Shown here: piece after piece, positions 1 through 64,000 of the stretch
Layout: each line of letters opens with the position of its first letter
Numbering within the stretch: position 1 is the first letter of the stretch
From: Halococcus hamelinensis 100A6
Lineage (GTDB): Archaea > Halobacteriota > Halobacteria > Halobacteriales > Halococcaceae
DNA: 64,000 nt
Direction of reading: 5' to 3'
Assembly: GCF_000336675.1 (NCBI RefSeq)
Contig: NZ_AOMB01000035.1
Location: 19,161 to 83,160 of the forward strand
Position numbers and translations under genes: made by a program
The notes under the pieces: model-generated
What the model saw: the letters and a program-made list of their open reading frames with translations, nothing else
What the model was told of the DNA's origin: nothing
The model's database searches: none

Positions 1-1413
1 GAACCCGAGTTCAGCCGGTTCTCGTGGATGGCGATGCTGTTCAGCGCCGGCATGGGGATCGGGCTGATGTTCTACAGCGTCGCCGAACCGATGTACTTCT
101 TCGATGGGATCCCACCCTTCTTCGCGGGGAGCGCCCAGGCCGGCACCGCCGCCGCCGCGGGCCCCGCGCTCGCCCAGACCTTCTTCCACTGGGGGCTCCA
201 CCCGTGGGCGATCTACGCGCTCGTGGGGCTCGGCCTCGCTTTCTTCTCGTTCAACCGCGGGCTGCCGCTCACGTTCCGGTCGATCTTCTGGCCGGTGCTG
301 GGCGAGCGGATCTACGGCTGGCCGGGTCACGTCATCGACCTTCTCTCGGTGTTCGCGACCCTGTTCGGCCTCTCGACCTCGCTCGGGCTGGGCGTCGCCC
401 AGGTGAACCAGGGGCTCAACGCCGTGGCGGGGTCGCTGTTCAACGCCAGTGTTCCGACCGGGACCGCCCCGCAGATCGTGCTCATCGCCGTGATCACACT
501 GATCGCGACGGCGTCGGTCGCCGCGGGGCTCGACGACGGTGTCAGACGGCTGAGCACGGTCAATCTCTATCTCATGCTCCTCATGCTCGGCTTTCTCATC
601 GTCGTCGGGCCCACGCTCTACATCTTCAAGGGGCTCGTCAACGGTCTCGGTACCTACCTCGTCAACCTGCCCGGGCTGAGCCTCTATACCGGGGCGTTCG
701 CGGGCCAGTCCGCACAGGGCTTCCTCGGGTCGTGGACCATCTTCTACTGGGGGTGGTGGATATCCTGGTCGCCGTTCGTGGGGATGTTCATCGCGCGGAT
801 CTCGAAGGGTCGAACCGTCCGCGAGTTCGTCGCCGGGGTGCTCGTGTTGCCCTCGCTGTTCTCGTTCCTCTGGCTCTCGACGTTCGGCGGGAGCGCGCTG
901 TTCGCCCAGCTCGGTGGCGGCGGCATCCTGGCCGCGCTCTCGAATCAGGGGCAGGCCATCGCGATGTTCTCGATGCTCTCCCAGTATCCGTTCGGGGCGG
1001 TCGCATCGATCCTCGCCACGCTCCTCGTGGTCACCTTCTTCGTCACGTCCTCGGATTCGGGCTCGTTGGTGATCGACCACCTGACCTCGGGGGGGAAACA
1101 CGACGTCCCGAAAGTTCAACGGATATTCTGGGCGCTCACCGAGGGGCTCGTCGCGGCGGTATTGCTCTACGCCGGTGGTCTCAGTGCGCTCCAGACCGCC
1201 GCCGTCACGACCGGGCTCCCCTTCGCCGTGGTGCTCCTCGTGATGTGCTATACCGTCTATCTCGGGCTCAGGAACGAATACGAGATCCTCGAATCGGAGG
1301 CGTTCCGGGACTACATCGAGGACATCCGCGACGACGAGGACATGGCCGTGACCTCCTCGGGGGACGACGTCGTCACCGATGTCTCGGACGAAAGCACGAC
1401 GACCGACGATTGA
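1..1413 (+). CDS. BCCT family (betaine/carnitine/choline) transporter, 5'-truncated by window edge
   Basis: The frame is open from base 1 (EPEFSRFSWMAMLFSAGMG), so the start codon and first helices lie outside the window; 470 codons are visible. BCCT proteins are 12-helix ion-coupled carriers for compatible solutes such as glycine betaine. The evidence is the glycine-rich GMGIGLMFY stretch at the entry, the tryptophan-rich family signature IFYWGWWISWSPFVGMF near residue 250 of the visible part, and the ITSSDSGS-like VTSSDSGSL near residue 345. The C-terminus is a soluble acidic tail rich in Asp, Ser and Thr, which in BCCT carriers is often the osmosensing part. The next gene begins 115 bp downstream in the same direction. 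The substrate cannot be decided from the sequence. Confidence 0.93.
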   Translation, partial: EPEFSRFSWMAMLFSAGMGIGLMFYSVAEPMYFFDGIPPFFAGSAQAGTAAAAGPALAQTFFHWGLHPWAIYALVGLGLAFFSFNRGLPLTFRSIFWPVLGERIYGWPGHVIDLLSVFATLFGLSTSLGLGVAQVNQGLNAVAGSLFNASVPTGTAPQIVLIAVITLIATASVAAGLDDGVRRLSTVNLYLMLLMLGFLIVVGPTLYIFKGLVNGLGTYLVNLPGLSLYTGAFAGQSAQGFLGSWTIFYWGWWISWSPFVGMFIARISKGRTVREFVAGVLVLPSLFSFLWLSTFGGSALFAQLGGGGILAALSNQGQAIAMFSMLSQYPFGAVASILATLLVVTFFVTSSDSGSLVIDHLTSGGKHDVPKVQRIFWALTEGLVAAVLLYAGGLSALQTAAVTTGLPFAVVLLVMCYTVYLGLRNEYEILESEAFRDYIEDIRDDEDMAVTSSGDDVVTDVSDESTTTDD

Positions 1414-1528
1414 GAGGCTCCTCGACGGTCCTTGATCGGATTCACGCAGGATCGCCGGTTCGGTCGTCTTCGGATCTGAACGTGAGCGGCTACAGAAGAA
1501 TAATACTCCAAGAGGCTGAAGATTCCCC

Positions 1529-2767
1529 ATGAACGTCGATGGCGATCGTCTTCGGGAGGACATCGAGACGAACGCGGCCTTCGGAGCAGTGGACGTCGAG
1601 CAGGGGACCGGTCGAACCGTGTTCGCGGGTACCGAGCCGAATCGACGAGCGCGTGATCGGTTCGTCGAGCGGCTGAAGCAAGCCGGTCTCGACGTTCGGG
1701 TCGACTCGGTCGGGAACATCGCCGGACGCTGGTCACCACCTGGGGCGGATGCGGAACCGATCGCTACGGGGAGCCACCTCGATTCGGTACCGCGGGGCGG
1801 TATCTTCGACGGGCCGTTAGGCGTCTACGGGGCACTCGAAGCCGTTCGGACGATACAGAACGCAGACGTCGAACTAACCCATCCCATCGAAGTCGTCTGT
1901 TTCACCGAAGAGGAGGGCCAACGGTTCGCTGGAGGAACGCTGGGGTCGTCAGTCGCTGCTGGGAACCGATCGGCGGAGAGCGCGCTCCAACTGACCGACG
2001 ACGCTGGTACCGATCTCGAGACGGCACTCTCGGAGATAGGTTACAACGGCACCGACCGAGTCGACGCGGACGAGTGGGACGCGTGGATCGAACTTCACAT
2101 CGAGCAGGGCGAACGCCTCGAAACGGCGGATGTTCCGGTCGGGGTCGTTACCACGATCACCGGCATCACTCACTGCGAGGTGACCATCGACGGTGAGGAG
2201 AACCACGCTGGAACGACCTCGATGGACGAGCGAGCCGATGCTTTGAGCGCCGCCGGGGAGTTCATCGTCGATTTCGAGCGGGTCGCACGGGAGCGGAGTT
2301 CGGAGGAGCGCACCGCGGTCGGGACGGTCGGAAAGATAAACGCCGAACCGAACGCGACGAACATCGTTCCCGGGCGAGTCGAGATGAACCTCGACATCCG
2401 TAGTATCGAGTACGGTTCGATCGACGAGATGGTCGACCAGGCTCAGCGAAGCCTCGATCGGATCGCTGCCGAGCGAAACGTCAGTACGGCGTTCGAGCGT
2501 GAGTTCGACGTTCGGCCGGTGTCGATGGACGAGCGATGCCGTGAGGTCGCCCACTCGGCGTGTGAGGCGGCGGGAATAGAGACGTTGGAGATGCACTCCG
2601 GAGCCTTCCACGACACGATGCACGTCGCGAACGCGACCGATGCGGGGCTGTTGTTTGCGCCCTCCCGAAACGGGGTCTCACACAGTCCTCGGGAGTGGAC
2701 GGACTGGGACGACTGCTCGGTAGCAACGCAGGCACTCGCGGAGACGTTGGTCTCGCTCGCGACGTGA
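1529..2767 (+). CDS. M20 family Zn-dependent hydrolase (N-carbamoyl-amino-acid / allantoate amidohydrolase type)
   Basis: A 412-aa cytoplasmic amidohydrolase of the M20D/hydantoinase-carbamoylase branch, which hydrolyses N-carbamoyl-amino acids, ureidoglycolate-type compounds or allantoate. Metal ligands are in family order: His83 in GSHLDSVPRGG, bridging Asp94 in FDGPLG, Glu128/129 in TEEEGQRF, a His in IELHIEQG near 192, and the C-terminal His in NGVSHSPREW near 387. The dimerisation-domain motif HAGTTSM is present near 225. The length matches the family. The ATG at 1529 is preceded by an AT-rich run (aataatac). It follows a compatible-solute-type transporter, but no purine or pyrimidine catabolism genes are near, so the substrate is open. 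Confidence 0.9.
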   Translation: MNVDGDRLREDIETNAAFGAVDVEQGTGRTVFAGTEPNRRARDRFVERLKQAGLDVRVDSVGNIAGRWSPPGADAEPIATGSHLDSVPRGGIFDGPLGVYGALEAVRTIQNADVELTHPIEVVCFTEEEGQRFAGGTLGSSVAAGNRSAESALQLTDDAGTDLETALSEIGYNGTDRVDADEWDAWIELHIEQGERLETADVPVGVVTTITGITHCEVTIDGEENHAGTTSMDERADALSAAGEFIVDFERVARERSSEERTAVGTVGKINAEPNATNIVPGRVEMNLDIRSIEYGSIDEMVDQAQRSLDRIAAERNVSTAFEREFDVRPVSMDERCREVAHSACEAAGIETLEMHSGAFHDTMHVANATDAGLLFAPSRNGVSHSPREWTDWDDCSVATQALAETLVSLAT

Positions 2768-3090
2768 CGAGCGGTTCCGAATCGACGTCGTGTTCGACGT
2801 CCCTTCGAACTCGATAGATCTACGACCAGTACGCCATTATCAGCGGTAAATGCGTTGTGACGACGGTATAGCAACGTATATTCTCCGTCCACGACGACGA
2901 CTCGTCACTCAGAACTCTCGGTTTTCGAACGATGAACACCCTCTTGCACCGATCCTGCTTTGTCTTCTTCCGGTTGTATACCTACTGCGCCGATGGTGAG
3001 ATGGCGACCCGAGGAAAGCAGTCGACGAACTCAGGTTACGTATAAATCAGGCGTTAAAGCCTCACCGTTCACGACGGGGATACAGCGTCC

Positions 3091-3139
3091 CCAGAACGCT
3101 TCGCGTTCTGGCGTGCGAACGAGACGCTCCGCGTCTCGT
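3091..3139. repeat. Two back-to-back 9-bp perfect hairpins
   Basis: Two perfect stem-loops sit 7 nt apart. The first is ccagaacgc-ttc-gcgttctgg (3091-3111); the second is acgagacgc-tcc-gcgtctcgt (3119-3139). Each has a 9-bp stem and a 3-nt loop, and both stems end in an xxACGC/GCGTxx core. They lie in a gene-free stretch upstream of an IS200/IS605-type right end and may be subterminal structure of that decayed element. That link is inference. Confidence 0.6.
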
Positions 3140-3530
3140 CAACGCCGTCCGCTCTGTTCGTGACCTTCCGCGACCGCCCAAACCCCAGTACATAGGCTCT
3201 CTGAGTGCCTATCGTGCGGTATCGAGTGCGGCACGTCCGCACCCATACCGGGACGATCGGACGATCTTCGACAACCCACCGCACTCAGCGAACGACCGTC
3301 GCCGAAGGTGATAGGCGGTGCGATAGAAGTACCGCCGAGTCGAGTCGGGGATCGACGACCGCCCGGACGCCCCGCCGAAAGGCGATGCGTTCGCCGAACG
3401 AGAGGAGTACCGGGGGCTTGGCACTCCCAGTGGGCGCACGAACGTCCGTCCACGAACCTGAAACTCCCAACCCAGCGTTACGGTGCGGCCGTGGGAATCC
3501 TCACCCTGCAGCGCAGGGAGGATGTCAAGA
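3140..3530 (+). mobile_element. Decayed IS200/IS605-family remnant without intact gene
   Basis: This stretch has no credible intact gene but ends in a right-end hairpin that matches the one behind the tnpB fossil at 4.8 kb. Around 3200 one frame reads ECLSCGIECG, reminiscent of the second half of a TnpB zinc ribbon, and the last codons before the right end read like a TnpB tail (VHEPETP, GNPHP). The coding part is too eroded to assign with confidence. It could be a PATE-like non-autonomous derivative. Confidence 0.35.
3491..3530 (+). repeat. IS200/IS605-type right-end hairpin, copy 1
   Basis: An imperfect stem-loop (atcctcaccctgc / gcagggaggat, one bulged base) is followed by gatgtcaa. It aligns without gaps to 4801-4840, with 32 of 40 positions identical. 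It sits 55 nt before the fxsA start, so the old element end abuts the fxsA promoter. Confidence 0.7.
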
Positions 3531-3585
3531 CGAACGATTCGGCGTTAGGGGCAATCGTTTTCCACGCCTGGTATCTACATCGGGT

Positions 3586-4122
3586 ATGTTTGGCCGGTTG
3601 CTACTTGCTGCTCTCATACTCGCGTTGGCCGATGCGTTCGTTCTGCTCATCGTGGCGGGGCAGATCGGCGCACTCCTGACCATCGGTCTCGTCGTATTGA
3701 CCGCCCTCGTCGGGTCGTTGTTGGTGCGCAGCGAGGGCCGTGCAACACTCCATCGTCTTCAACGACGGCTCCAAAATTTCGAGGCACCGACCGACGAATT
3801 ACTGGACGGTGTGCTCATCGTCCTCGGCGGTGGCTTCCTCATCACGCCGGGTCTGTTGACCGACCTCACCGGATTCCTGTTCGTGATCCCCTTCACGCGT
3901 GCCCCCCTTCGCGTCGCACTCAAACGCTGGGTGATCACCCCGTCCGTCCGCAAGAAGCTCCAGAATGGCTCCCTCAACGTCCAGGTCGGCGGTACCCTCG
4001 GAAACACCCGGAGCAGTACCGGTTTCGGAGGCCAGGATCGAACCCAAGATACCACCACTGACGACAGCTACTACGACCTCGACGACAATATGTACGACGT
4101 CGAGGACGAGGAGAGCTCCTAA
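3586..4122 (+). CDS. fxsA: FxsA family membrane protein
   Basis: A 178-aa integral membrane protein of the FxsA family, named for E. coli FxsA, which when overproduced relieves phage T7 exclusion by F plasmid PifA; its cellular role is otherwise unclear. The hydrophobic N-terminus (LLLAALILALADAFVLLIVA) leads into two further helices, the conserved GGGFLITPGLLTDLTG loop (residues 79-94) and FTRAPLR, followed by a soluble acidic tail ending in DVEDEESS. The frame stays open far upstream, but family similarity begins only at this ATG. The gene lies between two pieces of IS200/IS605 debris: a right end 55 nt upstream and a tnpB fragment about 15 nt after its stop. Confidence 0.88.
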   Translation: MFGRLLLAALILALADAFVLLIVAGQIGALLTIGLVVLTALVGSLLVRSEGRATLHRLQRRLQNFEAPTDELLDGVLIVLGGGFLITPGLLTDLTGFLFVIPFTRAPLRVALKRWVITPSVRKKLQNGSLNVQVGGTLGNTRSSTGFGGQDRTQDTTTDDSYYDLDDNMYDVEDEESS

Positions 4123-4137
4123 CTCCGGCCTTAGTGA

Positions 4138-4786
4138 CGAAACGAGAGCGACCCGCGCTACTCGAAGCGGCTGGCTCAAAGAGTCCAAGCACTACTACAA
4201 GCGCGTCGAGGACGAGTGTGAAGGCGAGAACGGGCTTTCGCGCCGCGCTCGGAACGTGAAACGTACTCTCAAGGACCGACGCCGGCACTTCCACCACACG
4301 CTCTCGAAGCGTATCGTCGCCGAGTGCACCGGACGAAACGTTGGACGCCTCATGGTCGGCGACCTCGGTGGTATTCGCTCCGAAGAAGCCGGCTCTGGTC
4401 GGAATTGGGGCCGTCACGGGAACAAGATGCTCCACGGGTAGGGCTTCGGGATACTCACGAGGATGCTCGAGTACAAGGGCGAGGCCGCAGGTATCGAGGT
4501 GGTCATCGAATCCGAACGCGACACGTCGAAGACGTGTTCGGTCTGTAGCCACAAAAACGGTAGTCAGCGCGTTGAGCGCGGTCTGTACCACTGCCAGCAG
4601 TGTGGTCGGACGGCGAACGCCGACGCGAACGGCGCGGAGAATATCAGACAAACGCTACTCCCGAATCCAGACCCATTCGACAGATTGGATAGGGATAACG
4701 GCTGTTTGGCACAGCCAGCAGTGTGTTCGTTCGACGCTACGGATGGTCAATTCCATCCACAAGAGCGGGCGCATTGCGAACCCTAA
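4138..4786 (+). pseudogene. tnpB: tnpB (IS200/IS605 family, OrfB) C-terminal pseudogene
   Basis: This is the C-terminal half of a TnpB RNA-guided nuclease. It reads RYSKRLA from 4156 in one frame, then an extra C at 4177 shifts it into the frame KESKHYYKRV, which continues to the end. An amber TAG at 4439-4441 replaces the tryptophan of the family motif HGWxF (here HG*GF). After it the protein continues with LEYKGEAAGIEV, ESERDTSKTC, the zinc ribbon CSVC...CQQC and NADANGAENI. All three RuvC acidic residues are visible: D in VGDLGGIR, E in ESERDTSKTC and D in NADANG. The N-terminal half is missing; the fragment starts about 15 nt after the fxsA stop. Confidence 0.85.
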
Positions 4787-4800
4787 TATCCCACCGCCGG

Positions 4801-4840
4801 TAGGGAATCCTCGCCTTTCAGGGCGGGGAGGATGTCAAAA
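4801..4840 (+). repeat. IS200/IS605-type right-end hairpin, copy 2 (possible omega-RNA 3' end)
   Basis: The stem-loop aatcctcgccttt-ca-gggcggggaggat is followed by gtcaaaa, 15 nt after the tnpB pseudogene stop. In this family the region overlapping the tnpB 3' end and the right end encodes the guide (omega) RNA scaffold. Bases right after the hairpin would have been guide sequence in the living element. Confidence 0.75.
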
Positions 4841-5203
4841 GAGCCGACTGCTCCCAGCACCGACTCGGAGTACACTAGTCTCGATCACCCTCCTCGGGTA
4901 ATAGCTTCAATAAAAAATACTCATTCGAACTGATTCCGACCTGTCAGCGCTCGTTCACTTTGTTCCCCGTCTTCCAGCTATCCTCCGATTCACAACGGAA
5001 CACGAGTGACGAAGGGTCGGTTGCTGGCGTTGTCGCCGGCATCTCTGTCGTCCAGTTCCTGCTCGACTACGCGATTCGGGTGCTCGGCTGAGCGAGCACT
5101 CGGCGAACGAAAGTCAGTTGAGACGGTGACAACGCTCCGATCGGATTGCGTCCCGCTTTCGGGTCGTGTGATCGCTTATGAACGTTCCAACCGTGCGAAG
5201 CGT
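4841..5203 (+). other. Intergenic, with possible C-terminal gene fragment ending at 5091
   Basis: There is no intact gene. One plus-strand frame is open and ends at the TGA at 5089-5091; its last residues form a hydrophobic segment (VAGVVAGISVVQFLLDYA then IRVLG) that resembles the C-terminal helix of a small membrane protein. Its 5' part runs back to the TnpB right end without a start codon, so it may be a gene beheaded by the insertion. No family was recognised. Confidence 0.25.
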
Positions 5204-6268
5204 ATGTCCACCGAACAACGGCTGCTCCTCGTCACGATCGCTCTTTTCGGCGTGCTGGCCGTGCTCATGGTGCTGCCCTACGAGCAGTATCTATTGCTCG
5301 CGATCCTTCTCGCGTATCTCCTCCATCCGCTCCAGCGCCGTCTCCGTAGCTCCGTCGGACCACGGGTCTCGGCAGGCCTCCTCATTATCGGTGTGTTCCT
5401 CGCGGTGATCGTTCCGCTCGGGGTGTTCGTCAGGGTCGCCGTCCGACAGGCGATATCGATCCTCACGGCCATCAACCGTGGGGATGTCGGCGTGGGGGCG
5501 CTCGAGAATTTCCTGGGTCGGCAAGTCGGCGTCTCGGTCGACCTCCAACGACTACTGTTGCGATCGGGTTTCGACGCCTCTACAGCACTCGGCGGCGCTG
5601 GAGGGGGAAACACCACAACACTCCTCAACAACGCAACACGAGTCGTCACCAACCTCGTGAGCGTCTTCGGGAGGGTGACGGACATCGCTATCGGTCTCAT
5701 GGTTCTTCTGTTCGTCCTCTACTATCTGCTTGTGGACGGTCCGGCCCTGGTGTCGTGGCTGCGGGCCGTTTCACCGTTCCGGGTGTCGACGTTCGACCGC
5801 CTCTATGACCGGATCGACCGGCTCATGTACGCGGTTCTGTTCGGGAATCTCTTGGTCGGTATCGTCCAGGGTGTACTCGTCGGGATCGGCTTCGCCGTCC
5901 TCGGGGTACCGAACGCGATCTTCTGGACGATAGTGACGGCCGTACTGTCGTTGTTGCCGGTTATCGGTGCGTTCATCGTCTGGGTTCCCGCAGTCGGATA
6001 TCTCTTCGTGATCGATCGGCCGGTGATCGCCGTGGTGTTGCTCGCCTACGGTACGCTCGTCGTGAGCCTCTCCGACAACTATCTTCGCCCGGTGATCGGG
6101 GGGCGCGAAGCACAACTCAATCCCGGCGTGTTCATCGTCGGAATCTTCGGCGGCCTCGCGGTGTTCGGGTTCATGGGGGTCTTCTTCGGTCCAGTCGTCC
6201 TCGGACTCCTCATCGTTCTCGTCGAGATCTTCGCCGAGTACCGAAACCCGGTCGGTCCGGCGGGATGA
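5204..6268 (+). CDS. AI-2E family transporter (PerM/YdiK type)
   Basis: A 354-aa membrane protein of the AI-2E transporter superfamily. It has paired N-terminal helices (residues about 5-60), a loop with VRVAVRQAISIL, a central amphipathic region and a C-terminal bundle of helices from about 150 on (RVTDIAIGLMVLLFVLYYLL, GIVQGVLVGIGFAVLG, LPVIGAFIVWVPA). The family is proposed to export signalling molecules or to exchange ions and protons; the substrate here is unknown. The reading frame is open from 5006, but the ATG at 5204 (MSTEQRLLLV) is where the hydrophobic N-terminus typical of the family begins. No functional partner is adjacent. Confidence 0.85.
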   Translation: MSTEQRLLLVTIALFGVLAVLMVLPYEQYLLLAILLAYLLHPLQRRLRSSVGPRVSAGLLIIGVFLAVIVPLGVFVRVAVRQAISILTAINRGDVGVGALENFLGRQVGVSVDLQRLLLRSGFDASTALGGAGGGNTTTLLNNATRVVTNLVSVFGRVTDIAIGLMVLLFVLYYLLVDGPALVSWLRAVSPFRVSTFDRLYDRIDRLMYAVLFGNLLVGIVQGVLVGIGFAVLGVPNAIFWTIVTAVLSLLPVIGAFIVWVPAVGYLFVIDRPVIAVVLLAYGTLVVSLSDNYLRPVIGGREAQLNPGVFIVGIFGGLAVFGFMGVFFGPVVLGLLIVLVEIFAEYRNPVGPAG

Positions 6269-6546
6269 TTTTTCTACCGTGTCACTGGGGGATACCGCCG
6301 AAGGTATATCTCATTGATATCTCGACGTACGCTCATCCCTGTCACGGAAGATCCAACTCTCTATTCGACTCCAAACCAAGCGAGCGGCTTCATTGCAATC
6401 GGATGCGCACAGAGAGTCCTCCTCAGTGTGTGATGATAACTCTGAGGAATCGTTTATAGAGGAAATCGCTTCCAGCAAGTGGTCTCCGAAACGAGCAATC
6501 AGATCTAGTAGAATGAGACCAAACCCGAGTGACTGTTGTAACCCTT

Positions 6547-6972
6547 CTAGATTACTGTTGGGTAGTCGTCCGCCCACGGCCGGCGGCGCTCGATCGCGTC
6601 GCTGGCTGTCAGTATGGTCGTTTCTTCAAACCGGGAGCCGATGATCTGCGCGCCGAGTGGAAGGCCATCGGCGGAGAACCCCGCGGGGATGAACGCAGCG
6701 GGATGACCGGTGAGGTTGAACCGCCAAGTAAGGAAGGTCTCTAAATCCGATGCTGGCGCCGTCCTGTCGATGGTCCTCGGCGCACACGCTCCCTTCTCGA
6801 ACGGCGGTGCGGCGAGCGTCGGCGTGAACAATAGGTCGTACTCGTCGAGAAGGCTTCGAATACCTTCGTAGGCACGGGACCGGAGTACGTTCGCCTGGTG
6901 ATACTCCAGAGCGCTGTACTCGTAGCCGTTGTCCGGTAGGGATAACGAACGACGTGCTGGGCGGTTCGCCAT
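6547..6972 (-). pseudogene. Amidase-signature family C-terminal fragment
   Basis: About 140 codons match the C-terminal third of amidase-signature enzymes (GatA-like): YSALEYHQANVLRSR, YDLLFTPTLAAPPF, TWRFNLTGHPAAFIPAGF, DGLPLGAQIIG. The catalytic Lys-Ser-Ser domain is absent and the sequence upstream in any frame does not resume it, so the gene is 5'-truncated. The methionine at 6972 is probably not a real start. It lies just downstream of an ABC importer transcribed on the same strand, and may once have belonged to that operon. Confidence 0.75.
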
Positions 6973-6984
6973 GAACGCGGCATA

Positions 6985-7209
6985 CTAGCCGTGACCTATT
7001 CGATCCGAATTGGACTTGTAAACGAACCTGGTCTCGTTCGGCTCGTCGTTCCCGAGATGAGTTTTCGTTCGGTGATGTAGTAGTCCGACCTGACCGAGCA
7101 ACCGTTTTACTGAGGTCTTCTCGTGGTAGACCTCCGCTTTGTGACCGTATCGGTCGAGCCGCGCTCGGGGATTGTTCGAGCAGATGCTGACTAACGAACG
7201 CCCGTTCTC
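6985..7209 (-). other. Unrecognised open frame without start codon
   Basis: On the minus strand 74 codons are open between stops at 7210-7212 and 6985-6987, with no ATG or GTG at the beginning. The translation has a natural-looking composition (ARLDRYGHKAEVYHEKTSVK, LLHHRTKTHL, ETRFVYKSN). No family was recognised. It could be the tail of a broken gene; the rest of 6973-7359 shows nothing. Confidence 0.2.
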
Positions 7210-7359
7210 TCACCACTCCGGCGAGATGAACGCGACCCCGTGCACTGTCGAGCAACTGCTTGGTCTTCCGACGAGTGTCACTCGCAAGAACCAGGTGCAC
7301 ACCTTACCAGCGGGACTACATGCCGATCAACTGCTTTTTCGGTTGAAGTACGAAGGCGG

Positions 7360-8151
7360 TCAGGTCCAGACGAGGAGCCGCTGTCGGATCGACCTGAGTG
7401 CTCGGTTGAGGAGAAGCCCGATCACCATGATGGTGAAGATCGCAGCATAGACTTGCGGAGCCTCGAAGTTTCGAACCCCCTGGATCTCGAGGTACCCGAG
7501 GCCACCGCCGCCTGCGACCATCTCGAAGATGAATGTGATGATAAGCGAGATCGGGAGAGCGATTTCGATGCCGGTGAGGATCCCAGGAGCCGATGCCGGC
7601 ATGACTACCTTCCACAGGAGGCCCCGTTCAGACGTCCCCATCATTCGCGCTGACCTGAGCAGGTTCTCCTTGACGGTTTGCGTACTGTCCCGCGCGTTGA
7701 CGGCGATAGGCCAGAAAGAGCCCAGTGCCACCAGAAGGATCTTCGAAACGTCGCCGATGCCGAACCACAGTACGAACACCGGAATCAGTGCGATTATCGG
7801 GACGGGATACCCGACGGCGATGATCGGGTTGAAGAACCATCCAGTGATCCGTGACCGTGCCGACAGAACGCCCACCGGAACACCGACCACGATAGCGATG
7901 AGTAACCCGGCGAACGCCCGCCGGAGCGTGAGGTATGCTTGATAGAGAAGGTTACCGGAGACCAGCTGGTCGTAGAGAACCGACAGTACGTCCGAGAGTG
8001 CTGGAAGGAAGTACGGATACACCAGCCCCAGCTGCGTCACGAGTTCCCACAGAATCAACAGGAGTACCAGGGAGTATATCGACTTTCCAGCCGAGATGAG
8101 GGAGTCGACGACGGTTCGCCCACCGGTGTCCGATGAACCCGTTATATCCAT
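7360..8151 (-). CDS. ABC transporter permease, nitrate/sulfonate/taurine type (second permease)
   Basis: A 263-aa inner permease of the SsuC/TauC family with six predicted helices, for example LVLLLILWELVTQLGLV and GLLIAIVVGVPVGVLSA. The cytoplasmic EAA-like coupling loop, which contacts the ATPase, reads RSARMMGTSERGLLWKVVMP, with the typical G in the middle. The ATG at 8151 overlaps the end of the upstream permease by 10 bp, indicating translational coupling. Having two different permeases suggests a heterodimeric membrane channel. The frame stays open upstream into the first permease, but that is out of register with any family similarity. Confidence 0.9.
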   Translation of the reverse strand: MDITGSSDTGGRTVVDSLISAGKSIYSLVLLLILWELVTQLGLVYPYFLPALSDVLSVLYDQLVSGNLLYQAYLTLRRAFAGLLIAIVVGVPVGVLSARSRITGWFFNPIIAVGYPVPIIALIPVFVLWFGIGDVSKILLVALGSFWPIAVNARDSTQTVKENLLRSARMMGTSERGLLWKVVMPASAPGILTGIEIALPISLIITFIFEMVAGGGGLGYLEIQGVRNFEAPQVYAAIFTIMVIGLLLNRALRSIRQRLLVWT

Positions 8152-8945
8152 ACGACGAACCTCTCTTTGAGTCCCTCGAACCCACGAACAGCGACGTACG
8201 CCGTTATCGAGATTATGACGATGACGGCGAACATCGGCCGGTAGTTCCCGATCTGTCCGTAGGCGAGTATCTGTGACCCGACGCCGCTGTTCGCAGCGAT
8301 GAACTCCGCACTCACCAACGCGATGAAGGCGAACGGGATCGCCTGTCGAATACCCGTTAGTATCTCGGGGATCGTCTCCGGGATGAGGACTTTCCAGGTA
8401 ACCCTCCATCCGTCGGTGCCCATCATCTGGGCGGACCGAATGAGGTTCTGGTCCACGTCTTGTGCCGCGTTGTAACTGTTCAATACGATCGGTAGCAAGC
8501 ATGCCAAGAACACGATGAGGATCGCTGCCTCCGTCCCAACACCCAACCAGAGGAGGGCAAGCGGGACGAGCGCCGTTTTCGGGATCGGGTACAGCAGTGT
8601 GAGGAAGATATCGAAGAAGTTCTCGACCCGGTCCGATTGGGCCATTCCGACACCGAGCAGTACGCCCACGACGATACTCGCTCCGAGCCCCAAAGCGACG
8701 CGAACGAGTGAGATCGTTAGGTGAGGGATGATCTCGCCAGTGGTTAGCAGTGTGACGGCGGTTCCCGCTACGTCGGTCATCGGGGGTAAAACCGATCTCG
8801 GGACGACAGTACCGCTGACGTACTCCCAGAGTCCTGCGACTATCACGAGCGGGAGCCATTCGACGACGAACCGAACGATGGGACGCACCAGCGGTGGGAA
8901 CGAGTCGAGGAGGCGTTGGTCGAACGTGGTGTTTTGATGTGACAT
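8142..8945 (-). CDS. ABC transporter permease, nitrate/sulfonate/taurine type (first permease)
   Basis: A 267-aa permease homologous to its downstream neighbour, with helices such as WLPLVIVAGLWEYVSG and GASIVVGVLLGVGMA. The coupling loop is IRSAQMMGTDGWRVTWKVLI. It begins 8 nt after the stop of the ATPase gene, and its last codons overlap the second permease. The order ATPase, permease, permease forms one minus-strand operon, with the binding protein gene divergent at 9.9 kb. The substrate is not evident; family members take up sulfonates, nitrate, cyanate, riboflavin or thiamine precursors. Confidence 0.9.
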   Translation of the reverse strand: MSHQNTTFDQRLLDSFPPLVRPIVRFVVEWLPLVIVAGLWEYVSGTVVPRSVLPPMTDVAGTAVTLLTTGEIIPHLTISLVRVALGLGASIVVGVLLGVGMAQSDRVENFFDIFLTLLYPIPKTALVPLALLWLGVGTEAAILIVFLACLLPIVLNSYNAAQDVDQNLIRSAQMMGTDGWRVTWKVLIPETIPEILTGIRQAIPFAFIALVSAEFIAANSGVGSQILAYGQIGNYRPMFAVIVIISITAYVAVRGFEGLKERFVVWI

Positions 8946-8953
8946 CGTCGTGG

Positions 8954-9733
8954 TTACCGCTGGTTTCGTGTCTCCTCGTGGAGGAGCTGCCAGACCTCGT
9001 TCCGATGGCTCGTGAACTCATCCGACGTGACGATCGCTTCGCGGTCCCGTGTCCGGTCGATATCGATGGCGAGCGTCTCCTTTTCGGTTCCGGGGTGTCG
9101 GGTCATCACCATCACCTTCTCCGAGAGATAGACCGCTTCCTCGACGTCGTGAGTGATGAAGATGACCGTCTTTTCGACTTCTCGCCAGATGTCGAGCAGG
9201 TGGTCCTGTAACGACTCTCGAAGCGGCTGGTCGAGTGCGCCGAACGGCTCGTCCATCAACAGGATCTCGGGGTCGTAAGCGAGCGTGCGAGCGAGCGCAA
9301 CACGTTGTTTCATCCCGCCCGAGAGTTCCTTGGGATACTTGTCCTCGGACCCGCTGAGTCCCATCATGTCGATGAATCGCTGTGCCGTCGACCGTCGCTC
9401 TTCCTTGGACATGTTCTGTTCTTCGAGCCCGTAAGTTACGTTCTTGATCACCGTCCGCCAGGGGAACAGTGCATAGTCCTGAAACACCACTCCACGGTCG
9501 GTTCCCGGACCCTGAATTCCGCTGCCGTCGACCGTGATCTCGCCCTTCGTTGGGTTCAAAAAGCCTGCAATGAGGTACAACAACGTGCTCTTTCCACATC
9601 CACTTGGCCCGACGACGGTGAGAAACTCACCCCCCGCTGTCTCAAAGGAGAGGTCCTCGATAGCCGTGGTGCGCTCGTTCTCCGAGCGATAGACCTTCTG
9701 AAGATCCGAGACAGTAACGTGTCCACTTACCAT
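8954..9733 (-). CDS. ABC transporter ATP-binding protein (SsuB/TauB type)
   Basis: A 259-aa cytoplasmic ATPase that energises the two adjoining permeases. Visible motifs are Walker [11 protein letters not shown]-loop [13 protein letters not shown] signature LSGGMKQR, Walker [13 protein letters not shown] and switch HDVEEAV. The VFQD...LFPW form is typical of the nitrate/sulfonate/taurine subfamily. The ATG at 9733 ([15 protein letters not shown]) is preferred to one five codons earlier because a TATA-like box lies 25 nt before it. It is the first gene of the minus-strand operon. Confidence 0.93.
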
Positions 9734-9752
9734 ACAATGCAGTAGCACACAT

Positions 9753-9763
9753 GAATATAATAA
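9753..9763 (-). promoter_or_regulatory. TATA-like box for the ABC operon
   Basis: On the minus strand ttattatattc is centred about 25 nt before the ATG at 9733, fitting a leaderless transcript. Confidence 0.55.
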
Positions 9764-9866
9764 CTTTTGGTTAGCTATCGGATCGTTCTCCGAGTGTGAG
9801 ATGACCTCTATATCCGGGACGAAGCGATCCGCTAACTATTACTAACAAAGATGAAATATAGGGATA

Positions 9867-9876
9867 GGTTTTTATG
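9867..9876 (+). promoter_or_regulatory. TATA-like box for the substrate-binding protein gene
   Basis: ggtttttatg is centred about 27 nt before the GTG at 9899. Upstream ATGs at 9851 and 9878 would lie before or between this box and the predicted transcription start, which argues for the GTG as the true start. Confidence 0.5.
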
Positions 9877-9898
9877 GATGGGTTCGTGTTGTCTCTGT

Positions 9899-10924
9899 GT
9901 GCCAGCAAGTAGCAATACCAGACGACAGTTTCTTAAGTCCGGAGTCGTAGCCACCGCCGGGCTCAGTGCGCTTTCCGGGTGTACGGGAGTAGGCGGAGTG
10001 GGAGGTGGCGGCACGCCGTCACTGAATCTCGCGTATACGGTTCCGGTCGAGAACGTATCATCCCTGATGGCGATCCCGGAGATACGGGACCAGATGGAAA
10101 ACCTCGGAAGCGACTACGAGCTTTCCGTCTCTCGGAATTCGGCGACACCGGATACGCTGAATCAGATGTCCGCCGGCGAGGTCGATATCGGTCTTCTCTC
10201 TTCGGTGAGTTATGCCAACGCCGTAGCACAGGACGCCGTCCCCGGCGGGATCAAGCTCGTCGCGACGGATTTCTGGGACGCTCACCCGGACAACTATGGC
10301 TTCACGACGTACTCGTTACCGGACTCCAACATCACCAGCCCCCAGGACATGAGAGGTGCAACCGTCGCGACCAACGGCTTGGGGACGGGGACACACGCCG
10401 TGTACGTGAAGATGTTCCAGAAAGTCGGTCTCACTCCGGGCCAGAACGTCGAAGTCGTCGAGCTCGGCTTCCCGAACATGACCGCCGCACTAGAGGAGGG
10501 GCGCATCGACGTCGGGCTTTACGCGGCCCTGTTCGCGCCACAGGCACGCAACAAGAACTTCAACGTCGTATTCGACAGCCACGACGTCTGGAAACAGTAT
10601 CCGTTCGCGTACCTGGCCGCACGGAACAGAACGATAGAGAACAACCAGGACGCGCTCAATGCGTGGGGTCAGGATTACGTCCGCCTCCTCGATTACATCC
10701 AGAAGAACCGCTCGAAAGTCGTCTCCTGGGCTTCCGAGCAGTTCGATATCGAACAGAGCACGATCGACGCGTTCTTCCTCACGAAAAACGACTACTACCG
10801 AGAGGATCCGGTCACCGATATCCAGCGTATGCAGACGGTGATCGACAATCTCGTTAGTCTGGGCATGATCGATAGCGGATTCAACGTGGGCGAACACATC
10901 ACGAATCAGTTCGTGAAGTCGTGA
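9899..10924 (+). CDS. ABC transporter substrate-binding lipoprotein (NMT1/SsuA-like)
   Basis: A 341-aa extracytoplasmic binding protein. The N-terminus carries a twin-arginine signal (NTRRQFLKSG), a hydrophobic stretch and the lipobox LSGC, so it should be exported by Tat and lipid-anchored. The mature part has the NMT1/SsuA pattern: PVENVSSLMAIPEI, SAGEVDIGLLSSVSYANAV, a hinge around DMRGATVATNGLGTGTH, and ALEEGRIDVGLYAALFA. The GTG start places the Tat motif right at the N-terminus; starting at 9851 would add 16 residues containing three cysteines, which is unlikely. It is transcribed divergently from the ATPase-permease operon whose importer it serves. The ligand is unknown. Confidence 0.88.
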   Translation: MPASSNTRRQFLKSGVVATAGLSALSGCTGVGGVGGGGTPSLNLAYTVPVENVSSLMAIPEIRDQMENLGSDYELSVSRNSATPDTLNQMSAGEVDIGLLSSVSYANAVAQDAVPGGIKLVATDFWDAHPDNYGFTTYSLPDSNITSPQDMRGATVATNGLGTGTHAVYVKMFQKVGLTPGQNVEVVELGFPNMTAALEEGRIDVGLYAALFAPQARNKNFNVVFDSHDVWKQYPFAYLAARNRTIENNQDALNAWGQDYVRLLDYIQKNRSKVVSWASEQFDIEQSTIDAFFLTKNDYYREDPVTDIQRMQTVIDNLVSLGMIDSGFNVGEHITNQFVKS

Positions 10925-11037
10925 ACGGCGACTTCGTGTTCGAATGATCTCTTCTCCACGGAGGACGTTCGTATCGAACCCGACCGAATCACGCCCTCCT
11001 AATACGTTTCCGTGGGAATCTCACGAAGGACGAGGTG

Positions 11038-12003
11038 TCAAACCGAGAGCGCCCGCTCGATGCTGGCTCGTATCTGTGGTGGGTGTGGGAAATAGTAATC
11101 CTCCATGGAGAGGAGTGGAACGGGCGTGTCGAAGCCCGTAACGCGTTCGACCGGTGCTTCGAGATACATCAGCGCCTCGTCGTTGATGCACGCGACGATG
11201 TCGCTCCCGACACCACCGCTTCGGGGACCCTCGTGAACGACGACCGCTCGACCCGTTTTCTGTACCGACTCGACGACGGTTTCGGTGTCCATCGGTGAGA
11301 TGGTCCGGAGGTCTATCACCTCCGCGTCGGCGTCGAGGTTTTCGGTCGCTTCGAGCGTCGGTGGCATCATCGCCCCCCATGCTATCACGGTGACGTCCGA
11401 GCCTTCCGTGCGGACGACCGCCTCGTCGAGCGGGACGGTGTAATCGCCCTCGGGAACGTCCTCTCGGAACGACCGGTAGAGGCGCTTCGGCTCCATGAAC
11501 AACACCGGGTCGGGGTCGCGGATCGCGCTCGTGAGTAATCCCTTGGTGTCGGCGGGCGTGCTCGGGGCGACGACCCGTAGACCGGGAACGTGTGCATAAC
11601 TCCCTTCGAGACTCTCCGAGTGGTGTTCGAGTGCACGAACACCCGCCCCATACGGCATCCGCACGACCATCGAAGCACTCAACTCCCCCCGTGTTCGCCA
11701 GCGAATACGACTCGCGTTCGTGACGAGCTGGTCGAACGCCGGCGGAAGGAACCCTGAAAACTGGATCTCCGCGACCGGTCGGTAGCCGTACATCGCCAAC
11801 CCCGTCGCACCACCAACGATCGCGATCTCCGAAAGAGGTGTATCGACAACACGGTCGCTTCCGAAGGCATCGAGCAACTCGTCGGTCGCCCGGAAGACGC
11901 CACCGCTCTTGGCAACGTCCTCGCCAAAGACGAGAACGCGCTCGTCCGCCGCCATTTCCGTGTGCAATGCGTCGTTGACGGCTTCGACGATGTTTGCCTG
12001 CAT
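11038..12003 (-). CDS. 2-oxoacid dehydrogenase complex E1 component, beta subunit
   Basis: A 321-aa transketolase-like subunit that completes the thiamine-diphosphate site of an E1 2-oxoacid decarboxylase. Typical PdhB/BkdB motifs are VFGEDVAKSGGVFRAT (the Glu activates ThDP), DTPLSEIAIVGGATGLA, AEIQFSGFLPPAFDQL, MPYGAG, HHSESLEGSYAHVPGL and VVHEGPRSGGVGSDI. It starts 3 nt after the alpha-subunit stop, so the two are one operon. No lipoyl E2 or E3 genes follow; known haloarchaeal E1 pairs are often encoded apart from them. The substrate (pyruvate, branched-chain oxoacid or acetoin) is not determined. Confidence 0.92.
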   Translation of the reverse strand: MQANIVEAVNDALHTEMAADERVLVFGEDVAKSGGVFRATDELLDAFGSDRVVDTPLSEIAIVGGATGLAMYGYRPVAEIQFSGFLPPAFDQLVTNASRIRWRTRGELSASMVVRMPYGAGVRALEHHSESLEGSYAHVPGLRVVAPSTPADTKGLLTSAIRDPDPVLFMEPKRLYRSFREDVPEGDYTVPLDEAVVRTEGSDVTVIAWGAMMPPTLEATENLDADAEVIDLRTISPMDTETVVESVQKTGRAVVVHEGPRSGGVGSDIVACINDEALMYLEAPVERVTGFDTPVPLLSMEDYYFPHPPQIRASIERALSV

Positions 12004-12006
12004 TGG

Positions 12007-13176
12007 TTACCCCTTCGGCCGCTGTTCGATATAATCGTACATCTCCGGACGTTCCTCGAGCAGTGCTTTGTACTCCGCAAGCTGTCGCTGGAGTTCCGGT
12101 GGTAGTTTCTCGTAGACGTACCGAAACACGTCGTCGATGCTTCGTTCTTCGAACTCGTTTGCGGTCCGTAGGGCCGCGTCGAACTCGTCTTCGGCCTCTG
12201 CCACGACGGCGTCGTGGTCGATACCACTCCAGAGGTCCTCGGCTTCGAGGAAGGACTGGTAGCGCTCGATGGGGTCGTTTTCCTCCCACGCAGCCTCCTC
12301 TTCCTCGTCACGATACCGGGTTGGGTCGTCGCTGGTCGTGTGGGCGTCCAGTCGGTACGTGACGGATTCGACGAAGACGGGCTCTCCACGGCGGACGTGC
12401 TCACGAGCGTTTGCCACAGCGTCGTAAACGGCGAGGACATCCTGACCATCGACGCGAATGGCGTCGATACCGTACGCAAGCGCCTTCTGGGCGATGGTGG
12501 TCGCCTTGGTCTGCTTCGAGAACGGCATCGAGATCGCGTACTGATTGTTCTGACAGAAAAACAGCACAGGGAGTTCGAGCGCGCCGGCGAGGTTCAGGGC
12601 TTCGTGTGTCCCGCCGGTACTCGTCGCGCCGTCGCCGAAGTAGGCCATCGAAACAGTATCCTCCCCCTCGATGTCTATTCCCCACGCGGTACCCGTAGCC
12701 AGCGGGAGGTGTGAGCCGATCGAGATGGCGATCTGGGAGTTGTGTTCCGCAAACGAGCGCTGTGCCGCTTCGAGGCCGCGCCAGAAGAGGATCATGTCCG
12801 TCATCGACACACCACGAATGAACATGGCCGTCCAAGCGCGACCGAGGAACATCCAGTCGTCGGGCTGTAGGGTGTAGGCACTACCGACGATGCTGGCCTC
12901 CTGACCACGATTCGATCCGAACGTGCCCAGTTCACCACGGCGTTGCATCTGGACCATGCGGCGATTGAAGACGCGGCTCGTCACCATCCACCGATAGAGG
13001 TCACGGAACGACTCCGGGTCCAACGCCGGAATCGCGTCCTTCTCGTACGTTCCATCGGGCGTGACGAGTTGATGTGTCGGCACGTCCACGTTCGACTGTG
13101 AGAGGTACTTGACCTCGCCTCCGTACTCCGCTGGTTCCGGGGGGATAGGGGGGTCGGTCGATCGTTTGTTAGCCAT
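12007..13176 (-). CDS. 2-oxoacid dehydrogenase complex E1 component, alpha subunit
   Basis: A 389-aa E1 alpha subunit. It has the ThDP-binding motif GDGATSTGGTHEALNLAG...NNQYAIS and the HAxHxxFGxN-equivalent region is branched-chain-like (LGTFGSNRGQEA). The phosphorylation-loop region reads TYRLDAHTTSDDPTRYRD, typical of PdhA/BkdA. The ATG at 13176 (MANKRSTDPP) is chosen because an AT-rich box (ggttttatta on the minus strand, 13204-13213) lies about 30 nt upstream; the frame is open further upstream but without similarity. It forms an operon with the beta subunit. The ABC importer next door may supply a precursor, but this is only a neighbourhood argument. Confidence 0.92.
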   Translation of the reverse strand: MANKRSTDPPIPPEPAEYGGEVKYLSQSNVDVPTHQLVTPDGTYEKDAIPALDPESFRDLYRWMVTSRVFNRRMVQMQRRGELGTFGSNRGQEASIVGSAYTLQPDDWMFLGRAWTAMFIRGVSMTDMILFWRGLEAAQRSFAEHNSQIAISIGSHLPLATGTAWGIDIEGEDTVSMAYFGDGATSTGGTHEALNLAGALELPVLFFCQNNQYAISMPFSKQTKATTIAQKALAYGIDAIRVDGQDVLAVYDAVANAREHVRRGEPVFVESVTYRLDAHTTSDDPTRYRDEEEEAAWEENDPIERYQSFLEAEDLWSGIDHDAVVAEAEDEFDAALRTANEFEERSIDDVFRYVYEKLPPELQRQLAEYKALLEERPEMYDYIEQRPKG

Positions 13177-13457
13177 TCGACGTTGCACATTGTCTTTAGC
13201 AACTAATAAAACCGAGGGGAGATCGAAGTCGAGCGAATCAGTACACATCAGGGACCGTCTCGCCGAATGCGGTCGTTTTGCACGCAACGTATACGTAGTA
13301 TTGTTGACAGAATGGCAGAGTGTACAACGAATGCTGAGCATTCCGGAGCCGGTAGACGAGGTGTTTGCCTACTTTCGGATATCGACGGGATCAGTGCCTC
13401 CTACTCCGAGTGTGAGTCGGGGACAATCTTCATTAGTTCGGCCGGAACAGTGGCAGT

Positions 13458-14423
13458 ATGCATGTCGTGATAATCGGTGGTGCGAGCAGGATCGGATCCA
13501 CTGTCGGGTATACCTTGTCCGGGATGGATCCGGACGTCGAGGTCACGCTCGTCGATATCGATGAGGATGCAGCATGGGCCCACGCCACGGATATCTCCCA
13601 TGCAAAATACCACTTTTCGGGAACGCTCGAACGGGTGTCGAACTCCGCAACCGACGTGGGGGGAGCGGTCCGGTCGACGACTCCAGCCGGACTAGAGGGG
13701 CTCGATCCCGACCTTCTCGTGTTCAATGCCGCCGCACCACGACCAGAAGAGGCGACCGACCGCGGTGCCCGGGAGGCCGAACTAGATCGCAACCTCGAAA
13801 TCGTCGATACCGTTGCTGACCAGCTCCGGGATCTCGAGCCGGTTCCCGTACTCGTCGTGACCAACCCCGTCGACCGTCTCACGTACCGGTTTTGGTCGGT
13901 ACTCGATTGGCCGCGAGCGAGATTCATAGGCTACTCGCTCTCCGAGATGGCCCGGGCTGCGGACGTTGTGGGGAGGAAGTTGGGTGAAGCGGGGCAAAAC
14001 GTTCACTGTCCGATAATGGGCGAGCATGGGGAGCACATCGTTCCCGTGTTCTCTCATGCTCGTGTCGACGGGGAGCCGGTCGAGATCCCCGAGAGCGAGT
14101 ACGCGGACATCCGAGAGTACATACGTGACATTCCGTTCGAGATCGCGGAAAGCCGAGGTGTGCAAGAGACATCCCGATGGGTGACCAGTGCCGGCGTTAC
14201 CCGTGTGATCCGGACCATAGCGGCTGGCGAGAACGAGACTCCGATCTGTTTGTCGACGCCGTTGGCTGGAGAGTACGGCCTCAGAGACGTTTGTCTCAGC
14301 GTTCCAGTTACGTTGGATGAGAACGGTGTCGCCGAGATCCACGACTGGGAGTTATCGCGGAGCGAGCGTCGAGAGTTGGCCACGGCGTACGAAGCGGTAC
14401 GGGCCGATGTGGACGGGATGTGA
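13458..14423 (+). CDS. Divergent malate/lactate dehydrogenase family protein
   Basis: A 321-aa NAD-dependent 2-hydroxyacid dehydrogenase of the LDH/MDH family. The Rossmann start is VVIIGGASRIGSTVGY with the NAD ribose acid in VTLVDID. VVTNPVD, the catalytic histidine in GEHGEHIVPVFS and the substrate-loop arginine in APRP are present. The usual Asp-x-x-Arg of the proton relay (LDSAR in haloarchaeal MDH) is SEMAR here, so the catalytic aspartate appears replaced by glutamate. This may be a diverged enzyme with another 2-hydroxyacid substrate. The ATG at 13458 lies about 20 nt after an AT-rich stretch (cttcattag). It is divergent from the E1 operon. Confidence 0.8.
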   Translation: MHVVIIGGASRIGSTVGYTLSGMDPDVEVTLVDIDEDAAWAHATDISHAKYHFSGTLERVSNSATDVGGAVRSTTPAGLEGLDPDLLVFNAAAPRPEEATDRGAREAELDRNLEIVDTVADQLRDLEPVPVLVVTNPVDRLTYRFWSVLDWPRARFIGYSLSEMARAADVVGRKLGEAGQNVHCPIMGEHGEHIVPVFSHARVDGEPVEIPESEYADIREYIRDIPFEIAESRGVQETSRWVTSAGVTRVIRTIAAGENETPICLSTPLAGEYGLRDVCLSVPVTLDENGVAEIHDWELSRSERRELATAYEAVRADVDGM

Positions 14424-15548
14424 CGAGCACTCCCCGCTGTGAGAAGGAGGACCCACTCCAAGAATCCGTATCGGGTCATCTGTGATCGCTACTGAAGCGG
14501 ATCCGCTGCGATGATGGTGTTGAGCTACCCCACTCTCCATCGGATTCGGCAGGGAAGAATGGGAAACACCAGCCAACCTGGTATCGACCACACGAAACAG
14601 TAGCAGGGCGCGTTCGTCTTCTCGACCGACGAAGGGTCGTTGGCTGGTCTCCAGTATCCAAACACAGACGACCGACCGTTCCAGAGACGGCAAAGCCGTC
14701 AGATCCACTTGGTTTGCGTTCGACGAGAGCGCTAACTCGCCTCGCGGTAGCGACAGTCGTGTTATCAATGGCCATCCCGTGTCCGATATAATCGAACAGA
14801 AATCGGGAGCTGGCGCTACGACGTTCTGCATATAGAAACCCGAACGGTCCAGCATCTTAGGGGTAACATACATATGCATATTATATCCGGCGAAATGGAC
14901 CGCTTATCTAAAGGAAAATTGTTGAAGGTGTACCACACGTGTTACCACCAACCGTACTGCATCCACCACGTAGAAATTCTTTCCGAAATATTCGAACACG
15001 CTTACCGAACGGAATCGGGAATCGTTCACTTCATGTCCGAGCGAGCGTCGACCCGGAGTCGAACACTGTACCACGTCGAACCCAACGAAGTCGTTCCATC
15101 AGGCAAACGAATAGAGAGATAGCTCGGTGTACGTGGATGAGGCTACAATCGGTATTTCACTCACAAAGTTTCGTTCGTTGATGTCAAAATAAAGAATGTC
15201 AGTTCGTCCCGAGCAACAACCGGCGACCTGGAAGCCGACTGTAACACGAGCGGGCTATCTGCGAAAGAGAACTCACTCGAATCGTCCGCCACAGAACGAC
15301 TGACTGTAACGGTATGTCGATACAACCAGCACTGTTTCTCAGCACTGAGCGTGTCTCGCCTCGCAGGGAAGCCTGGACGAAATGAGCTCTGCGTGTCCTT
15401 TCTTCATGGTCGTCGTAGAAGCTCCTCCGTTCGTCCTTGCTACGATCCCTCCAAAGTATCGTCAGATGGGTGTCCTCTTCCTCGATTTTTCAGACTGCTT
15501 GTCCGATTCTAGCAGCCGGCAGTGGTCTGGTGTCAACAATGCTAAGAT
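14424..15548. other. Gene-free intergenic region of about 1.1 kb
   Basis: No open frame here resembles a known protein or has a promoter-start arrangement. A perfect 10-bp palindrome atatgcatat lies at 14872-14881 in an AT-rich patch. Short frames on both strands look like chance readings. Confidence 0.4.
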
Positions 15549-15558
15549 ATATTTATAC
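15549..15558 (+). promoter_or_regulatory. TATA-like box upstream of the Nramp-like transporter
   Basis: atatttatac lies about 80 nt before the ATG, so this transcript would have a leader of roughly 50 nt, unlike most genes in the window. Confidence 0.5.
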
Positions 15559-15565
15559 ATGACCG

Positions 15566-15621
15566 CTGGTAGCTAGTAGCGTGATTGAGGATGTCACTCG
15601 ATCACACGCGCTAGCAGCCAG
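15566..15621 (+). promoter_or_regulatory. Long imperfect inverted repeat in the leader of the Nramp-like transporter
   Basis: The arm at 15566-15589 (ctggtagctag...gtgattgag) pairs with the arm at 15597-15621 (ctcgatcacac...ctagcagccag) around a 7-nt loop; the pairing is imperfect with a few mismatches and bulges. The inner part (gcgtg..attgag / ctcgatcacacgc) would be fully transcribed. It ends at the first ATG codon (15622) and just before the purine run ggaga that precedes the preferred ATG at 15634. It could be an operator dyad or an RNA control element. Confidence 0.6.
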
Positions 15622-15633
15622 ATGGAGACAACA

Positions 15634-16941
15634 ATGTCAACAGAAAAAATGGAACTCCCATCCGAGGACTGGATAGGTTTTTTCAAGAATCACTTTGGAC
15701 CGTCGATGATGTGGGCCCTCCTCGGGATCGGCTCAAGTCATATCGTTCTTGCACCGACGTTCGGGGCGTCCTTCGGGCTCTTCGCCATCTGGGCCATCTC
15801 CTTCATCTTTCTCGTGAAATACGGCGCTTGGGCACTGGGGATCAGATACAACTACACCGTCGGAAAGGACCTCATCGCGGGATACAAGGACCTACCGGGA
15901 CCGGGAAACTGGGCACTGTGGGCCTCCGCATTCGTGGTTCTCATCGCGGTCGTATTGAACACGGCCGCGGTGGGGATGGCCGGAGCCGCCGTCGTCGCGG
16001 CCCTCTCTTCGGTCGGTCAACTCGGCGCGTTCATCGTCATCGTCGTCGTCTCGACGCTTCTGGTCGCGGGAACGAACTACACCTTTCTGGAGCGGTTCCT
16101 GTTCCTTTTCATCGTGCTATTCGTCTTTCTCATGGTTCTCAGCTTGTTAGTAGGGCTACCTTCGATGGCCGTCGTCACGGAGACAACGTTCGCCGTTCCC
16201 GCCCTCCTCGAATCACCGTTCCTCCCGGTCTTCGCCGCCGCGGCCGGTCTCACCCCGACGCTCATCAACAGCAGTCTCTTCCTTAGCTCGTGGAGCCTGA
16301 CGAAGAATCAGGGTGCGCGTCACGATGACGTCGAGGACAGTCAAGCGAGCGAGTACGAGGACTATATTTCAGCGTGGCTAAAGACGGGGCTGAAGGACTT
16401 CCGAATCGGGTATCTCCTCAGCTACCTTCTGATGGTGATTCTCGCCACTCTGGCCGCGAGCGTTCTCTACCCGGGCTTGCCCGAAGGGGACATTGCAGCC
16501 GCTCTCGGGGAGATATTCGGCGAATCCTTCGGGCAGTGGGCGTTCTATGTCATGATGGTCGGCGCGTTCGCTGCGCTTTGGTCGACGGTCATCGCGTCGC
16601 TTGACGGAGGCGCTAGAGTGTTCGTGAATATCCTGTCCGAACTTGAGATAGACGTTGCACCCGACCGGACGAGACGGCTACTCGTCGTCCTCTTCGCTCT
16701 GCTAAGCGCGGTCCCTGTCGTCGTTCTCGGACAGACACCCACCGTGTTGATCGTCGCGTTCGGGACAGCCGGACTCCTCATAGAGGTCTTCATCTATCCG
16801 GCCAACCTGTATCTCGTCTACAATCACGTGCCGGAGAAGTTCCGTCCGAGCAGCGGATGGCTGGCGTATTACATCGTCGCGATCGTCTGTTTCGTCGGTC
16901 TGGCGGTCCTGGGCGGTCTCTCACAGGTGGGAATCCTCTGA
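15634..16941 (+). CDS. Nramp-related membrane transporter
   Basis: A 435-aa multi-spanning protein of the Nramp (SLC11) superfamily, with about 11 helices: FGPSMMWALLGIGSSHIVLA, FAIWAISFIFLVKYGAW, WASAFVVLIAVVLNTAAVG and so on. A soluble loop GARHDDVEDSQASEYEDY follows helix 6. The metal-binding DPGN of helix 1 is replaced by GSSH, and the MPH of helix 6 by LTP (GLTPTLINSS), so it probably does not move divalent metals like classical MntH. The ATG at 15634 is chosen because ggaga lies 8 nt before it; an in-frame ATG at 15622 is possible. Its neighbours suggest uptake linked to amine or organic-acid catabolism, which is inference. Confidence 0.8.
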   Translation: MSTEKMELPSEDWIGFFKNHFGPSMMWALLGIGSSHIVLAPTFGASFGLFAIWAISFIFLVKYGAWALGIRYNYTVGKDLIAGYKDLPGPGNWALWASAFVVLIAVVLNTAAVGMAGAAVVAALSSVGQLGAFIVIVVVSTLLVAGTNYTFLERFLFLFIVLFVFLMVLSLLVGLPSMAVVTETTFAVPALLESPFLPVFAAAAGLTPTLINSSLFLSSWSLTKNQGARHDDVEDSQASEYEDYISAWLKTGLKDFRIGYLLSYLLMVILATLAASVLYPGLPEGDIAAALGEIFGESFGQWAFYVMMVGAFAALWSTVIASLDGGARVFVNILSELEIDVAPDRTRRLLVVLFALLSAVPVVVLGQTPTVLIVAFGTAGLLIEVFIYPANLYLVYNHVPEKFRPSSGWLAYYIVAIVCFVGLAVLGGLSQVGIL

Positions 16942-17399
16942 CGTGAGCCTCTGCAGTTTCGCACCGGCTGTTCCCTTTCGAACGCTTCGGCGGCGGAGTA
17001 GGGTAGTTTCGACCGGAACCGCTCATACCATCGGGCGGTGAATCGAAGCCATTCGAACCATCGTCTTCCGAACTGCGACGCCGATGCTCTCCGGTCGCTC
17101 GACGGCTTGGCTCCAGTCAATGTGGCCGCCGAGAGCGGGAACCATCGATACTTCTGGCATGACACTTTACAAGCAGGTATTTCTGGAATCGGATTACTCG
17201 TCGTCTCGACCCGTTACGTGGATACTTCCCTCAGCATCGGCCGAATCGTGTCACTGCTCGGTCGCGGCTACAGAACCGTCTCCAAGGCGATCAGCGACGA
17301 AAGAGAGTGATTTTGGCTTCGTAGTCCGTGGAGTTCACAGCGGCAACCAATGAGTACCGCGTTGTCGCTAGGAGCAACTACACACGACGTGGTTCGTAC
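16942..17399. other. Intergenic region between convergent genes
   Basis: About 460 bp separate the transporter stop from the MoaF stop (convergent). Frames in both directions are open in places, but none has a recognisable family or promoter. No clear terminator hairpin was seen. Confidence 0.35.
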
Positions 17400-18224
17400 T
17401 TAGCGGATGGAGGGAGTTACGTTGAGGGGCTCTGCGTGGGCTCCCATCGGAATATTGACCGCGTTCTCGAAGTCGTTCTTGTCGTCGCAGAGCATCTTTC
17501 CAGTCGTCTTCAGCGCCCGCAGGTCGATGAGGATCACTCCGATCACGGGGAGAACGATCTCACCCCAGACGAGCAAGTAGAGGGAGTCAGCGATCTCGTA
17601 GTAGGTACAGGGGGTGGCTTCCGCGATATCCTTTTCCTCACCTTCCAGACAGTGCCATACGAAGCACCCGTCGTTGAGGTAGATGTGTTCGTATATGCTG
17701 TTGTCGCTGTAGGTGTACTTTACTCGCTTTCCCGTCAGCTCGTTCGTTCTCCCGTGGAGCTCGGCCGAGTCGGTGAACGGCTCATCGATGGTCGCAGACC
17801 GGACCTCGTACTCACCCGCTGACAACGACTCATCGGCCATCGCGTTTTCGAGCAGCAACGTCGGCATTTCTTCCTTCGAGGAAGGGATGGTGGCGGTAAC
17901 CGCCGTTGCGACTCCCCGTTCGAAATCAAGCGACAGCGAGACAGACGTTCTCTCCTCGTCCGTTTTCATGAAGTCTACGAAGTATATCTCCTCCCTCGGT
18001 AGCGTCGCATTGTAACTCCCTTCTGCGCTTTCTTCCCCTCCGGTACCACCCATGACAGTCCATTTCAGCGTCTCACCGTCGATGAACTCGTATCTCACCG
18101 ACGAGTCGTCTTCGAAGTTGAGGGTGAACTCCCTTCCCGAGAGCGAATCAGTGGCCTCCATCCGATTCGCACCGTAGCCTTCGGCTATATCGCCCATCGG
18201 CACCCAGTTTGATGAACCAGTCAT
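17400..18224 (-). CDS. moaF: MoaF family protein (monoamine-regulon associated)
   Basis: A 274-aa soluble protein with the two MoaF domains. The N-terminal one contains FTLNFEDDSSVRYEF, LKWTV and EIYFVDFMKTDEE. The C-terminal one contains LTGKRVKYTYSDNSIYEHIY, CFVWHCLEGEE, TYYEIADSLYLLVWGEIVLP and LRALKTTGKMLC. MoaF was named from the Klebsiella monoamine regulon and is mostly known from proteobacteria; its biochemical role is not settled, and despite the name no molybdenum cofactor genes are nearby. The amine oxidase gene 1.4 kb away on the same strand fits the monoamine link. The ATG at 18224 is preferred to 18257 because the latter lies inside the TATA-like box. Confidence 0.8.
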   Translation of the reverse strand: MTGSSNWVPMGDIAEGYGANRMEATDSLSGREFTLNFEDDSSVRYEFIDGETLKWTVMGGTGGEESAEGSYNATLPREEIYFVDFMKTDEERTSVSLSLDFERGVATAVTATIPSSKEEMPTLLLENAMADESLSAGEYEVRSATIDEPFTDSAELHGRTNELTGKRVKYTYSDNSIYEHIYLNDGCFVWHCLEGEEKDIAEATPCTYYEIADSLYLLVWGEIVLPVIGVILIDLRALKTTGKMLCDDKNDFENAVNIPMGAHAEPLNVTPSIR

Positions 18225-18254
18225 GCTATCGTACACTCGGGTAGAGAGAACGAT

Positions 18255-18265
18255 CATATATAAAA
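18255..18265 (-). promoter_or_regulatory. TATA-like box for moaF
   Basis: On the minus strand ttttatatatg is centred 36 nt before the ATG at 18224, predicting a leader of roughly 9 nt. Confidence 0.5.
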
Positions 18266-18795
18266 CTATCCTTCATACGAACGTCGTTGAGTCCAGAGAT
18301 CGTTCGTTTCCCGACTGATCTGACCAGAGTTTGCACGACGTAGCCGGAATAGCCGCCCGAGTCGTGCTGCCCGACGGTCGTCGGGTAGCCCACACTGTCG
18401 ACGAGAAGTTCCGTTTCGATGCGGTCACAACGTTTCTCGGGTTCCGAAAGGGATGCGTCGGCAGAGCGCGACTCACCAGCACGAGCCCCGAACACACGTA
18501 AACCGTCTCGACCACGAGTGGTTCGGTGAATGCCACCGGTCGTAATCCCTTCGGCTACAATTGCCCTAGTGTTTAATCTCCCTGGATACGTCTGTCGTCC
18601 ACGAACGACTGGACCGGATCCTGTCGATTCGTACGGAATCGCTACCGGGTTTTGAACCTCCCTTCGAATCGTTGCCAAGGACGAATGTCCGAATCGGTAC
18701 TCGGATTCTGAGAGAGACGGTAGCGAACCCGCGCTCACCTCATCCTACATACCACTACAGGAAACCTTAATGTTCTCCGTCCAGATTCGTCCAGC
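18266..18795. other. Intergenic region between divergent moaF and iclR
   Basis: About 530 bp separate the moaF promoter from the iclR start. A plus-strand stretch near 18330-18490 is open and protein-like (RVVLPDGRRVAHTVDEKF), but it has no start and no recognised family. The region probably holds control sites for the divergent genes; none can be named. Confidence 0.3.
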
Positions 18796-19608
18796 ATGAA
18801 CGAAGAAGGCGACAACATCATCAAAACCACGGCAAGATCCCTCGACTTATTGAATGCAATAAAAGACAGTGGAGGGGCTACTGTAGCGGAGCTAGAAGCG
18901 CAAAGCGACCTGAATAGAAGCACGATATACAAACACCTCAATACGATGGTTGAGATGGGATATCTCACTACCAGAGGTGATGAATACTTCCCAGGCTACG
19001 AACTCTTTCACCTGGGTGAGTTCGTGAAGAAGCGCGTGGTCAACTATCGAAGGATCAAGCGTAAAACGGACGAACTGAAGGAGACGCTACCGGAGCAGGT
19101 CGAATACGGACTGGAATCGAACGGACTTATCGTCGGATATCTACCGTCCACGGAGTACGACTCGGGTCTGTTTCGGGACCTCACGGAGGATGGCAAGAAA
19201 AACGTCGTCGACTATGCGGGGAGCAAGGCCTTCATGCATTCCAATGCGCTGGGCAAAGCGCTATTAGCACAAAAGAGCGATGGGGAGATCGAGGAGATAA
19301 TTGCGAGATATGGTCTTCCAGAACAGGCCAAGAAGACCGTCACATCACCCGACGAACTGTTTAGGGACATCGATGTGATCAGAGAGCAGGGGTACGCGAC
19401 CACCGACGAAGAATGGGACAACGGGCTGAGAGAAGTCGGGATAGTCGTCGAACCCACAGAAGGGGTCGTGCTCGGTGGATTCAACGTGTTCGGACCGGTG
19501 TACAAGATCGACGACCGTCGGTTGAACGAGGAGCTGCCAAGAGTACTGAGAGAGTACGTGGCCGAGTTGGAGGAGGATATCGTCGAAGATTGGGAACAAA
19601 GCGAATGA
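18796..19608 (+). CDS. IclR family transcriptional regulator
   Basis: A 270-aa regulator. The N-terminal winged helix (residues about 8-70) has TARSLDLLNAI, TVAELEAQSDLNRSTIYKHL as the recognition region and MVEMGYL. The C-terminal IclR effector domain has FMHSNALGKALLA, GLPEQAKKTVTSPDELFRDI, IREQGYATTDEEWDNGLREVG and a ligand-pocket segment GFNVFGP. IclR proteins bind catabolic intermediates and control adjacent genes. It sits between moaF (divergent) and the amine oxidase (convergent), so control of the monoamine genes is likely. Codon use is more AT-rich at the 5' end than in its neighbours. Confidence 0.92.
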   Translation: MNEEGDNIIKTTARSLDLLNAIKDSGGATVAELEAQSDLNRSTIYKHLNTMVEMGYLTTRGDEYFPGYELFHLGEFVKKRVVNYRRIKRKTDELKETLPEQVEYGLESNGLIVGYLPSTEYDSGLFRDLTEDGKKNVVDYAGSKAFMHSNALGKALLAQKSDGEIEEIIARYGLPEQAKKTVTSPDELFRDIDVIREQGYATTDEEWDNGLREVGIVVEPTEGVVLGGFNVFGPVYKIDDRRLNEELPRVLREYVAELEEDIVEDWEQSE

Positions 19609-19647
19609 GCTGCGGATTCGACTAGTGTCTTCCCGAGTTACTCCTAT

Positions 19648-21651
19648 CTACCCGCTCTCATGGTCCGGTACGTCCTGATTCCGAATGGCGTGTTGCGGTG
19701 GAACGTCGATCGCGGGGCTTTCTTCGAAGAAGTTCGTCGGCTGGAGTTTGAAACTATAGACCTGAGCCGGAAGGATCGGCCAATCTTCCGGCCGTGTGAC
19801 GTGGTTCATCCCGAGCGTATACCAGAGCACGATGTCTTCCTCTTCGAGGTTTCGGTCCGCTTCGGTCCATTCGGGAAGCCCGGCCCCACCAGGGTGTTGA
19901 TTCGGGTAATCGCCGGCCGGGAAACGCTCGCTCTCCCGGAACGGCGTCGCCCAGAGATGATACTTGATGAACCCGGACCGTTTCATAACACTCGAATCGG
20001 ACTTCATGGGTGCCTTGACGTTTCCGCTGGGCATCAAGCGATAGCTAGTCGGTCTGTTGAGCCGATTGGTTTCTTGTGCATTGACGATCTGCCAGTATCG
20101 GCCGTTCAAGGGATCGATCAGGTCTTTCGCTTCCCCCTCGGATGTGATCTTTTCACGATCGGCGTAGTACGCGTTTCCACCCGGGTTGAGTGTCTCCTCG
20201 TCTACCTCCCCCATCGGATCAAGTCCTTCGGGACCGCTCGGCACTGGCTGATTTTCGACCCGGTAGAGCGAGTTCGGCCCATCGTCGATGTTCATGTCGA
20301 GTCGGAAGTTGAAGAAGTGCTGGTGGATGGGGCCAGCGAGCTGTGGGGCTACGAGTTCTTTGTATCCGGACGGGTCCTCGTCGGCACCCACTGCGCTCAC
20401 GCTGTTGATCCCGGTCAAACGAACTTCCACTTCGATCGAGGCGTCCTGATAGAAATACCAGTTGAAGATATAATCGTAGTTCCCGACGGCTGCAACGAAC
20501 GAGACGACGAGCCGTCGCCGTCGTCTGACCTCGCTGGAGTCGGTACGCCAGTCACTCCGTTCCCAAAGCGTACCGTTGTCCTCTTCGTGGAGACAAATAG
20601 CGTTCTCCAAGATGTTTACCTCTCCGTTGACGGTGTTCATAGCGGCATCCCAATAATGCATTTCACCCAGGCAATCACATCCGTTCGAGAGGGATTTGGC
20701 GAGACGACCAATGTTGTACTCCCCGATATCCATCACTCCTTTGAAACGGTCGTTGACCTCCGGGTCGCCATAGGGAACGGACATCTCCGCACAGGAGGCC
20801 CTGTCGATGATCGACCGGACTTCACCCTCGTCTTCGTATCCGATGTTGTGGAGGACGAGTCCCTCACGTTGAGTCCAGCCGACCCGCATGTGCCAACCCT
20901 GCCACTCTAGCTTGCGACCGTTGACTTCCCAGCTAGGGCCGCCGGGCTGGTCGACGTTGTATGCAGTTACGTCGTCCCGGAACTCGACGTCGTCTTCCCG
21001 ATAGGCCATTTCCTCGGGCGGGAACGGGCTATTGTCATCCGGTGGTCCATAGTCCACAACCTTCACGACGTCCATTCGATCCAGATCGACGAACGTGTGG
21101 AGTCCAGTAACCGGCCGTGAGTAGCCCTCGTCGCCGTCCTCCCCGCTCGACCGCAAGTACGTCAACCCATGTGCCAATCGCTTCGACCGGTCTACGTCTT
21201 CGGGTATGAACTCGTAGCCAGCCGCCCAGGGGTCGACCATACCGAGTCCGGGGTCTTCGACGCCCCGCTCTCTCAGGGCATCTCGCCATTCCTCATTGGA
21301 TTTCACCGTCTCCTCACAGGCCACGAACTCCTCGATGGTGAGGGAGGGTTGAACCCCCTCCATGTGGTTCCAAGAATCGACCGAGTCCTCCGTGAGGGAG
21401 ACTATCGCTTCGACCGTTTTGCGATCCGAGCTGTCACGGATGACGATGCGTGCTTTCCGCTCCGGTTCTTGGTTCTCGTTCTCGTACGCAGCAAGGGCCT
21501 CCTTACTGGGTTCCGAGAGTTCTATCTTGATATAGCGGCTTTCCTCGCCGATGGCTTTCTCGCCCGTCAGTATCGAAACTGCTCCATCGATCTCCTCTCC
21601 CGTGAGCGGGTCTAGCGGGTGGTGTTCTGATGACCGCTGGCCTTGCACCAT
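19648..21651 (-). CDS. Copper amine oxidase (primary-amine oxidase)
   Basis: A 667-aa topaquinone enzyme that oxidises primary amines to aldehydes with release of ammonia and hydrogen peroxide. The TPQ precursor is Tyr392 in VGNYDY; the catalytic base Asp308 is in MDIGEYNIG; the copper ligands are His443 and His445 (PIHQHFFNF) and His617 in LGMNHVTRPEDWPILP. No signal peptide is visible, so it acts in the cytoplasm unless modified. The start at 21651 lies 28 nt after a TATA-like box; the open frame 20 codons longer overlaps that box. A catalase or peroxidase is not nearby. The aldehyde product could go to the aldehyde dehydrogenase at 24.6 kb. Confidence 0.95.
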   Translation of the reverse strand: MVQGQRSSEHHPLDPLTGEEIDGAVSILTGEKAIGEESRYIKIELSEPSKEALAAYENENQEPERKARIVIRDSSDRKTVEAIVSLTEDSVDSWNHMEGVQPSLTIEEFVACEETVKSNEEWRDALRERGVEDPGLGMVDPWAAGYEFIPEDVDRSKRLAHGLTYLRSSGEDGDEGYSRPVTGLHTFVDLDRMDVVKVVDYGPPDDNSPFPPEEMAYREDDVEFRDDVTAYNVDQPGGPSWEVNGRKLEWQGWHMRVGWTQREGLVLHNIGYEDEGEVRSIIDRASCAEMSVPYGDPEVNDRFKGVMDIGEYNIGRLAKSLSNGCDCLGEMHYWDAAMNTVNGEVNILENAICLHEEDNGTLWERSDWRTDSSEVRRRRRLVVSFVAAVGNYDYIFNWYFYQDASIEVEVRLTGINSVSAVGADEDPSGYKELVAPQLAGPIHQHFFNFRLDMNIDDGPNSLYRVENQPVPSGPEGLDPMGEVDEETLNPGGNAYYADREKITSEGEAKDLIDPLNGRYWQIVNAQETNRLNRPTSYRLMPSGNVKAPMKSDSSVMKRSGFIKYHLWATPFRESERFPAGDYPNQHPGGAGLPEWTEADRNLEEEDIVLWYTLGMNHVTRPEDWPILPAQVYSFKLQPTNFFEESPAIDVPPQHAIRNQDVPDHESG

Positions 21652-21673
21652 ATGTTTTTGACCGTCAGCGTAT

Positions 21674-21683
21674 GGTATATATG
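21674..21683 (-). promoter_or_regulatory. TATA-like box for the amine oxidase gene
   Basis: On the minus strand catatatacc is centred about 28 nt before the ATG at 21651, consistent with a leaderless mRNA. Confidence 0.55.
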
Positions 21684-21779
21684 TTTCCCTCAACCCAGCA
21701 TCGACCGCCACCCACGGTAGTTCTAGGACGACGAATGTTCCATTCTGGAATGCCTGAACTGCTCGGGGAACGCTGGTTG

Positions 21780-22160
21780 TCGAGGCGGAGTATCCCCCGA
21801 AAAACGTGCTTCAGCATTTCACAGCCAGGTTCGTGATGTGTTCGTCTTTGTAACTGAAACGCGCTCGGGTAGTGCGTGAACTCGTCCTTCGGAACGCCTC
21901 GATGGGCAAGAGACACGAGTCAGTGGTGTTACCGTGACTGTCGTAGGTATTCGCATGAACTTCATCGTCGATGTACTCGTTGTCCAGGTGAGTGACTGCT
22001 CGCAGCGAAACTGCTCATCGTCCAGCGGATCGTATGCTCGGAACCGATTCGTGTAGACCGCAGTGATTCCTTTTAGCGGGCCAAGAAACGAGTCCGAGTC
22101 GCTGATCCGTCCACTGGTTTGACCGGGTCACGTACCACTTTCCGGCCCCGCGGTCGATGA
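21780..22160 (-). pseudogene. IS1595-type haloarchaeal transposase, decayed
   Basis: Minus-strand fragments in different frames resemble the C-terminal half of a haloarchaeal IS1595-family DDE transposase, in the right order: VYTNRFRAYDPLDDEQF (about 22058-22005), LDNEYIDDEVHANTYDSHGN (about 21988-21927), then after a frameshift SLAHRGVPKDEFTHYPSAFQ (from about 21915) and LKHVFRGIL. Several expected residues are lost. The element separates the amine oxidase from the amine/amino-acid permease. No terminal repeats were recognised. Confidence 0.6.
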
Positions 22161-22640
22161 GGACGAAAGCAGATCCGCGGTATTCCCCACCGAATTCGGT
22201 ACAGCCGACGGAAACATCCTACCGGGAGATACTTCCGAGTCGCCCCTGCCCGCTACCCTTTCGCGGTCGCACCACGAACGATCTCTCCACAAAATCGATC
22301 AGTGACTCCGAGTCCCACTGTGCCGAGGAACCTCAGTCCGTTTGGAGCCGTCGAGCAGTGACGGGCTATCTCGAAATAATAGACAGGAGAGAGCGATTGT
22401 AACAGGAATATGACCGTCATTCTAAGAGCGTAATCTATCATATTGAGATCATCGGGACCCGTTTGCGTGGTATACTGTGTCGATTCGATCGACACGAGAA
22501 CGGTGCCGATAAGTCAGGACACGTCGAGAGTACGACCGAATGGCGAAGAAGTGTCAGTTGCGGTACTGACGGTGGTCGAGTCGATGCCGCGCCGCCCGAG
22601 TGCCGTAGGGCGGTCGCTACCGATAGGGACCAACGACCAG
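22161..22640. other. Intergenic region without recognised gene
   Basis: About 480 bp upstream of the permease promoter. A minus-strand frame (22253-22495) could be the eroded N-terminal part of the transposase remnant, but no motif supports this. The box ggatttaag at 22642-22650 probably serves the permease gene. Confidence 0.3.
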
Positions 22641-22684
22641 TGGATTTAAGTGTGTGGAATATGCTGGTAACGTATAGCACGACA

Positions 22685-24022
22685 ATGTCCGACAAGAAAT
22701 CGGAGCTTCGAAGTGGACAGTTAGGGTTCTGGACGGCGGTAGCCGTGGGGTTCGGGATGGTTACGTCATCGACTACCCTATACGTGGCGGGAAATACGGT
22801 CGGCCAGATCGGGTCCGGACTGATAATAAGTATGCTGATAGCATTCGTATTCATGATACTGGCTGCTCTGGGCCTCTCAGAGCTCTCGACGATGTACCCC
22901 GTCGCAGGTAGCTTTACCACATACGCAAAGAACGCCTTCGGGTCCAGCGCTGGTGTGGCGATAGGATTGATATATTGGCTGGTGTTCGTCGCTCTCGCAT
23001 CCGAGGCCAACATCGTTGGACACATTCTGAATTACGTGTTCCCGGGATTCCTCCCGTGGCAAGTGTGGGGGACGCTGTTGGTCGTTCTATTCGTAGGAGT
23101 CAATATTCTCGGGATCAACTGGGTAGGGAAAACAGCGGCTGTATTGTTGGGATTACTCGCAGGGGTGATCGTGCTACTCTCGCTTCTGCAGATAGGAGGG
23201 TTCGGGGCCGCACAGTTCGATCCGTCCGAGCTAACCTGGACCCAAGCAGGGTGGAGCCCTATCCTGTCCTTCGTGCCCTTCGCCGTCTGGCTGTTCGTGG
23301 GATGGGAAGTTCTCGGTCCGCTCGCAGAGGAGGTGGAAGACGCCGAGAACACCCTGCCCAAAGCCATGATCACGGTCGTCGTCTTGGTTTTCCTAGTTCG
23401 GGTTCCGTTCATTATCGCAATGGACGGTTCTGTGGGTGCTGACGCGCTAGCTCAGTCGCCGTTCCCCCAAGTGGTCGCGTTCGAAGCCTTCTTCGGTGCA
23501 ACGGGGATGTGGATAATGGCGATCATCAGCTTTCTGGCAACCGGCGCGACTTTCAACGCGGTTCTAGCGGGCACGTCACGGCAACTCTGGAATCTGGGAC
23601 GAGAGGGCTACTTACCAGGGGTGCTGGGACATCTAAATCCACGATTCAAAACTCCGGACGTCGCGTTAGCTCTAACTGGAGCGATCGTTTTGGTTCTGCT
23701 GTGGGCCGTGACGCTCCCGACCGTGCTCATTAATGCAAGCGCCAATCTATTCATCATCGTCTATATTACGGTGTCAGCATGTGTGATCGTGCTCAGATAC
23801 AAGAAACCGGACCAGGAGCGGCCCTTCTATGCAGGTGGTCCCGAAGCGCTCCCGGCCGTCTCCGTCGTGGGAATCATCGGCCTCACTCTTGCGTTGCTCT
23901 ATTCCGGCAACAGGGTACTCGTCGTCACTCTCGCGGTTGTAGTCGTTGTACTCGTCATTTCGTACGTCACGACGAGGTTCTCGACACGAGACCGTCAGAA
24001 CACGGGCGTCGAAGGAGAATAA
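22685..24022 (+). CDS. APC superfamily amino acid/amine permease
   Basis: A 445-aa, 12-helix secondary transporter of the amino acid-polyamine-organocation superfamily. The helix 1 signature is LGFWTAVAVGFGMVTSSTTLYVAG (unwound glycine region), helix 2-3 is SELSTMYPVAGSFTTYAKNA, and helix 6 is VPFAVWLFVGWEVLGPLAEEV with the conserved acidic end. GTSRQLWNLGREGYLPG and the YKKPDQERPFYAGG loop are also typical. The ATG at 22685 is preferred because it follows the TATA-like box (22642-22650) by about 38 nt; an ATG at 22661 is in frame. Its position between the amine oxidase and the aldehyde dehydrogenase suggests import of the amine or parent amino acid. Confidence 0.88.
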   Translation: MSDKKSELRSGQLGFWTAVAVGFGMVTSSTTLYVAGNTVGQIGSGLIISMLIAFVFMILAALGLSELSTMYPVAGSFTTYAKNAFGSSAGVAIGLIYWLVFVALASEANIVGHILNYVFPGFLPWQVWGTLLVVLFVGVNILGINWVGKTAAVLLGLLAGVIVLLSLLQIGGFGAAQFDPSELTWTQAGWSPILSFVPFAVWLFVGWEVLGPLAEEVEDAENTLPKAMITVVVLVFLVRVPFIIAMDGSVGADALAQSPFPQVVAFEAFFGATGMWIMAIISFLATGATFNAVLAGTSRQLWNLGREGYLPGVLGHLNPRFKTPDVALALTGAIVLVLLWAVTLPTVLINASANLFIIVYITVSACVIVLRYKKPDQERPFYAGGPEALPAVSVVGIIGLTLALLYSGNRVLVVTLAVVVVVLVISYVTTRFSTRDRQNTGVEGE

Positions 24023-24635
24023 GAGCTCCCCGGCCCTCTTCGTTCGGTCCGCTACCGATGATGTTCAACAGATCCGTCTCCGAGGAGTTGCGACGGAGTA
24101 CATTGAGCGCCCGAACGAACGGAATTCGTCGAAGCGGGTTGGCCGTACACAGAGAACTCCGGTAACTGCTCGAGGCACGCTCGTCGCTGCACTCCCAACG
24201 TGTTGCACTCGACGAACGGTAGAGGGAGCCTGCCGGTGACGAGAAGGTCCCGGCTTCACGGTCGGTCCAGCGCGGAGCAGTGGTTAACCGCCGATGCTCA
24301 TTGCCGCGTCAGTCTCCGTGCTCGTCGGGCCCTCGACAGCCTGCCGTCCGTTGGACCTCTGAACAACCCAGTTCGAGAGCGCCGGCGAGGGCATCCTCGG
24401 AGATGGAGTTCTCGTTCAGGGAGAGAAGGCATCCACTTTCCTTCGTGGGTGAAGTCGGTAGTTGGCACGACAACAGCCTGCGGATCTCCATCGACGGTCG
24501 TTCGGTTCATTGACGACGGAGGTCATCCGTTTTCACGAACCCCAGCGAAGTATCAAATTCTTTCGGACTATGTCTCGCTATCTCCAACAGACCAACCACA
24601 GCCCGAATACGCGTCCGTTTCTCTATGCGTTACTA
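24023..24635. other. Intergenic region with a possible IS6-type transposase crumb
   Basis: No intact gene in about 610 bp. At about 24256-24291 the plus strand reads RSSAEQWLTADAH, close to the C-terminal block of IS6-family transposases; nothing else of the element is recognisable. The permease and the aldehyde dehydrogenase converge on this region. Confidence 0.3.
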
Positions 24636-26168
24636 CTATCCGAGGTTGATATTTATCGCCTTCGTCTGTGTGTATTCGTCTATCGCCTCCGCCGCGTTCT
24701 CCCGTCCCTGGCCGGATTGTTTGTATCCACCGAACGGCTGTCCAGCCGAGACGTCATTGTAGTGATTCACCCAGACGACACCCGCTTCGAGGCGACGTGC
24801 TGTTCGGAGTGCCTTGGTGATGTCATTGGTCACGATCCCGGATGCAAGCCCGTAGTCGACGTCGTTTGCCAACTGGATGGCCGTCTCCTCGTCGCTCCAG
24901 GAGAACGTTTCGACGACCGGGCCAAATATCTCCTCTTGGACCGCGGAATGGCTGTGTTCCAACCCATCGATGATCGTGGGCTGATAGAACGAGCCCTGTT
25001 TCAGGGAGTCGTCCTCCGGCTGCTGACCGCCGATGACGATGTTCGCATCGCTATCAGCAGCGGCATCCACGTATTCTGCTGTGCGGTTCACCTGTTCTTG
25101 GGAGACCTTCGGGCCCATATCCGTTTCCTCCAGTAGCGGATCGCCGATTTCGAGGCTGCTAGCAGCGTTAGCGAACGACTCGATGAATTCATCGCTGATC
25201 GCCTCGTGGACCAGAATTCGAGAGCCTGCCGCACAGCATTCACCCTTGTTGAAGAAGATGGCCATCATCGCGATCTCCACTGCTTCTTCGACTTCCGCAT
25301 CCGGATAGATGATAACGGGGCTCTTCCCACCCAGCTCCAGTGTTACCTTCTTCACATCATCGACCGCATTTCTCGCGATCTCTTTGCCCACCTCCGTCGA
25401 CCCAGTAAACGAAAGCTTGTGGACATCCGGGTGTGCCGAGAGCGGTGCGCCGGCCTCTTCGCCATACCCAGTGACAACGTTTATTACACCGTCGGGAACG
25501 ACCGCATCACCGAGCTCGAGCAGCTTGAGGATGGAGAGCGGCGTTTCTTCGGAAGGCTTCAAGACGATCGTGTTTCCAGCTGCCAGTGCCGGACCGATCT
25601 TCCAGATAGCTATCAAGAGCGGAAAGTTCCACGGAACGATGCCCCCAGTTACGCCGTACGGTTCACGTACTGTGAAGACTTGTTTTTCCCGGTCGAACAG
25701 GTCATCGGTGGGGATCGTCTCACCGGTAACCATCCGTGCCGCCGCCGCATTGTAGGTGAGGTGGTCGACGACCAGCTCCATATCGCCCATGGCTTCAGTG
25801 ATGGTTTTGCCAGTGTCCAGCACCTCGAGCGTCGCGAGGGTTTCCTTGTTGTCCTGAACTATCCGTGATAGGGCGGAAAGCACTTGCTGTCGGTCACCCG
25901 AAGAGTAGTTCGACCACTCCGTCTCGAACGCGGTCTGTGCTGCTTCGACCGCGCGGTCGATGTCTGCTTCGTTTCCGGCGGGTACTTCGGCCAAGACCGC
26001 TCCCGAGGTGGGGTCGTAGGTTTCGATCGTCTCTTCGGAATCGCTCGCAACCCATTTCCCGCCGATGTAGTGGGTCAAGTGGGCTGGGAGGCTATCGTTT
26101 GCAGCGTCCCGATGTCGCTGCTCGATCGGTTCACTACCGTCCGGTTTGGAATCTTTTTCCGCACTCAT
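24636..26168 (-). CDS. NAD(P)-dependent aldehyde dehydrogenase (betaine-aldehyde/aromatic aldehyde type)
   Basis: A 510-aa enzyme oxidising an aldehyde to the acid. Catalytic residues are in place: Asn181 in VPWNFPL, general base Glu278 in LELGGKSP and nucleophile Cys312 in NKGECCAAGSR. The coenzyme loop is FTGSTEVGK. The N-terminus carries about 30 extra charged residues before the family core (HYIGGKWV). In its neighbourhood the likely substrate is the aldehyde released by the copper amine oxidase. The Rieske protein gene lies 149 bp upstream on the same strand and may be co-transcribed. Confidence 0.93.
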   Translation of the reverse strand: MSAEKDSKPDGSEPIEQRHRDAANDSLPAHLTHYIGGKWVASDSEETIETYDPTSGAVLAEVPAGNEADIDRAVEAAQTAFETEWSNYSSGDRQQVLSALSRIVQDNKETLATLEVLDTGKTITEAMGDMELVVDHLTYNAAAARMVTGETIPTDDLFDREKQVFTVREPYGVTGGIVPWNFPLLIAIWKIGPALAAGNTIVLKPSEETPLSILKLLELGDAVVPDGVINVVTGYGEEAGAPLSAHPDVHKLSFTGSTEVGKEIARNAVDDVKKVTLELGGKSPVIIYPDAEVEEAVEIAMMAIFFNKGECCAAGSRILVHEAISDEFIESFANAASSLEIGDPLLEETDMGPKVSQEQVNRTAEYVDAAADSDANIVIGGQQPEDDSLKQGSFYQPTIIDGLEHSHSAVQEEIFGPVVETFSWSDEETAIQLANDVDYGLASGIVTNDITKALRTARRLEAGVVWVNHYNDVSAGQPFGGYKQSGQGRENAAEAIDEYTQTKAININLG

Positions 26169-26317
26169 GGTCCGCTTCAGGCGTGCGGCCCTGAGAGACT
26201 TAGTTCTTTCTAGTAGAAGGTGACAGTTACGGACGTGTACGTCGTTAGCAACGACGGTCAGAGAGGGGTATAGTAACTAGAGCGGAGGGCGAACAAGACA
26301 GCCGAGAGGACCTTCCG

Positions 26318-26701
26318 CTACGTCTTCCTCTCCCCGACACACACGATACCGTCCTCCACGACGACTTCGTAGGTGGGAAGGACGATATCGCTGTTTGCGA
26401 GGTGCTCTCCGCTCTCGAGTTCGTACGACCATCCGTGCCAAGGACACGAGATGATACATTCGTCGTCGTCGAACTCCCGGTTCACTCGTTTGCCGGGTTC
26501 TTCGAACTCAGCGACCAGTTTCTTGCCAGTGTCACCAGTACAGACAGGCCCACCGTCGTGTAAGCAGTAGTTCTGGAGTGCGTAGTAGTCGCCTTCTACT
26601 TGGAGAACGCCGACTTCGGTACCATCGATCTCGACGAACTCCCGGTCTCCGTCCTGAAACTCCTCCTCCGGTTTGACGTGGACGAGCGATGTACTGCTCA
26701 A
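26318..26701 (-). CDS. Rieske [2Fe-2S] ferredoxin
   Basis: A 127-aa soluble Rieske protein. Cluster ligands are Cys46 and His48 (NYCLHDGGP) and Cys86 and His89 (SCPWHGW). The spacing between the two boxes (37 residues) is longer than usual because of an acidic insertion (VNREFDDDEC). Such proteins carry electrons to ring-hydroxylating oxygenases, or form part of nitrite or other reductases. No oxygenase alpha subunit is encoded nearby. Its ATG overlaps the amidohydrolase stop by 4 bp (ATGA), so the two are translationally coupled. Confidence 0.92.
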   Translation of the reverse strand: MSSTSLVHVKPEEEFQDGDREFVEIDGTEVGVLQVEGDYYALQNYCLHDGGPVCTGDTGKKLVAEFEEPGKRVNREFDDDECIISCPWHGWSYELESGEHLANSDIVLPTYEVVVEDGIVCVGERKT

Positions 26702-27816
26702 AGGTCGAACACCTCTGCTGCGTTTTCGTGCAGAACCGCTCGCTTCTCCTCCTCCGAGAGCGACGGAAGGTCAAGAACGGTGGTCGGACGGTCATAGTCC
26801 CAGTGTGGGTAATCGGATGCGAACATGAGGCTATCCGTCCCGACCATGTCTATACTCTTGGCCAAGAACTCCGGATCGGCCGAGATCTCCAGCGGTTGCG
26901 TTCCGTAGTAGAAGTCCGTGATGTATTCTCCGGGCTTCTTTTCCAACATCGGAGCCTCTTCGGGTCGCTTGAGGTATTCCTCGTCGAGTCGAGCGATAAG
27001 TCCTGGAAGATATGTGACACCCGACTCCATGAACGCGATATCGAGGTCCGGAAACTTCTCCGGTACGCCACGGCAGACGAGGCTTACTATCTGTGACATA
27101 TTCGATTCGAGGAAACCGAGCGTATGCGTCTCGATCATTTCCTCGTATCCACCCCGTACGTACTCGTCGAGCCCTGCTCCTCCCGTATGGAAAACTGCGG
27201 GGAGGTCCATCTCTTCGCATCGCTTGTACAACGGGTCGTACTTTCTATTCCCGAGTGGAAGAGCCGCCCCGGCCGTGACGAAGCAGGCACCCTTGTAAGC
27301 TTCCTCCCCCTCGACTCGGTCGAGAATTTCGAGTGAGGCATCGATATCGGAGTACGGAATAGGAGCTAATCCGAAGATGCCATCGTCAGGATCCAGGACC
27401 TCTTCTTGCATGTACTCGACGTAGGCCTTCGCGAACGCGGTCTGTCGCTCGTCGTCGGCCGTCGATCCGGCACCCGCGAGAACCAGATGCGAGATCAGGA
27501 GCGTCTTGTTGACACCGATCGACGCCATGCCTTCCCGAATCCGTTCGGGCGTCTCCGGTTCATCGGGGTAAGAAGAGTACTCACGGTCTATTTTTCCGTA
27601 CGCCTGACGGTCACCCGTCGAGAACGGGAAGAACGAGCTGAGGTTCTGCTTCGCCCCTTTTTCGTCGAAGCCGCTCTTCTCGAACCTCGTTTTCCACGGC
27701 TCTTCCATGTACTCAGCGACGTCGGTGAACGACTCCATGTAGTGGCAATCACAGTCGATCACTTCGTATGACTCGAGCTCCTCTTCTCGCCGAGACTGGC
27801 TATCCGTCTGTGCCAT
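26698..27816 (-). CDS. Amidohydrolase family 2 protein (ACMSD/LigW-like)
   Basis: A 372-aa TIM-barrel metal enzyme of the amidohydrolase-2 family, which includes decarboxylases such as ACMSD, gamma-resorcylate decarboxylase and 5-carboxyvanillate decarboxylase. The N-terminal metal motif appears as DCDCHYME (normally DxHxH; here D-C-H), a metal His is in PAVFHTGG, and the C-terminal acid is in MFASDYPHWD. A TATA-like box (cagttatta on the minus strand, about 27839-27847) suits a leaderless start at 27816. It is coupled to the Rieske gene. It could decarboxylate or hydrolyse an aromatic intermediate; the reaction is not known. Confidence 0.85.
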   Translation of the reverse strand: MAQTDSQSRREEELESYEVIDCDCHYMESFTDVAEYMEEPWKTRFEKSGFDEKGAKQNLSSFFPFSTGDRQAYGKIDREYSSYPDEPETPERIREGMASIGVNKTLLISHLVLAGAGSTADDERQTAFAKAYVEYMQEEVLDPDDGIFGLAPIPYSDIDASLEILDRVEGEEAYKGACFVTAGAALPLGNRKYDPLYKRCEEMDLPAVFHTGGAGLDEYVRGGYEEMIETHTLGFLESNMSQIVSLVCRGVPEKFPDLDIAFMESGVTYLPGLIARLDEEYLKRPEEAPMLEKKPGEYITDFYYGTQPLEISADPEFLAKSIDMVGTDSLMFASDYPHWDYDRPTTVLDLPSLSEEEKRAVLHENAAEVFDL

Positions 27817-27964
27817 ACGAAACGAAAGTCCCTGAGGGTAATAACTGTGTTGATCGTCTTTAAATGCCTATCCTTCGCTATGCCTCGTTTGACTCCGGGA
27901 AAATCGAATCAACGAAAGTCGGGGATACTGGACGACTCGCTTCACGACACGCTTTGGGAATTGA

Positions 27965-28009
27965 GGGTTGTGACATGAGGGTGGGACTGTGGGTTATGAC
28001 ACGAGGATG
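27965..28009. repeat. Imperfect 19-nt direct repeat
   Basis: gggttgtgacatgagggtg (27965-27983) recurs as gggttatgacacgaggatg (27991-28009), 16 of 19 identical, 26 nt apart. It lies upstream of the amidohydrolase promoter and downstream of the ThDP enzyme. It could be an operator; there is no further support. Confidence 0.4.
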
Positions 28010-28077
28010 AATCGACCTCACATGCGAGACGAACAACGAACGGACTCTGCGATCACTGACCAGCCGCCCGTGAGTGG

Positions 28078-29781
28078 TTATTCGTCCAGCCTGACGTCGA
28101 GCACGGCGCTGGTTCCGGCATCGACCGTTTCGATCGCCTCCGGGAGGGTTTCTTCGAGCGAACTGATATCCCCGACGACACGGGTGTACGCATCAGTGAC
28201 CGAGGCGATCCGCGAGAGGTCCACGCTCCGACCGTACTCGCCCTCCGGAACCCCGCTTGCGACCGAGACGCCATCGCCGTGCTGGCTCCGCGTCGCTTCC
28301 CGCACCGCCTCCCAGCTCTCGTTGTCGTAGACCACCGAAAGCGTGGCCGCGTCGGCGTTCGTGGCGGCGATCGCGCTCGACGCAGGATTACTGAAGAGGT
28401 AGCCGCCGTCGCCGATCAGTGAGACCACCCGTTTTTCGGGGTGTGCCAGCTTCGCGCCGATACCCGCGGGAACGCTCCAGCCGAGCCCCGCGCCGCCACG
28501 CCAGAAGTACGACCCCGGCTCCGAGAGCGGGATCTGGTGGAGCGCAGCGGAGCGGTTGGTCACCACGCCTTCCATGACCGTCGTGTTCTCATCGACGTAT
28601 TCGGCGATCTCGGCGGAGAGAACCGCCGGCGTAAGCCGGTCGTTATCGCGGTGGCTCGCGACCCGGTCGTCGGCGGTGGCCATGCGGTCGTGGTGGAGTT
28701 CGGTCCAGGTCTCGGTGTCGGCCGGAGCTTCGACGCGTTCGGCGACGGCACGCAAGGTGACCGCGGGGTCGGCCATCACCGTCGAGTCCACCCGGAACGG
28801 CCAGTGGGGATGAGCGCCCTTCGTCGGGTCGGTGTCGATCTGAACGACGGTGAGGTCCTCGGGGAGTTCGGTCTCGGCGGGCATCCACGGGACGGTTGTT
28901 TCGACGAGCATCAGGAGGTCGGTATGCTCGAACGCGTCGTGGGCGTCGAACCCGACGTGGAGGTCGTGGTCGCGCGGGAAACACAGCGCCGACGGGCTGC
29001 GCTCGACAACGCCCGCGCCGGCGGCTTCGGCGAACGAGACGAGCGCGTCGATACCGTTGTCCGCGAGCCCGCCGACCGGATCGCTGGTGACCACCAGCGG
29101 CTTGTCGGCTTCCTGCACTCGGTCGGCGAGTTCCTCGACCGCCTGCTCGTCCGCGCCAGCGGGTCTCGTCCGCCGGGGCGACCGCGAAGCGGTCGTAGGG
29201 ACCCGGGTCTCGAACGCTTCGCGCCCGAACGAGAGATACGCGGGACCCGGCGGGGTCGCCATCGTCCGTTCGAGCCCACGGCGCACGACCTCGTCCGGGT
29301 CGGCAGGCGGCTGATACTCCTTGGTCCACCGGCAGTACTCCTCGACGACGGCGGTCTGGTCGAAGACGTCCTGAGCGTAGTGGATCGGGTTGTCGCGACC
29401 CCCGAGGCTCGCGGCGTCCGAAACCGGCGAGAGCCCCGCCATCACGAACACCGGAGCGTTCGCGCGGTGGGCGTTGTGCATCGCGGCACCGAGGTTCTGT
29501 GTACCGACGTCGACGTGGACGAGCACCGCCTGGGGCTCGCCCGAGGCCGCCGCGTAGCCGTGGGCGGCCGACAGCGCGACGAACTCGTGCGGGCACGGCA
29601 CGAACGTCGGAAACGCGTCGGCTTCGCCGGCATCGCGGAGCCGGGCGGCCGCCTCGATCAGCGGTGTGTGGTCGGTGCCGAAGTTCGCGAAAACGTATTC
29701 GACGCCGCCCTCGGTCAACGACCGAAGCACTGATTCCGCGACTGTACTCTCACCGTCGTCCGGGGTGTGTGGGGGTGTCAT
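28078..29781 (-). CDS. Thiamine diphosphate-dependent enzyme (acetolactate synthase/2-oxoacid decarboxylase-like)
   Basis: A 567-aa three-domain ThDP enzyme. The Pyr domain has the activating glutamate in CPHEFVALSAAHGYAAA; the central domain includes VVTSDPVGG and VVQIDTDP; the PP domain has the cofactor motif GDGGYLFSNPASSAI with the N near DN and SYFWRGGAGLGWSVPAG. It resembles acetolactate synthase large subunits and benzoylformate-type decarboxylases; no regulatory small subunit is nearby, which favours a catabolic 2-oxoacid lyase. The ATG at 29781 (MTPPHTPDD) is chosen over an upstream in-frame codon. It lies 90 bp downstream of a 2-hydroxyacid dehydrogenase on the same strand, giving a plausible hydroxyacid-oxoacid-aldehyde route. 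Confidence 0.87.
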   Translation of the reverse strand: MTPPHTPDDGESTVAESVLRSLTEGGVEYVFANFGTDHTPLIEAAARLRDAGEADAFPTFVPCPHEFVALSAAHGYAAASGEPQAVLVHVDVGTQNLGAAMHNAHRANAPVFVMAGLSPVSDAASLGGRDNPIHYAQDVFDQTAVVEEYCRWTKEYQPPADPDEVVRRGLERTMATPPGPAYLSFGREAFETRVPTTASRSPRRTRPAGADEQAVEELADRVQEADKPLVVTSDPVGGLADNGIDALVSFAEAAGAGVVERSPSALCFPRDHDLHVGFDAHDAFEHTDLLMLVETTVPWMPAETELPEDLTVVQIDTDPTKGAHPHWPFRVDSTVMADPAVTLRAVAERVEAPADTETWTELHHDRMATADDRVASHRDNDRLTPAVLSAEIAEYVDENTTVMEGVVTNRSAALHQIPLSEPGSYFWRGGAGLGWSVPAGIGAKLAHPEKRVVSLIGDGGYLFSNPASSAIAATNADAATLSVVYDNESWEAVREATRSQHGDGVSVASGVPEGEYGRSVDLSRIASVTDAYTRVVGDISSLEETLPEAIETVDAGTSAVLDVRLDE

Positions 29782-29871
29782 GGGTTGGCCGCATCGGGCG
29801 GGGATGTCCGTCCCCCGCCCGCAGGATAGCATGGGTTCGCGAATGTCACGGATAAAGGTTGTGAGGCACCG

Positions 29872-30810
29872 TTAGACCACCCGGTTCCACGGCTCCGCGC
29901 CGTGGTCGAATCGGCCGACGTTGGTCTCGATCAGGCGCGCGACGCGCTCGCCGTAGGTGACCGACTGGGCAGCGGCGTGAGGGGTGACGATGACCTCCTC
30001 CATGTCCCAGAGCGGCGATCCCTCGGGAAGGGGTTCGGTTTCGAAGACGTCGAGCGCCGCGCCGGCGATCTCGCCGGTGTCGAGCGCAGCTTCGAGGGCG
30101 TCTTCATCGACGATCGCGCCGCGACTGACGTTTACGACGAAGGCATCGTCGCGCATCGCTGCGAGAACCTCGGCATCGACGAGGCCGTGTGTCGCATCGT
30201 TCAGCGGCGTGGTCAATACCACGAACCGAGCGTCGCGGACAGCATCGGTGAGGGTTTCGACATCGTGGATGCGATCGAGGCCGAGCGTCGATACCGGACG
30301 GACGTCGACGCCGGTGACGTCCATTCCGAGCACGCCAGCGCGCGCGGCGACGCTGCTCCCGATTTGGCCGAGGCCCACGATACACGCCGTGCTCTCACCG
30401 AGTTCGAACGGTCGTCGCCACGGGAGCCGTCCCCACTCGTGTTCGGCCTGAGCGTCCCGGAATCGATGGAAGCCCTTCGCGAGCATACACAGCAACCCGA
30501 TCGCGCTCTCGGCGACGAGATCACCTGCGATCCCGGTGCTGTTCGTGACAATGACCCCGCGCTCCTCGTACGCATCGAGCGGGAAATCGTCGTAGCCGGA
30601 CCGGATGGTATGGACCCAGTCCACCGCGTTGAGGAATTCGTCGTGGTGATAGACGGTCACGACGCCATCGAACTCATCCACAGTATCGAGGTCACAGACG
30701 TCGACTTCGAGGTCGGATCCGGCGAGTTCGTCGGACAGCGCGCTCGCCGGACACGGATGGGTTCCCCAGTCGTAGACGCCCAGTCGACGGATCGGATCGG
30801 TGTTCGTCAC
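29872..30810 (-). CDS. D-isomer-specific 2-hydroxyacid dehydrogenase
   Basis: A 312-aa NAD(P)-dependent dehydrogenase. The nucleotide fold has VGLGQIGSSVA; the catalytic triad is Arg in NVSRGAIVDEDAL, Glu in DVFETEPLP and His in TPHAAAQS. The start is taken as the GTG at 30810 (VTNTDPIRRLGVYDWG), because a TATA-like box (cagttatgct on the minus strand, 30833-30842) is centred 28 nt upstream; the 45 codons before it show no similarity. It probably forms a transcription unit with the ThDP enzyme downstream. The substrate is undetermined. Confidence 0.9.
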   Translation of the reverse strand: MTNTDPIRRLGVYDWGTHPCPASALSDELAGSDLEVDVCDLDTVDEFDGVVTVYHHDEFLNAVDWVHTIRSGYDDFPLDAYEERGVIVTNSTGIAGDLVAESAIGLLCMLAKGFHRFRDAQAEHEWGRLPWRRPFELGESTACIVGLGQIGSSVAARAGVLGMDVTGVDVRPVSTLGLDRIHDVETLTDAVRDARFVVLTTPLNDATHGLVDAEVLAAMRDDAFVVNVSRGAIVDEDALEAALDTGEIAGAALDVFETEPLPEGSPLWDMEEVIVTPHAAAQSVTYGERVARLIETNVGRFDHGAEPWNRVV

Positions 30811-31385
30811 AGTGGCGACACACCCACGACCAGCATAACTGTTCGTGATCAGACGGTGCTGGGAGACTTCTGGACTGACTACTTCAGCGGCGGCACCGGG
30901 AATGAGAACAGTACCTGTGCGAGATCTTCTGCGAACCACTCCCACCGACGGTCTTCCTATCGAGTTCCGCTTCAGCGTATCTCGAAGAGACCGTGTTCGA
31001 TTATACCGGAATTGAATTGTTTGTTACATAACTTTGATGCCTCGATAGCCGAGCTGTGTAGTCAGTCGATTCCAACCGATTAGATAGGTTTTTGGTAGGA
31101 ACACGATTGGGAATTTGGCGAAGCGGGGGTTTGATAGCGATGGTCTGTTAGATGATAGTGCTAGATCCGATTTTGAGTGGAGGTCCGTATATCGAACAAC
31201 GAGACCACCAGCTACACGACACGATTAGCAGCCTAGGAGGACTCACGAAAGTAGTAGACAAGATAGCATCATAGCCGGAACACATCGACACGACACAGCA
31301 CGACGTAACACGCATAGCGCTGCTACACACTCCCTCATTGACGTTTCTTCACTCCTGACGATGTGTATCTATCAGTGATCGCGAC
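30811..31385. other. Intergenic region, no gene seen
   Basis: About 570 bp between the dehydrogenase promoter and the end of the next gene, which is on the same strand. It is more AT-rich than the genes and has no supported frame. Confidence 0.4.
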
Positions 31386-32147
31386 CTATCGACCATACTC
31401 GTAGTTTATCTTGATAGTGCTGGAAGCCTCACGAACGCTCTGTACGAGTTCCGTTCTATAGTCCTCCTTTTTGAGGCGGTCCGTGGGAGCAACGATCGCA
31501 ACAGCGCCTAAAACCTCGTCGTCGACGAAGACGGGAGCCGCGATAACGCCCATACCGATGACCTGTTGGTCCCAGTCGACCGCATATCCGTTCTCTCGGA
31601 TCGTTGCCAGCTCGTTCGCCAGTGTCCGTTCGTCCGTAATCGTATGTTCGGTCATCCGCTCCAGATCGCACGATTCTACTATCTCGGAGCGACGTTTCTC
31701 GGGGAGATTGGCGAGAATGGCCTTCCCGGTAGCCTGGGAGTGAATGGGCAACGTCAGTCCTGGATAGATACCCAACTCGAGTGCTTGGGCCCCTTCTATA
31801 GCATGGATGATCACACATCGTCCGTTCTCTTCGACCCCAATGTTCGGTAGCTCACCGGTCTTTTCGGCCAGGGTCTGCAGGACGGGCCTCGCGACGTGGA
31901 AAAAGCGGTTTCGGTGTTTTAGCCGTCCCCCGATGTCGAGAAATCGATATCCCAACCGATAGCTGTTCCCCGTATGGACGACATACCCGGTCGATTCGAG
32001 CGTTCGGAGATAGTCGTGTGCAGTACTCCGAGGGATATCCATATACTCCGCGAGTTCCGTCGGTCCAACACCGTTCAATCGCCACAAAATATCGATGATT
32101 TCGAACGAACGGGCGACCGTTTGAAGCGGCTGTGTCGTCTTGCCCAT
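31386..32147 (-). CDS. IclR family transcriptional regulator
   Basis: A 253-aa regulator with an N-terminal winged helix (TVARSFEIIDILWRL, PTELAEYMDIPRSTAHDYLR, STGYVVH) and an effector domain (GVEENGRCVIIHAIEG, LPIHSQATGKAILA, IRENGYAVDWDQQVIGMGVI, VLGAVAIVAP). The ATG at 32147 (MGKTTQPLQ) has a box aatttatc on the minus strand 28 nt upstream. It is divergent from the AMP-forming CoA ligase that opens the gentisate cluster, so it is the prime candidate regulator of the aromatic genes, probably with an aromatic acid or its CoA ester as effector. Confidence 0.93.
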   Translation of the reverse strand: MGKTTQPLQTVARSFEIIDILWRLNGVGPTELAEYMDIPRSTAHDYLRTLESTGYVVHTGNSYRLGYRFLDIGGRLKHRNRFFHVARPVLQTLAEKTGELPNIGVEENGRCVIIHAIEGAQALELGIYPGLTLPIHSQATGKAILANLPEKRRSEIVESCDLERMTEHTITDERTLANELATIRENGYAVDWDQQVIGMGVIAAPVFVDDEVLGAVAIVAPTDRLKKEDYRTELVQSVREASSTIKINYEYGR

Positions 32148-32488
32148 AGCACACGATCGACCCTGTTGGTGATAAATTGTTCGGTTATTTCGGATAGTTA
32201 CTCGTGACGGGCTACAACGCGAGCATCGGGAGGCGTCCGTACACGTCGCTCCCTCGGATGGAAAAACGGTCGACCGGGAAGGCGACGGTCTGGAACAACC
32301 ATGAACGAGAGATCCGTTCGCGCTCCCCTTCGACTTGATCCGGATATGTCGGAGAGTCTCTACCAAGGTAAGTGGTAGCTCACTCACCCGACGAAAGTCG
32401 GACGAGCTCGAGACAGTCGCGCAGATTCGGGGTTACCGACCCGCCACCAGAAGCATTAATGATGATCGGTAAACGTACTATTCGATAC
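32148..32488. promoter_or_regulatory. Divergent control region between iclR and the CoA ligase
   Basis: About 340 bp with outward-facing promoters: aatttatc (minus strand, 32171-32179) for the regulator and gcattaatg (32452-32460) for the ligase. A short perfect stem ccgac-gaaa-gtcgg is at 32388-32401. No confirmed operator; an IclR site is expected here from the arrangement. Confidence 0.4.
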
Positions 32489-34036
32489 ATGGAGTTCCGT
32501 GATGCCTTCGAACGGACAGTGCGTTGCTACAAGTCCGAAACCGCGATCATCGCCAGCGAGGGGGAGCGAGTCTCGTATGGGGAGATAGACCGTGGTAGCA
32601 ACGAACTCGCAAACACACTCTATGAGCGTCTCGGGAACGCTGCGTGTGCTGTGTTGAGCAGGAACCGGCCGGAAGTGATCGAGGCGATGATCGCTGGCCA
32701 CAAGAGGGGTGCCGCTACCGCTCAATTGCCGTTCCGAGGAGAGGCATCGGAACTCGTTCGTATGTGTGAAGCGGCCAACGTGGGTGGTCTCATCTTCGAC
32801 GATGATACGGTTGAGACTGCCCAGAGGATGCTAGAGTTAGGCGAGTTCGAAGTAGCCTTCCACATCGGGGATTCGAAGGTAGCAGCATCGATCGTCGAAC
32901 CCTACGAGGAAGCGTTGGAGGAACCATCGTCGGACCTCGATTCATCGCTCCCGGTCGGCAGCCAATGCAGCGTATTTTACACCAGCGGAACGACGAGTCT
33001 CCCGAAGGCGGTCCCGTTCAACAGTGAGCAGTTGTGGTACGGAGCGATCCAGGGAACGATGGAACACGGTGTCGACAAGACCGATATCGGTGTCATGGCC
33101 ACGCCCTGGTACCACATGGTCAGTAGTGATGCCTGGATTTACCCCCATCTTCTGGCGGGGGCGACGATCCTTCTTCGCTCGGAGTTCGACCCGAGAGCGA
33201 CCCTCGAATCGATAGCGGAAAACGACGCCACCGGGTTGCTGGCCGTTCCAACCCAACTCGCCGCAATGAACGAGGTCCAGGAGAACGCGGAATACGACAC
33301 CGACTCGCTCTCATATATTCGGACGGGCGGCTCGGTCGTCAGTGAATCCCTCGTCGAAAGAACCAGTGCCCTCCTCTCGGAAGGGATATACAACACTTAT
33401 GGAATGACCGAAGCGGGACCGAATCTCGGCTTCGCCCATCCGAGCGAGCAACTCGAACGACCAGGGACCATCGGGAAGGAATCCTATACGTACGAGCTCC
33501 GCGTCGTTGAGCCCGCTCCGGTCCGGGAAAACCCCGACCCGGAGGCAACCGTCGATGCCGGCGAGAGGGGGGAAGTCATCGCGCGTGGACCCGGCAAAGC
33601 GAAAGGATATATCGACAATCCAAAGGCGGAGAAACGCTCGTTCTTCGACGATTGGCTCCGGACACGCGACGTCGCTCGGGTCGACGAGGACGGCTATCTG
33701 TTCATCGTGGATCGTGTCGATAACATGTTTCAGAGCGGTGGCGAGAACATATATCCGGTCGAGGTAGAACACACACTCGTCGAACACGACGCCGTAGTAG
33801 AGGCGTTCGTCTACGGGACCGACGACGAACACTGGGGAAACGTCGTTAGTGCAGTCGTCATCACCGATGGCGATGTTTCCCGGGAGGAACTCGATGAGTT
33901 CTGTCGAAGTAATACGGGTCTCGCGGATTACAAGCGTCCGCGAGAGTACGATATCCGTCCAAACACGGAGTCGATCCCGCGTACCAATACGGGAAAGATC
34001 AAACGAGACGAGATACTATCCAGGGAAGAAGAATAG
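32489..34036 (+). CDS. AMP-forming acyl/aryl-CoA synthetase
   Basis: A 515-aa ANL-superfamily ligase that activates a carboxylic acid to its CoA thioester. Motifs are A3 YTSGTTSLPKAVPF, NTYGMTEAG (A5), WLRTRDVARVDEDGYLFIVD (A7), DNMFQSGGENIYP (A8) and the C-terminal catalytic lysine in RTNTGKIKR. The usual TGxPKG core of A3 has Ser and Ala in place of the two glycines. The ATG at 32489 is preferred since the box gcattaatg lies 33 nt upstream; in-frame ATGs at 32459 and 32462 overlap the box. As first gene of the aromatic cluster it may make a hydroxybenzoyl- or salicyl-CoA. Fatty or other aryl acids remain possible. Confidence 0.9.
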   Translation: MEFRDAFERTVRCYKSETAIIASEGERVSYGEIDRGSNELANTLYERLGNAACAVLSRNRPEVIEAMIAGHKRGAATAQLPFRGEASELVRMCEAANVGGLIFDDDTVETAQRMLELGEFEVAFHIGDSKVAASIVEPYEEALEEPSSDLDSSLPVGSQCSVFYTSGTTSLPKAVPFNSEQLWYGAIQGTMEHGVDKTDIGVMATPWYHMVSSDAWIYPHLLAGATILLRSEFDPRATLESIAENDATGLLAVPTQLAAMNEVQENAEYDTDSLSYIRTGGSVVSESLVERTSALLSEGIYNTYGMTEAGPNLGFAHPSEQLERPGTIGKESYTYELRVVEPAPVRENPDPEATVDAGERGEVIARGPGKAKGYIDNPKAEKRSFFDDWLRTRDVARVDEDGYLFIVDRVDNMFQSGGENIYPVEVEHTLVEHDAVVEAFVYGTDDEHWGNVVSAVVITDGDVSREELDEFCRSNTGLADYKRPREYDIRPNTESIPRTNTGKIKRDEILSREEE

Positions 34037-34097
34037 AAAGACCGGCTACAGGCACCATCGACTCCCGGTCGGATACTGTTGGATGGGTGTGCGGTAT

Positions 34098-34107
34098 GCT
34101 TTTATGG
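34098..34107 (+). promoter_or_regulatory. TATA-like box for the small zinc-ribbon gene
   Basis: gcttttatgg is centred 27 nt before the ATG at 34129, which supports this 60-codon frame being a real gene with its own promoter. Confidence 0.55.
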
Positions 34108-34128
34108 CTTCCTTGACGATGAACTTTC

Positions 34129-34311
34129 ATGGCTGAATTCGACAATCCCTACGCCGAAGCCGATCCGTTCGTTCGAGCCCACTTCGACTGTCTGAGCTGT
34201 GGTGGAAAGCTCTGGGAGTATGCCATCCAAGGCCAGATGGTGTGTGAGGACTGCCGTTCCGTTTACTCGTCGAGCGAAATATTCGAGAAACAGGCAAATA
34301 CAGAGGCATAG
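34129..34311 (+). CDS. Small zinc-ribbon protein (60 aa)
   Basis: A 60-residue acidic protein with two CxxC knuckles, Cys21/Cys24 (CLSC) and Cys39/Cys42 (CEDC), spaced like a treble-clef or zinc ribbon. No enzyme family was recognised; haloarchaea encode many such one-domain zinc-finger proteins. It has its own TATA-like box and lies between the CoA ligase and gentisate dioxygenase. It might be a regulator or a metal/protein-interaction partner of the pathway, or a rubredoxin-like remnant, but nothing in the sequence decides this. Confidence 0.7.
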   Translation: MAEFDNPYAEADPFVRAHFDCLSCGGKLWEYAIQGQMVCEDCRSVYSSSEIFEKQANTEA

Positions 34312-34421
34312 CCACCACGAGACCCGTCGGAATAGGAACCTCTCTCATAGTAAAAAGTCGGTGGTAGCCTCGGATCGAGGTCCCCAACACACTTATTGCG
34401 ACTGCGGTTGGTATATTTGAC

Positions 34422-35504
34422 ATGGCTCAGACGGAGCAAGATACGGAAGAACTCTTGGAGATGAGTTCAGAGACACGGGATATCCTCGAGAAACACGACT
34501 TGCGACCCCTCTGGGAGGTCGAAGACGAGATGGGGACCTCCCGTCCCACGGTGGAGGCGGACATCTGGAAGTGGGAGGACATCCAGCGTGCCATCGATGG
34601 AATCGAGCGTGACGTTCCCATCGCGGACCTTCCACCGGGCTTCCAGCGTCGGGTCGCCGTGCCGATCAATACACCGACCGCGATATCGAACTCCATCTAC
34701 GTCGGGGTACAGACGGTCTCACCCGGTGAAACCGCTCCAGCACATCGCCATTCGGCGAACGCGCTTCGATTCGCGATAGATGGCCACGAGGAGATGAAAA
34801 CGGTCGTGGCTGGCGAGGAGTTCCCGATGGAAAACAACGACCTCGTGACGACACCGCAGTGGGAGTGGCACGACCACGTGAACGACTCCGACGAGACCGC
34901 GGCGTGGCTCGATGTCCTCGACCTGCCGTTCGTCCTCGACTCGTTAAACGCACGTCAAGCTTTCGAGAATCACGAACTCGAACGCCAACCCGTGACGAAG
35001 ACCCAAGGCTACTGGGACTCCCAGTACGGTGGCGGTCGACCGGCGGATGAGAAGTCCGATGGGTCGATCCCGGGGCCGTTCGAGGGACGCATGGATGCAA
35101 CACCGCCCTATCGGTTCGGGTGGGACGAAATGCTCGAAACGCTCCGCCAGCGTGAGGAGAACGACGACCCGGACCCACACGACGGGTACAGCCTCGCGTA
35201 CGTCAATCCCGCCACCGGGAAAGAGCCGCTCTTCCCGACGATGTCGTTCAGGGCGCAACTGCTCTCCGAAGGTCCGACCGACCCGCACTTCCACAACGCG
35301 ACGGAGGTGTACTTCGTCATCGAAGGGGAGGGTGCGACACACGTGGGTGAGAAGGTACTGGAATGGGACAAGTGGGATATCTTCGTCGTGCCACCGAACG
35401 AAGTCCACCACCACGAACCCGACGACGAGGCGACCCTCCTCGGCATGACCGACCGGCCGGTATTCGAGGCGTTCAACCTATACGCCGAAGCACAACCATC
35501 GTAA
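34422..35504 (+). CDS. Gentisate 1,2-dioxygenase
   Basis: A 360-aa bicupin Fe(II) ring-cleavage enzyme that opens gentisate to maleylpyruvate. The N-terminal cupin has the iron ligands His108 and His110 in APAHRHSANALRF and a third His in WEWHDH (150/152), the classic GDO pattern. The C-terminal cupin also keeps DPHFHNATEVYFVIEGEG and PPNEVHHHEPDD, which suggests it may still bind metal. A TATA-like box acttattg (34391-34398) is centred 27 nt before the ATG. This is the functional anchor of the 32-45 kb cluster. Related 1-hydroxy-2-naphthoate or salicylate dioxygenases share the fold, so substrate range is open. Confidence 0.93.
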   Translation: MAQTEQDTEELLEMSSETRDILEKHDLRPLWEVEDEMGTSRPTVEADIWKWEDIQRAIDGIERDVPIADLPPGFQRRVAVPINTPTAISNSIYVGVQTVSPGETAPAHRHSANALRFAIDGHEEMKTVVAGEEFPMENNDLVTTPQWEWHDHVNDSDETAAWLDVLDLPFVLDSLNARQAFENHELERQPVTKTQGYWDSQYGGGRPADEKSDGSIPGPFEGRMDATPPYRFGWDEMLETLRQREENDDPDPHDGYSLAYVNPATGKEPLFPTMSFRAQLLSEGPTDPHFHNATEVYFVIEGEGATHVGEKVLEWDKWDIFVVPPNEVHHHEPDDEATLLGMTDRPVFEAFNLYAEAQPS

Positions 35505-35593
35505 GTACGTGACCAGAGAATCGCCACGGTCTGCGCTGGCTATACAACTATTCTATATCATAGGTTGCGACAGCAACGACAGCCCCGCCCGGC

Positions 35594-36469
35594 TTAGTTG
35601 TCCTGCTGGCTCTTCTGCACGTTTATGTCTTGGAACGCGACGTCGCGTTCGCTGACCTCGACAGTCATTGATCCGACGTTTTCGATCTCGGCGTCGATCA
35701 CGTCACCGCCCGTGATCGCGCTGACTCCCGCCGGCGTTCCGGTGGTCACGACATCGCCAGCCTCGATCGTCGTCCCGATGGATGCGTACTCGACGACGTC
35801 GGCACAGCTGTAGATCATGCCGCCGGTGTTCTCCTGCTGGCGTGTTTCGCCGTTGAGCTGCAACTCCATTTCGAGGTCGTGTGGGTCCTCGACTTCGTCG
35901 GGTGTCGCGACGCACGGCCCGATGATGGTGAACGTATCGTAGGATTTGCGATTCGAACGGTCCTGGTCACCGCGAACGGAGACATCCAGAAGGATCGTGT
36001 ACCCCAGGATCTCATCCCAGACGTCCTCGGCGTCGATGTCCTTGATGTCCGAGCCGATAACGAAGCCGAGTTCGATCTCGTGGTCGACGCGTCGGTCGTT
36101 GAACGGAAGTTCGATACCGTCTTCCGGCCCCGCGACGCTCGATGGTGCCTTGAGGAAGTAGCCTTTATCCTCGATGGTGAACCACTCATCGGTGACGATG
36201 TCCTTGTCCGCAAGCGCCTCTTCGACGTGCTTCTCGTAATTCAACGGTGCAGCGATCACCTTCCCCGGACGGCGTACCGGTGACTCGATCGCGACCTCCT
36301 CGAGGTCGTAGTCGGGCTCTTCGTCCTCGTATTCGCGAGCATCGAGGCTATTGCGACAGTACTCTTTGAGGGGGTCGTTCGTCCGGAGACCGAGCCGATC
36401 GGTGACGTCAACGATACTGCCGTCGTTCAACAGGCCGAGCCGGTCGTCGTCGAATCTAACGAGTCGCAT
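35594..36469 (-). CDS. Fumarylacetoacetate hydrolase family protein (maleyl-/fumarylpyruvate hydrolase candidate)
   Basis: A 291-aa FAH-superfamily hydrolase. The metal-binding core is HEIELGFVIG (two acids) with a later Asp in LLDVSVRGDQD, and the C-terminal signature is DVVTTGTPAGVS. FAH members cleave C-C bonds of 2,4-dioxo acids. Lying beside gentisate dioxygenase it is the obvious candidate to split maleylpyruvate or fumarylpyruvate into pyruvate plus maleate or fumarate. The ATG at 36469 (MRLVRFDDDR) has a TATA-like box (aatttatatg on the minus strand) 27 nt upstream; the frame is open beyond but overlaps that box. It is convergent with the dioxygenase. Confidence 0.9.
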   Translation of the reverse strand: MRLVRFDDDRLGLLNDGSIVDVTDRLGLRTNDPLKEYCRNSLDAREYEDEEPDYDLEEVAIESPVRRPGKVIAAPLNYEKHVEEALADKDIVTDEWFTIEDKGYFLKAPSSVAGPEDGIELPFNDRRVDHEIELGFVIGSDIKDIDAEDVWDEILGYTILLDVSVRGDQDRSNRKSYDTFTIIGPCVATPDEVEDPHDLEMELQLNGETRQQENTGGMIYSCADVVEYASIGTTIEAGDVVTTGTPAGVSAITGGDVIDAEIENVGSMTVEVSERDVAFQDINVQKSQQDN

Positions 36470-36490
36470 ACCGACACACCACGAGCCGGA

Positions 36491-36500
36491 CATATAAATT
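36491..36500 (-). promoter_or_regulatory. TATA-like box for the FAH hydrolase
   Basis: aatttatatg on the minus strand, centred 27 nt before the ATG at 36469. Confidence 0.55.
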
Positions 36501-36563
36501 ATCCCGTTTCGGCCATCGGCCCCATAGCCCCGCCCGAACGGCGATCCTGCAGACCAATAGTAA

Positions 36564-36572
36564 ACTTTAATC
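36564..36572 (+). promoter_or_regulatory. TATA-like box for the second aldehyde dehydrogenase
   Basis: actttaatc is centred 28 nt before the GTG at 36596. Together with the box at 36491-36500 it makes a 127-bp divergent promoter region, so the two genes are probably controlled together. Confidence 0.5.
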
Positions 36573-36595
36573 ATCTCGTATTACTACACGGGTGT

Positions 36596-38095
36596 GTGAC
36601 TCGATCACAGCCATCACCACACGGAATCGACGGGGACTGGAATCGTCTCTACATCGACGGAGAGTGGCGGGAGGCGGACGGGGGCGAGACGATCGAAATC
36701 GAGGATCCGTCGACACGTGAGAACGTAGCGACCGTACCGGCCGCGACCGAATCCGACGTCGATGCGGCCTACGAGGCTGCCGCCGCAGCACAGAGCGATT
36801 GGCGAGAGACACCGCCGGCTCGTCGGGAGGAAGTTCTCCGGGCGGTGCTCGGATCGCTGGACGAATACGAAGACGAAATAATCGAACTCATCGCTTCCGA
36901 GGCGGGCGGTACCCGTGGAATGGGAGAGACGTCGCTTCATCTGGCGACCGACCAGACTGCCGAGGCCGTGACGCTTCCTCGGCGGATGAAAGGCGAGCAT
37001 GCCGCTTCCAATATCCCCGGAAAGGAAAACATCGTCGAACGCGTGCCACAGGGCGTCGTGACGGTCATCTCGCCGTGGAACTTCCCGCTCAACCTCTCGA
37101 TGCGAGCGGTCGCGCCCGCGATCGCGGCTGGAAACGCTGTCGTCCTCAAACCGGCCACTAACACGCCTATCGTGGGGGGCTTGCTGTTCGCGCGTCTATT
37201 CGAAGAGGCAGGGCTGCCCGAGGGGATCCTGAATGTCGTCACCGGTTTCGGTTCCGACATCGGCGACCGTGTCGCGGGTCATCCCGAAAGCGACGTGGTC
37301 GCGTTTACGGGTTCGACCGAGGTCGGACGCCGTGTTGCGGCGTCTGCCGGTGAGAACCTCGCGGTCGCCGCAATGGAGCTCGGTGGTAACAACGCACACA
37401 TCGTCACGGACGATGCCGATATCGATGCAGCCGTCGATGCCGGTGTGTTCGGGAGTTTCACGCACCAGGGCCAGGTCTGTATCTCCATCAATCGCCACCT
37501 GGTACAGGAGGACGTCTACGACGAATACGTGACGAAACTCTCCGAACGGGCACAGGAACTCCCAGCAGGAAGCGCCCACGAGCAAGTAGCCGTCGGGCCG
37601 ATCATCGACGAGTCTCAGCGCGACCAGATGCTCGGGTACGTCGAAGAGACGATCGAGGCCGGAGCGACACTCGAAACCGGTGGGGAGACGGTCGAGCTCG
37701 ACGATGTGGAGGATTCGCTGGTCGTCGCGCCGACCGTCCTTTCCGACGTCTCCAACGACATGGCCGCTGCCTGCAACGAACATTTCGGCCCGATTGCACC
37801 AATCATCCCCTTCTCGGACGTCGATGAGGCCGTCGAACTCGCCAACGCCACTGAATTCGGTCTCTCGGGGTCGGTCCACGCCGGCGACGTAGCTTCGGGG
37901 AAGCGTATCGCTGAACGGATCGAAACCGGGATGATCCACGTCAACGACCAACCCATCAACGACGAAGCGCACGTTCCGTTCAGCGGGACGGGAGCCTCGG
38001 GCGTGGGTGGGTACAACAGCGAAGACATTCTCGACGAGGTGACCGAAAAGAAGTGGATATCACTTCAACACGAACCCCGTGAGTTTCCGTTCTAA
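36596..38095 (+). CDS. Aldehyde dehydrogenase (benzaldehyde/vanillin dehydrogenase-like)
   Basis: A 499-aa NAD(P)-dependent dehydrogenase. Asn162 in SPWNFPL, general base Glu261 in MELGGNNAH and nucleophile Cys295 in HQGQVCISINR are present, and the coenzyme loop is FTGSTEVGR. The ELGGNNA and GQxCI-x-I-NR forms are typical of the benzaldehyde/vanillin branch. The GTG start is supported by the TATA-like box 28 nt before it. In this context it may oxidise an aromatic aldehyde to the acid that the CoA ligase activates. It is distinct from the amine-cluster enzyme at 24.6 kb (different catalytic-loop sequence). Confidence 0.92.
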   Translation: MTRSQPSPHGIDGDWNRLYIDGEWREADGGETIEIEDPSTRENVATVPAATESDVDAAYEAAAAAQSDWRETPPARREEVLRAVLGSLDEYEDEIIELIASEAGGTRGMGETSLHLATDQTAEAVTLPRRMKGEHAASNIPGKENIVERVPQGVVTVISPWNFPLNLSMRAVAPAIAAGNAVVLKPATNTPIVGGLLFARLFEEAGLPEGILNVVTGFGSDIGDRVAGHPESDVVAFTGSTEVGRRVAASAGENLAVAAMELGGNNAHIVTDDADIDAAVDAGVFGSFTHQGQVCISINRHLVQEDVYDEYVTKLSERAQELPAGSAHEQVAVGPIIDESQRDQMLGYVEETIEAGATLETGGETVELDDVEDSLVVAPTVLSDVSNDMAAACNEHFGPIAPIIPFSDVDEAVELANATEFGLSGSVHAGDVASGKRIAERIETGMIHVNDQPINDEAHVPFSGTGASGVGGYNSEDILDEVTEKKWISLQHEPREFPF

Positions 38096-38243
38096 ATAGT
38101 GGACGGGGGTTCGTTTTATCGGTTGAAACACCGGGGGAGAAGGCGTACCTCGAACGGATGCTGTGCTTTCCGCACGTCACGGTGCAGCCCCTGAGCGAAC
38201 CTGGATGGAGTGGGTTTACAAGGAATCGAATCCAACGGAAGCT

Positions 38244-38567
38244 ATGGAGCTAGAACCGAATTTCGACGCGACTCAGGGGAGACGTGACTCGATCCCAGAC
38301 GCGGACGACGTCTACGACCAGGACGAGGAGCTCCCCATAACGGACCTCTTCGACGATACGTTCGTACGGTCACACAGCGAGTTCGACTCGTTCGATGAGA
38401 TGGTCGCTGCAAGCCCGAGTACGGCCGATTCTGCGAACGAACTCGAACGAGTGGCCCATCGGGAGTGGGACGAGTTCGTAGCCGAGACCACCGACTTCGC
38501 GGACGAGAGGGCACTGGTGATGGCCGCTCGCGACCACTGGGTTACCAAACGGCTGAACCTGGGGTGA
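38244..38567 (+). CDS. Acidic hypothetical protein (107 aa)
   Basis: A 107-residue acidic soluble protein with no recognised family. The N-terminal half is dominated by Asp/Glu (DADDVYDQDEELPITDLFDD); the C-terminal half is predicted helical (ANELERVAHREWDEFVAETT, ALVMAARDHWVTKRL). The ATG at 38244 is preceded by ggtttacaa (38213-38221), 27 nt upstream, which supports a real leaderless gene. It lies between an aldehyde dehydrogenase and the FAD hydroxylase (convergent). It could be a pathway accessory or regulator; nothing more can be said. Confidence 0.6.
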   Translation: MELEPNFDATQGRRDSIPDADDVYDQDEELPITDLFDDTFVRSHSEFDSFDEMVAASPSTADSANELERVAHREWDEFVAETTDFADERALVMAARDHWVTKRLNLG

Positions 38568-38644
38568 AAACGCAGGCACATGGTCTCCTTGAAGACAGCA
38601 CACACTTCGCCAACGGAGGGAACCGACGGGCCGTAGAACTCGAC

Positions 38645-39880
38645 TCAGTAGTTTCCGGTCGATACTATCGGTGGGGACCCGTGGGGACCGTACGGTGCAT
38701 CGTCGAGCCACTCCCCGGCCACTTCGAAGTGGTCCGATAGTTCGGCGGCCGCTTTCTTCCGAAGGATCGTTATGGGGTTCTCCCCCTGGAGATATTCGAG
38801 GGCCTGTCCGGCCGCCTCGAGGTTGTATTCTGCAGCCTTCTCACGACGGGCGGCAAACAGTTCGACCTCGTCTCGGGCAACCGCAGCAGTACGTGCATTG
38901 AGTGCCACGGTGATCGCCGAGGCAGCCTCATCGGCGTCGGCGATCCCGGAGTTCATTCCCCGGGCACCGAACGGTGCCAGGAGGTGGGCCGCCTCGCCGG
39001 CCAGTAGTACACGGCGGTGTTCGTCGATGAACGTATCCGCCATGACCTGCAGGAAGTAGTAGGACGACACCCAATCCAACCTATCGGTGTACTCTTCACC
39101 CATGATATCACCGACGAACTCCCGCATTTTCTCGGTACTGCTGAGTCTTTCGGGGTCGTCGCCCTCGATACACTGGATGTCGAGCCGCCAGCCCCCAGCG
39201 AACGGGACGAGCAGGACGTTCCGGCCGTCGGCTTCGGGTGCATCGTAGTGAAACAGGCGCTCTAGGTCGGGATGGTCGTCGTTTATCCGTTCGTCCGCTA
39301 TGTCGGCGATGATGAAGGCGTTCTCGGACTGATCACCCTCGAAGTCCGCCCCGATTTCACTCCGGACGGTCGACCCACCACCGTCGGCACCGACTACGTA
39401 CTCAGCCTCCCACTCTCGACCATCGGCGGTTTGTACACGGACGTTCTCCGCCGAAGAGGAGACCGAATCGACCTCGGCCTCCCAGTGGATATCGACGCCG
39501 ACGTCCTCCAGGGCTTCGAGCATATACTGCTCGGTGACGACCTGCGGGATGCTGGTGAAGTGTGGGATCTCCCCGGAACCCCCGGGCGATTCGTACGTCC
39601 GGTCGAACACGGTTTTGCCACGATACATCGTTCGACGTGTCGGCCAGACGAGCCCCTCCTCCACGAGGTCGGTCCCGAGTCCGGGATGGACTCGTTCGAG
39701 TGTTCGAAGCGTGGACCCGTGTACGTAGATAGCTCGGCTTCCGGAGCGGTCCCGGTCCTCGGGTTCGGCCTCGAGAATGGCCGTTTCGATCCCACGTGCG
39801 TGTAATGCAAGCGCGGTTGACATCCCAACTGGTCCGGCACCAGCTACCAGTACTGGCTCATCCGTAGTCCCGCTCTCCAT
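38645..39880 (-). CDS. FAD-dependent aromatic monooxygenase
   Basis: A 411-aa class A flavoprotein hydroxylase. The N-terminal dinucleotide fold is VLVAGAGPVGMSTALAL (Gly14-Gly19); the middle DG motif is GADGGGSTVR; the FAD-ribityl motif, usually GDAAH, reads LLAGEAAHLLAPFGARGMNSG with Glu for Asp. The FGARGxNSG form occurs in 3-hydroxybenzoate/salicylate-type and related hydroxylases. In this cluster it most likely hydroxylates an aromatic acid or its CoA thioester toward gentisate. The exact substrate (salicylate, 3- or 4-hydroxybenzoate, free or as CoA ester) cannot be read from the sequence. Confidence 0.87.
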   Translation of the reverse strand: MESGTTDEPVLVAGAGPVGMSTALALHARGIETAILEAEPEDRDRSGSRAIYVHGSTLRTLERVHPGLGTDLVEEGLVWPTRRTMYRGKTVFDRTYESPGGSGEIPHFTSIPQVVTEQYMLEALEDVGVDIHWEAEVDSVSSSAENVRVQTADGREWEAEYVVGADGGGSTVRSEIGADFEGDQSENAFIIADIADERINDDHPDLERLFHYDAPEADGRNVLLVPFAGGWRLDIQCIEGDDPERLSSTEKMREFVGDIMGEEYTDRLDWVSSYYFLQVMADTFIDEHRRVLLAGEAAHLLAPFGARGMNSGIADADEAASAITVALNARTAAVARDEVELFAARREKAAEYNLEAAGQALEYLQGENPITILRKKAAAELSDHFEVAGEWLDDAPYGPHGSPPIVSTGNY

Positions 39881-40051
39881 GCGAAATAATGAGGGAAGGT
39901 GACAGTATAGTACTTGCGGTTGGCTGAGGTTTCGTTGACGTCGGAGGGAGACCGGTCATCGGCGCACCAGGCCAGAAACGTGGTTCGACGGAGACACGAA
40001 CACGACGCGACGGTAGTAGGCGAAGAGCCGATCCCCATATACCATCGTTAT

Positions 40052-40059
40052 GTTTAATG
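40052..40059 (+). promoter_or_regulatory. TATA-like box for the YjiH-type transporter
   Basis: gtttaatg is centred 27 nt before the ATG at 40083. An in-frame ATG at 40050 overlaps it and is therefore unlikely to be the start. Confidence 0.5.
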
Positions 40060-40082
40060 CTAACGAACCTGTCCGTCGTTCT

Positions 40083-41543
40083 ATGTTCGGGAGCGAAAGC
40101 TGGCAAGATGACGATCACATCTCGGGAGAGTCGGTGTCGCCTGAGCAGAAGTCGATAGGTGATACGGAACGTACCGAGAAGCGACTCCAACCGACGCTGA
40201 AGTTCCTCGTTGCATTCGGCGTCGGCGCGTTTTTCTTCCTCTTTCCGGTGCAGTACGAGGGGCAAACGACGATACCGCTCGATGTTCTCTTGGGATTCGT
40301 ACAGTCTACGTCCCTGCTCGCTGTAGAGCTGTTCGTGTTGTTTGTGATATTCTTCGGTGCGATCCTGACAAGCATATCGATGATCCACTCGCACGATATC
40401 GTGGATCTGAACGGACGTCTCGGCGACTCCATCCAACCGGGCTACTGGCAGACATCGAATCTCTTCTGGGCGTTTCGTGTGGTCGCGATACCCTTGGCTC
40501 TAGCTATGTTCTTCGAAGTCGGTCCGGACTGGCTGCTCTCCGACGCTATCGCCGGTACGTCCTGGGACGTTCTCATGATTACGATCGTACTCGTCATTCC
40601 GATCGGGGGGATATTCGTCAACCTTCTGGCCGAGCTCGGAGGGCTCGAATTTATCGGCACACTGGCCCAGCCGGTCATGCGACCGCTATTCAATCTCCCC
40701 GGTCGTTCGGCGCTCGACAGTGCAGCCTCGTGGCTCGGCTCGTTCAGCATCGGATACTACCTCACTCGTAACGTCTTCGATCGTGGTGGGTACAACAAAC
40801 GTGAAGTGTTCGCGATCTGCACCTGCTTTGCGACGGCGAACCTCGGGAGTGTCGGTGCGGTCGCTGCCATTCTCGGTGTGTTGAACATCTTCCCGGTTTT
40901 ACTCCTCCTGTACCTGATCGCAACGCTGACCGTGGCCGTGATCCTCGTCCGTCTTCCACCACTCTCGACCGTTCCGGAGGAGTATATCGCGAAGCCGGAC
41001 CCGGAGCCGAAGTTCTCCGGCTCCGTGACGGACTACTTCCAGTTCGCCTTCAACGAAGGGGTCAAGACTGCCGAGGAGGGCAAGTCGATCTTGCGAGCGG
41101 GGATCGACGGGTTCGTCGATGGAACGAAACTCACGGCCACCATTCTCGGTACGATAATGACGATAGCGACCGCCGTTCTCCTTCTCGTTGCGTACACGGA
41201 CGTCTTCGAACTCCTCGCAACCCCGGTCGTTCCGGTGATGGACGTTCTCGGCATCCCCGACCCGGAGACTGCTGCGATAGCGATCATCGCCGGTGCCGGT
41301 GAGTACTTCGTGGGTGCAACGGTCGCTGTCGAGACTGACGTTCTGACGAAGTCGTTCGTGGTGATCGTAACGAGTGCGCAGGCGATCTTCTTCGCTGCGT
41401 CGGCCCCCATGATGGTCGATATGTTCGATGACATCCCGATGCGGTTTCGTGACCTCACTGTTCTGCTCGTGCTCCGGACCGCGCTACTCATCCCTATCGC
41501 GGCTGGGCTGACTCACGCGGCTGCCAGTCTGGGTCTGATCTAG
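40083..41543 (+). CDS. YjiH family membrane protein (nucleoside-recognition/Gate domain)
   Basis: A 486-aa membrane protein of the YjiH family, with about 11 helices and a Gate-like domain: WLGSFSIGYYLTRNVFDRGG, CFATANLGSVGAVAAILGV and GAGEYFVGATVAVETDVLT are characteristic. A charged cytoplasmic N-terminus of about 35 residues precedes helix 1, and a soluble segment (EEYIAKPDPEPKFSGSVTDY) lies in the middle. Substrates of this family are not established. Its place in the aromatic cluster suggests uptake of an aromatic acid or export of an intermediate, which is inference from position. Confidence 0.82.
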   Translation: MFGSESWQDDDHISGESVSPEQKSIGDTERTEKRLQPTLKFLVAFGVGAFFFLFPVQYEGQTTIPLDVLLGFVQSTSLLAVELFVLFVIFFGAILTSISMIHSHDIVDLNGRLGDSIQPGYWQTSNLFWAFRVVAIPLALAMFFEVGPDWLLSDAIAGTSWDVLMITIVLVIPIGGIFVNLLAELGGLEFIGTLAQPVMRPLFNLPGRSALDSAASWLGSFSIGYYLTRNVFDRGGYNKREVFAICTCFATANLGSVGAVAAILGVLNIFPVLLLLYLIATLTVAVILVRLPPLSTVPEEYIAKPDPEPKFSGSVTDYFQFAFNEGVKTAEEGKSILRAGIDGFVDGTKLTATILGTIMTIATAVLLLVAYTDVFELLATPVVPVMDVLGIPDPETAAIAIIAGAGEYFVGATVAVETDVLTKSFVVIVTSAQAIFFAASAPMMVDMFDDIPMRFRDLTVLLVLRTALLIPIAAGLTHAAASLGLI

Positions 41544-41660
41544 GGACATACTCCCACCCACCGGGGAATACAACGACCAACGGACTATCGAGCGACCACT
41601 GTGTCGGGTGAACGGAGTTTACAACGCCCGGCTCCTCGGACTCCACTTGTCTCCGCGGAT

Positions 41661-42071
41661 CTACCGGGAATCGGGGTCACCCTCTTCGAGTGCGCTCCGC
41701 AGGTCCGCTGGAACCGCGACACTTCGGTCAGCGCCGACTGGAACACAGACACGGTGTTCCGTTCCCTCGAAGACGGTTTCGCCGTCGTGAGTTGCGTGGT
41801 AGTCGAATTCCACGCTGGAGTTCCCCACGTTCGCCTCTAACCCGATCGCGACCTCGTCTCCACCCGCTACTTGCCCCTGGAAGTCGAAGTCCATAGACAC
41901 GAGCGGGAGACCCAGTCCGTGCCGGTCGTGGAGTTCCCAGTACGGCCACCCGATCGCTTCCATGAACATATCGGACGTCTCGTGAACCGCGTCTATCATC
42001 CGCGGGTAATGTGCGATACCGAAGGGATCCGTGTCGGAGAACCGTACGGTCCAGGTTCGTACAAAGCTCAT
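41661..42071 (-). CDS. 4-hydroxybenzoyl-CoA thioesterase family acyl-CoA thioesterase
   Basis: A 136-aa hot-dog-fold thioesterase. The catalytic-helix motif FSDTDPFGIAHYPRMID, with Asp15 equivalent to the nucleophile/base of Pseudomonas 4-hydroxybenzoyl-CoA thioesterase, starts at residue 11. The rest matches the fold (VSMDFDFQGQVAGGDEVAIG, VEFDYHATHDGETVFEGT). It hydrolyses an acyl- or aryl-CoA. Beside a CoA ligase, a hydroxylase and gentisate dioxygenase it is a good candidate to release gentisate from gentisyl-CoA. It is divergent from the winged-helix regulator at 42172. Confidence 0.9.
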   Translation of the reverse strand: MSFVRTWTVRFSDTDPFGIAHYPRMIDAVHETSDMFMEAIGWPYWELHDRHGLGLPLVSMDFDFQGQVAGGDEVAIGLEANVGNSSVEFDYHATHDGETVFEGTEHRVCVPVGADRSVAVPADLRSALEEGDPDSR

Positions 42072-42171
42072 CGATTGACGGTCCCTTTACAGATGGACCG
42101 GATATAAGTCTACTGTACCCCTCTCATCATCGAACGACTTTTTACTGATACCTTCCAGAGAGTCTCACTGG

Positions 42172-42714
42172 ATGAACAACGATTCGCTCGATGTGTCACC
42201 CCGTGACATCACGATCCTCAAAGCACGCGTCGACAACCCTACTGCTTCAACTCGGGAACTCAGTGACGTTCTTGAGGAGAACTACGGGATCTCGCTTTCC
42301 CACAATCGTGTGAACGAAATACTCCGAACGCTGTCCGAGGAAGGCATCTTCCGGAAGACCATCCTCCCGAACAAGGATATATTTCGTCATTATCTGTTCC
42401 GGCTCTCGTTCGATTTCTCCGAGTTCGCGGAAAACTGGCAGGAGTGTTACGAGGTGCTACTGAACGACCCGCATATACTGATGTTCTTCACGGCAGACAG
42501 CGGTTATCAGTGGCATATGCTTGCGCAATTTCGAACGGATGACCGGATGGAACGGTGGGTACACGACTTCTTCGTCGAGTATGGCGTGCTGATATCTCAC
42601 TTCCACAACACGATGCTCCACAGCGTCCACAAATTCAAAACGGAGGCCGCGATCTTCGACAACGTGCTCGCCGAAACCGAAGAGGGGCGTCGCTATCTGG
42701 AGTACGAGAGCTGA
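42172..42714 (+). CDS. Winged-helix transcriptional regulator
   Basis: A 180-aa protein with an N-terminal winged helix (residues about 8-65: SPRDITILKARV, STRELSDVLEENYGISLSHN, VNEILRTLSEEGIF), reminiscent of Lrp/AsnC DNA-binding domains. The C-terminal part (FRLSFDFSEFAENWQECYEV, SGYQWHMLAQFRTDDRMERW) is not a typical RAM domain and may bind an aromatic effector. Similar proteins occur in haloarchaea beside aromatic degradation genes. It lies 89 bp before the acyl-CoA synthetase alpha gene and is divergent from the thioesterase, so it may control both. Confidence 0.8.
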   Translation: MNNDSLDVSPRDITILKARVDNPTASTRELSDVLEENYGISLSHNRVNEILRTLSEEGIFRKTILPNKDIFRHYLFRLSFDFSEFAENWQECYEVLLNDPHILMFFTADSGYQWHMLAQFRTDDRMERWVHDFFVEYGVLISHFHNTMLHSVHKFKTEAAIFDNVLAETEEGRRYLEYES

Positions 42715-42770
42715 TTCGGTTACTCGTCGCTTGTAGGGGAACTGGAAGGGTCTCATACCGCTCGCTCCCC

Positions 42771-42781
42771 AAATTATATTA
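42771..42781 (+). promoter_or_regulatory. TATA-like box for the acyl-CoA synthetase alpha gene
   Basis: aaattatatta is centred 28 nt before the ATG at 42804. Confidence 0.55.
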
Positions 42782-42803
42782 CATCGTTCGCCCTCGTCCG
42801 TCC

Positions 42804-44138
42804 ATGGGAGTAACGGATTTCTTCGACCCGGACGGCATCGCAGTCATCGGTGCATCGAAAACCCCCGGTAAGCTCGGCAATGACGCGATGACGAACATTC
42901 GGTCCTACGACGGGGACGTGTATCCGATCAATCCTTCCAGTTCGGGACGTGTCTACGGGTACGAGTTCTTCGATTCGGTTCGTGACGTCGAAGCGGACCT
43001 GGCTCTCTGTTGTGTTCCCAGCACGACCGTGCCCGAAGTCCTCGAAGAGTGCGGCCAGAGCGGCGTCGGTGCGGCCGTGATCTTCGCTGGCGGCTTCGCG
43101 GAGGTCGACGAAGCGGGTCGAGACCTCCAAGCGGATGTCGTCCGGACGGCCGAAGAACACGATATGACGGTCTTGGGACCGAACACGGCCGGTTACTGTA
43201 TTCCTCGTCTCGGTCTCTACGGTTCGTTCGTCCCGCAGATACGCGAAATCGAGACCGGAAACGTTGCGCTTCTCGCTCAAAGCGGTGGGGTCGGTATCAC
43301 CTCGTCCTTCCAGCTCGATAGGGAGGAGTACGGCGTGTCGACGATGTTCGGGCTCGGAAACCGGGCGAATACCGGGTTCGCGGACCTCATACCGGTGCTC
43401 GACGACGACCCTCAGACGGAAGCGATCGCCGTTCACATCGAGGGCACCGAGGACATCGAGAACACGATCGCCGCCTGTCGGAACGCGGAAACACCGATCG
43501 TGATCTACAAGGTCGGCTGCGAGAACATCGATGAGTTCGTTCGCTCGCACACCGCTGCCCCGATTCAGAGCCGCGAAAGTTACGAGGAGAGGCTCGTCGG
43601 AGAGGGGGTCGTATTCGTTTCGTCCGTGACCGAGATGCTGGATGCGAGTCGCGTGATCGCGGATTCACCGCGCCCCCGGGGTCGAAACGTCGGTATCGTC
43701 ACAGCCCAGGCCGGTCCCGGGATCATCATCGCCGACGAGCTCGACGAACGTGGCGTTGAATTTCCGGACCTCACACCCGAAAGCTACGAGCGGATCGACG
43801 ACCTCCTCCAGGGAATCACTTACACGGGGAATCCAGTCGATACGGGTCGACCGCTACCCGAATTTGGAGAGGTGATCGACGTGGTCGCCCGCGACGAAAA
43901 CATCGATATACTGGTGGTCTACGAGATCTACGAGGATTCGCTCGGCTATCCGACGGAGGAACTCGGAGCGCTTTCCAGAGACGTCGACAAACCGGTCCTC
44001 TTCACCGTTGCAGGACCCGCCGGCTCGCTCGAAGACGAGCGCCTCGAAATGGAGAGGCTTGGTGTACCGACATTTCAAGCCCCGGAACGGGGTGTACACG
44101 CAGTTGCGGCCCTAGTCGATCTGGCCGACGGTGAGTGA
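42804..44138 (+). CDS. Acyl-CoA synthetase (ADP/NDP-forming), alpha-type subunit
   Basis: A 444-aa protein with the domain order of the ADP-forming acyl-CoA synthetase alpha subunit: a CoA-binding Rossmann domain (FFDPDGIAVIGASKTPGKLG, VYPINP, FAGGFAEVDEAG), a succinyl-CoA-ligase-like domain with the conserved VTVLGPNTAGY-type loop, and the phosphohistidine region SHTAAPIQSRESYEE. These enzymes interconvert acyl-CoA + ADP + Pi and acid + ATP. No ATP-grasp beta subunit is fused or adjacent. It could pair with a beta subunit elsewhere, or act in CoA transfer. The ATG has a box 28 nt upstream. Confidence 0.85.
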   Translation: MGVTDFFDPDGIAVIGASKTPGKLGNDAMTNIRSYDGDVYPINPSSSGRVYGYEFFDSVRDVEADLALCCVPSTTVPEVLEECGQSGVGAAVIFAGGFAEVDEAGRDLQADVVRTAEEHDMTVLGPNTAGYCIPRLGLYGSFVPQIREIETGNVALLAQSGGVGITSSFQLDREEYGVSTMFGLGNRANTGFADLIPVLDDDPQTEAIAVHIEGTEDIENTIAACRNAETPIVIYKVGCENIDEFVRSHTAAPIQSRESYEERLVGEGVVFVSSVTEMLDASRVIADSPRPRGRNVGIVTAQAGPGIIIADELDERGVEFPDLTPESYERIDDLLQGITYTGNPVDTGRPLPEFGEVIDVVARDENIDILVVYEIYEDSLGYPTEELGALSRDVDKPVLFTVAGPAGSLEDERLEMERLGVPTFQAPERGVHAVAALVDLADGE

Positions 44139-44301
44139 AACGATGGACGAAGGAGCATCGTCGTTTTGAGGTGGCACATCCCGCCGGCAGACCAGACAGA
44201 CGGTCCAATGGAAGCCTCGTTTCGAAAGTGTGGCTCATCAGAGAGGTTCGGGGGTTTCTCTACGACGTGCGATGGCGACGTAAGGACTAGTCAGCAGTTC
44301 A

Positions 44302-45075
44302 CTATCGGTGTCGGTTCTGTTCGTTCATTCCACCGTCGAGAAGACGTCCTGCGCCCTGGACCTGGGTGCTAAGACCGAGTCGGTCGAGGATCTCGTAGGT
44401 CGTTGCAGATGCCGCAGAGAACGTTGGAAGACCGAATTTGTCCTCGGCGGCTTGAACCGAAGCAAGCGAGGGCATCTGCACGCACGACGAGAGGACGAGC
44501 GCATCGGCGCTGTCCGTGTCGAGCCCTTCAGCGATATTCATGAGGTTACGCTGGTCGAGCTTCGCGACCTCGAGATTGTCGGGGCACTCGAGAGCCTCGT
44601 AGTCGACTACGGAGACACCTGCGTGCTCGAAGTAGTCGATCACCGTTCGAGTGAGGTCCTCCATATACGGTGCTATGAGCGCTACGTTCTCGGCCTCCAA
44701 CCGTTCGAGTGCCCGCACCAACGCTCCAGCACTCGTGACAACGGGTGCAGCACCATCGTTCTCGACGGTTTTCCGGTGGAGCTTCGACTCACTTTCCTCG
44801 TGGTATCCGGGGCCTTGGGCCATTATCCCGATGAGACAAGCGTACGCAAGAACGTCACACCGCGCATCCGACAGAAGAGTCGCACAGTCCTCGGAGTGTT
44901 CGTCCATTCGTTCGAGTTCCTCCTGGGTCACACTCTGCATTCGCATCCGGCTAGAGTGGAAGGTAAAATCCTCCTGATAGTGCCCGGGTCGTGCTTGCAG
45001 CATCGCCGGTATCTCCGTTTCCATCGTAACGTTCGAGCTGGGAACAATCATCCCTACCCGGTAGCTATCTGCCAT
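44302..45075 (-). CDS. Maleate cis-trans isomerase (Asp/Glu racemase superfamily)
   Basis: A 257-aa enzyme of the maleate isomerase/arylmalonate decarboxylase branch. The two active-site cysteines are present: Cys80 in LAYACLIGIMAQG and Cys198 in LVLSSCVQMPS. The N-terminal SSNVTMETE loop is diagnostic of maleate isomerase. It converts maleate to fumarate. A box ataacctt on the minus strand (45103-45110) is about 30 nt before the ATG at 45075. Downstream of gentisate cleavage it would return maleate to the TCA cycle, provided the FAH enzyme splits maleylpyruvate directly. Aspartate/glutamate racemase or hydantoin racemase activity is less likely. Confidence 0.87.
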   Translation of the reverse strand: MADSYRVGMIVPSSNVTMETEIPAMLQARPGHYQEDFTFHSSRMRMQSVTQEELERMDEHSEDCATLLSDARCDVLAYACLIGIMAQGPGYHEESESKLHRKTVENDGAAPVVTSAGALVRALERLEAENVALIAPYMEDLTRTVIDYFEHAGVSVVDYEALECPDNLEVAKLDQRNLMNIAEGLDTDSADALVLSSCVQMPSLASVQAAEDKFGLPTFSAASATTYEILDRLGLSTQVQGAGRLLDGGMNEQNRHR

Positions 45076-46190
45076 GATATTGTTACACTGTTCTGTCTCT
45101 ATAAGGTTATTCATTCTATTGTAACATCGCTGCCCGAAACCCATGGTTTTACTCGCCATCACGACGGCTGCTGGTCACACTCAAGCACCTATCGATACGT
45201 GTCGTTGTCTACCACCAGCCCGACACGACCTCCGCCCGCATCCCCATTCAGTGGCGTGAATTCACACCCGAGGTCGTCTACGAGGATAACACCGAGTCGG
45301 GGATGCTTCTTTCCATACGAGTGGTTACGCCGGGGAAGACGACACTCATCGCTCGCTGGCATCACCAATACAAACTGCTTTTGGATTCAACGAACAGTCT
45401 CAAAAATTGTATCTTGAGATCTCAAAGATATTCGCACAGTATCCCAGATAGACTTTACTATTAAAATATTCCATGTTGCCGTCTTGTGGGATAGAACATG
45501 GAGAGTTAAATTTCAGTACCTCGTTCGTAGAAGAGATAAGTTATTGCGTGATATGATAGGGAGACTGTATCAATCACGAGATCGGTCATACTTTGATTTC
45601 AGAAAATCATCGCCCGCACGATTCCTCGGAAGCGGCTTGAGCGGTCTCCAATACTTCCTGATAAATTGGGCCCGGTGGAGTTGCGCGGGAAGAAAATCGG
45701 TTGCGTTACGGTACCTCCGACGAGTTTCTTCACGGATAAGTGACTCGCGTAGGCTCTGGAGAACTCCTCGATGAACTCACTGAGGGGCTAATCGAGTTAG
45801 CATGCTCTGTTACAGGTCGTCCTCTTGTTACAGTACCCATCTCGATCTTTTTGGTGGCTTCATCCTTTTGAATGGTTTCCCAAGATGAACCGCTGTGTCG
45901 CTCGCTTTCCTCCGACCCTCGGAACAACTGGTGGAGTTGTGATGGGATAGTTTCCAAATGAGCTGTCCCGTCATGAACAGTATCTACGTAAGGACTTCTT
46001 ACCGAAAGAGGTAGTATAGGGCTACTGATAGACAGATGCTTTCACAGTTTTAGTTCAGATAATGGGCCTCTCGTCGGGGCCAACGACTCCGCCGATGCTG
46101 CGGCGTCGGCCGGCCACGGCGCGGATATCCTCGACGAGTTTTGACTCTGCTTCGGACGCTCATCGCCGTTTCTGAACGAAACAATGTACG
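45076..46190. other. 1.1-kb gene-poor region, AT-rich centre
   Basis: The part from about 45390 to 45650 is clearly lower in GC than its surroundings (aaattttgag-like and ttattaaaat-like runs). Frames on both strands are open in places, but none shows a recognised family or a promoter-start pattern. It separates the aromatic module from the sugar module and may be a junction. Confidence 0.4.
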
Positions 46191-47207
46191 TTACGTCGAT
46201 TCCGAACGAACCGTCTCGACGAACGCATCGGTCGATTCGCGCCACGCCTCGACGAGCCGGTCGTACGCCGGGTCGTCCCCAGCGTCGATCGCATCGTGAA
46301 CTTCGAGATGGTCGACGGTACGCTTGACGCCCGTCTCGAACGGGATGGAGTAGGTGAATCCGAGATCGCGGCGTGCCTTCGTGTTGTCGAAGACGGTGCT
46401 GAACCGGAAGTGGTCCTCGAGCATCCCGGTCCTGTCGGGGACGGCCGCGACGAGCTGGTCCGTCGGCACGTGGACGAGGTCGGGTTCGGGTGCATCGAGC
46501 GCGCGGGCGACCCGACGGTGGTACTGGTTCCAGGTGATGTTCTCCTCGCTGGTGACGTGGTAGGCCTCCCCATACGCGTCGGGGTTGCCGACGGTGGCGA
46601 CGAACGCCCGTGCGACGTCGTCACGGTGGCACGGCCCCCATATCGAGGTTCCGTCGCCGTGGACGACGATGGGGTCACCCGCTCGGATCCGCTCGATGTA
46701 GCGGGTGTCGGTCCCGAGCGAGTGGAGCAGCGTGCCCCCTTCGCCGTAGGTGCTCCACGGCCGGATCACGGTAGTAGCGAACAGCTCGTCGTCCACTGCC
46801 ATGAATCGGTCCTCCGCGTCCGCCTTGTCCGCACCATACTGGCTCACGGGAGGGTCGCGCGCCGCATCTTCGGTGACCGGGTTGCGTTCGGTCGGACGAT
46901 GATAGACATCGACCGTCGAACAGAACACGTACTGGTCGATCCCGTCACCGAACGCCTCGATGGCTCGGTCGGCTTGGTCGGGTGTAAAACAGACCATATC
47001 GATCACGCAGTCGGTGTCTAGGTCCCTGACCTGCGCTGTGAACCGGTCGTGGTCGTCTCGGTCGCCGTGGACGAACTCCACCGACTCCGGAACCGTCGAA
47101 TCGGTCTCGCCCCGCGTGAAACAGGTCACGTCGTGGCCCGCAGCGACGAGTCCGCGTGTGATGCCGGTGCTGATGAGTCCGGTGCCGCCGATCAAGAGGA
47201 CGTCCAT
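46191..47207 (-). CDS. NAD-dependent epimerase/dehydratase family protein
   Basis: A 338-aa extended short-chain dehydrogenase. The N-terminal NAD fold is VLLIGGTGLISTGITRGL (the usual GxxGxxG with Leu-Ile), followed by VFCSTVDVYHRP and the active-site YGADK (YxxxK), and RPWSTYGEG. The acts-on-sugar branch is suggested by the late segment HVTSEENITWNQYHRRVARA. Its role in the sugar module is probably epimerisation or dehydration of a sugar or nucleotide sugar. It is divergent from the Gfo/Idh/MocA gene 92 bp away, implying shared control. Confidence 0.85.
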   Translation of the reverse strand: MDVLLIGGTGLISTGITRGLVAAGHDVTCFTRGETDSTVPESVEFVHGDRDDHDRFTAQVRDLDTDCVIDMVCFTPDQADRAIEAFGDGIDQYVFCSTVDVYHRPTERNPVTEDAARDPPVSQYGADKADAEDRFMAVDDELFATTVIRPWSTYGEGGTLLHSLGTDTRYIERIRAGDPIVVHGDGTSIWGPCHRDDVARAFVATVGNPDAYGEAYHVTSEENITWNQYHRRVARALDAPEPDLVHVPTDQLVAAVPDRTGMLEDHFRFSTVFDNTKARRDLGFTYSIPFETGVKRTVDHLEVHDAIDAGDDPAYDRLVEAWRESTDAFVETVRSEST

Positions 47208-47299
47208 AGGTGGTGGTCGTCGAGCGAGCGAATAAACCTCTCGGTCACATCACATGAACGAAACGGCTATACTGCTCCCGGACCACCCTCCGGCGCGAA

Positions 47300-48397
47300 A
47301 TGGCTCAGTACACCGTCGCCGTCATCGGAACCGGTCCAGACCCACGAAATCCAACCGTCGAGGGGTTTGCGATGGGCTATCGCCATGCGGAAGCCTACCG
47401 TGAGAACGACGACTGTCGGCTCGTCGCGTGCGTCGACGTGGTCCCCGAGAACGCCACCGCGTTCGCCGAGACGTTCGGCCTCGACGAAGAACGCGTCTTC
47501 GAGGACTACGAAACGATGCTCGCGGCCGTCGAACCCGACATCGTGAGCGTGGCCGTGCCACCGGCCATCCACGAGATGGTCGTCGTCGACTGCGCCCGAA
47601 GCGGCGTCGTCGACGCCATCCACTGCGAGAAACCGATGGCGCTGTCGTGGCCGGCCGCCCAGCGGATGGTCCAGACCTGCTGGCGGCGCGACGTCCAGCT
47701 CACGTTCAACCGCCAGCGCCGGTTCGGCCGGCCGTTCGTCGCGGCGAACCGATTGATAGCGAAGGGAGCCATCGGCGACCTCCAGCGGATCGAGATCGGG
47801 TGGGGTGACTTCTTCGACACCGGGGCACACACCGTCGACCTCGCGGGAATGTTCAACGACGACCGACCCGCCGAGTGGGTCATCGCCCAGCTCGATTACC
47901 GCGCGGAGGACGTCCGGTTCGGGGCCCACCAGGAGAACCAGATGTTCGCCCAGTGGCGCTACGACAACGGCGTCTACGGCCTACTCTCGACCGGCGAGGG
48001 GACCCCGATGGTCGACGCCGCGTTCGTGCTACGGGGGACCGAGGGCGTGGTTCGTATCGACGTCGCCGACGGACCGACGCTCGAACACGAGCACGACGGG
48101 GTTCGCGAGACGGTCAACGTGGACGGTGAGACGATACACGGCACGCCCGAGGACGACGACCGGTTCGGGTCGGTGCTTCAGGACCGTTCGGTCGCGAGCG
48201 CCATCGAGGCGCTCGAAACCGGCGAGGAATCGCCGATCGCCGGGCGGGTCGGCCTCAACACCACCGAGGTCCTGTTCGGTGGCTACGAATCGGTGCGCCG
48301 CCGTGGTCGCGTCGACCTCCCGCTCGACGGGGTCGAGAGCCCGTTCGAGACGATGGTCGAATCCGGAGCGCTCTCGCCTGCTCCAACCGACGAGTGA
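47300..48397 (+). CDS. Gfo/Idh/MocA family oxidoreductase
   Basis: A 365-aa NAD(P)-dependent dehydrogenase. The N-terminal Rossmann fold (YTVAVIGTGPDPRNPTVEGF, with an insertion in the glycine loop) is followed by VACVDVV, VSVAVPP and the family EKP motif in HCEKPMALSWPAAQRM. The C-terminal alpha/beta domain has IEIGWGDFFDTGAHTVDLAG, where Asp and His form the usual DxxxH catalytic pair. Relatives oxidise or reduce hexoses, pentoses and inositols. It precedes a second, different family member by 157 bp, both reading the same way. Confidence 0.88.
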   Translation: MAQYTVAVIGTGPDPRNPTVEGFAMGYRHAEAYRENDDCRLVACVDVVPENATAFAETFGLDEERVFEDYETMLAAVEPDIVSVAVPPAIHEMVVVDCARSGVVDAIHCEKPMALSWPAAQRMVQTCWRRDVQLTFNRQRRFGRPFVAANRLIAKGAIGDLQRIEIGWGDFFDTGAHTVDLAGMFNDDRPAEWVIAQLDYRAEDVRFGAHQENQMFAQWRYDNGVYGLLSTGEGTPMVDAAFVLRGTEGVVRIDVADGPTLEHEHDGVRETVNVDGETIHGTPEDDDRFGSVLQDRSVASAIEALETGEESPIAGRVGLNTTEVLFGGYESVRRRGRVDLPLDGVESPFETMVESGALSPAPTDE

Positions 48398-48554
48398 CCG
48401 GGAACCACGAACGCCGGCCTGCTCGGATCGGGATCGAGTAGCACGAAAGAGGGAGTGCGGCCCGTAGCGGATGAGCCGGACCACGGTACCGGCCCCCACA
48501 TCATCGGCACGACGGAGCGGCGTGGGCCGTGACCGAACCCGAAGCTTATGATTT

Positions 48555-49661
48555 ATGATGTGGCACGTCGAATATCGTCCCGTGGAACCCGATAGCATCC
48601 TTTCGTACGTCGAGTCGTATTCGCACCGGGATTGGCTCGAATCGAACGAGGACGAAGGCGTCGTTCGGTTCGCCATGGTGGGGTTGGGGTGGTGGACCCG
48701 CGACGAGGCGATGCCCGCCGTCGAGCATTCGACGTTCTGTCGGACGACCGTCGTCGTGAGTGGGTCGGCGGAGAAGGCCGCGAACGTCGAGGACGAGCAC
48801 GGATCGATACAGGTCGGACTCACCTACGACGAGTTCGTGGCCGGCGAGGCGACCGACGCCTACGATGCAGTCTACGTCTGCACTCCGAACGCCCGTCACC
48901 TCCCCTTCGTCGAGGCCGCCGTCGAGCACGACAAGCCGATCCTCTGTGAGAAGCCGATGGAGGCGACGGTCGAACGTGGCGAGGGGATCGTCGATGCCTG
49001 CGAGGATGGAAGCACGACGGCGATGATTGCCTACCGAATGCACACCGAACCCGTGGTCAGACGGGCACGGGAACTGGTCAGGGCGGGTGCGGTCGGCGAC
49101 CCGGTTCACGTCCACGGCGATATGTCCCAGGGCATTCTCGGGTGGGGAGCGGACCAGTGGCGGCTCGACCCCGCCCTCGCCGGCTACGGGACGAGCGTGA
49201 TGGACCTCGGCATCTACTCCATCAACACCACACGGTTCGTCCTCGACCGCGACCCGGTCGCGGTCCAATCGATGATGAACAGCGACCACGACGCCTTTTC
49301 GGCGGTTCCCGACGAGGTCGCAGCGTTCACCGTCGCCTACGAGGACGACGTCTACGGGACCTACACCGCGTCCCAGAACGCTCACCAGACCAGCCACCTC
49401 CGGGTCGTCGGGACGGATGGAATGCTGCTGATCGAACCCGCCTTCCACGGCGAGAGCAGCCTAGAGCTCCGGGTCAGTGGGGAGACCGTCGACATCGATG
49501 GGAAGCAAGTCGACCAGATGGAAGAGGAGTTCGACTACTTCGCCGACCGTCTCCTCACGGGACGCGACCCCCACGGAACGCCCGAACACGGTCTCGTCGA
49601 TCTACGAACGCTCGCCGCCATCTACGAGAGCAGCGAGACTGGCAGAACTATCGAGTTGTAG
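48555..49661 (+). CDS. xacA: D-xylose 1-dehydrogenase-like Gfo/Idh/MocA oxidoreductase
   Basis: A 368-aa enzyme close to haloarchaeal XacA, which oxidises D-xylose to xylonolactone with NADP+. Characteristic stretches are FAMVGLGWWTRDEAMPAVEH, VYVCTPNARHLPFVEAAVEH, LCEKPMEATVERGEG, AYRMHTEPVVRRARELV, VMDLGIYSINTTRFVLD and TASQNAHQTSHLRVVG. The EKP lysine and the DxGxY region are conserved. XacA opens the oxidative pentose route of Haloferax. Nearby GH67 and GH10 xylan enzymes support xylose as the substrate. L-arabinose or glucose cannot be ruled out. The start is one of two adjacent ATGs. Confidence 0.82.
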   Translation: MMWHVEYRPVEPDSILSYVESYSHRDWLESNEDEGVVRFAMVGLGWWTRDEAMPAVEHSTFCRTTVVVSGSAEKAANVEDEHGSIQVGLTYDEFVAGEATDAYDAVYVCTPNARHLPFVEAAVEHDKPILCEKPMEATVERGEGIVDACEDGSTTAMIAYRMHTEPVVRRARELVRAGAVGDPVHVHGDMSQGILGWGADQWRLDPALAGYGTSVMDLGIYSINTTRFVLDRDPVAVQSMMNSDHDAFSAVPDEVAAFTVAYEDDVYGTYTASQNAHQTSHLRVVGTDGMLLIEPAFHGESSLELRVSGETVDIDGKQVDQMEEEFDYFADRLLTGRDPHGTPEHGLVDLRTLAAIYESSETGRTIEL

Positions 49662-49805
49662 GTCATCGCCCGAGGCTCCGGTGTTGATCGCGCCACCAAC
49701 TGACTATCGTTCGGGCTGGCTCACCCGTTCGCATCGGAAGTATCACTCGAAGGCCGAATCCACCCACCTTCGTATGAGCAAGACTTATCATCGGTCTCGG
49801 ATAGG

Positions 49806-51260
49806 GTGAGAGAAGTGGCGATCCAGACGAACCCCCTCCGAGCCCTCCTCATCGGGATCGGCATCGTTCTCGAACGATTGAGCCTCGTCGACCGGAACCG
49901 TGCCCACGAGACGACCGAGCTCGCGTGGCCCCGCATCGTCACGGGCTTCGCTCGAATGTCCAAAAGCGTCGTGGACGTCGCGATGGTCGGTGTATTCACC
50001 GGCTCGACGGCCATCGCAGGGATGGGGTTCGCGGGACCTTACTGGGGAATGACGTTCGCCATCGGCAGCGGAATGGCTGCGGGCACGATCGCGCTCGTCT
50101 CCCAGCGATACGGTGCGGGTGCCGACGACGAACTCGGACAGGTCGTTCGTTCGAGCGCTCTCCTGGTGACCGTCATCAGTCTCCCCGTCGCCGCGGCGTT
50201 CTGGGTCTTTCCGCTCGAACTCGTCGGGTCGTTGAGCGACGACCCCGGTGCCGTCGGGTTCGGCGCGGAGTACCTCCGGGTTCTCGCGCTCGGGGTTCCG
50301 TTCGCCATCCTGAACCAGATCGGAAGCCGTGTGCTGGTCGGCGTCGACGACGCGTGGACGCCGATGGTGGTCCGCTCGGGCGGGGCGGTAGTCAACGCCC
50401 TTCTCAACACCGTCCTGATCTTCGGGCTCGGGATGGGGGTCACCGGGGCCGCACTCGGTACCATCATCGCCGCTGCGCTGGTCACGACCGCGTTCGCCCT
50501 GGGTCTGACGGTCGGTCGGCTCCCCGTGATCGGCGAGTTTCCGGTACGTATCGACGTCTCCAAGCGATACGTTCAGTGGGGGGTCTTCGGCGACCTCGTT
50601 TCGATCGGCCTGCCGGTCGTCGGCCGCAGTTCCGTCTGGACGGTGGCCCGGTTTCCGATACTCGTTTTCGTCGGCACCTTCGGCCCACAGGTCGTCGCCG
50701 CCTACGTCGTCAGCCGGCGGATATGGGGACTGATGAACGTGCCCGGATGGGGATTCGGTCTCGCCGCGAGCAGTCTCGTCGGTCGAGCGCTCGGGGCGAA
50801 CGAGGAGGATCGTGCGGCGGTCTACGGTCACGAGATAACGTACTTCACGGTGGCGACGTACCTTCTCGGAGCGGTCGTCGTCGCGGTGTTCGCCGAGGAG
50901 ATCGTCGCGGTGTTCGTTACCGATCCTCGATCGTCGATGGTCCCGGTAGCGACGGGGTTCGTGTACGCTGCCTGTCTCGCGGTCGTTCCACAGGGCGTCA
51001 CGGAGAGCATCGCCGGTGCGCTCGATGCGACGGGCGACACGAACTGGCCGTTCTACGGACGTGCCGTCGGGATGTTCGTGTTCGCGATTCCGCTCACCTA
51101 TCTCGGCGCGACGACGTCGCTCGGCTTGGTCGGGTTGTATCTGGCCTTCCTCGGCGAGAGTCTCCCCTCGGCGCTCATCAGCTACTATCGGTTCCGTTCC
51201 GAACGGTGGAAACGGATCAGCCGAAAGTACCGGCCCGAGAGCACCGCCGGGAACGACTGA
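49806..51260 (+). CDS. MATE family efflux transporter
   Basis: A 484-aa, 12-helix multidrug/cation antiporter of the MATE superfamily. The N- and C-halves show the internal repeat (WPRIVTGFARMSKSVVDVAM, FVGVFTGSTAIAGMGFAGP; and VSIGLPVVGRSSVWTVARFP, WGFGLAASSLVGRALGANEE). The VSQRYGAG and LVGRALGAN boxes are typical. The start codon is GTG. It exports organic cations or drugs in exchange for Na+ or H+. There is no obvious functional tie to the sugar genes around it. Confidence 0.9.
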   Translation: MREVAIQTNPLRALLIGIGIVLERLSLVDRNRAHETTELAWPRIVTGFARMSKSVVDVAMVGVFTGSTAIAGMGFAGPYWGMTFAIGSGMAAGTIALVSQRYGAGADDELGQVVRSSALLVTVISLPVAAAFWVFPLELVGSLSDDPGAVGFGAEYLRVLALGVPFAILNQIGSRVLVGVDDAWTPMVVRSGGAVVNALLNTVLIFGLGMGVTGAALGTIIAAALVTTAFALGLTVGRLPVIGEFPVRIDVSKRYVQWGVFGDLVSIGLPVVGRSSVWTVARFPILVFVGTFGPQVVAAYVVSRRIWGLMNVPGWGFGLAASSLVGRALGANEEDRAAVYGHEITYFTVATYLLGAVVVAVFAEEIVAVFVTDPRSSMVPVATGFVYAACLAVVPQGVTESIAGALDATGDTNWPFYGRAVGMFVFAIPLTYLGATTSLGLVGLYLAFLGESLPSALISYYRFRSERWKRISRKYRPESTAGND

Positions 51261-51343
51261 CTCGACCTCGTTCCGGGACACTCCAAGTACCACGAAGGTG
51301 ACCGAACGGTAGAAAGGAGAACGGTCCTCTCCCGACGAAAACG

Positions 51344-51700
51344 CTACGAGCCGGAGTCGTTCGTGCCCTGTCGTTCGAGAACGTCGACGAACCGGTCCGC
51401 GAACTCGACCGTCCGCCTCGGCAGCCCGTACCGCTCGGTCGTCATGTCGTACTCGCGGATTCCGGAGACGAACTCGCCGGTGTGGGTGATCGTCGTCACG
51501 GATTCGCGAACGTCGATATCGAGAACGCCGTCGTCGGTGTCGAGCCACGGCTGTGTCCGTTGTTTCTCGTCGTACTCGATCGTGTACGTATCGCTACCGA
51601 CGGCGGCCACGATATCGTCGACCTCACCGACCTCGACTCGGTCGTCCGCAGCAACGAGAAACAGCGTCTCGCCCTCGCACTCCGGTTCGTATCGTCTCAT
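51344..51700 (-). CDS. Conserved-looking acidic hypothetical protein (118 aa)
   Basis: A 118-aa soluble protein beginning MRRYEPECEGETLFLVAADD; an ATG five codons earlier (51715) is also possible. It has beta-rich segments (VGSDTYTIEYDEKQR, LDTDDGVLDIDVRESVTTI) and no recognised family. A possible box cgatattacg on the minus strand at 51728-51737 favours the later start. It follows the UspA gene by about 70 bp on the same strand, so the two may be co-transcribed. Confidence 0.55.
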   Translation of the reverse strand: MRRYEPECEGETLFLVAADDRVEVGEVDDIVAAVGSDTYTIEYDEKQRTQPWLDTDDGVLDIDVRESVTTITHTGEFVSGIREYDMTTERYGLPRRTVEFADRFVDVLERQGTNDSGS

Positions 51701-51770
51701 CGATGTAGGAAGCATCGTCCGTAGCGTAATATCGTTGTCGCCATCGCGGTTCGACCGAAGGAGGTGCTCC

Positions 51771-52244
51771 TCACCCGAGACGAACCGTGATGTCGCCATC
51801 GAAGTTGAGGAGCACCGACTGGACCGTATCGCCGAACAGCGCCTTTCCGGTCGGTGAGCGGCTCCGCCCACTGATGAAGACGTGCTCGCAGTCGTACTCC
51901 CTCGCAGCCGCGATGATCCGCGAGGCGCGGTCGTCCGGGTCCGTCACCGAACCGATGGTCTCGTACTCGAACGCGGGTTCCTCGAACGTCTCCGCTACTG
52001 CTTGCTCCAGACGGGTGTGGATCGACTGCAGCGCGTCCCGGTCGCTATAGGAGGTGTTCTCGACGTCGGCGATGACGTCGAGCGTGGCTCTGGTTTCGTC
52101 GAACTCGTCCGGGTCGACGGTCGCGAACAGGTATAGCTTCGTTCCGACCCCAGCGGCGATCGCACCCGCCTTCTGGAGCAGCCGGTCGCCTTGGTCGGTT
52201 CCGTCGACGACCACCAGTGCGCGTTCCACGTTACTTCCCCCCAT
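51771..52244 (-). CDS. Universal stress protein UspA family
   Basis: A 157-aa single-domain USP. The N-terminal nucleotide contact is RALVVVDGTDQG, and the C-terminal phosphate-binding loop is HVFISGRSRSPTGKALFGDT, the ATP-binding type. USPs in haloarchaea are numerous and mostly of unknown partner. The ATG at 52244 (MGGSNVERAL) begins directly at the family core; the longer frame upstream lacks similarity. It lies 104 bp downstream of the ABC ATPase gene on the same strand and may be at the end of that operon. Confidence 0.88.
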   Translation of the reverse strand: MGGSNVERALVVVDGTDQGDRLLQKAGAIAAGVGTKLYLFATVDPDEFDETRATLDVIADVENTSYSDRDALQSIHTRLEQAVAETFEEPAFEYETIGSVTDPDDRASRIIAAAREYDCEHVFISGRSRSPTGKALFGDTVQSVLLNFDGDITVRLG

Positions 52245-52348
52245 CCGAAGTGGCGTGAGACATCCGTGGCCTTCGTCCGGAGCCCGTGTCGGCCCGATCT
52301 CCGTCTCGCTCGACGCCGTCCAAGGCCCGTGACCGGCGATAGTTCGTC

Positions 52349-54547
52349 TCAATCATCCGCGAGCGCGTCCTCCCTGGCTGCCCCTTCCAGCGGTTCGCTG
52401 TCCCAGTACTCGTGGTCCGGGTCCTCGCGGAAGCACGCGGCGCTTCCACCCGCACCCTCGACGTCCAGGAGGTCGGGGTGCTGTTCACGACACGTCTCAC
52501 GGGCGACGGGACAACGCGTATGGAACCGGCAGCCCGAGGGCGGGTCGACCGGGTCCGGTACGTCGATCTCCCTGATCGGTGGGTCGTCGGCTCCCATCGC
52601 GTCCAAGTCGAGGTCCGGCGTGGCCCACCGGAGGACTTCCGTGTAGGGGTGGCGCGGGTCGTGGATGAGCCGTTCGGCCGACCCGATCTCGACGATCTCG
52701 CCGAGGTACATCACGGCGATCCGTCCGTCCCCGTGCTCGGCAAAGTACCGCGCGTTCGAGAGGTCGTGACTGATGAAGAGGAAGGACGTGTTGAAATCCG
52801 ACTGGAGTTCCAACATCAGGTCCATGATCTCGATCCGAAGCGAGACGTCGACCGCGCTGATCGCCTCGTCGGCGAGTATCGCGTCCGGATTCATCAGGAG
52901 GGCGCGCGCGAGCACGACGCGCTGTTTCTCACCGCCGGAGAGCTGGTGGGGATACCGGTCGAGGAAATCCCCCGCCGGCGTCATCCCGACCCGTTCGAGC
53001 AACGAGTGCATCCGGCTCCGACGTTCGTTCCTGCCGATGTTCGGATACGTGTGTCGGAGCGGTTCGGCGAGGATATTGGCGATCCGCCGGTTCGGGTTGA
53101 GCGCACTGCCCGGGTCCTGGTGGATGATCTGGAGCGCGGAGCGGATATCGTCGTACGAGACGTCGCTATCGCTCTCGTCCGCTTCCCAGATGTCCTGTCC
53201 CTGGTACTCGATCGAGCCGCCGGTCGGCCGCTGAAGCCCGATCATCGTCTTGCCGAGCGTGGTCTTGCCACAGCCGCTCTCGCCGAGCAGACAGACTAGG
53301 TCCTGTTCTTCGATGTCGAGCGAGACGCCGTCGACCGCCCGCACCACCTCCGGGTCGCCGCTGAACCGTTCGAGCAGTCCCTGCTCTTTCGTGAAGTGAA
53401 CCTCGACGTCGTCGAGCGAGAGCAGCGGTTCGGCGTCGGCCGTGCTCCGTCCCTTCTGCCCCTCGAACGAACGGGGTGGCTCGGGGCTGGCGTCCGTCTC
53501 GCCGAAGTTGAGCGGGATCTCCTCGCGGGCCTCGTCGTGGTAGTGACACGCGGCTCGATGTTCGGTACCGCCGTCGACCGCGGCGAGCGGCGGTTCGTCG
53601 CGCTGGCACTTCTCCGTCGCGAGCGGGCATCGTGGGTGGAACCGGCAGCCGGAAGGGATGTTCACCGGGGCGGGTCCCTCGCCCTCGATCGGCTCCATCT
53701 CCGAGAGCGGCGCGTCGAGGTTCGGCGTCGCGTTCAGCAACGCCCGGGTGTACGGATGCGCCGAGTTGCCGATGATCTCGTCGCGTGGACCGATCTCCGC
53801 GAACTGGAACGCGTAGATGATCGCCATCCGGTCGGCGAGCGAGGCGACCAACGGCAGGTCGTGTGTGATGAAGACGATCGTCAGGTCGTACTCGCTCTGG
53901 AGGTCGTCGAGGAGCTGGAGGATCGACCGCTGCATCAGCAGGTCGAGCGCGGCCGTCGGCTCGTCCATCACCAACACCTCCGGATTCAACGCCATACTCA
54001 GCGCGATCAGCGCCCGTTGTTGCATCCCTCCCGAGAGCTCGTGTGGATAGGAATCGAGCACGCGTTCGGGTTCGAGGTAGAGGTTCTCGAGGAGCTCCCG
54101 AGCGAAATCGAGACCCTTCGAGACGTCCCTATCGTGGGTGCGAAGGGTCTCCTTGAAGTGCCCGCCGATCTTCATCGTGGGGTTGAACGAACTCATCGCC
54201 CCCTGGAAGACCATCGACACTTCCTCCCAGCGGAACTGCCGCAGTTCCTCGTCGCTCAACTCCAGGATATCGACCGTCGACCCGTCCTGGCCGTGGTACT
54301 GTATCTGCCCGCTGAGCTTGCCGGGGTCGGGAACGGCGTCGAGAAGCGCGGAGGCGAACATCGACTTGCCGCTCCCGCTCTCGCCGACGATGCCGAGAAC
54401 CTCGTGTCGGTCGATGTTGACGTTGACGTCCTCGAGGACGTGCGTTTCGCCGCCGCTGTAGGTGACGTTCGTATCGCTGATCTCGATGATCGGGTCATCG
54501 ACGGTGCTCGTGGTCGTTCGGGGTCCGGATGTGGTGTTCGTAGCCAT
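52349..54547 (-). CDS. Fused oligopeptide-type ABC transporter ATP-binding protein (DppD-DppF)
   Basis: A 732-aa protein with two complete ATPase domains joined by an acidic linker, equal to DppD plus DppF in one chain. Domain 1 has Walker A GESGSGKS, signature LSGGMQQR and Walker B VLVMDEPTAALD; domain 2 has GESGCGKTT, LSGGEKQR and ADEAISAVD (Ala where Pro is usual). Each half ends with the cysteine-rich tail of the Opp/Dpp subfamily (CRFHPRCPLATEKC and CRFHTRCPVARETC), which may hold an iron-sulfur cluster. It abuts the permease stop. In archaea such systems often import oligosaccharides, so xylo-oligosaccharides are likely here. Confidence 0.93.
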   Translation of the reverse strand: MATNTTSGPRTTTSTVDDPIIEISDTNVTYSGGETHVLEDVNVNIDRHEVLGIVGESGSGKSMFASALLDAVPDPGKLSGQIQYHGQDGSTVDILELSDEELRQFRWEEVSMVFQGAMSSFNPTMKIGGHFKETLRTHDRDVSKGLDFARELLENLYLEPERVLDSYPHELSGGMQQRALIALSMALNPEVLVMDEPTAALDLLMQRSILQLLDDLQSEYDLTIVFITHDLPLVASLADRMAIIYAFQFAEIGPRDEIIGNSAHPYTRALLNATPNLDAPLSEMEPIEGEGPAPVNIPSGCRFHPRCPLATEKCQRDEPPLAAVDGGTEHRAACHYHDEAREEIPLNFGETDASPEPPRSFEGQKGRSTADAEPLLSLDDVEVHFTKEQGLLERFSGDPEVVRAVDGVSLDIEEQDLVCLLGESGCGKTTLGKTMIGLQRPTGGSIEYQGQDIWEADESDSDVSYDDIRSALQIIHQDPGSALNPNRRIANILAEPLRHTYPNIGRNERRSRMHSLLERVGMTPAGDFLDRYPHQLSGGEKQRVVLARALLMNPDAILADEAISAVDVSLRIEIMDLMLELQSDFNTSFLFISHDLSNARYFAEHGDGRIAVMYLGEIVEIGSAERLIHDPRHPYTEVLRWATPDLDLDAMGADDPPIREIDVPDPVDPPSGCRFHTRCPVARETCREQHPDLLDVEGAGGSAACFREDPDHEYWDSEPLEGAAREDALADD

Positions 54548-55564
54548 CTACATCGACTCCGTGGTCGCTGATTCGTTCTCCTCGGTCACCGTCTCGGATT
54601 CGCCGGTGAGGCGGGTCCTGACGCGCGGGTTGAAGATGCGGTCCATACCCTGGCTTATCAGAACCAACGCGAACGTGAGCCCGACGATGGTGACGATGGG
54701 GACGAGCAGCCAGTGCAACGCCTGGAAGGTGAACAGGCCACCCTGATTGTAGGCGTTGTTCAACGTCACTCCCCAGTTCTGGCCCGTGTAGGGCAGAACG
54801 CCGATGAAGTACAACCCGACCGACGCGAAGATGGTGTATCGCGCGGCGAGCACGAAGTTGACCATCACGTAGGGCATGATGTTCGGGAGGATGTCCTTCA
54901 GGATGATGCGCGGCGTGCTGGTTCCCATCGTTCGCGACGCCTCGACGTAGCTCTTCTGTCGTATCGAGAGGACCTGTGACCGTATCGACCGACCCAAGCC
55001 CGCCCAGTAGTTGATCGTGAGGACGACGCCGAGGAAGATCGGGTTCTCGGGGCTCAGCGTGATCGCCAAGACGATCACCAACGGGAGACCCGGGATCGCC
55101 ATGACGAAATCCGAGATGGACGTGATGGCGCTGTCGACGGCCCCGCCCTTGTACCCGGAGACGGTACCGACGACGACCGCGAGGCTGGTCGCCCACACCC
55201 CGCCCGCCAACACCATCAACAGGATGAACGGCGTCGAGTCGATCATCAACGCCAGGAGGTCGACGCCGGACTGGGTCGTCCCGAGGGGGTACTGTATCGT
55301 CTGGAACGGGGCGAGAAGCCGCTCGGCCTGATTGGGCGACGGGTTCCGCCACAGACCGAACACCGCCGCGACCGCCATGGCGATGTACACGCTCAGGATA
55401 GAGAGCCCGATCCGAGTACGCATGTCGGACCACGCGATCAGACCGGGCTCGTACAGCCGTTTGCGGTAGAACTCGTTCAAACGCTCGCGGCGGGTCACCT
55501 CGACCGACGACGCCTCGGAGCGCCAGTCTATCTCGTCCGACGAGGAATCCGCCTCAGTAGCCAT
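54548..55564 (-). CDS. Oligopeptide-type ABC transporter permease (DppC-like)
   Basis: A 338-aa permease with an extra cytoplasmic N-terminus of about 55 residues, six helices and the EAA coupling loop EASRTMGTSTPRIILKDILP. The helices include GLSILSVYIAMAVAAVFGLW and VLAGGVWATSLAVVVGTVSG. It overlaps the DppB gene end by 11 bp and runs directly into the ATPase gene, so the four genes form one operon in the order binding protein, DppB, DppC, ATPase. The ATG at 55564 is preferred; a GTG three codons earlier is possible. Confidence 0.92.
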   Translation of the reverse strand: MATEADSSSDEIDWRSEASSVEVTRRERLNEFYRKRLYEPGLIAWSDMRTRIGLSILSVYIAMAVAAVFGLWRNPSPNQAERLLAPFQTIQYPLGTTQSGVDLLALMIDSTPFILLMVLAGGVWATSLAVVVGTVSGYKGGAVDSAITSISDFVMAIPGLPLVIVLAITLSPENPIFLGVVLTINYWAGLGRSIRSQVLSIRQKSYVEASRTMGTSTPRIILKDILPNIMPYVMVNFVLAARYTIFASVGLYFIGVLPYTGQNWGVTLNNAYNQGGLFTFQALHWLLVPIVTIVGLTFALVLISQGMDRIFNPRVRTRLTGESETVTEENESATTESM

Positions 55565-56552
55565 CGGAATCACCCGTGCTGATCCGTGGGTCGATCAGAC
55601 CGTAGGTCAGGTCGGCGATGTAGACCGCGACGACGAGCGTCACCGTGATAACGAGGAAACACCCCATCATCAGCGGGTAATCGTTCGCGTTGACCGCCTC
55701 GATCAGGTAGTAACCGAGGCCGGGGTACGAGAAGATCTCCTCTAGAACCACGGTTCCGCCGAGTCGGAACCCGATCAGGAGCAACAACCCCGTGTACATC
55801 GGGAGAATGGCGTTCTGTGCGACGTATCTGGTCGCGATGCGCCCGTCGGTGAGTCCGCGGAGTCGGGCGACTTCGACGAACTCCTCGCCGAGTACCTGGA
55901 TACTGTTGCCGCGCATGTTGAGTGCCGTCGATCCGATCCCGCCGATGGTGAACGCGATGATCGGGAGCGCAGCGTGGTGGAGGACGCTGATGATGTACGT
56001 CGGATTGAGACCGGCTTCGAGACCGCGGTCGACCGCGTTCCCGGTGGGGAACCAACCGAACTGGTAGGCGAAGAAGAACACGAAGATGACCGCAAATATG
56101 TAGTAGGGGACCGACATGAGGAAGATCGACCCGCCCGAGAAGAACTGGTCGAATCGGGAGCCTTCCCAGTACGCCTGCACCGCACCGACGAGCACGCCGA
56201 TGACGAACATCAACACCGTGGACGTCAAGACGAGGAACACCGTCCACGGGAGTGCACCCGCGATCACGTCCACGACCGGTTGGCCCAGCGATATGGACTC
56301 CCCCATGTCGAGCTGAGCGATGCCGATCAGGTAATCGATGTACTGCTGCCACAGCGGTGCGTCGGGGCGAATGTTCTGCAACGCCTCGATACGTGCGTTC
56401 ACCTGTTCGACGGGAACCCCCTGCTGGAGGAGCTCGATTCGGAGTTGCGTGAAGGGTCCGCCCGGCAGCAGCCGGATCAGGCCGAAGGTCAGCGTCGCCA
56501 CCGCGAGTATCGTTATCGGGATCTTTGCCGTCCGTTTCAGGTAGTAATCCAT
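55554..56552 (-). CDS. Oligopeptide-type ABC transporter permease (DppB-like)
   Basis: A 332-aa permease with six helices and the DppB-type N-terminal helix TAKIPITILAVATLTFGLIR. The large extracellular loop after helix 1 (residues about 30-95) and the coupling loop VEVARLRGLTDGRIATRYVA are typical. With DppC it forms the heterodimeric channel. The gene begins 39 bp after the binding protein stop. Confidence 0.92.
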   Translation of the reverse strand: MDYYLKRTAKIPITILAVATLTFGLIRLLPGGPFTQLRIELLQQGVPVEQVNARIEALQNIRPDAPLWQQYIDYLIGIAQLDMGESISLGQPVVDVIAGALPWTVFLVLTSTVLMFVIGVLVGAVQAYWEGSRFDQFFSGGSIFLMSVPYYIFAVIFVFFFAYQFGWFPTGNAVDRGLEAGLNPTYIISVLHHAALPIIAFTIGGIGSTALNMRGNSIQVLGEEFVEVARLRGLTDGRIATRYVAQNAILPMYTGLLLLIGFRLGGTVVLEEIFSYPGLGYYLIEAVNANDYPLMMGCFLVITVTLVVAVYIADLTYGLIDPRISTGDSDGY

Positions 56553-56591
56553 TGTTGGATAACGTAAATGAAGTTAGTTATAGTTATCGAA

Positions 56592-58400
56592 CTAGCCTTT
56601 GTACTGCAGTTCGCCCTTGTTGACCCACCAGAACGGCGGCCATTTGACGCGTCGGTGGAGGCTGTTCTTGTTTGGTGCCGTCCACTCGTCGGTCGTCGTC
56701 CAGGACTGTTCGAACTTGGAGACGAGACCGAGGAACGGCAACTCGATGTTGTTGTGCCACGCGGACCGCTGGACGAAGGGGCGGGACTTCTCGTCGCTCG
56801 GTTGCTGGGCGATCTTCTCGGTCGCCTGCAGTGGGTTGAGCGTCATCTGCCCGCCGTTCCGGCCCGGGATCGTCTGTTCGGAATCGGCCTTCTCTCGGTA
56901 GCCGTGGCCACCGCCGATCTCCGGCTCCCAGAGCTGGTAGTAGAGCGGGAAGTACGGGAACGTCGACCGGGACCCGCCGGGCAGCCAGTAGAGACTTCCC
57001 ATCTTGAAGTTGCTGTTCGAGTACCGGCTGAACCAGTCGTTCGTCGGCAGCGTACTGATCGAGAAGTCGAAGCCGAAGTCGTTCAATTGGTTGACCGTGG
57101 TCTGTGTCATCGTGGTCCAGTCCGTCCACCCGGCCGGCGAGAAGTAATCCCCGCCGACGGTGTTCCCGTTACCGTCCTGCCACGTGCCGCCCTGTTTGGA
57201 GAACCCTGCGTCCTGGAGGAGTTTGGTCGCCTTGTTGGTCTGGCTCGATTTCGCACCGTAGGTCTCGAAGTCGCTCTGCCAATCACCCAGCCAGTACTCC
57301 TGGTCCTTCGGCGCGATCCCACAGGGGATCGGTGTGACGAACTTCGAGCGCGGACCCGCGTTCTCGACGATCGATTGCCGGTTGATCACGTGGGCGACTG
57401 CCTGTCGGACCGCGCGCTGTCCGAAGACGGGGTCGTTGTGGTTGAAGACGATACCGTATCCCCACTTGGCTGGAATGTTGACCTCCTCGATGAAGTCCGG
57501 GAACTGGTCGACGATCTCGGGGGGAACGAACAGACTCGTCGCCGCGTCGACGTCCTGCCCCGATATCAGCGCTTGCTGCTGGGCGGTGTTCCCACCGAAA
57601 CTCGGGATCAGATACGAGTTGAAGTTCACGTTGTCGGCCCCGTAGAACTGTTGGTTGCGCTCGTACTCGAACGCCTGTCGGTCCTTGCCCACGAACGAGA
57701 ACGCGCCGCTCGCGACGGGGTCCTCCCACGCCCACTGGAGGAACTCGGATTCGGAGGCGTCCAGCCACTGTCTGTGGGTCTCGGCTTTCGTATCCACGAA
57801 CCAGTTCGTGAGTTCGAACTTGATGATCCGCGGGTTGGTCGTCCCGGAGAGGTTCAATCGAGCGGTCTTCTCGTCGACCAAATCGTATCCGTCGAGGTAG
57901 CCCCAGAGGGAGGTCCCCGTCTTCTTCGCCAGTTTGAGTTGGACGTCGAGGTCCTCGGTCGTCCAGTCGTCCCCGTTGTCCCACTTCAGGTCGTCGCGGA
58001 ACGTCAGCGTCGCTTGCTGAGCTTTGACCTGTAGGTCGCTCAGCGCACCGAGAATGAACTCGTCCTTGTTGAACGAGTACTTCAGGAACGGAGCGAAGAC
58101 CGGCCTCGCCGCCGGCCACGCGAAGTTCTGACTCCCCGACGAGTTGAAATGGAGGTCCGCGGGGTTGCCGGTGTAAGCGTTCCTGAACGCGACGTCGTGT
58201 ACGTTGTTACCGCCTCCGCCGCTACCGGATCCTGAACCGTTGTTACCGCCACTCCCGTTACCACCGCTGCCGTTCCCACTTCCATCGCTGTTACCGGTAC
58301 ATCCAGCGAGTGCAGCCATCCCCGACGTTCCGGCTACCGCCAGCATCTTTCGGCGGCTGATCACTTCGTCGTAGTCGCTCTGACTCCTATCGGGCCCCAT
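56592..58400 (-). CDS. Extracellular solute-binding protein family 5 (Opp/Dpp or oligosaccharide binding)
   Basis: A 602-aa lipoprotein. The N-terminus has a twin-arginine motif (SRRKMLAVAG), a hydrophobic run and the lipobox LAGC, then a long Gly/Ser/Asn linker (residues about 40-65) that tethers the binding domain to the membrane. The family-5 fold is recognised by FRDDLKWDNGDDWTTEDLDV, AVRQAVAHVINRQSIVENAG and the aromatic-rich C-terminus. The ligand is probably an oligosaccharide given the GH67/GH10 neighbours. The ATG at 58400 follows a box catttatta on the minus strand (58428-58436) by about 30 nt; the longer frame upstream overlaps it. Confidence 0.92.
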   Translation of the reverse strand: MGPDRSQSDYDEVISRRKMLAVAGTSGMAALAGCTGNSDGSGNGSGGNGSGGNNGSGSGSGGGGNNVHDVAFRNAYTGNPADLHFNSSGSQNFAWPAARPVFAPFLKYSFNKDEFILGALSDLQVKAQQATLTFRDDLKWDNGDDWTTEDLDVQLKLAKKTGTSLWGYLDGYDLVDEKTARLNLSGTTNPRIIKFELTNWFVDTKAETHRQWLDASESEFLQWAWEDPVASGAFSFVGKDRQAFEYERNQQFYGADNVNFNSYLIPSFGGNTAQQQALISGQDVDAATSLFVPPEIVDQFPDFIEEVNIPAKWGYGIVFNHNDPVFGQRAVRQAVAHVINRQSIVENAGPRSKFVTPIPCGIAPKDQEYWLGDWQSDFETYGAKSSQTNKATKLLQDAGFSKQGGTWQDGNGNTVGGDYFSPAGWTDWTTMTQTTVNQLNDFGFDFSISTLPTNDWFSRYSNSNFKMGSLYWLPGGSRSTFPYFPLYYQLWEPEIGGGHGYREKADSEQTIPGRNGGQMTLNPLQATEKIAQQPSDEKSRPFVQRSAWHNNIELPFLGLVSKFEQSWTTTDEWTAPNKNSLHRRVKWPPFWWVNKGELQYKG

Positions 58401-58551
58401 TACATGAACAATGATTATACGCCTGCTAATAAATGTTATGGATGGTGTGACACACGAATCGCCACTGATGACCGAGGAAGAACTCGCTATCGATCCAGTG
58501 ACCAGCAACGCTCTGGGCCACGATAGAACGGACGGCTGGCCCACCGCTACG

Positions 58552-58560
58552 CTTTTAAAA
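58552..58560 (+). promoter_or_regulatory. TATA-like box for the 77-aa membrane protein
   Basis: cttttaaaa is centred 26 nt before the ATG at 58582. Confidence 0.55.
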
Positions 58561-58581
58561 ACCCTCCCCCGAACGTGATCC

Positions 58582-58815
58582 ATGTCGAAAACGTCTACGC
58601 TGCTCGACCTCGTCTGCGCTCAGCGTCGACAGATGCGGCTCATAATCGCCCTCGTTATCGCGATGGGGTTGTTTCTCCTCCTCTCGCTGCTGTTCGTCGA
58701 ACCTGGTGACAGATCCTACCCCATTCTCGTCATCGACATCGTCCTCGTCGTCGCCGCACTTCTCTTCTTCAGTGCGACCCACTGGTACTGTACGAAACGA
58801 GCGATGGACGACTGA
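58582..58815 (+). CDS. Small membrane protein (77 aa)
   Basis: A 77-residue protein with two predicted helices (MRLIIALVIAMGLFLLLSLL and YPILVIDIVLVVAALLFFSA) joined by a short acidic loop (VEPGDRS). It ends in a basic/acidic tail (CTKRAMDD). No family was recognised; it is one of many small two-helix haloarchaeal proteins. A strong TATA-like box at the leaderless distance supports expression. It is convergent with the HEAT-repeat gene and divergent from the binding protein gene. Confidence 0.75.
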   Translation: MSKTSTLLDLVCAQRRQMRLIIALVIAMGLFLLLSLLFVEPGDRSYPILVIDIVLVVAALLFFSATHWYCTKRAMDD

Positions 58816-58839
58816 ACCCTGCGGACGTTCGTTGACTAT

Positions 58840-59745
58840 CTACGACCCACTCGAAAGGAAGTCCGCGGTTTCCGCTGCGAGTTCCCGAACGTCTTCGTCG
58901 TCGTCGCTCTCCACGACTGACCGGAGTTTCGGTACGGCGCTATCGTCGCCGAGTCGCCCGAGAGCCCGAACAGCACGGGCACGCACGACCGTTCGGCCAT
59001 GGTCGAGGCAGTCGACCAGGCGACCGCGGACCGGAACGACGGCGGACGGATCCCGTGCTGCGATCTCACCGAGCGCATCGACTGCTCCCCCCACGATCGC
59101 TGGGTCCGTATCGTCAAGCAGTTCGGCGAGGCCGTCTACGGTTCCGGAGACGGAGCCGGGCGCTGTTTCGGTAATGGCGACCACTACGTTGATCAGCGTT
59201 CGACGGCTAGAGATACGCCGTTTGCGTTCCGTCTCCTCGTGCTCCTGGAGGGTTTGCCGGGTCACGGGGTCGCCAGTGAGCTCGTCGAATTGGCGCGGCT
59301 TCGAGTCGAGTTCGGTCGCTTCGAGGGCTTCCACGATACCCCGGACATGCGGTGTGAGAAAGCTGGGGCGATCGACGACGAGCCTGGCGAGGAGCCGTCC
59401 ACCGCGTGACTGTATGTTGGTGTGTTCGGTGTTGAGCGCCTCGACGAGCGGTGACAGTTCGCCTTCGAGCATATCCGGGTTCTCGTTTACGACCGTATCG
59501 AGGAGCTCCAGTGTTCGTAGCGCAACTGTGATGTCGTCGTCGGCGGCGTGTTCTACGATCTCGTCGAGATAGGGTTCTATGGCGTGGATATCCTCGTCGA
59601 TGACGCTCTGACAGACTTCGAGCCCCTCCTGGCGAACCAATGGATTCGGGGAGTCGAGCGCGGCGAGTAGCTCACGTCTGTTGTCTTCCGATGAGATCGC
59701 TTGTGAACCGCTCTCTGAGAGTGGAGGAGGGGATTCTTCGTTCAT
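58840..59745 (-). CDS. HEAT-repeat protein
   Basis: A 301-aa soluble protein made of helical HEAT repeats: NRRELLAALDSPNPLVRQEG, ALNTEHTNIQSRGGRLLARL, AVDALGEIAARDPSAVVPV, RALGRLGDDSAVPKLRSVVE. Such scaffolds bind proteins, nucleic acids or phycobilin-like ligands; the partner is unknown. The ATG at 59745 (MNEESPPP) is 25 nt after the TATA-like box; a second in-frame ATG four codons earlier is less suited. There is no link to the sugar genes apart from position. Confidence 0.82.
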   Translation of the reverse strand: MNEESPPPLSESGSQAISSEDNRRELLAALDSPNPLVRQEGLEVCQSVIDEDIHAIEPYLDEIVEHAADDDITVALRTLELLDTVVNENPDMLEGELSPLVEALNTEHTNIQSRGGRLLARLVVDRPSFLTPHVRGIVEALEATELDSKPRQFDELTGDPVTRQTLQEHEETERKRRISSRRTLINVVVAITETAPGSVSGTVDGLAELLDDTDPAIVGGAVDALGEIAARDPSAVVPVRGRLVDCLDHGRTVVRARAVRALGRLGDDSAVPKLRSVVESDDDEDVRELAAETADFLSSGS

Positions 59746-59765
59746 GGTTCGAGGCATGCATCGGC

Positions 59766-59775
59766 AATTTAAAAA
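59766..59775 (-). promoter_or_regulatory. TATA-like box for the HEAT-repeat gene
   Basis: tttttaaatt on the minus strand, centred 25 nt before the ATG at 59745. Confidence 0.5.
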
Positions 59776-59776
59776 C

Positions 59777-60398
59777 GTGAGGGTCGTCCGCTGGCCATCG
59801 TTCCCATGGGTCGGACCAGGACCACCTTCTCAGGCTCTACTTTCCAACATTCCACCCCACAGGAAGCATTTACTGGTCCGTTTTGAATGTGAATCGGGCG
59901 ATAGACGGCGACCCACCACGGACTGGCCTGTATCTGCTTGGTGAGCGTAGTGATGGGTCCGTTCGAAGTGCAGACCCGAGTCCATCGGTCCGGTCCACGA
60001 TTAGTGGAATTAGTCGTGCTCGATCGACCACACGTTTCGTCGAGTGCTGGATCGCTCTCGTCCGAGTTGAGCGGTATGCCGGTCGGTGTTGGAAGACGTG
60101 CTGGCTGCCCGTTAGTAACAACCATATGCGTGTTATACACGGTGAATAATGAACAATGGCCGTGGCACACTGCAGAGAGGAAGCGAGATAATGTAGATTT
60201 GTCGATAAGTACGGCAGCTGACTTTTCGGCACGAATTGTAGAATATTGTGGGATAACGTCCAAATTTATCGATATATACACTCTATCCGTTCCGAATTAG
60301 AGTATTTCGATCTACCATGGTTGGACGACATACGAGAGCGATCCTACGAGGGTCCGGGTCAGGTTGCGATGACCACGTGAAGTAGCAGATCCGAGCGC
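59777..60398. other. Intergenic region with AT-rich 3' part
   Basis: About 620 bp without a supported gene. From about 60180 to 60310 the sequence is distinctly AT-rich (caaatttatcgatatatac). Frames that cross it show no family. It may hold a terminator for the regulator upstream or an unannotated RNA; nothing more can be supported. Confidence 0.3.
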
Positions 60399-61172
60399 TT
60401 AGTCGTATGTGTGTTTGACTTCGATGATGTTGGTCGTGTTCCGAAGTTCCGGGAGCAGTTCCTCCGCGATCCGTTGCTCCCTGAGGCGTTCTTTGGGACC
60501 TGAGAGCGAAAGCGCACCGAGGAGCGTGCCGTTCGCGATTATCGGCGTGGCGATCGAACGGATACCGCTCCTGCGCTCTTCGTCCTCTAGAGCATATCCC
60601 TGTAGTTCGATCGTTCTGAACTCCCGGATGAGGTCCTCGAATTCCGTAATACTGTTTTCGGTCGCAGCAGGGAGCCCGCGTCGGTCGACGATGTCGTCGA
60701 TGTACTCCGATGGCTGGTACGCCAAGAGTACTTTCCCGAGGGCGGTCAGGTGCATCTTCGAGTGTTCACCGGTCAGTGCGTTGTCGTAGACAGCGTCGCT
60801 TCCCTCGGATTGATAGAGTATCACTCGGAATCCGTTCTCCTCGATACCGAGGTTCGCGACTTCCCCCGTCGCTTCGGCGAGTTTGTCGACTTCCGATTTC
60901 GCAGTCGAGTAGATCCTGTATTGGTGCCGAGCGAGGACTCCTGTCTGGAGAAAACGCAAACTGAGTCGATATCCGGTATCGTCGTGAGTGACGAACCCCT
61001 CCGATTCGAGCGTCTTCAGATAGACGTGCGCCGTGCTTCTCGGCATCTCCAACCCATCGGCTAAATCGGCGATTCGCACGCTTCCCGCCCCCTGTATCTC
61101 CCGAATCACGTCGAACGCTCGCTGGACGGATTTGACCCGTTTTCCCCCGTTGTTTCGGTCGTTCGGTACCAT
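60399..61172 (-). CDS. IclR family transcriptional regulator
   Basis: A 257-aa regulator. The winged helix spans residues about 10-70 (KSVQRAFDVIREIQGAGSVR, ADLADGLEMPRSTAHVYLKT, SEGFVTH). The effector domain has LGIEENGFRVILYQSEG, MHLTALGKVLLA, IELQGYALEDEERRSGIRSI and TLLGALSLSGP. The ATG at 61172 (MVPNDRNNGG) has a box tcttatatgt on the minus strand 26 nt upstream. It is divergent from the GH67 gene. Haloferax controls pentose oxidation with an IclR protein, XacR, so this is a candidate regulator of the xylan module. Confidence 0.93.
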   Translation of the reverse strand: MVPNDRNNGGKRVKSVQRAFDVIREIQGAGSVRIADLADGLEMPRSTAHVYLKTLESEGFVTHDDTGYRLSLRFLQTGVLARHQYRIYSTAKSEVDKLAEATGEVANLGIEENGFRVILYQSEGSDAVYDNALTGEHSKMHLTALGKVLLAYQPSEYIDDIVDRRGLPAATENSITEFEDLIREFRTIELQGYALEDEERRSGIRSIATPIIANGTLLGALSLSGPKERLREQRIAEELLPELRNTTNIIEVKHTYD

Positions 61173-61193
61173 GGCGTGAGCCAGGGGACCGTG

Positions 61194-61203
61194 ACATATA
61201 AGA
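61194..61203 (-). promoter_or_regulatory. TATA-like box for the xylan-cluster IclR gene
   Basis: tcttatatgt on the minus strand, centred 26 nt before the ATG at 61172. Confidence 0.55.
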
Positions 61204-61372
61204 TCCACTATCGGTGGATCCGGTGGTGACTACCGTCGAAAGGACGAGATGGCGGGACACTTCCGGATGAGCGACAGCCCTCGCTCTCGTGTCGCTCGAT
61301 TCGATATCTCCGTTCGATTCCCGATTCGGATGACCGGCAACGCTTTAGCCGAGGCGGCGGGATCATGCGGCT

Positions 61373-63481
61373 ATGTCACTCGAATCCTACGACGATTGCT
61401 GGCTGCGATACGAGCCAGCCGACGGCGAGCGTCGTGAATCGTATCGAACGCGGTGTGAGAACGTCTACGCATCCGTGGGTTCGCCCGAACTGGGTGCCGT
61501 TCGCGACGAACTCCGACGCGCGATGACCGGGCTGCTCGAACGCGAGCCCCATCTCTGGCAGCATCCGCCGCGGTCGGTGGAGGGGTTTCTCGCGGTCGGG
61601 ACGCCTGACGAGATGGAGATGATCGCGGACTCGGTTTCGACCGACCGAGTGGCGGCGCTCGGCGACGGCGGGTTCCGTATCCGGTCGGTCGAGTGGGAGG
61701 GAGCCGAGTGCGTCGTCGTTACGGCTTCGACCGACCGAGGACTAGTCTACGGTACCTTCCACCTCCTCCGTCGCATGGCGAACGGCCACCCTATCGACGA
61801 CCTCGACGTCACGGAGGAACCGGCGAACCACGAGCGAGTGATCGACCACTGGGACGACCCGTTCCGACGGTCGGTCGAACGGGGCTACGCTGGTCCGTCC
61901 ATCTTCGACTGGGAGCGACTTCCCGACCTCCGAGAACGGTACGTCGACTACGCCAGGCTACTGGCCTCGGTGGGGATCAACGGGGTCGTCCTCAACAACG
62001 TCAACACCAAGATCCCCGGCCGGGGGAGCGCGAACGAGTTCGTCTCCGGGAAGGCCGGCTGGCAACTCCTCACCCAGGACGGACTCGAAAAGGTCGCGGC
62101 GCTCGCGTCGGTGTTTCGGCGCTACGGGGTCCGACCTTACCTCTCGGTCAACTACGCCGCCCCGATGTTGATCGACGACTACGACACGGCCGACCCGCTC
62201 GACCCCGACGTCGAGGAGTGGTGGGCACGGAAGGCCGAGGAAGTGTACGACGCGATCCCGGATTTCGGCGGTTTTCTCGTCAAGGCCGACTCGGAGGGCC
62301 AGAACGGTCCCTACGACTACGACCGGACGCACGCCGAGGGAGCGAACGTCCTCGCGCGCGCGCTCGAACCCCACGGGGGACGGGTCTGGTGGCGCGCGTT
62401 CGTCTACGCCGACCACGACGACCGTGCGGTCCAGGCCTACGAGACGTTCGAGCCGCTCGACGGCGAGTTCCTCGACAACGTCACCCTCCAAGTCAAGAAC
62501 GGTCCCATCGACTTCCAGCCCCGCGAGCCGGTGTCGACGCTGTTCGGGGCGATGGACGGGACGGACCTCGCCTGCGAACTCCAGATCACCCAGGAGTACA
62601 CCGGTCAGGGCGTCCACACCTGTTATCTCGTGCCGCAGTGGAAGGAGGTTCTCGACTTCGACACGCACGCTAGCGGCGAGGGTTCCCCCGCGAAGGACGT
62701 CTTTTCCGGGAGCGAGGGCGCTGGGATCGCGGGCGTCGGCGTCGTGGGCGAGGACCCCACGTGGACGGGAAACTACCTCTCGCAGGCGAACCTCTACGGG
62801 TTCGGACGGCTGGCGTGGGACCCCGACCTCGACACCGAGACGGTCACCGACGAGTGGGTGCGACAGACGTTCGGTGGCGATCCGGCAGTTATCGACACCG
62901 TCAGTGGAATCCTCCACGATTCGTTGCCAGCCACCGTCGACTACGAGACCGGCGGCCTCGGGCTGATCCACATGATGTACAACGGCGAGGCGCGCCTCGA
63001 GAACCACTACGACCCCTCGCCGGCGGAGTGGCCGGGCTATCACGGCGCGACCGAGGACGGCATCGGGATCGACCGAACCTCGGGAGGGAGCGGTTACGTC
63101 GGCCAGTATCACGAGCCCGTCGCCGAAACCTACGACGACCCCGAAACGTGTCCCGAGGAACTGCTTCTGTTCTTCCATCACCTGCCGTGGGAGTACGAAC
63201 TCGCCGACGGGACGACGGTGGTCCAACGGCTCTACGACAACTGCTTTTCGGGCGTCGAGGTGGTGCGGGACCTCCGGGAGCGATGGCAAGCACTCGCGGG
63301 CAGGATCGATGACCGACGGTATCGCCATGTGGCCGAGCGGCTCGAAGAACAGGTCGTCCAGGCCGAGCGATGGCGCGATACCCTCGTCGCGTTCTTCTAC
63401 GAGCACTCCGAGATCCCGGACGAACACGGTCGGGTACCGCTGACGGAGTCGAATCGGGCCGTTCCGCCACGAGAGGACTGA
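61373..63481 (+). CDS. aguA: Alpha-glucuronidase, GH67
   Basis: A 702-aa glycoside hydrolase of family 67, which removes (4-O-methyl-)glucuronic acid from the end of xylo-oligosaccharides by inversion. The catalytic acid is Glu308 in VKADSEGQNGP; the general-base pair is Asp380 in KNGPIDFQPREP and Glu408 in LQITQEYTGQG, with the 28-residue spacing of the family. An N-terminal beta domain (residues about 70-150), the central TIM barrel and a C-terminal helical domain are all present, matching the usual length. No signal peptide is visible, so it acts inside on imported oligomers. It stands convergent to a xylanase gene and divergent from IclR. Confidence 0.95.
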   Translation: MSLESYDDCWLRYEPADGERRESYRTRCENVYASVGSPELGAVRDELRRAMTGLLEREPHLWQHPPRSVEGFLAVGTPDEMEMIADSVSTDRVAALGDGGFRIRSVEWEGAECVVVTASTDRGLVYGTFHLLRRMANGHPIDDLDVTEEPANHERVIDHWDDPFRRSVERGYAGPSIFDWERLPDLRERYVDYARLLASVGINGVVLNNVNTKIPGRGSANEFVSGKAGWQLLTQDGLEKVAALASVFRRYGVRPYLSVNYAAPMLIDDYDTADPLDPDVEEWWARKAEEVYDAIPDFGGFLVKADSEGQNGPYDYDRTHAEGANVLARALEPHGGRVWWRAFVYADHDDRAVQAYETFEPLDGEFLDNVTLQVKNGPIDFQPREPVSTLFGAMDGTDLACELQITQEYTGQGVHTCYLVPQWKEVLDFDTHASGEGSPAKDVFSGSEGAGIAGVGVVGEDPTWTGNYLSQANLYGFGRLAWDPDLDTETVTDEWVRQTFGGDPAVIDTVSGILHDSLPATVDYETGGLGLIHMMYNGEARLENHYDPSPAEWPGYHGATEDGIGIDRTSGGSGYVGQYHEPVAETYDDPETCPEELLLFFHHLPWEYELADGTTVVQRLYDNCFSGVEVVRDLRERWQALAGRIDDRRYRHVAERLEEQVVQAERWRDTLVAFFYEHSEIPDEHGRVPLTESNRAVPPRED

Positions 63482-63517
63482 CCACGACCGGCACGAATCG
63501 ATCGCCGGCGACGGTTT

Positions 63518-64000
63518 TCAGTCCGAGCCTTCGGCGAGTACATCCATGATGGCGTGATAGGCTGGCTTCGGGGTGGACCCATCGAACAGGAGCGGGTCGT
63601 CGGTGAGCCCCGAGAACCATCCCGGGACCCACGAGTCACCATCGCGTACGCCCCACGTGACGAGCGTCTCACAGCCCGTATCGAGACACGCCTCCACGAT
63701 GGAGCGGTAGTACTGGGCTTGCTGTTCGCGGTGGTCCTCGGGCACTTCTCCTTCGGGGTACGCGACGTCCATCTCGGTGATCTGGACGTCGAGACCCAAG
63801 TCCTCGAACCGATACACGTTCTCGGCGACCGACCCGGGATCGGGTTCGTCGTGGAGGGCGTGTAGCTGGAGTCCCACGCCGTCGATGGGGACGTCGCGGT
63901 CGAGCATCCCCGTGATGAGGTCGTAGACCGCGTCGGATTTCTCGTTGATCCCGTCGGCCCCGTAGTCGTTGTAGTAGAGGTCGGCGTCGGTAACGTCGTC
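63518..64000 (-). CDS. Endo-1,4-beta-xylanase, GH10 (C-terminal part, cut by window edge)
   Basis: Only the last 160 codons are inside the window; the frame is open to base 64000, and the N-terminus lies beyond it. The GH10 signature is clear: ADLYYNDYGADGINEK, then DGVGLQLHALH and the nucleophile glutamate in VQITEMDVAYP, and FLTWGVRD-like TLVTWGVRDGDSW near the end. The acid/base Glu is upstream, outside the window. GH10 enzymes cut the xylan backbone into short oligomers. It converges with the GH67 gene. Whether it is secreted cannot be seen because the N-terminus is missing. Confidence 0.93.
   Translation of the reverse strand, partial: DDVTDADLYYNDYGADGINEKSDAVYDLITGMLDRDVPIDGVGLQLHALHDEPDPGSVAENVYRFEDLGLDVQITEMDVAYPEGEVPEDHREQQAQYYRSIVEACLDTGCETLVTWGVRDGDSWVPGWFSGLTDDPLLFDGSTPKPAYHAIMDVLAEGSD

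Follow-up and report, generated by a model that had tools for sequence, protein, structure and literature searches.

A long imperfect inverted repeat lies between a TATA-like box and the start codon of an Nramp-related transporter gene in Halococcus hamelinensis 100A6. We tentatively favour a reading of this repeat as a DNA operator of the transporter promoter that overlaps the transcription start site and is recognised by a putative regulator. Direct reading of the window, by which we mean the whole 64,000 nt stretch of DNA analysed, found the repeat between the TATA box and the transporter start, where the first-pass annotation had placed it (Table 1). Its arms measure 24 and 25 nt, and when the left arm is aligned with the reverse complement of the right, 18 of the 24 aligned letters are identical, with one gap. 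The outer part of the arms carries CTAGC(A/T)(A/G)CCAG in inverted orientation.

Table 1. Positions in the window of the repeat, its promoter and the genes considered
Feature	Position	Strand	Basis or remark
Third outer half-site copy, CTAGCAGCCGG	15509-15519	+	One difference; upstream of TATA box
A/T run ATATATTTATA with likely TATA box TTTATA (15552-15557)	15547-15557	+	Longest A/T run between 15123 and 15634
Left arm, CTGGTAGCTAGTAGCGTGATTGAG	15566-15589	+	Direct read
Left arm, outer half-site (inverted), CTAGCTACCAG	15566-15576	+	
Predicted transcription start (range)	15579-15585	+	Inferred from TATA box and own-genome TATA-to-ATG distance
Left arm, inner arm, GTGATTGAG	15581-15589	+	
Loop, GATGTCA (7 nt)	15590-15596	+	Direct read
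Right arm, CTCGATCACACGCGCTAGCAGCCAG	15597-15621	+	Direct read
Right arm, inner arm, CTCGATCAC	15597-15605	+	
Right arm, outer half-site, CTAGCAGCCAG	15611-15621	+	
GGAGA run	15624-15628	+	5 nt before ATG 15634; direct read
Nramp-related transporter	15634-16941 (possible start also 15622)	+	PF01566, 44.4 bits (cut-off 29.8); NF037982, 51.7 bits (cut-off 50)
IclR-family regulator	18796-19608	+	PF01614, PF09339; weakly supported candidate regulator, the nearest found

Runs of six or more A/T letters occur between 15123 and 15634 only at 15186, 15485 and 15547-15557, and the first two are weaker promoter candidates than the third. The distance from TATA box to transcription start was calibrated on 58 genes of the same genome that have an unambiguous ATG and a free upstream region. 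Among these genes, A+T content is highest at positions -29 to -25 relative to the ATG, and the few TATA-like hexamers lie mostly at -36 to -29. The peak fits the first-pass observation that the other genes here look leaderless, and messages of Haloferax volcanii are reported to be mostly leaderless (72%; PMC4983044, in part). Because most H. volcanii messages are of this kind, the TATA-to-ATG distance of the genome can calibrate its TATA-to-start distance, and by this measure transcription of the transporter gene would begin inside the repeat. The outer left arm would therefore be promoter DNA that is not transcribed. The predicted transcript carries a 9-bp hairpin at its 5′ end followed by an open leader, an arrangement that slightly higher or lower starts within the predicted range leave unchanged; the fold of this transcript is not exceptional (z -1.87). 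A GTG-started reading frame of 31 codons (15581-15676) also has its first codon at the predicted start and extends, in another frame, over the beginning of the transporter gene; the message would be leaderless for this frame if transcription began exactly at 15581.

The third copy of the outer half-site is in direct orientation with the right arm and 57 bp from the left box. The pattern CTAGCWRCCRG occurs at three places in the 3.42 Mb genome (46 contigs), namely the two outer arms and this upstream copy, all within 113 bp of the promoter. This pattern was defined after the third half-site had been seen, and the counts for the reversed pattern used as a control (33 and 29 places) are not comparable since CTAG is scarce. 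When one mismatch is allowed, a pattern taken from the two arms alone matches three more places in the window beside the upstream copy, so that about 0.006 matches are expected within 60 bp either side. As part of a regulatory site, the upstream copy is thus far a suggestive candidate. Because the repeat encloses the predicted start and is preceded upstream by a third copy of the half-site, we favour the earlier proposal that the repeat is a binding site for a dimeric regulator; support was found for neither the regulator itself, nor a regulon, nor conservation of the site.

In the proposed mechanism, the palindrome would be occupied by a repressor acting as a dimer or tetramer. The palindrome reaches from a point 8 bp downstream of the TATA box, over the predicted start, as far as the start codon. 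Once bound, the repressor would block recruitment of RNA polymerase to TBP/TFB on the TATA box, and the extra upstream half-site could stabilise its binding. Further points for this reading are the rank and the uniqueness of the repeat, given below, and the precedent of known archaeal repressors that bind at such places. As regulation, an operator over the start site would be an ordinary kind of gene switch.

The 111 bp that hold the repeat occur once in the genome, with no second full-site copy that would show a regulon, and on the same ground a REP-like or mobile repeat was rejected. A transposon end was also rejected, only ten letters being in common. The sequence GAGGATGTCA is present three times in 416 kb of the strain's own sequence, once in the repeat loop at 15587 and twice in what we read from the sequence as a decayed tnpB / IS200-IS605-type element at 3205-4840; the surroundings differ, and the match is taken as chance. 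At about 3500-3528 and 4800-4838 this element has two hairpin ends, GGGAATCCTC...GGGAGGATGTCAA, that resemble each other. Segmental duplication of the leader, with CTAGCAGC...CAACAATG upstream and downstream, was likewise set aside, the flank alignment giving a non-significant P of 0.07 to 0.13.

How unusual the repeat appears depends on the measure that is used. Folded as RNA, the segment 15550-15640 reaches -36.6 kcal/mol, compared with -20.5 (s.d. 3.2) for shuffled sequences (z -5.00; 0 of 200 shuffles as good). The repeat ranks first by z-score among 1390 sliding 91-nt windows over the 64 kb (z -6.4 with 60 shuffles), only two of which reach z -5 or below, and it is first of 80 leader windows, taken two per gene for 40 predicted genes. 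Ranked by absolute energy, it is surpassed by 97 local structures on the two strands. When only Watson-Crick pairs are scored, the palindrome score of the repeat is 10, which is equalled or exceeded at about 20 listed places in the window; four Markov-random windows each contain 18-36 places that do the same. Taken by themselves as extending the core, the outer arms do not reach significance (P about 0.16). Corrected for composition, the repeat is outstanding as an RNA structure; judged as a strict palindrome, it is unremarkable. The same intergenic region contains a second well-folding stretch at 15365-15455 (z -4.2 in the 91-nt scan, -2.6 over 121 nt), and a further intergenic inverted repeat with GTGAT...ATCAC ends (GTGATATGATAGGGAGACTGTATCAATCAC) is located at 45548-45577, about 390 bp upstream of the start of an arylmalonate-decarboxylase-like gene.

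The unexceptional Watson-Crick palindrome and the P value of the outer arms count against an operator, as do the lack of a second full-site copy, the half-site pattern's having been drawn up after the fact and the absence of the repeat from 51 homologue leaders described below. The palindrome score and this absence also bear on the possibility, unlikely in our estimate and still the strongest competitor, that the repeat has no present function, having arisen by chance or being in decay within an island promoter that is young and changes fast. Chance alone is expected to yield equally good Watson-Crick palindromes in a window this large. The composition of the window suggests that it is probably an island or a secondary replicon, with 59.7% G+C compared with 65.8-69.3% in sampled stretches of contigs C41 and C6, and 45 CTAG sites (0.70 per kb) compared with 0.05-0.30 per kb in those stretches; in both respects the window is like the first 20 kb of contigs C3 and C7. 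A repeat that is merely accidental is at odds, however, with its first rank among the 1390 windows and the 80 leader windows, its place exactly between TATA box and start codon, and the third half-site copy.

The Nramp metal-site motifs, which we take to be DPGN and MPH, were not seen in the transporter protein, which has GIGSSHIV and LTPTLINSS at what we read as the corresponding places. The 49 aligned homologues carry IGgSHIV and FAPTGfST-like sequences there. The substrate may be something other than a metal. Metal transport is the annotated role of this Nramp-related family, although these motifs are not seen. If the repeat is an operator, it would offer a defined site for fishing out the regulator, and through it a clue to the substrate of this family.

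Homologues, counting the genome itself each time, are found in 4 of 10 genomes of the genus, 5 of 18 of the family, 50 of 392 of the order and, at a stricter threshold, 47 of 391 of the class. All others are 41-48% identical to the window protein, which forms a long branch in the homologue tree, and the searches of genus, family, order and class returned no closer relative. A peptide-pattern scan of 84,980 species genomes found no homologue, and among named plasmid records the three top homologues come from Halobacteria. A phmmer match to a Cry protein chimera (67 residues, E 0.0003) was taken as chance. A pattern scan of genome contigs gave at least 117 stretches, with no haloarchaeon among the matches listed; the pattern was too loose and the scan was not used as evidence.

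The search of the order gave 50 places beside the gene itself, of which 49 were examined, one partial sequence with an internal stop (G334) having been dropped. Neither the core nor the half-site is intact in any of these 49 leaders. The best core match has 4 mismatches; the best half-site match has 1 mismatch in one leader and at least 2 in the others. Two additional homologues checked for motifs only (L208 and L211) also have leaders without core and half-site. Conservation of the arms in relatives that keep the gene, which the first-pass annotation had named as a touchstone, is thus absent from all 51 homologue leaders, every one of them from a distant relative, and identity of about 40-49% is a distance at which a specific operator need not survive. 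The same absence is what a repeat of no present function would lead one to expect.

Homologue leaders have features of their own. Many leaders of family f7 show TATAAGT and, some 10-20 nt later, a AATTCTTCGACA-like stretch; in the TATA scan, 17 of the 49 leaders lacked a TATA box of the pattern sought and one leader (L030) was misplaced. Two related homologues (L016 and L021) have a short palindrome, TACCGCAT-AGAACCC-ATGCGGTA, about 20-45 nt behind TATAAGT and near the expected start. The control region of the transporter gene thus differs between groups. The leader L012 of genome G106 contains a similar repeat at 1403-1447 (z -4.4), which starts 20 nt behind a TATA-like TTTACG. We dropped it as support, since it is not seen in the nearest tree relatives (L035 and L045) and the genus of G106 has no other genome; an unrelated strong leader repeat that is not seen in these relatives speaks for absence of function.

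Another reading, which we consider doubtful, is that the repeat acts as RNA. It would form either a hairpin at the 5′ end of the mRNA (GUGAUUGAG/CUCGAUCAC, from about 15581) or, if transcription started further upstream, the full 24-pair hairpin, and would protect the message or tune its translation. The first rank by RNA z-score agrees with this. On the + strand the repeat makes 24 pairs between 15563 and 15625, of which four are G-U; these are all of its non-Watson-Crick pairs and are therefore a hint of RNA that we count against the operator. Consistent with this, the + strand folds better than the - strand (-33.7 versus -25.0 kcal/mol). Set against these points are the location of the outer left arm above the predicted start, the ordinary z-score of the predicted transcript and the weakness of the A/T runs further upstream as promoters. 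In addition, an Rfam search of the repeat gave no match above threshold (best sR15, 16.6 bits, gathering score 40, E 3.4), and structured leaders are called untypical of haloarchaea in the part of PMC4983044 used here.

A particular form of RNA control, in which the structure hides the GGAGA run, had been offered as an option by the first-pass annotation and was rejected. The predicted transcript is without the outer left arm, and its remaining hairpin does not pair with GGAGA, which is instead partly paired with coding sequence; even the full hairpin reaches the run solely via its two outermost pairs. Moreover, H. volcanii is reported not to use Shine-Dalgarno motifs in 5′ UTRs (PMC3986360, in part). 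The description of the repeat as lying directly before the coding start holds for ATG 15622; only with the next in-frame ATG, 15634, does the GGAGA run make sense. Among homologues, a loose test found a run resembling GGTGA, GGAG or GAGGT a short way upstream of a possible start codon in 36 of 49 (L005-L054). In many leaders of this set a TATAAGT box precedes the conserved coding part by some 100-190 nt, and long leaders look normal for this transporter gene family.

A scheme joining DNA and RNA control in one sequence seems improbable to us. Here a haloarchaeal regulator of a kind not yet described would hold three half-sites (at -73 to -63, -16 to -6 and +30 to +40, counted from the predicted start), with control over a member of an Nramp branch without metal-site motifs, while the inner repeat would also serve as a hairpin at the 5′ end of the message.

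Clustering of genes neighbouring the homologues gave no recurrent regulator among recognisable families. The IclR gene of the window belongs to an amine-oxidation cluster (17400-27816) with genes for MoaF, IclR, a copper amine oxidase, an APC-like permease, an aldehyde dehydrogenase and an amidohydrolase. This cluster is common to one genome of another family, G169, with 57-84% identity for the named proteins. G169 has the closest IclR relative and is the only other genome with MoaF (2 of 392 in the order, own included). A common operator of the amine cluster was rejected, no palindrome being present in more than two of 13 promoter stretches of the two clusters. That the repeat is an operator of the IclR protein in the three-box manner of PcaU is the least likely reading of all: the gene lies 1.9 kb downstream, its product weakly matches the PcaR/PcaU model TIGR02431, and the PcaU, PobR and HmgR sites carry an external direct half-site repeat (PMC8222616, in part), but the match scores 90.3 bits against a cut-off of 284.75, and the group consensus GTNCG-N5-6-CGNAC given in that part of the source could not be made out in the repeat. 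In addition, about 57 bp separate the third box from the closer of the two outer arms, the palindrome comparison over the 13 promoter stretches likewise counts against this reading, and an Nramp gene is missing from the 38 kb of the G169 cluster that were read.

Several known systems invite comparison with the operator that we propose. The repeat resembles structured 5′ leaders and riboswitches in placing a stable hairpin before a transporter gene, and differs from them in belonging to no Rfam family above threshold and in having half of its hairpin outside the predicted transcript. Like the IclR-family three-box operators of PcaU, PobR and HmgR, it combines two inverted boxes with one direct box repeat and has an IclR gene nearby; unlike them, it has another box sequence and much wider spacing, and the IclR protein is far below the PcaR/PcaU cut-off. 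The operator motif of TrmBL1/Tgr (TGM) is TATCAC-N5-GTGATA (PMC4158304, in part), which does not occur in 15471-15640. In the present case the half-site order is reversed (GTGAT-N15-ATCAC) in a far longer repeat, and the protein that would bind it is putative. The sites of the archaeal repressors TrmBL1, Tgr, MDR1 and Phr lie downstream of the TATA box or over the start, and the bound proteins prevent polymerase from being recruited (PMC4158304 and PMC10817205, in part). Like their operators, the palindrome described here lies behind a TATA box and before a transport gene, its dyad symmetry falling between TATA-like box and start codon; at the predicted position, it would cover the transcription start.
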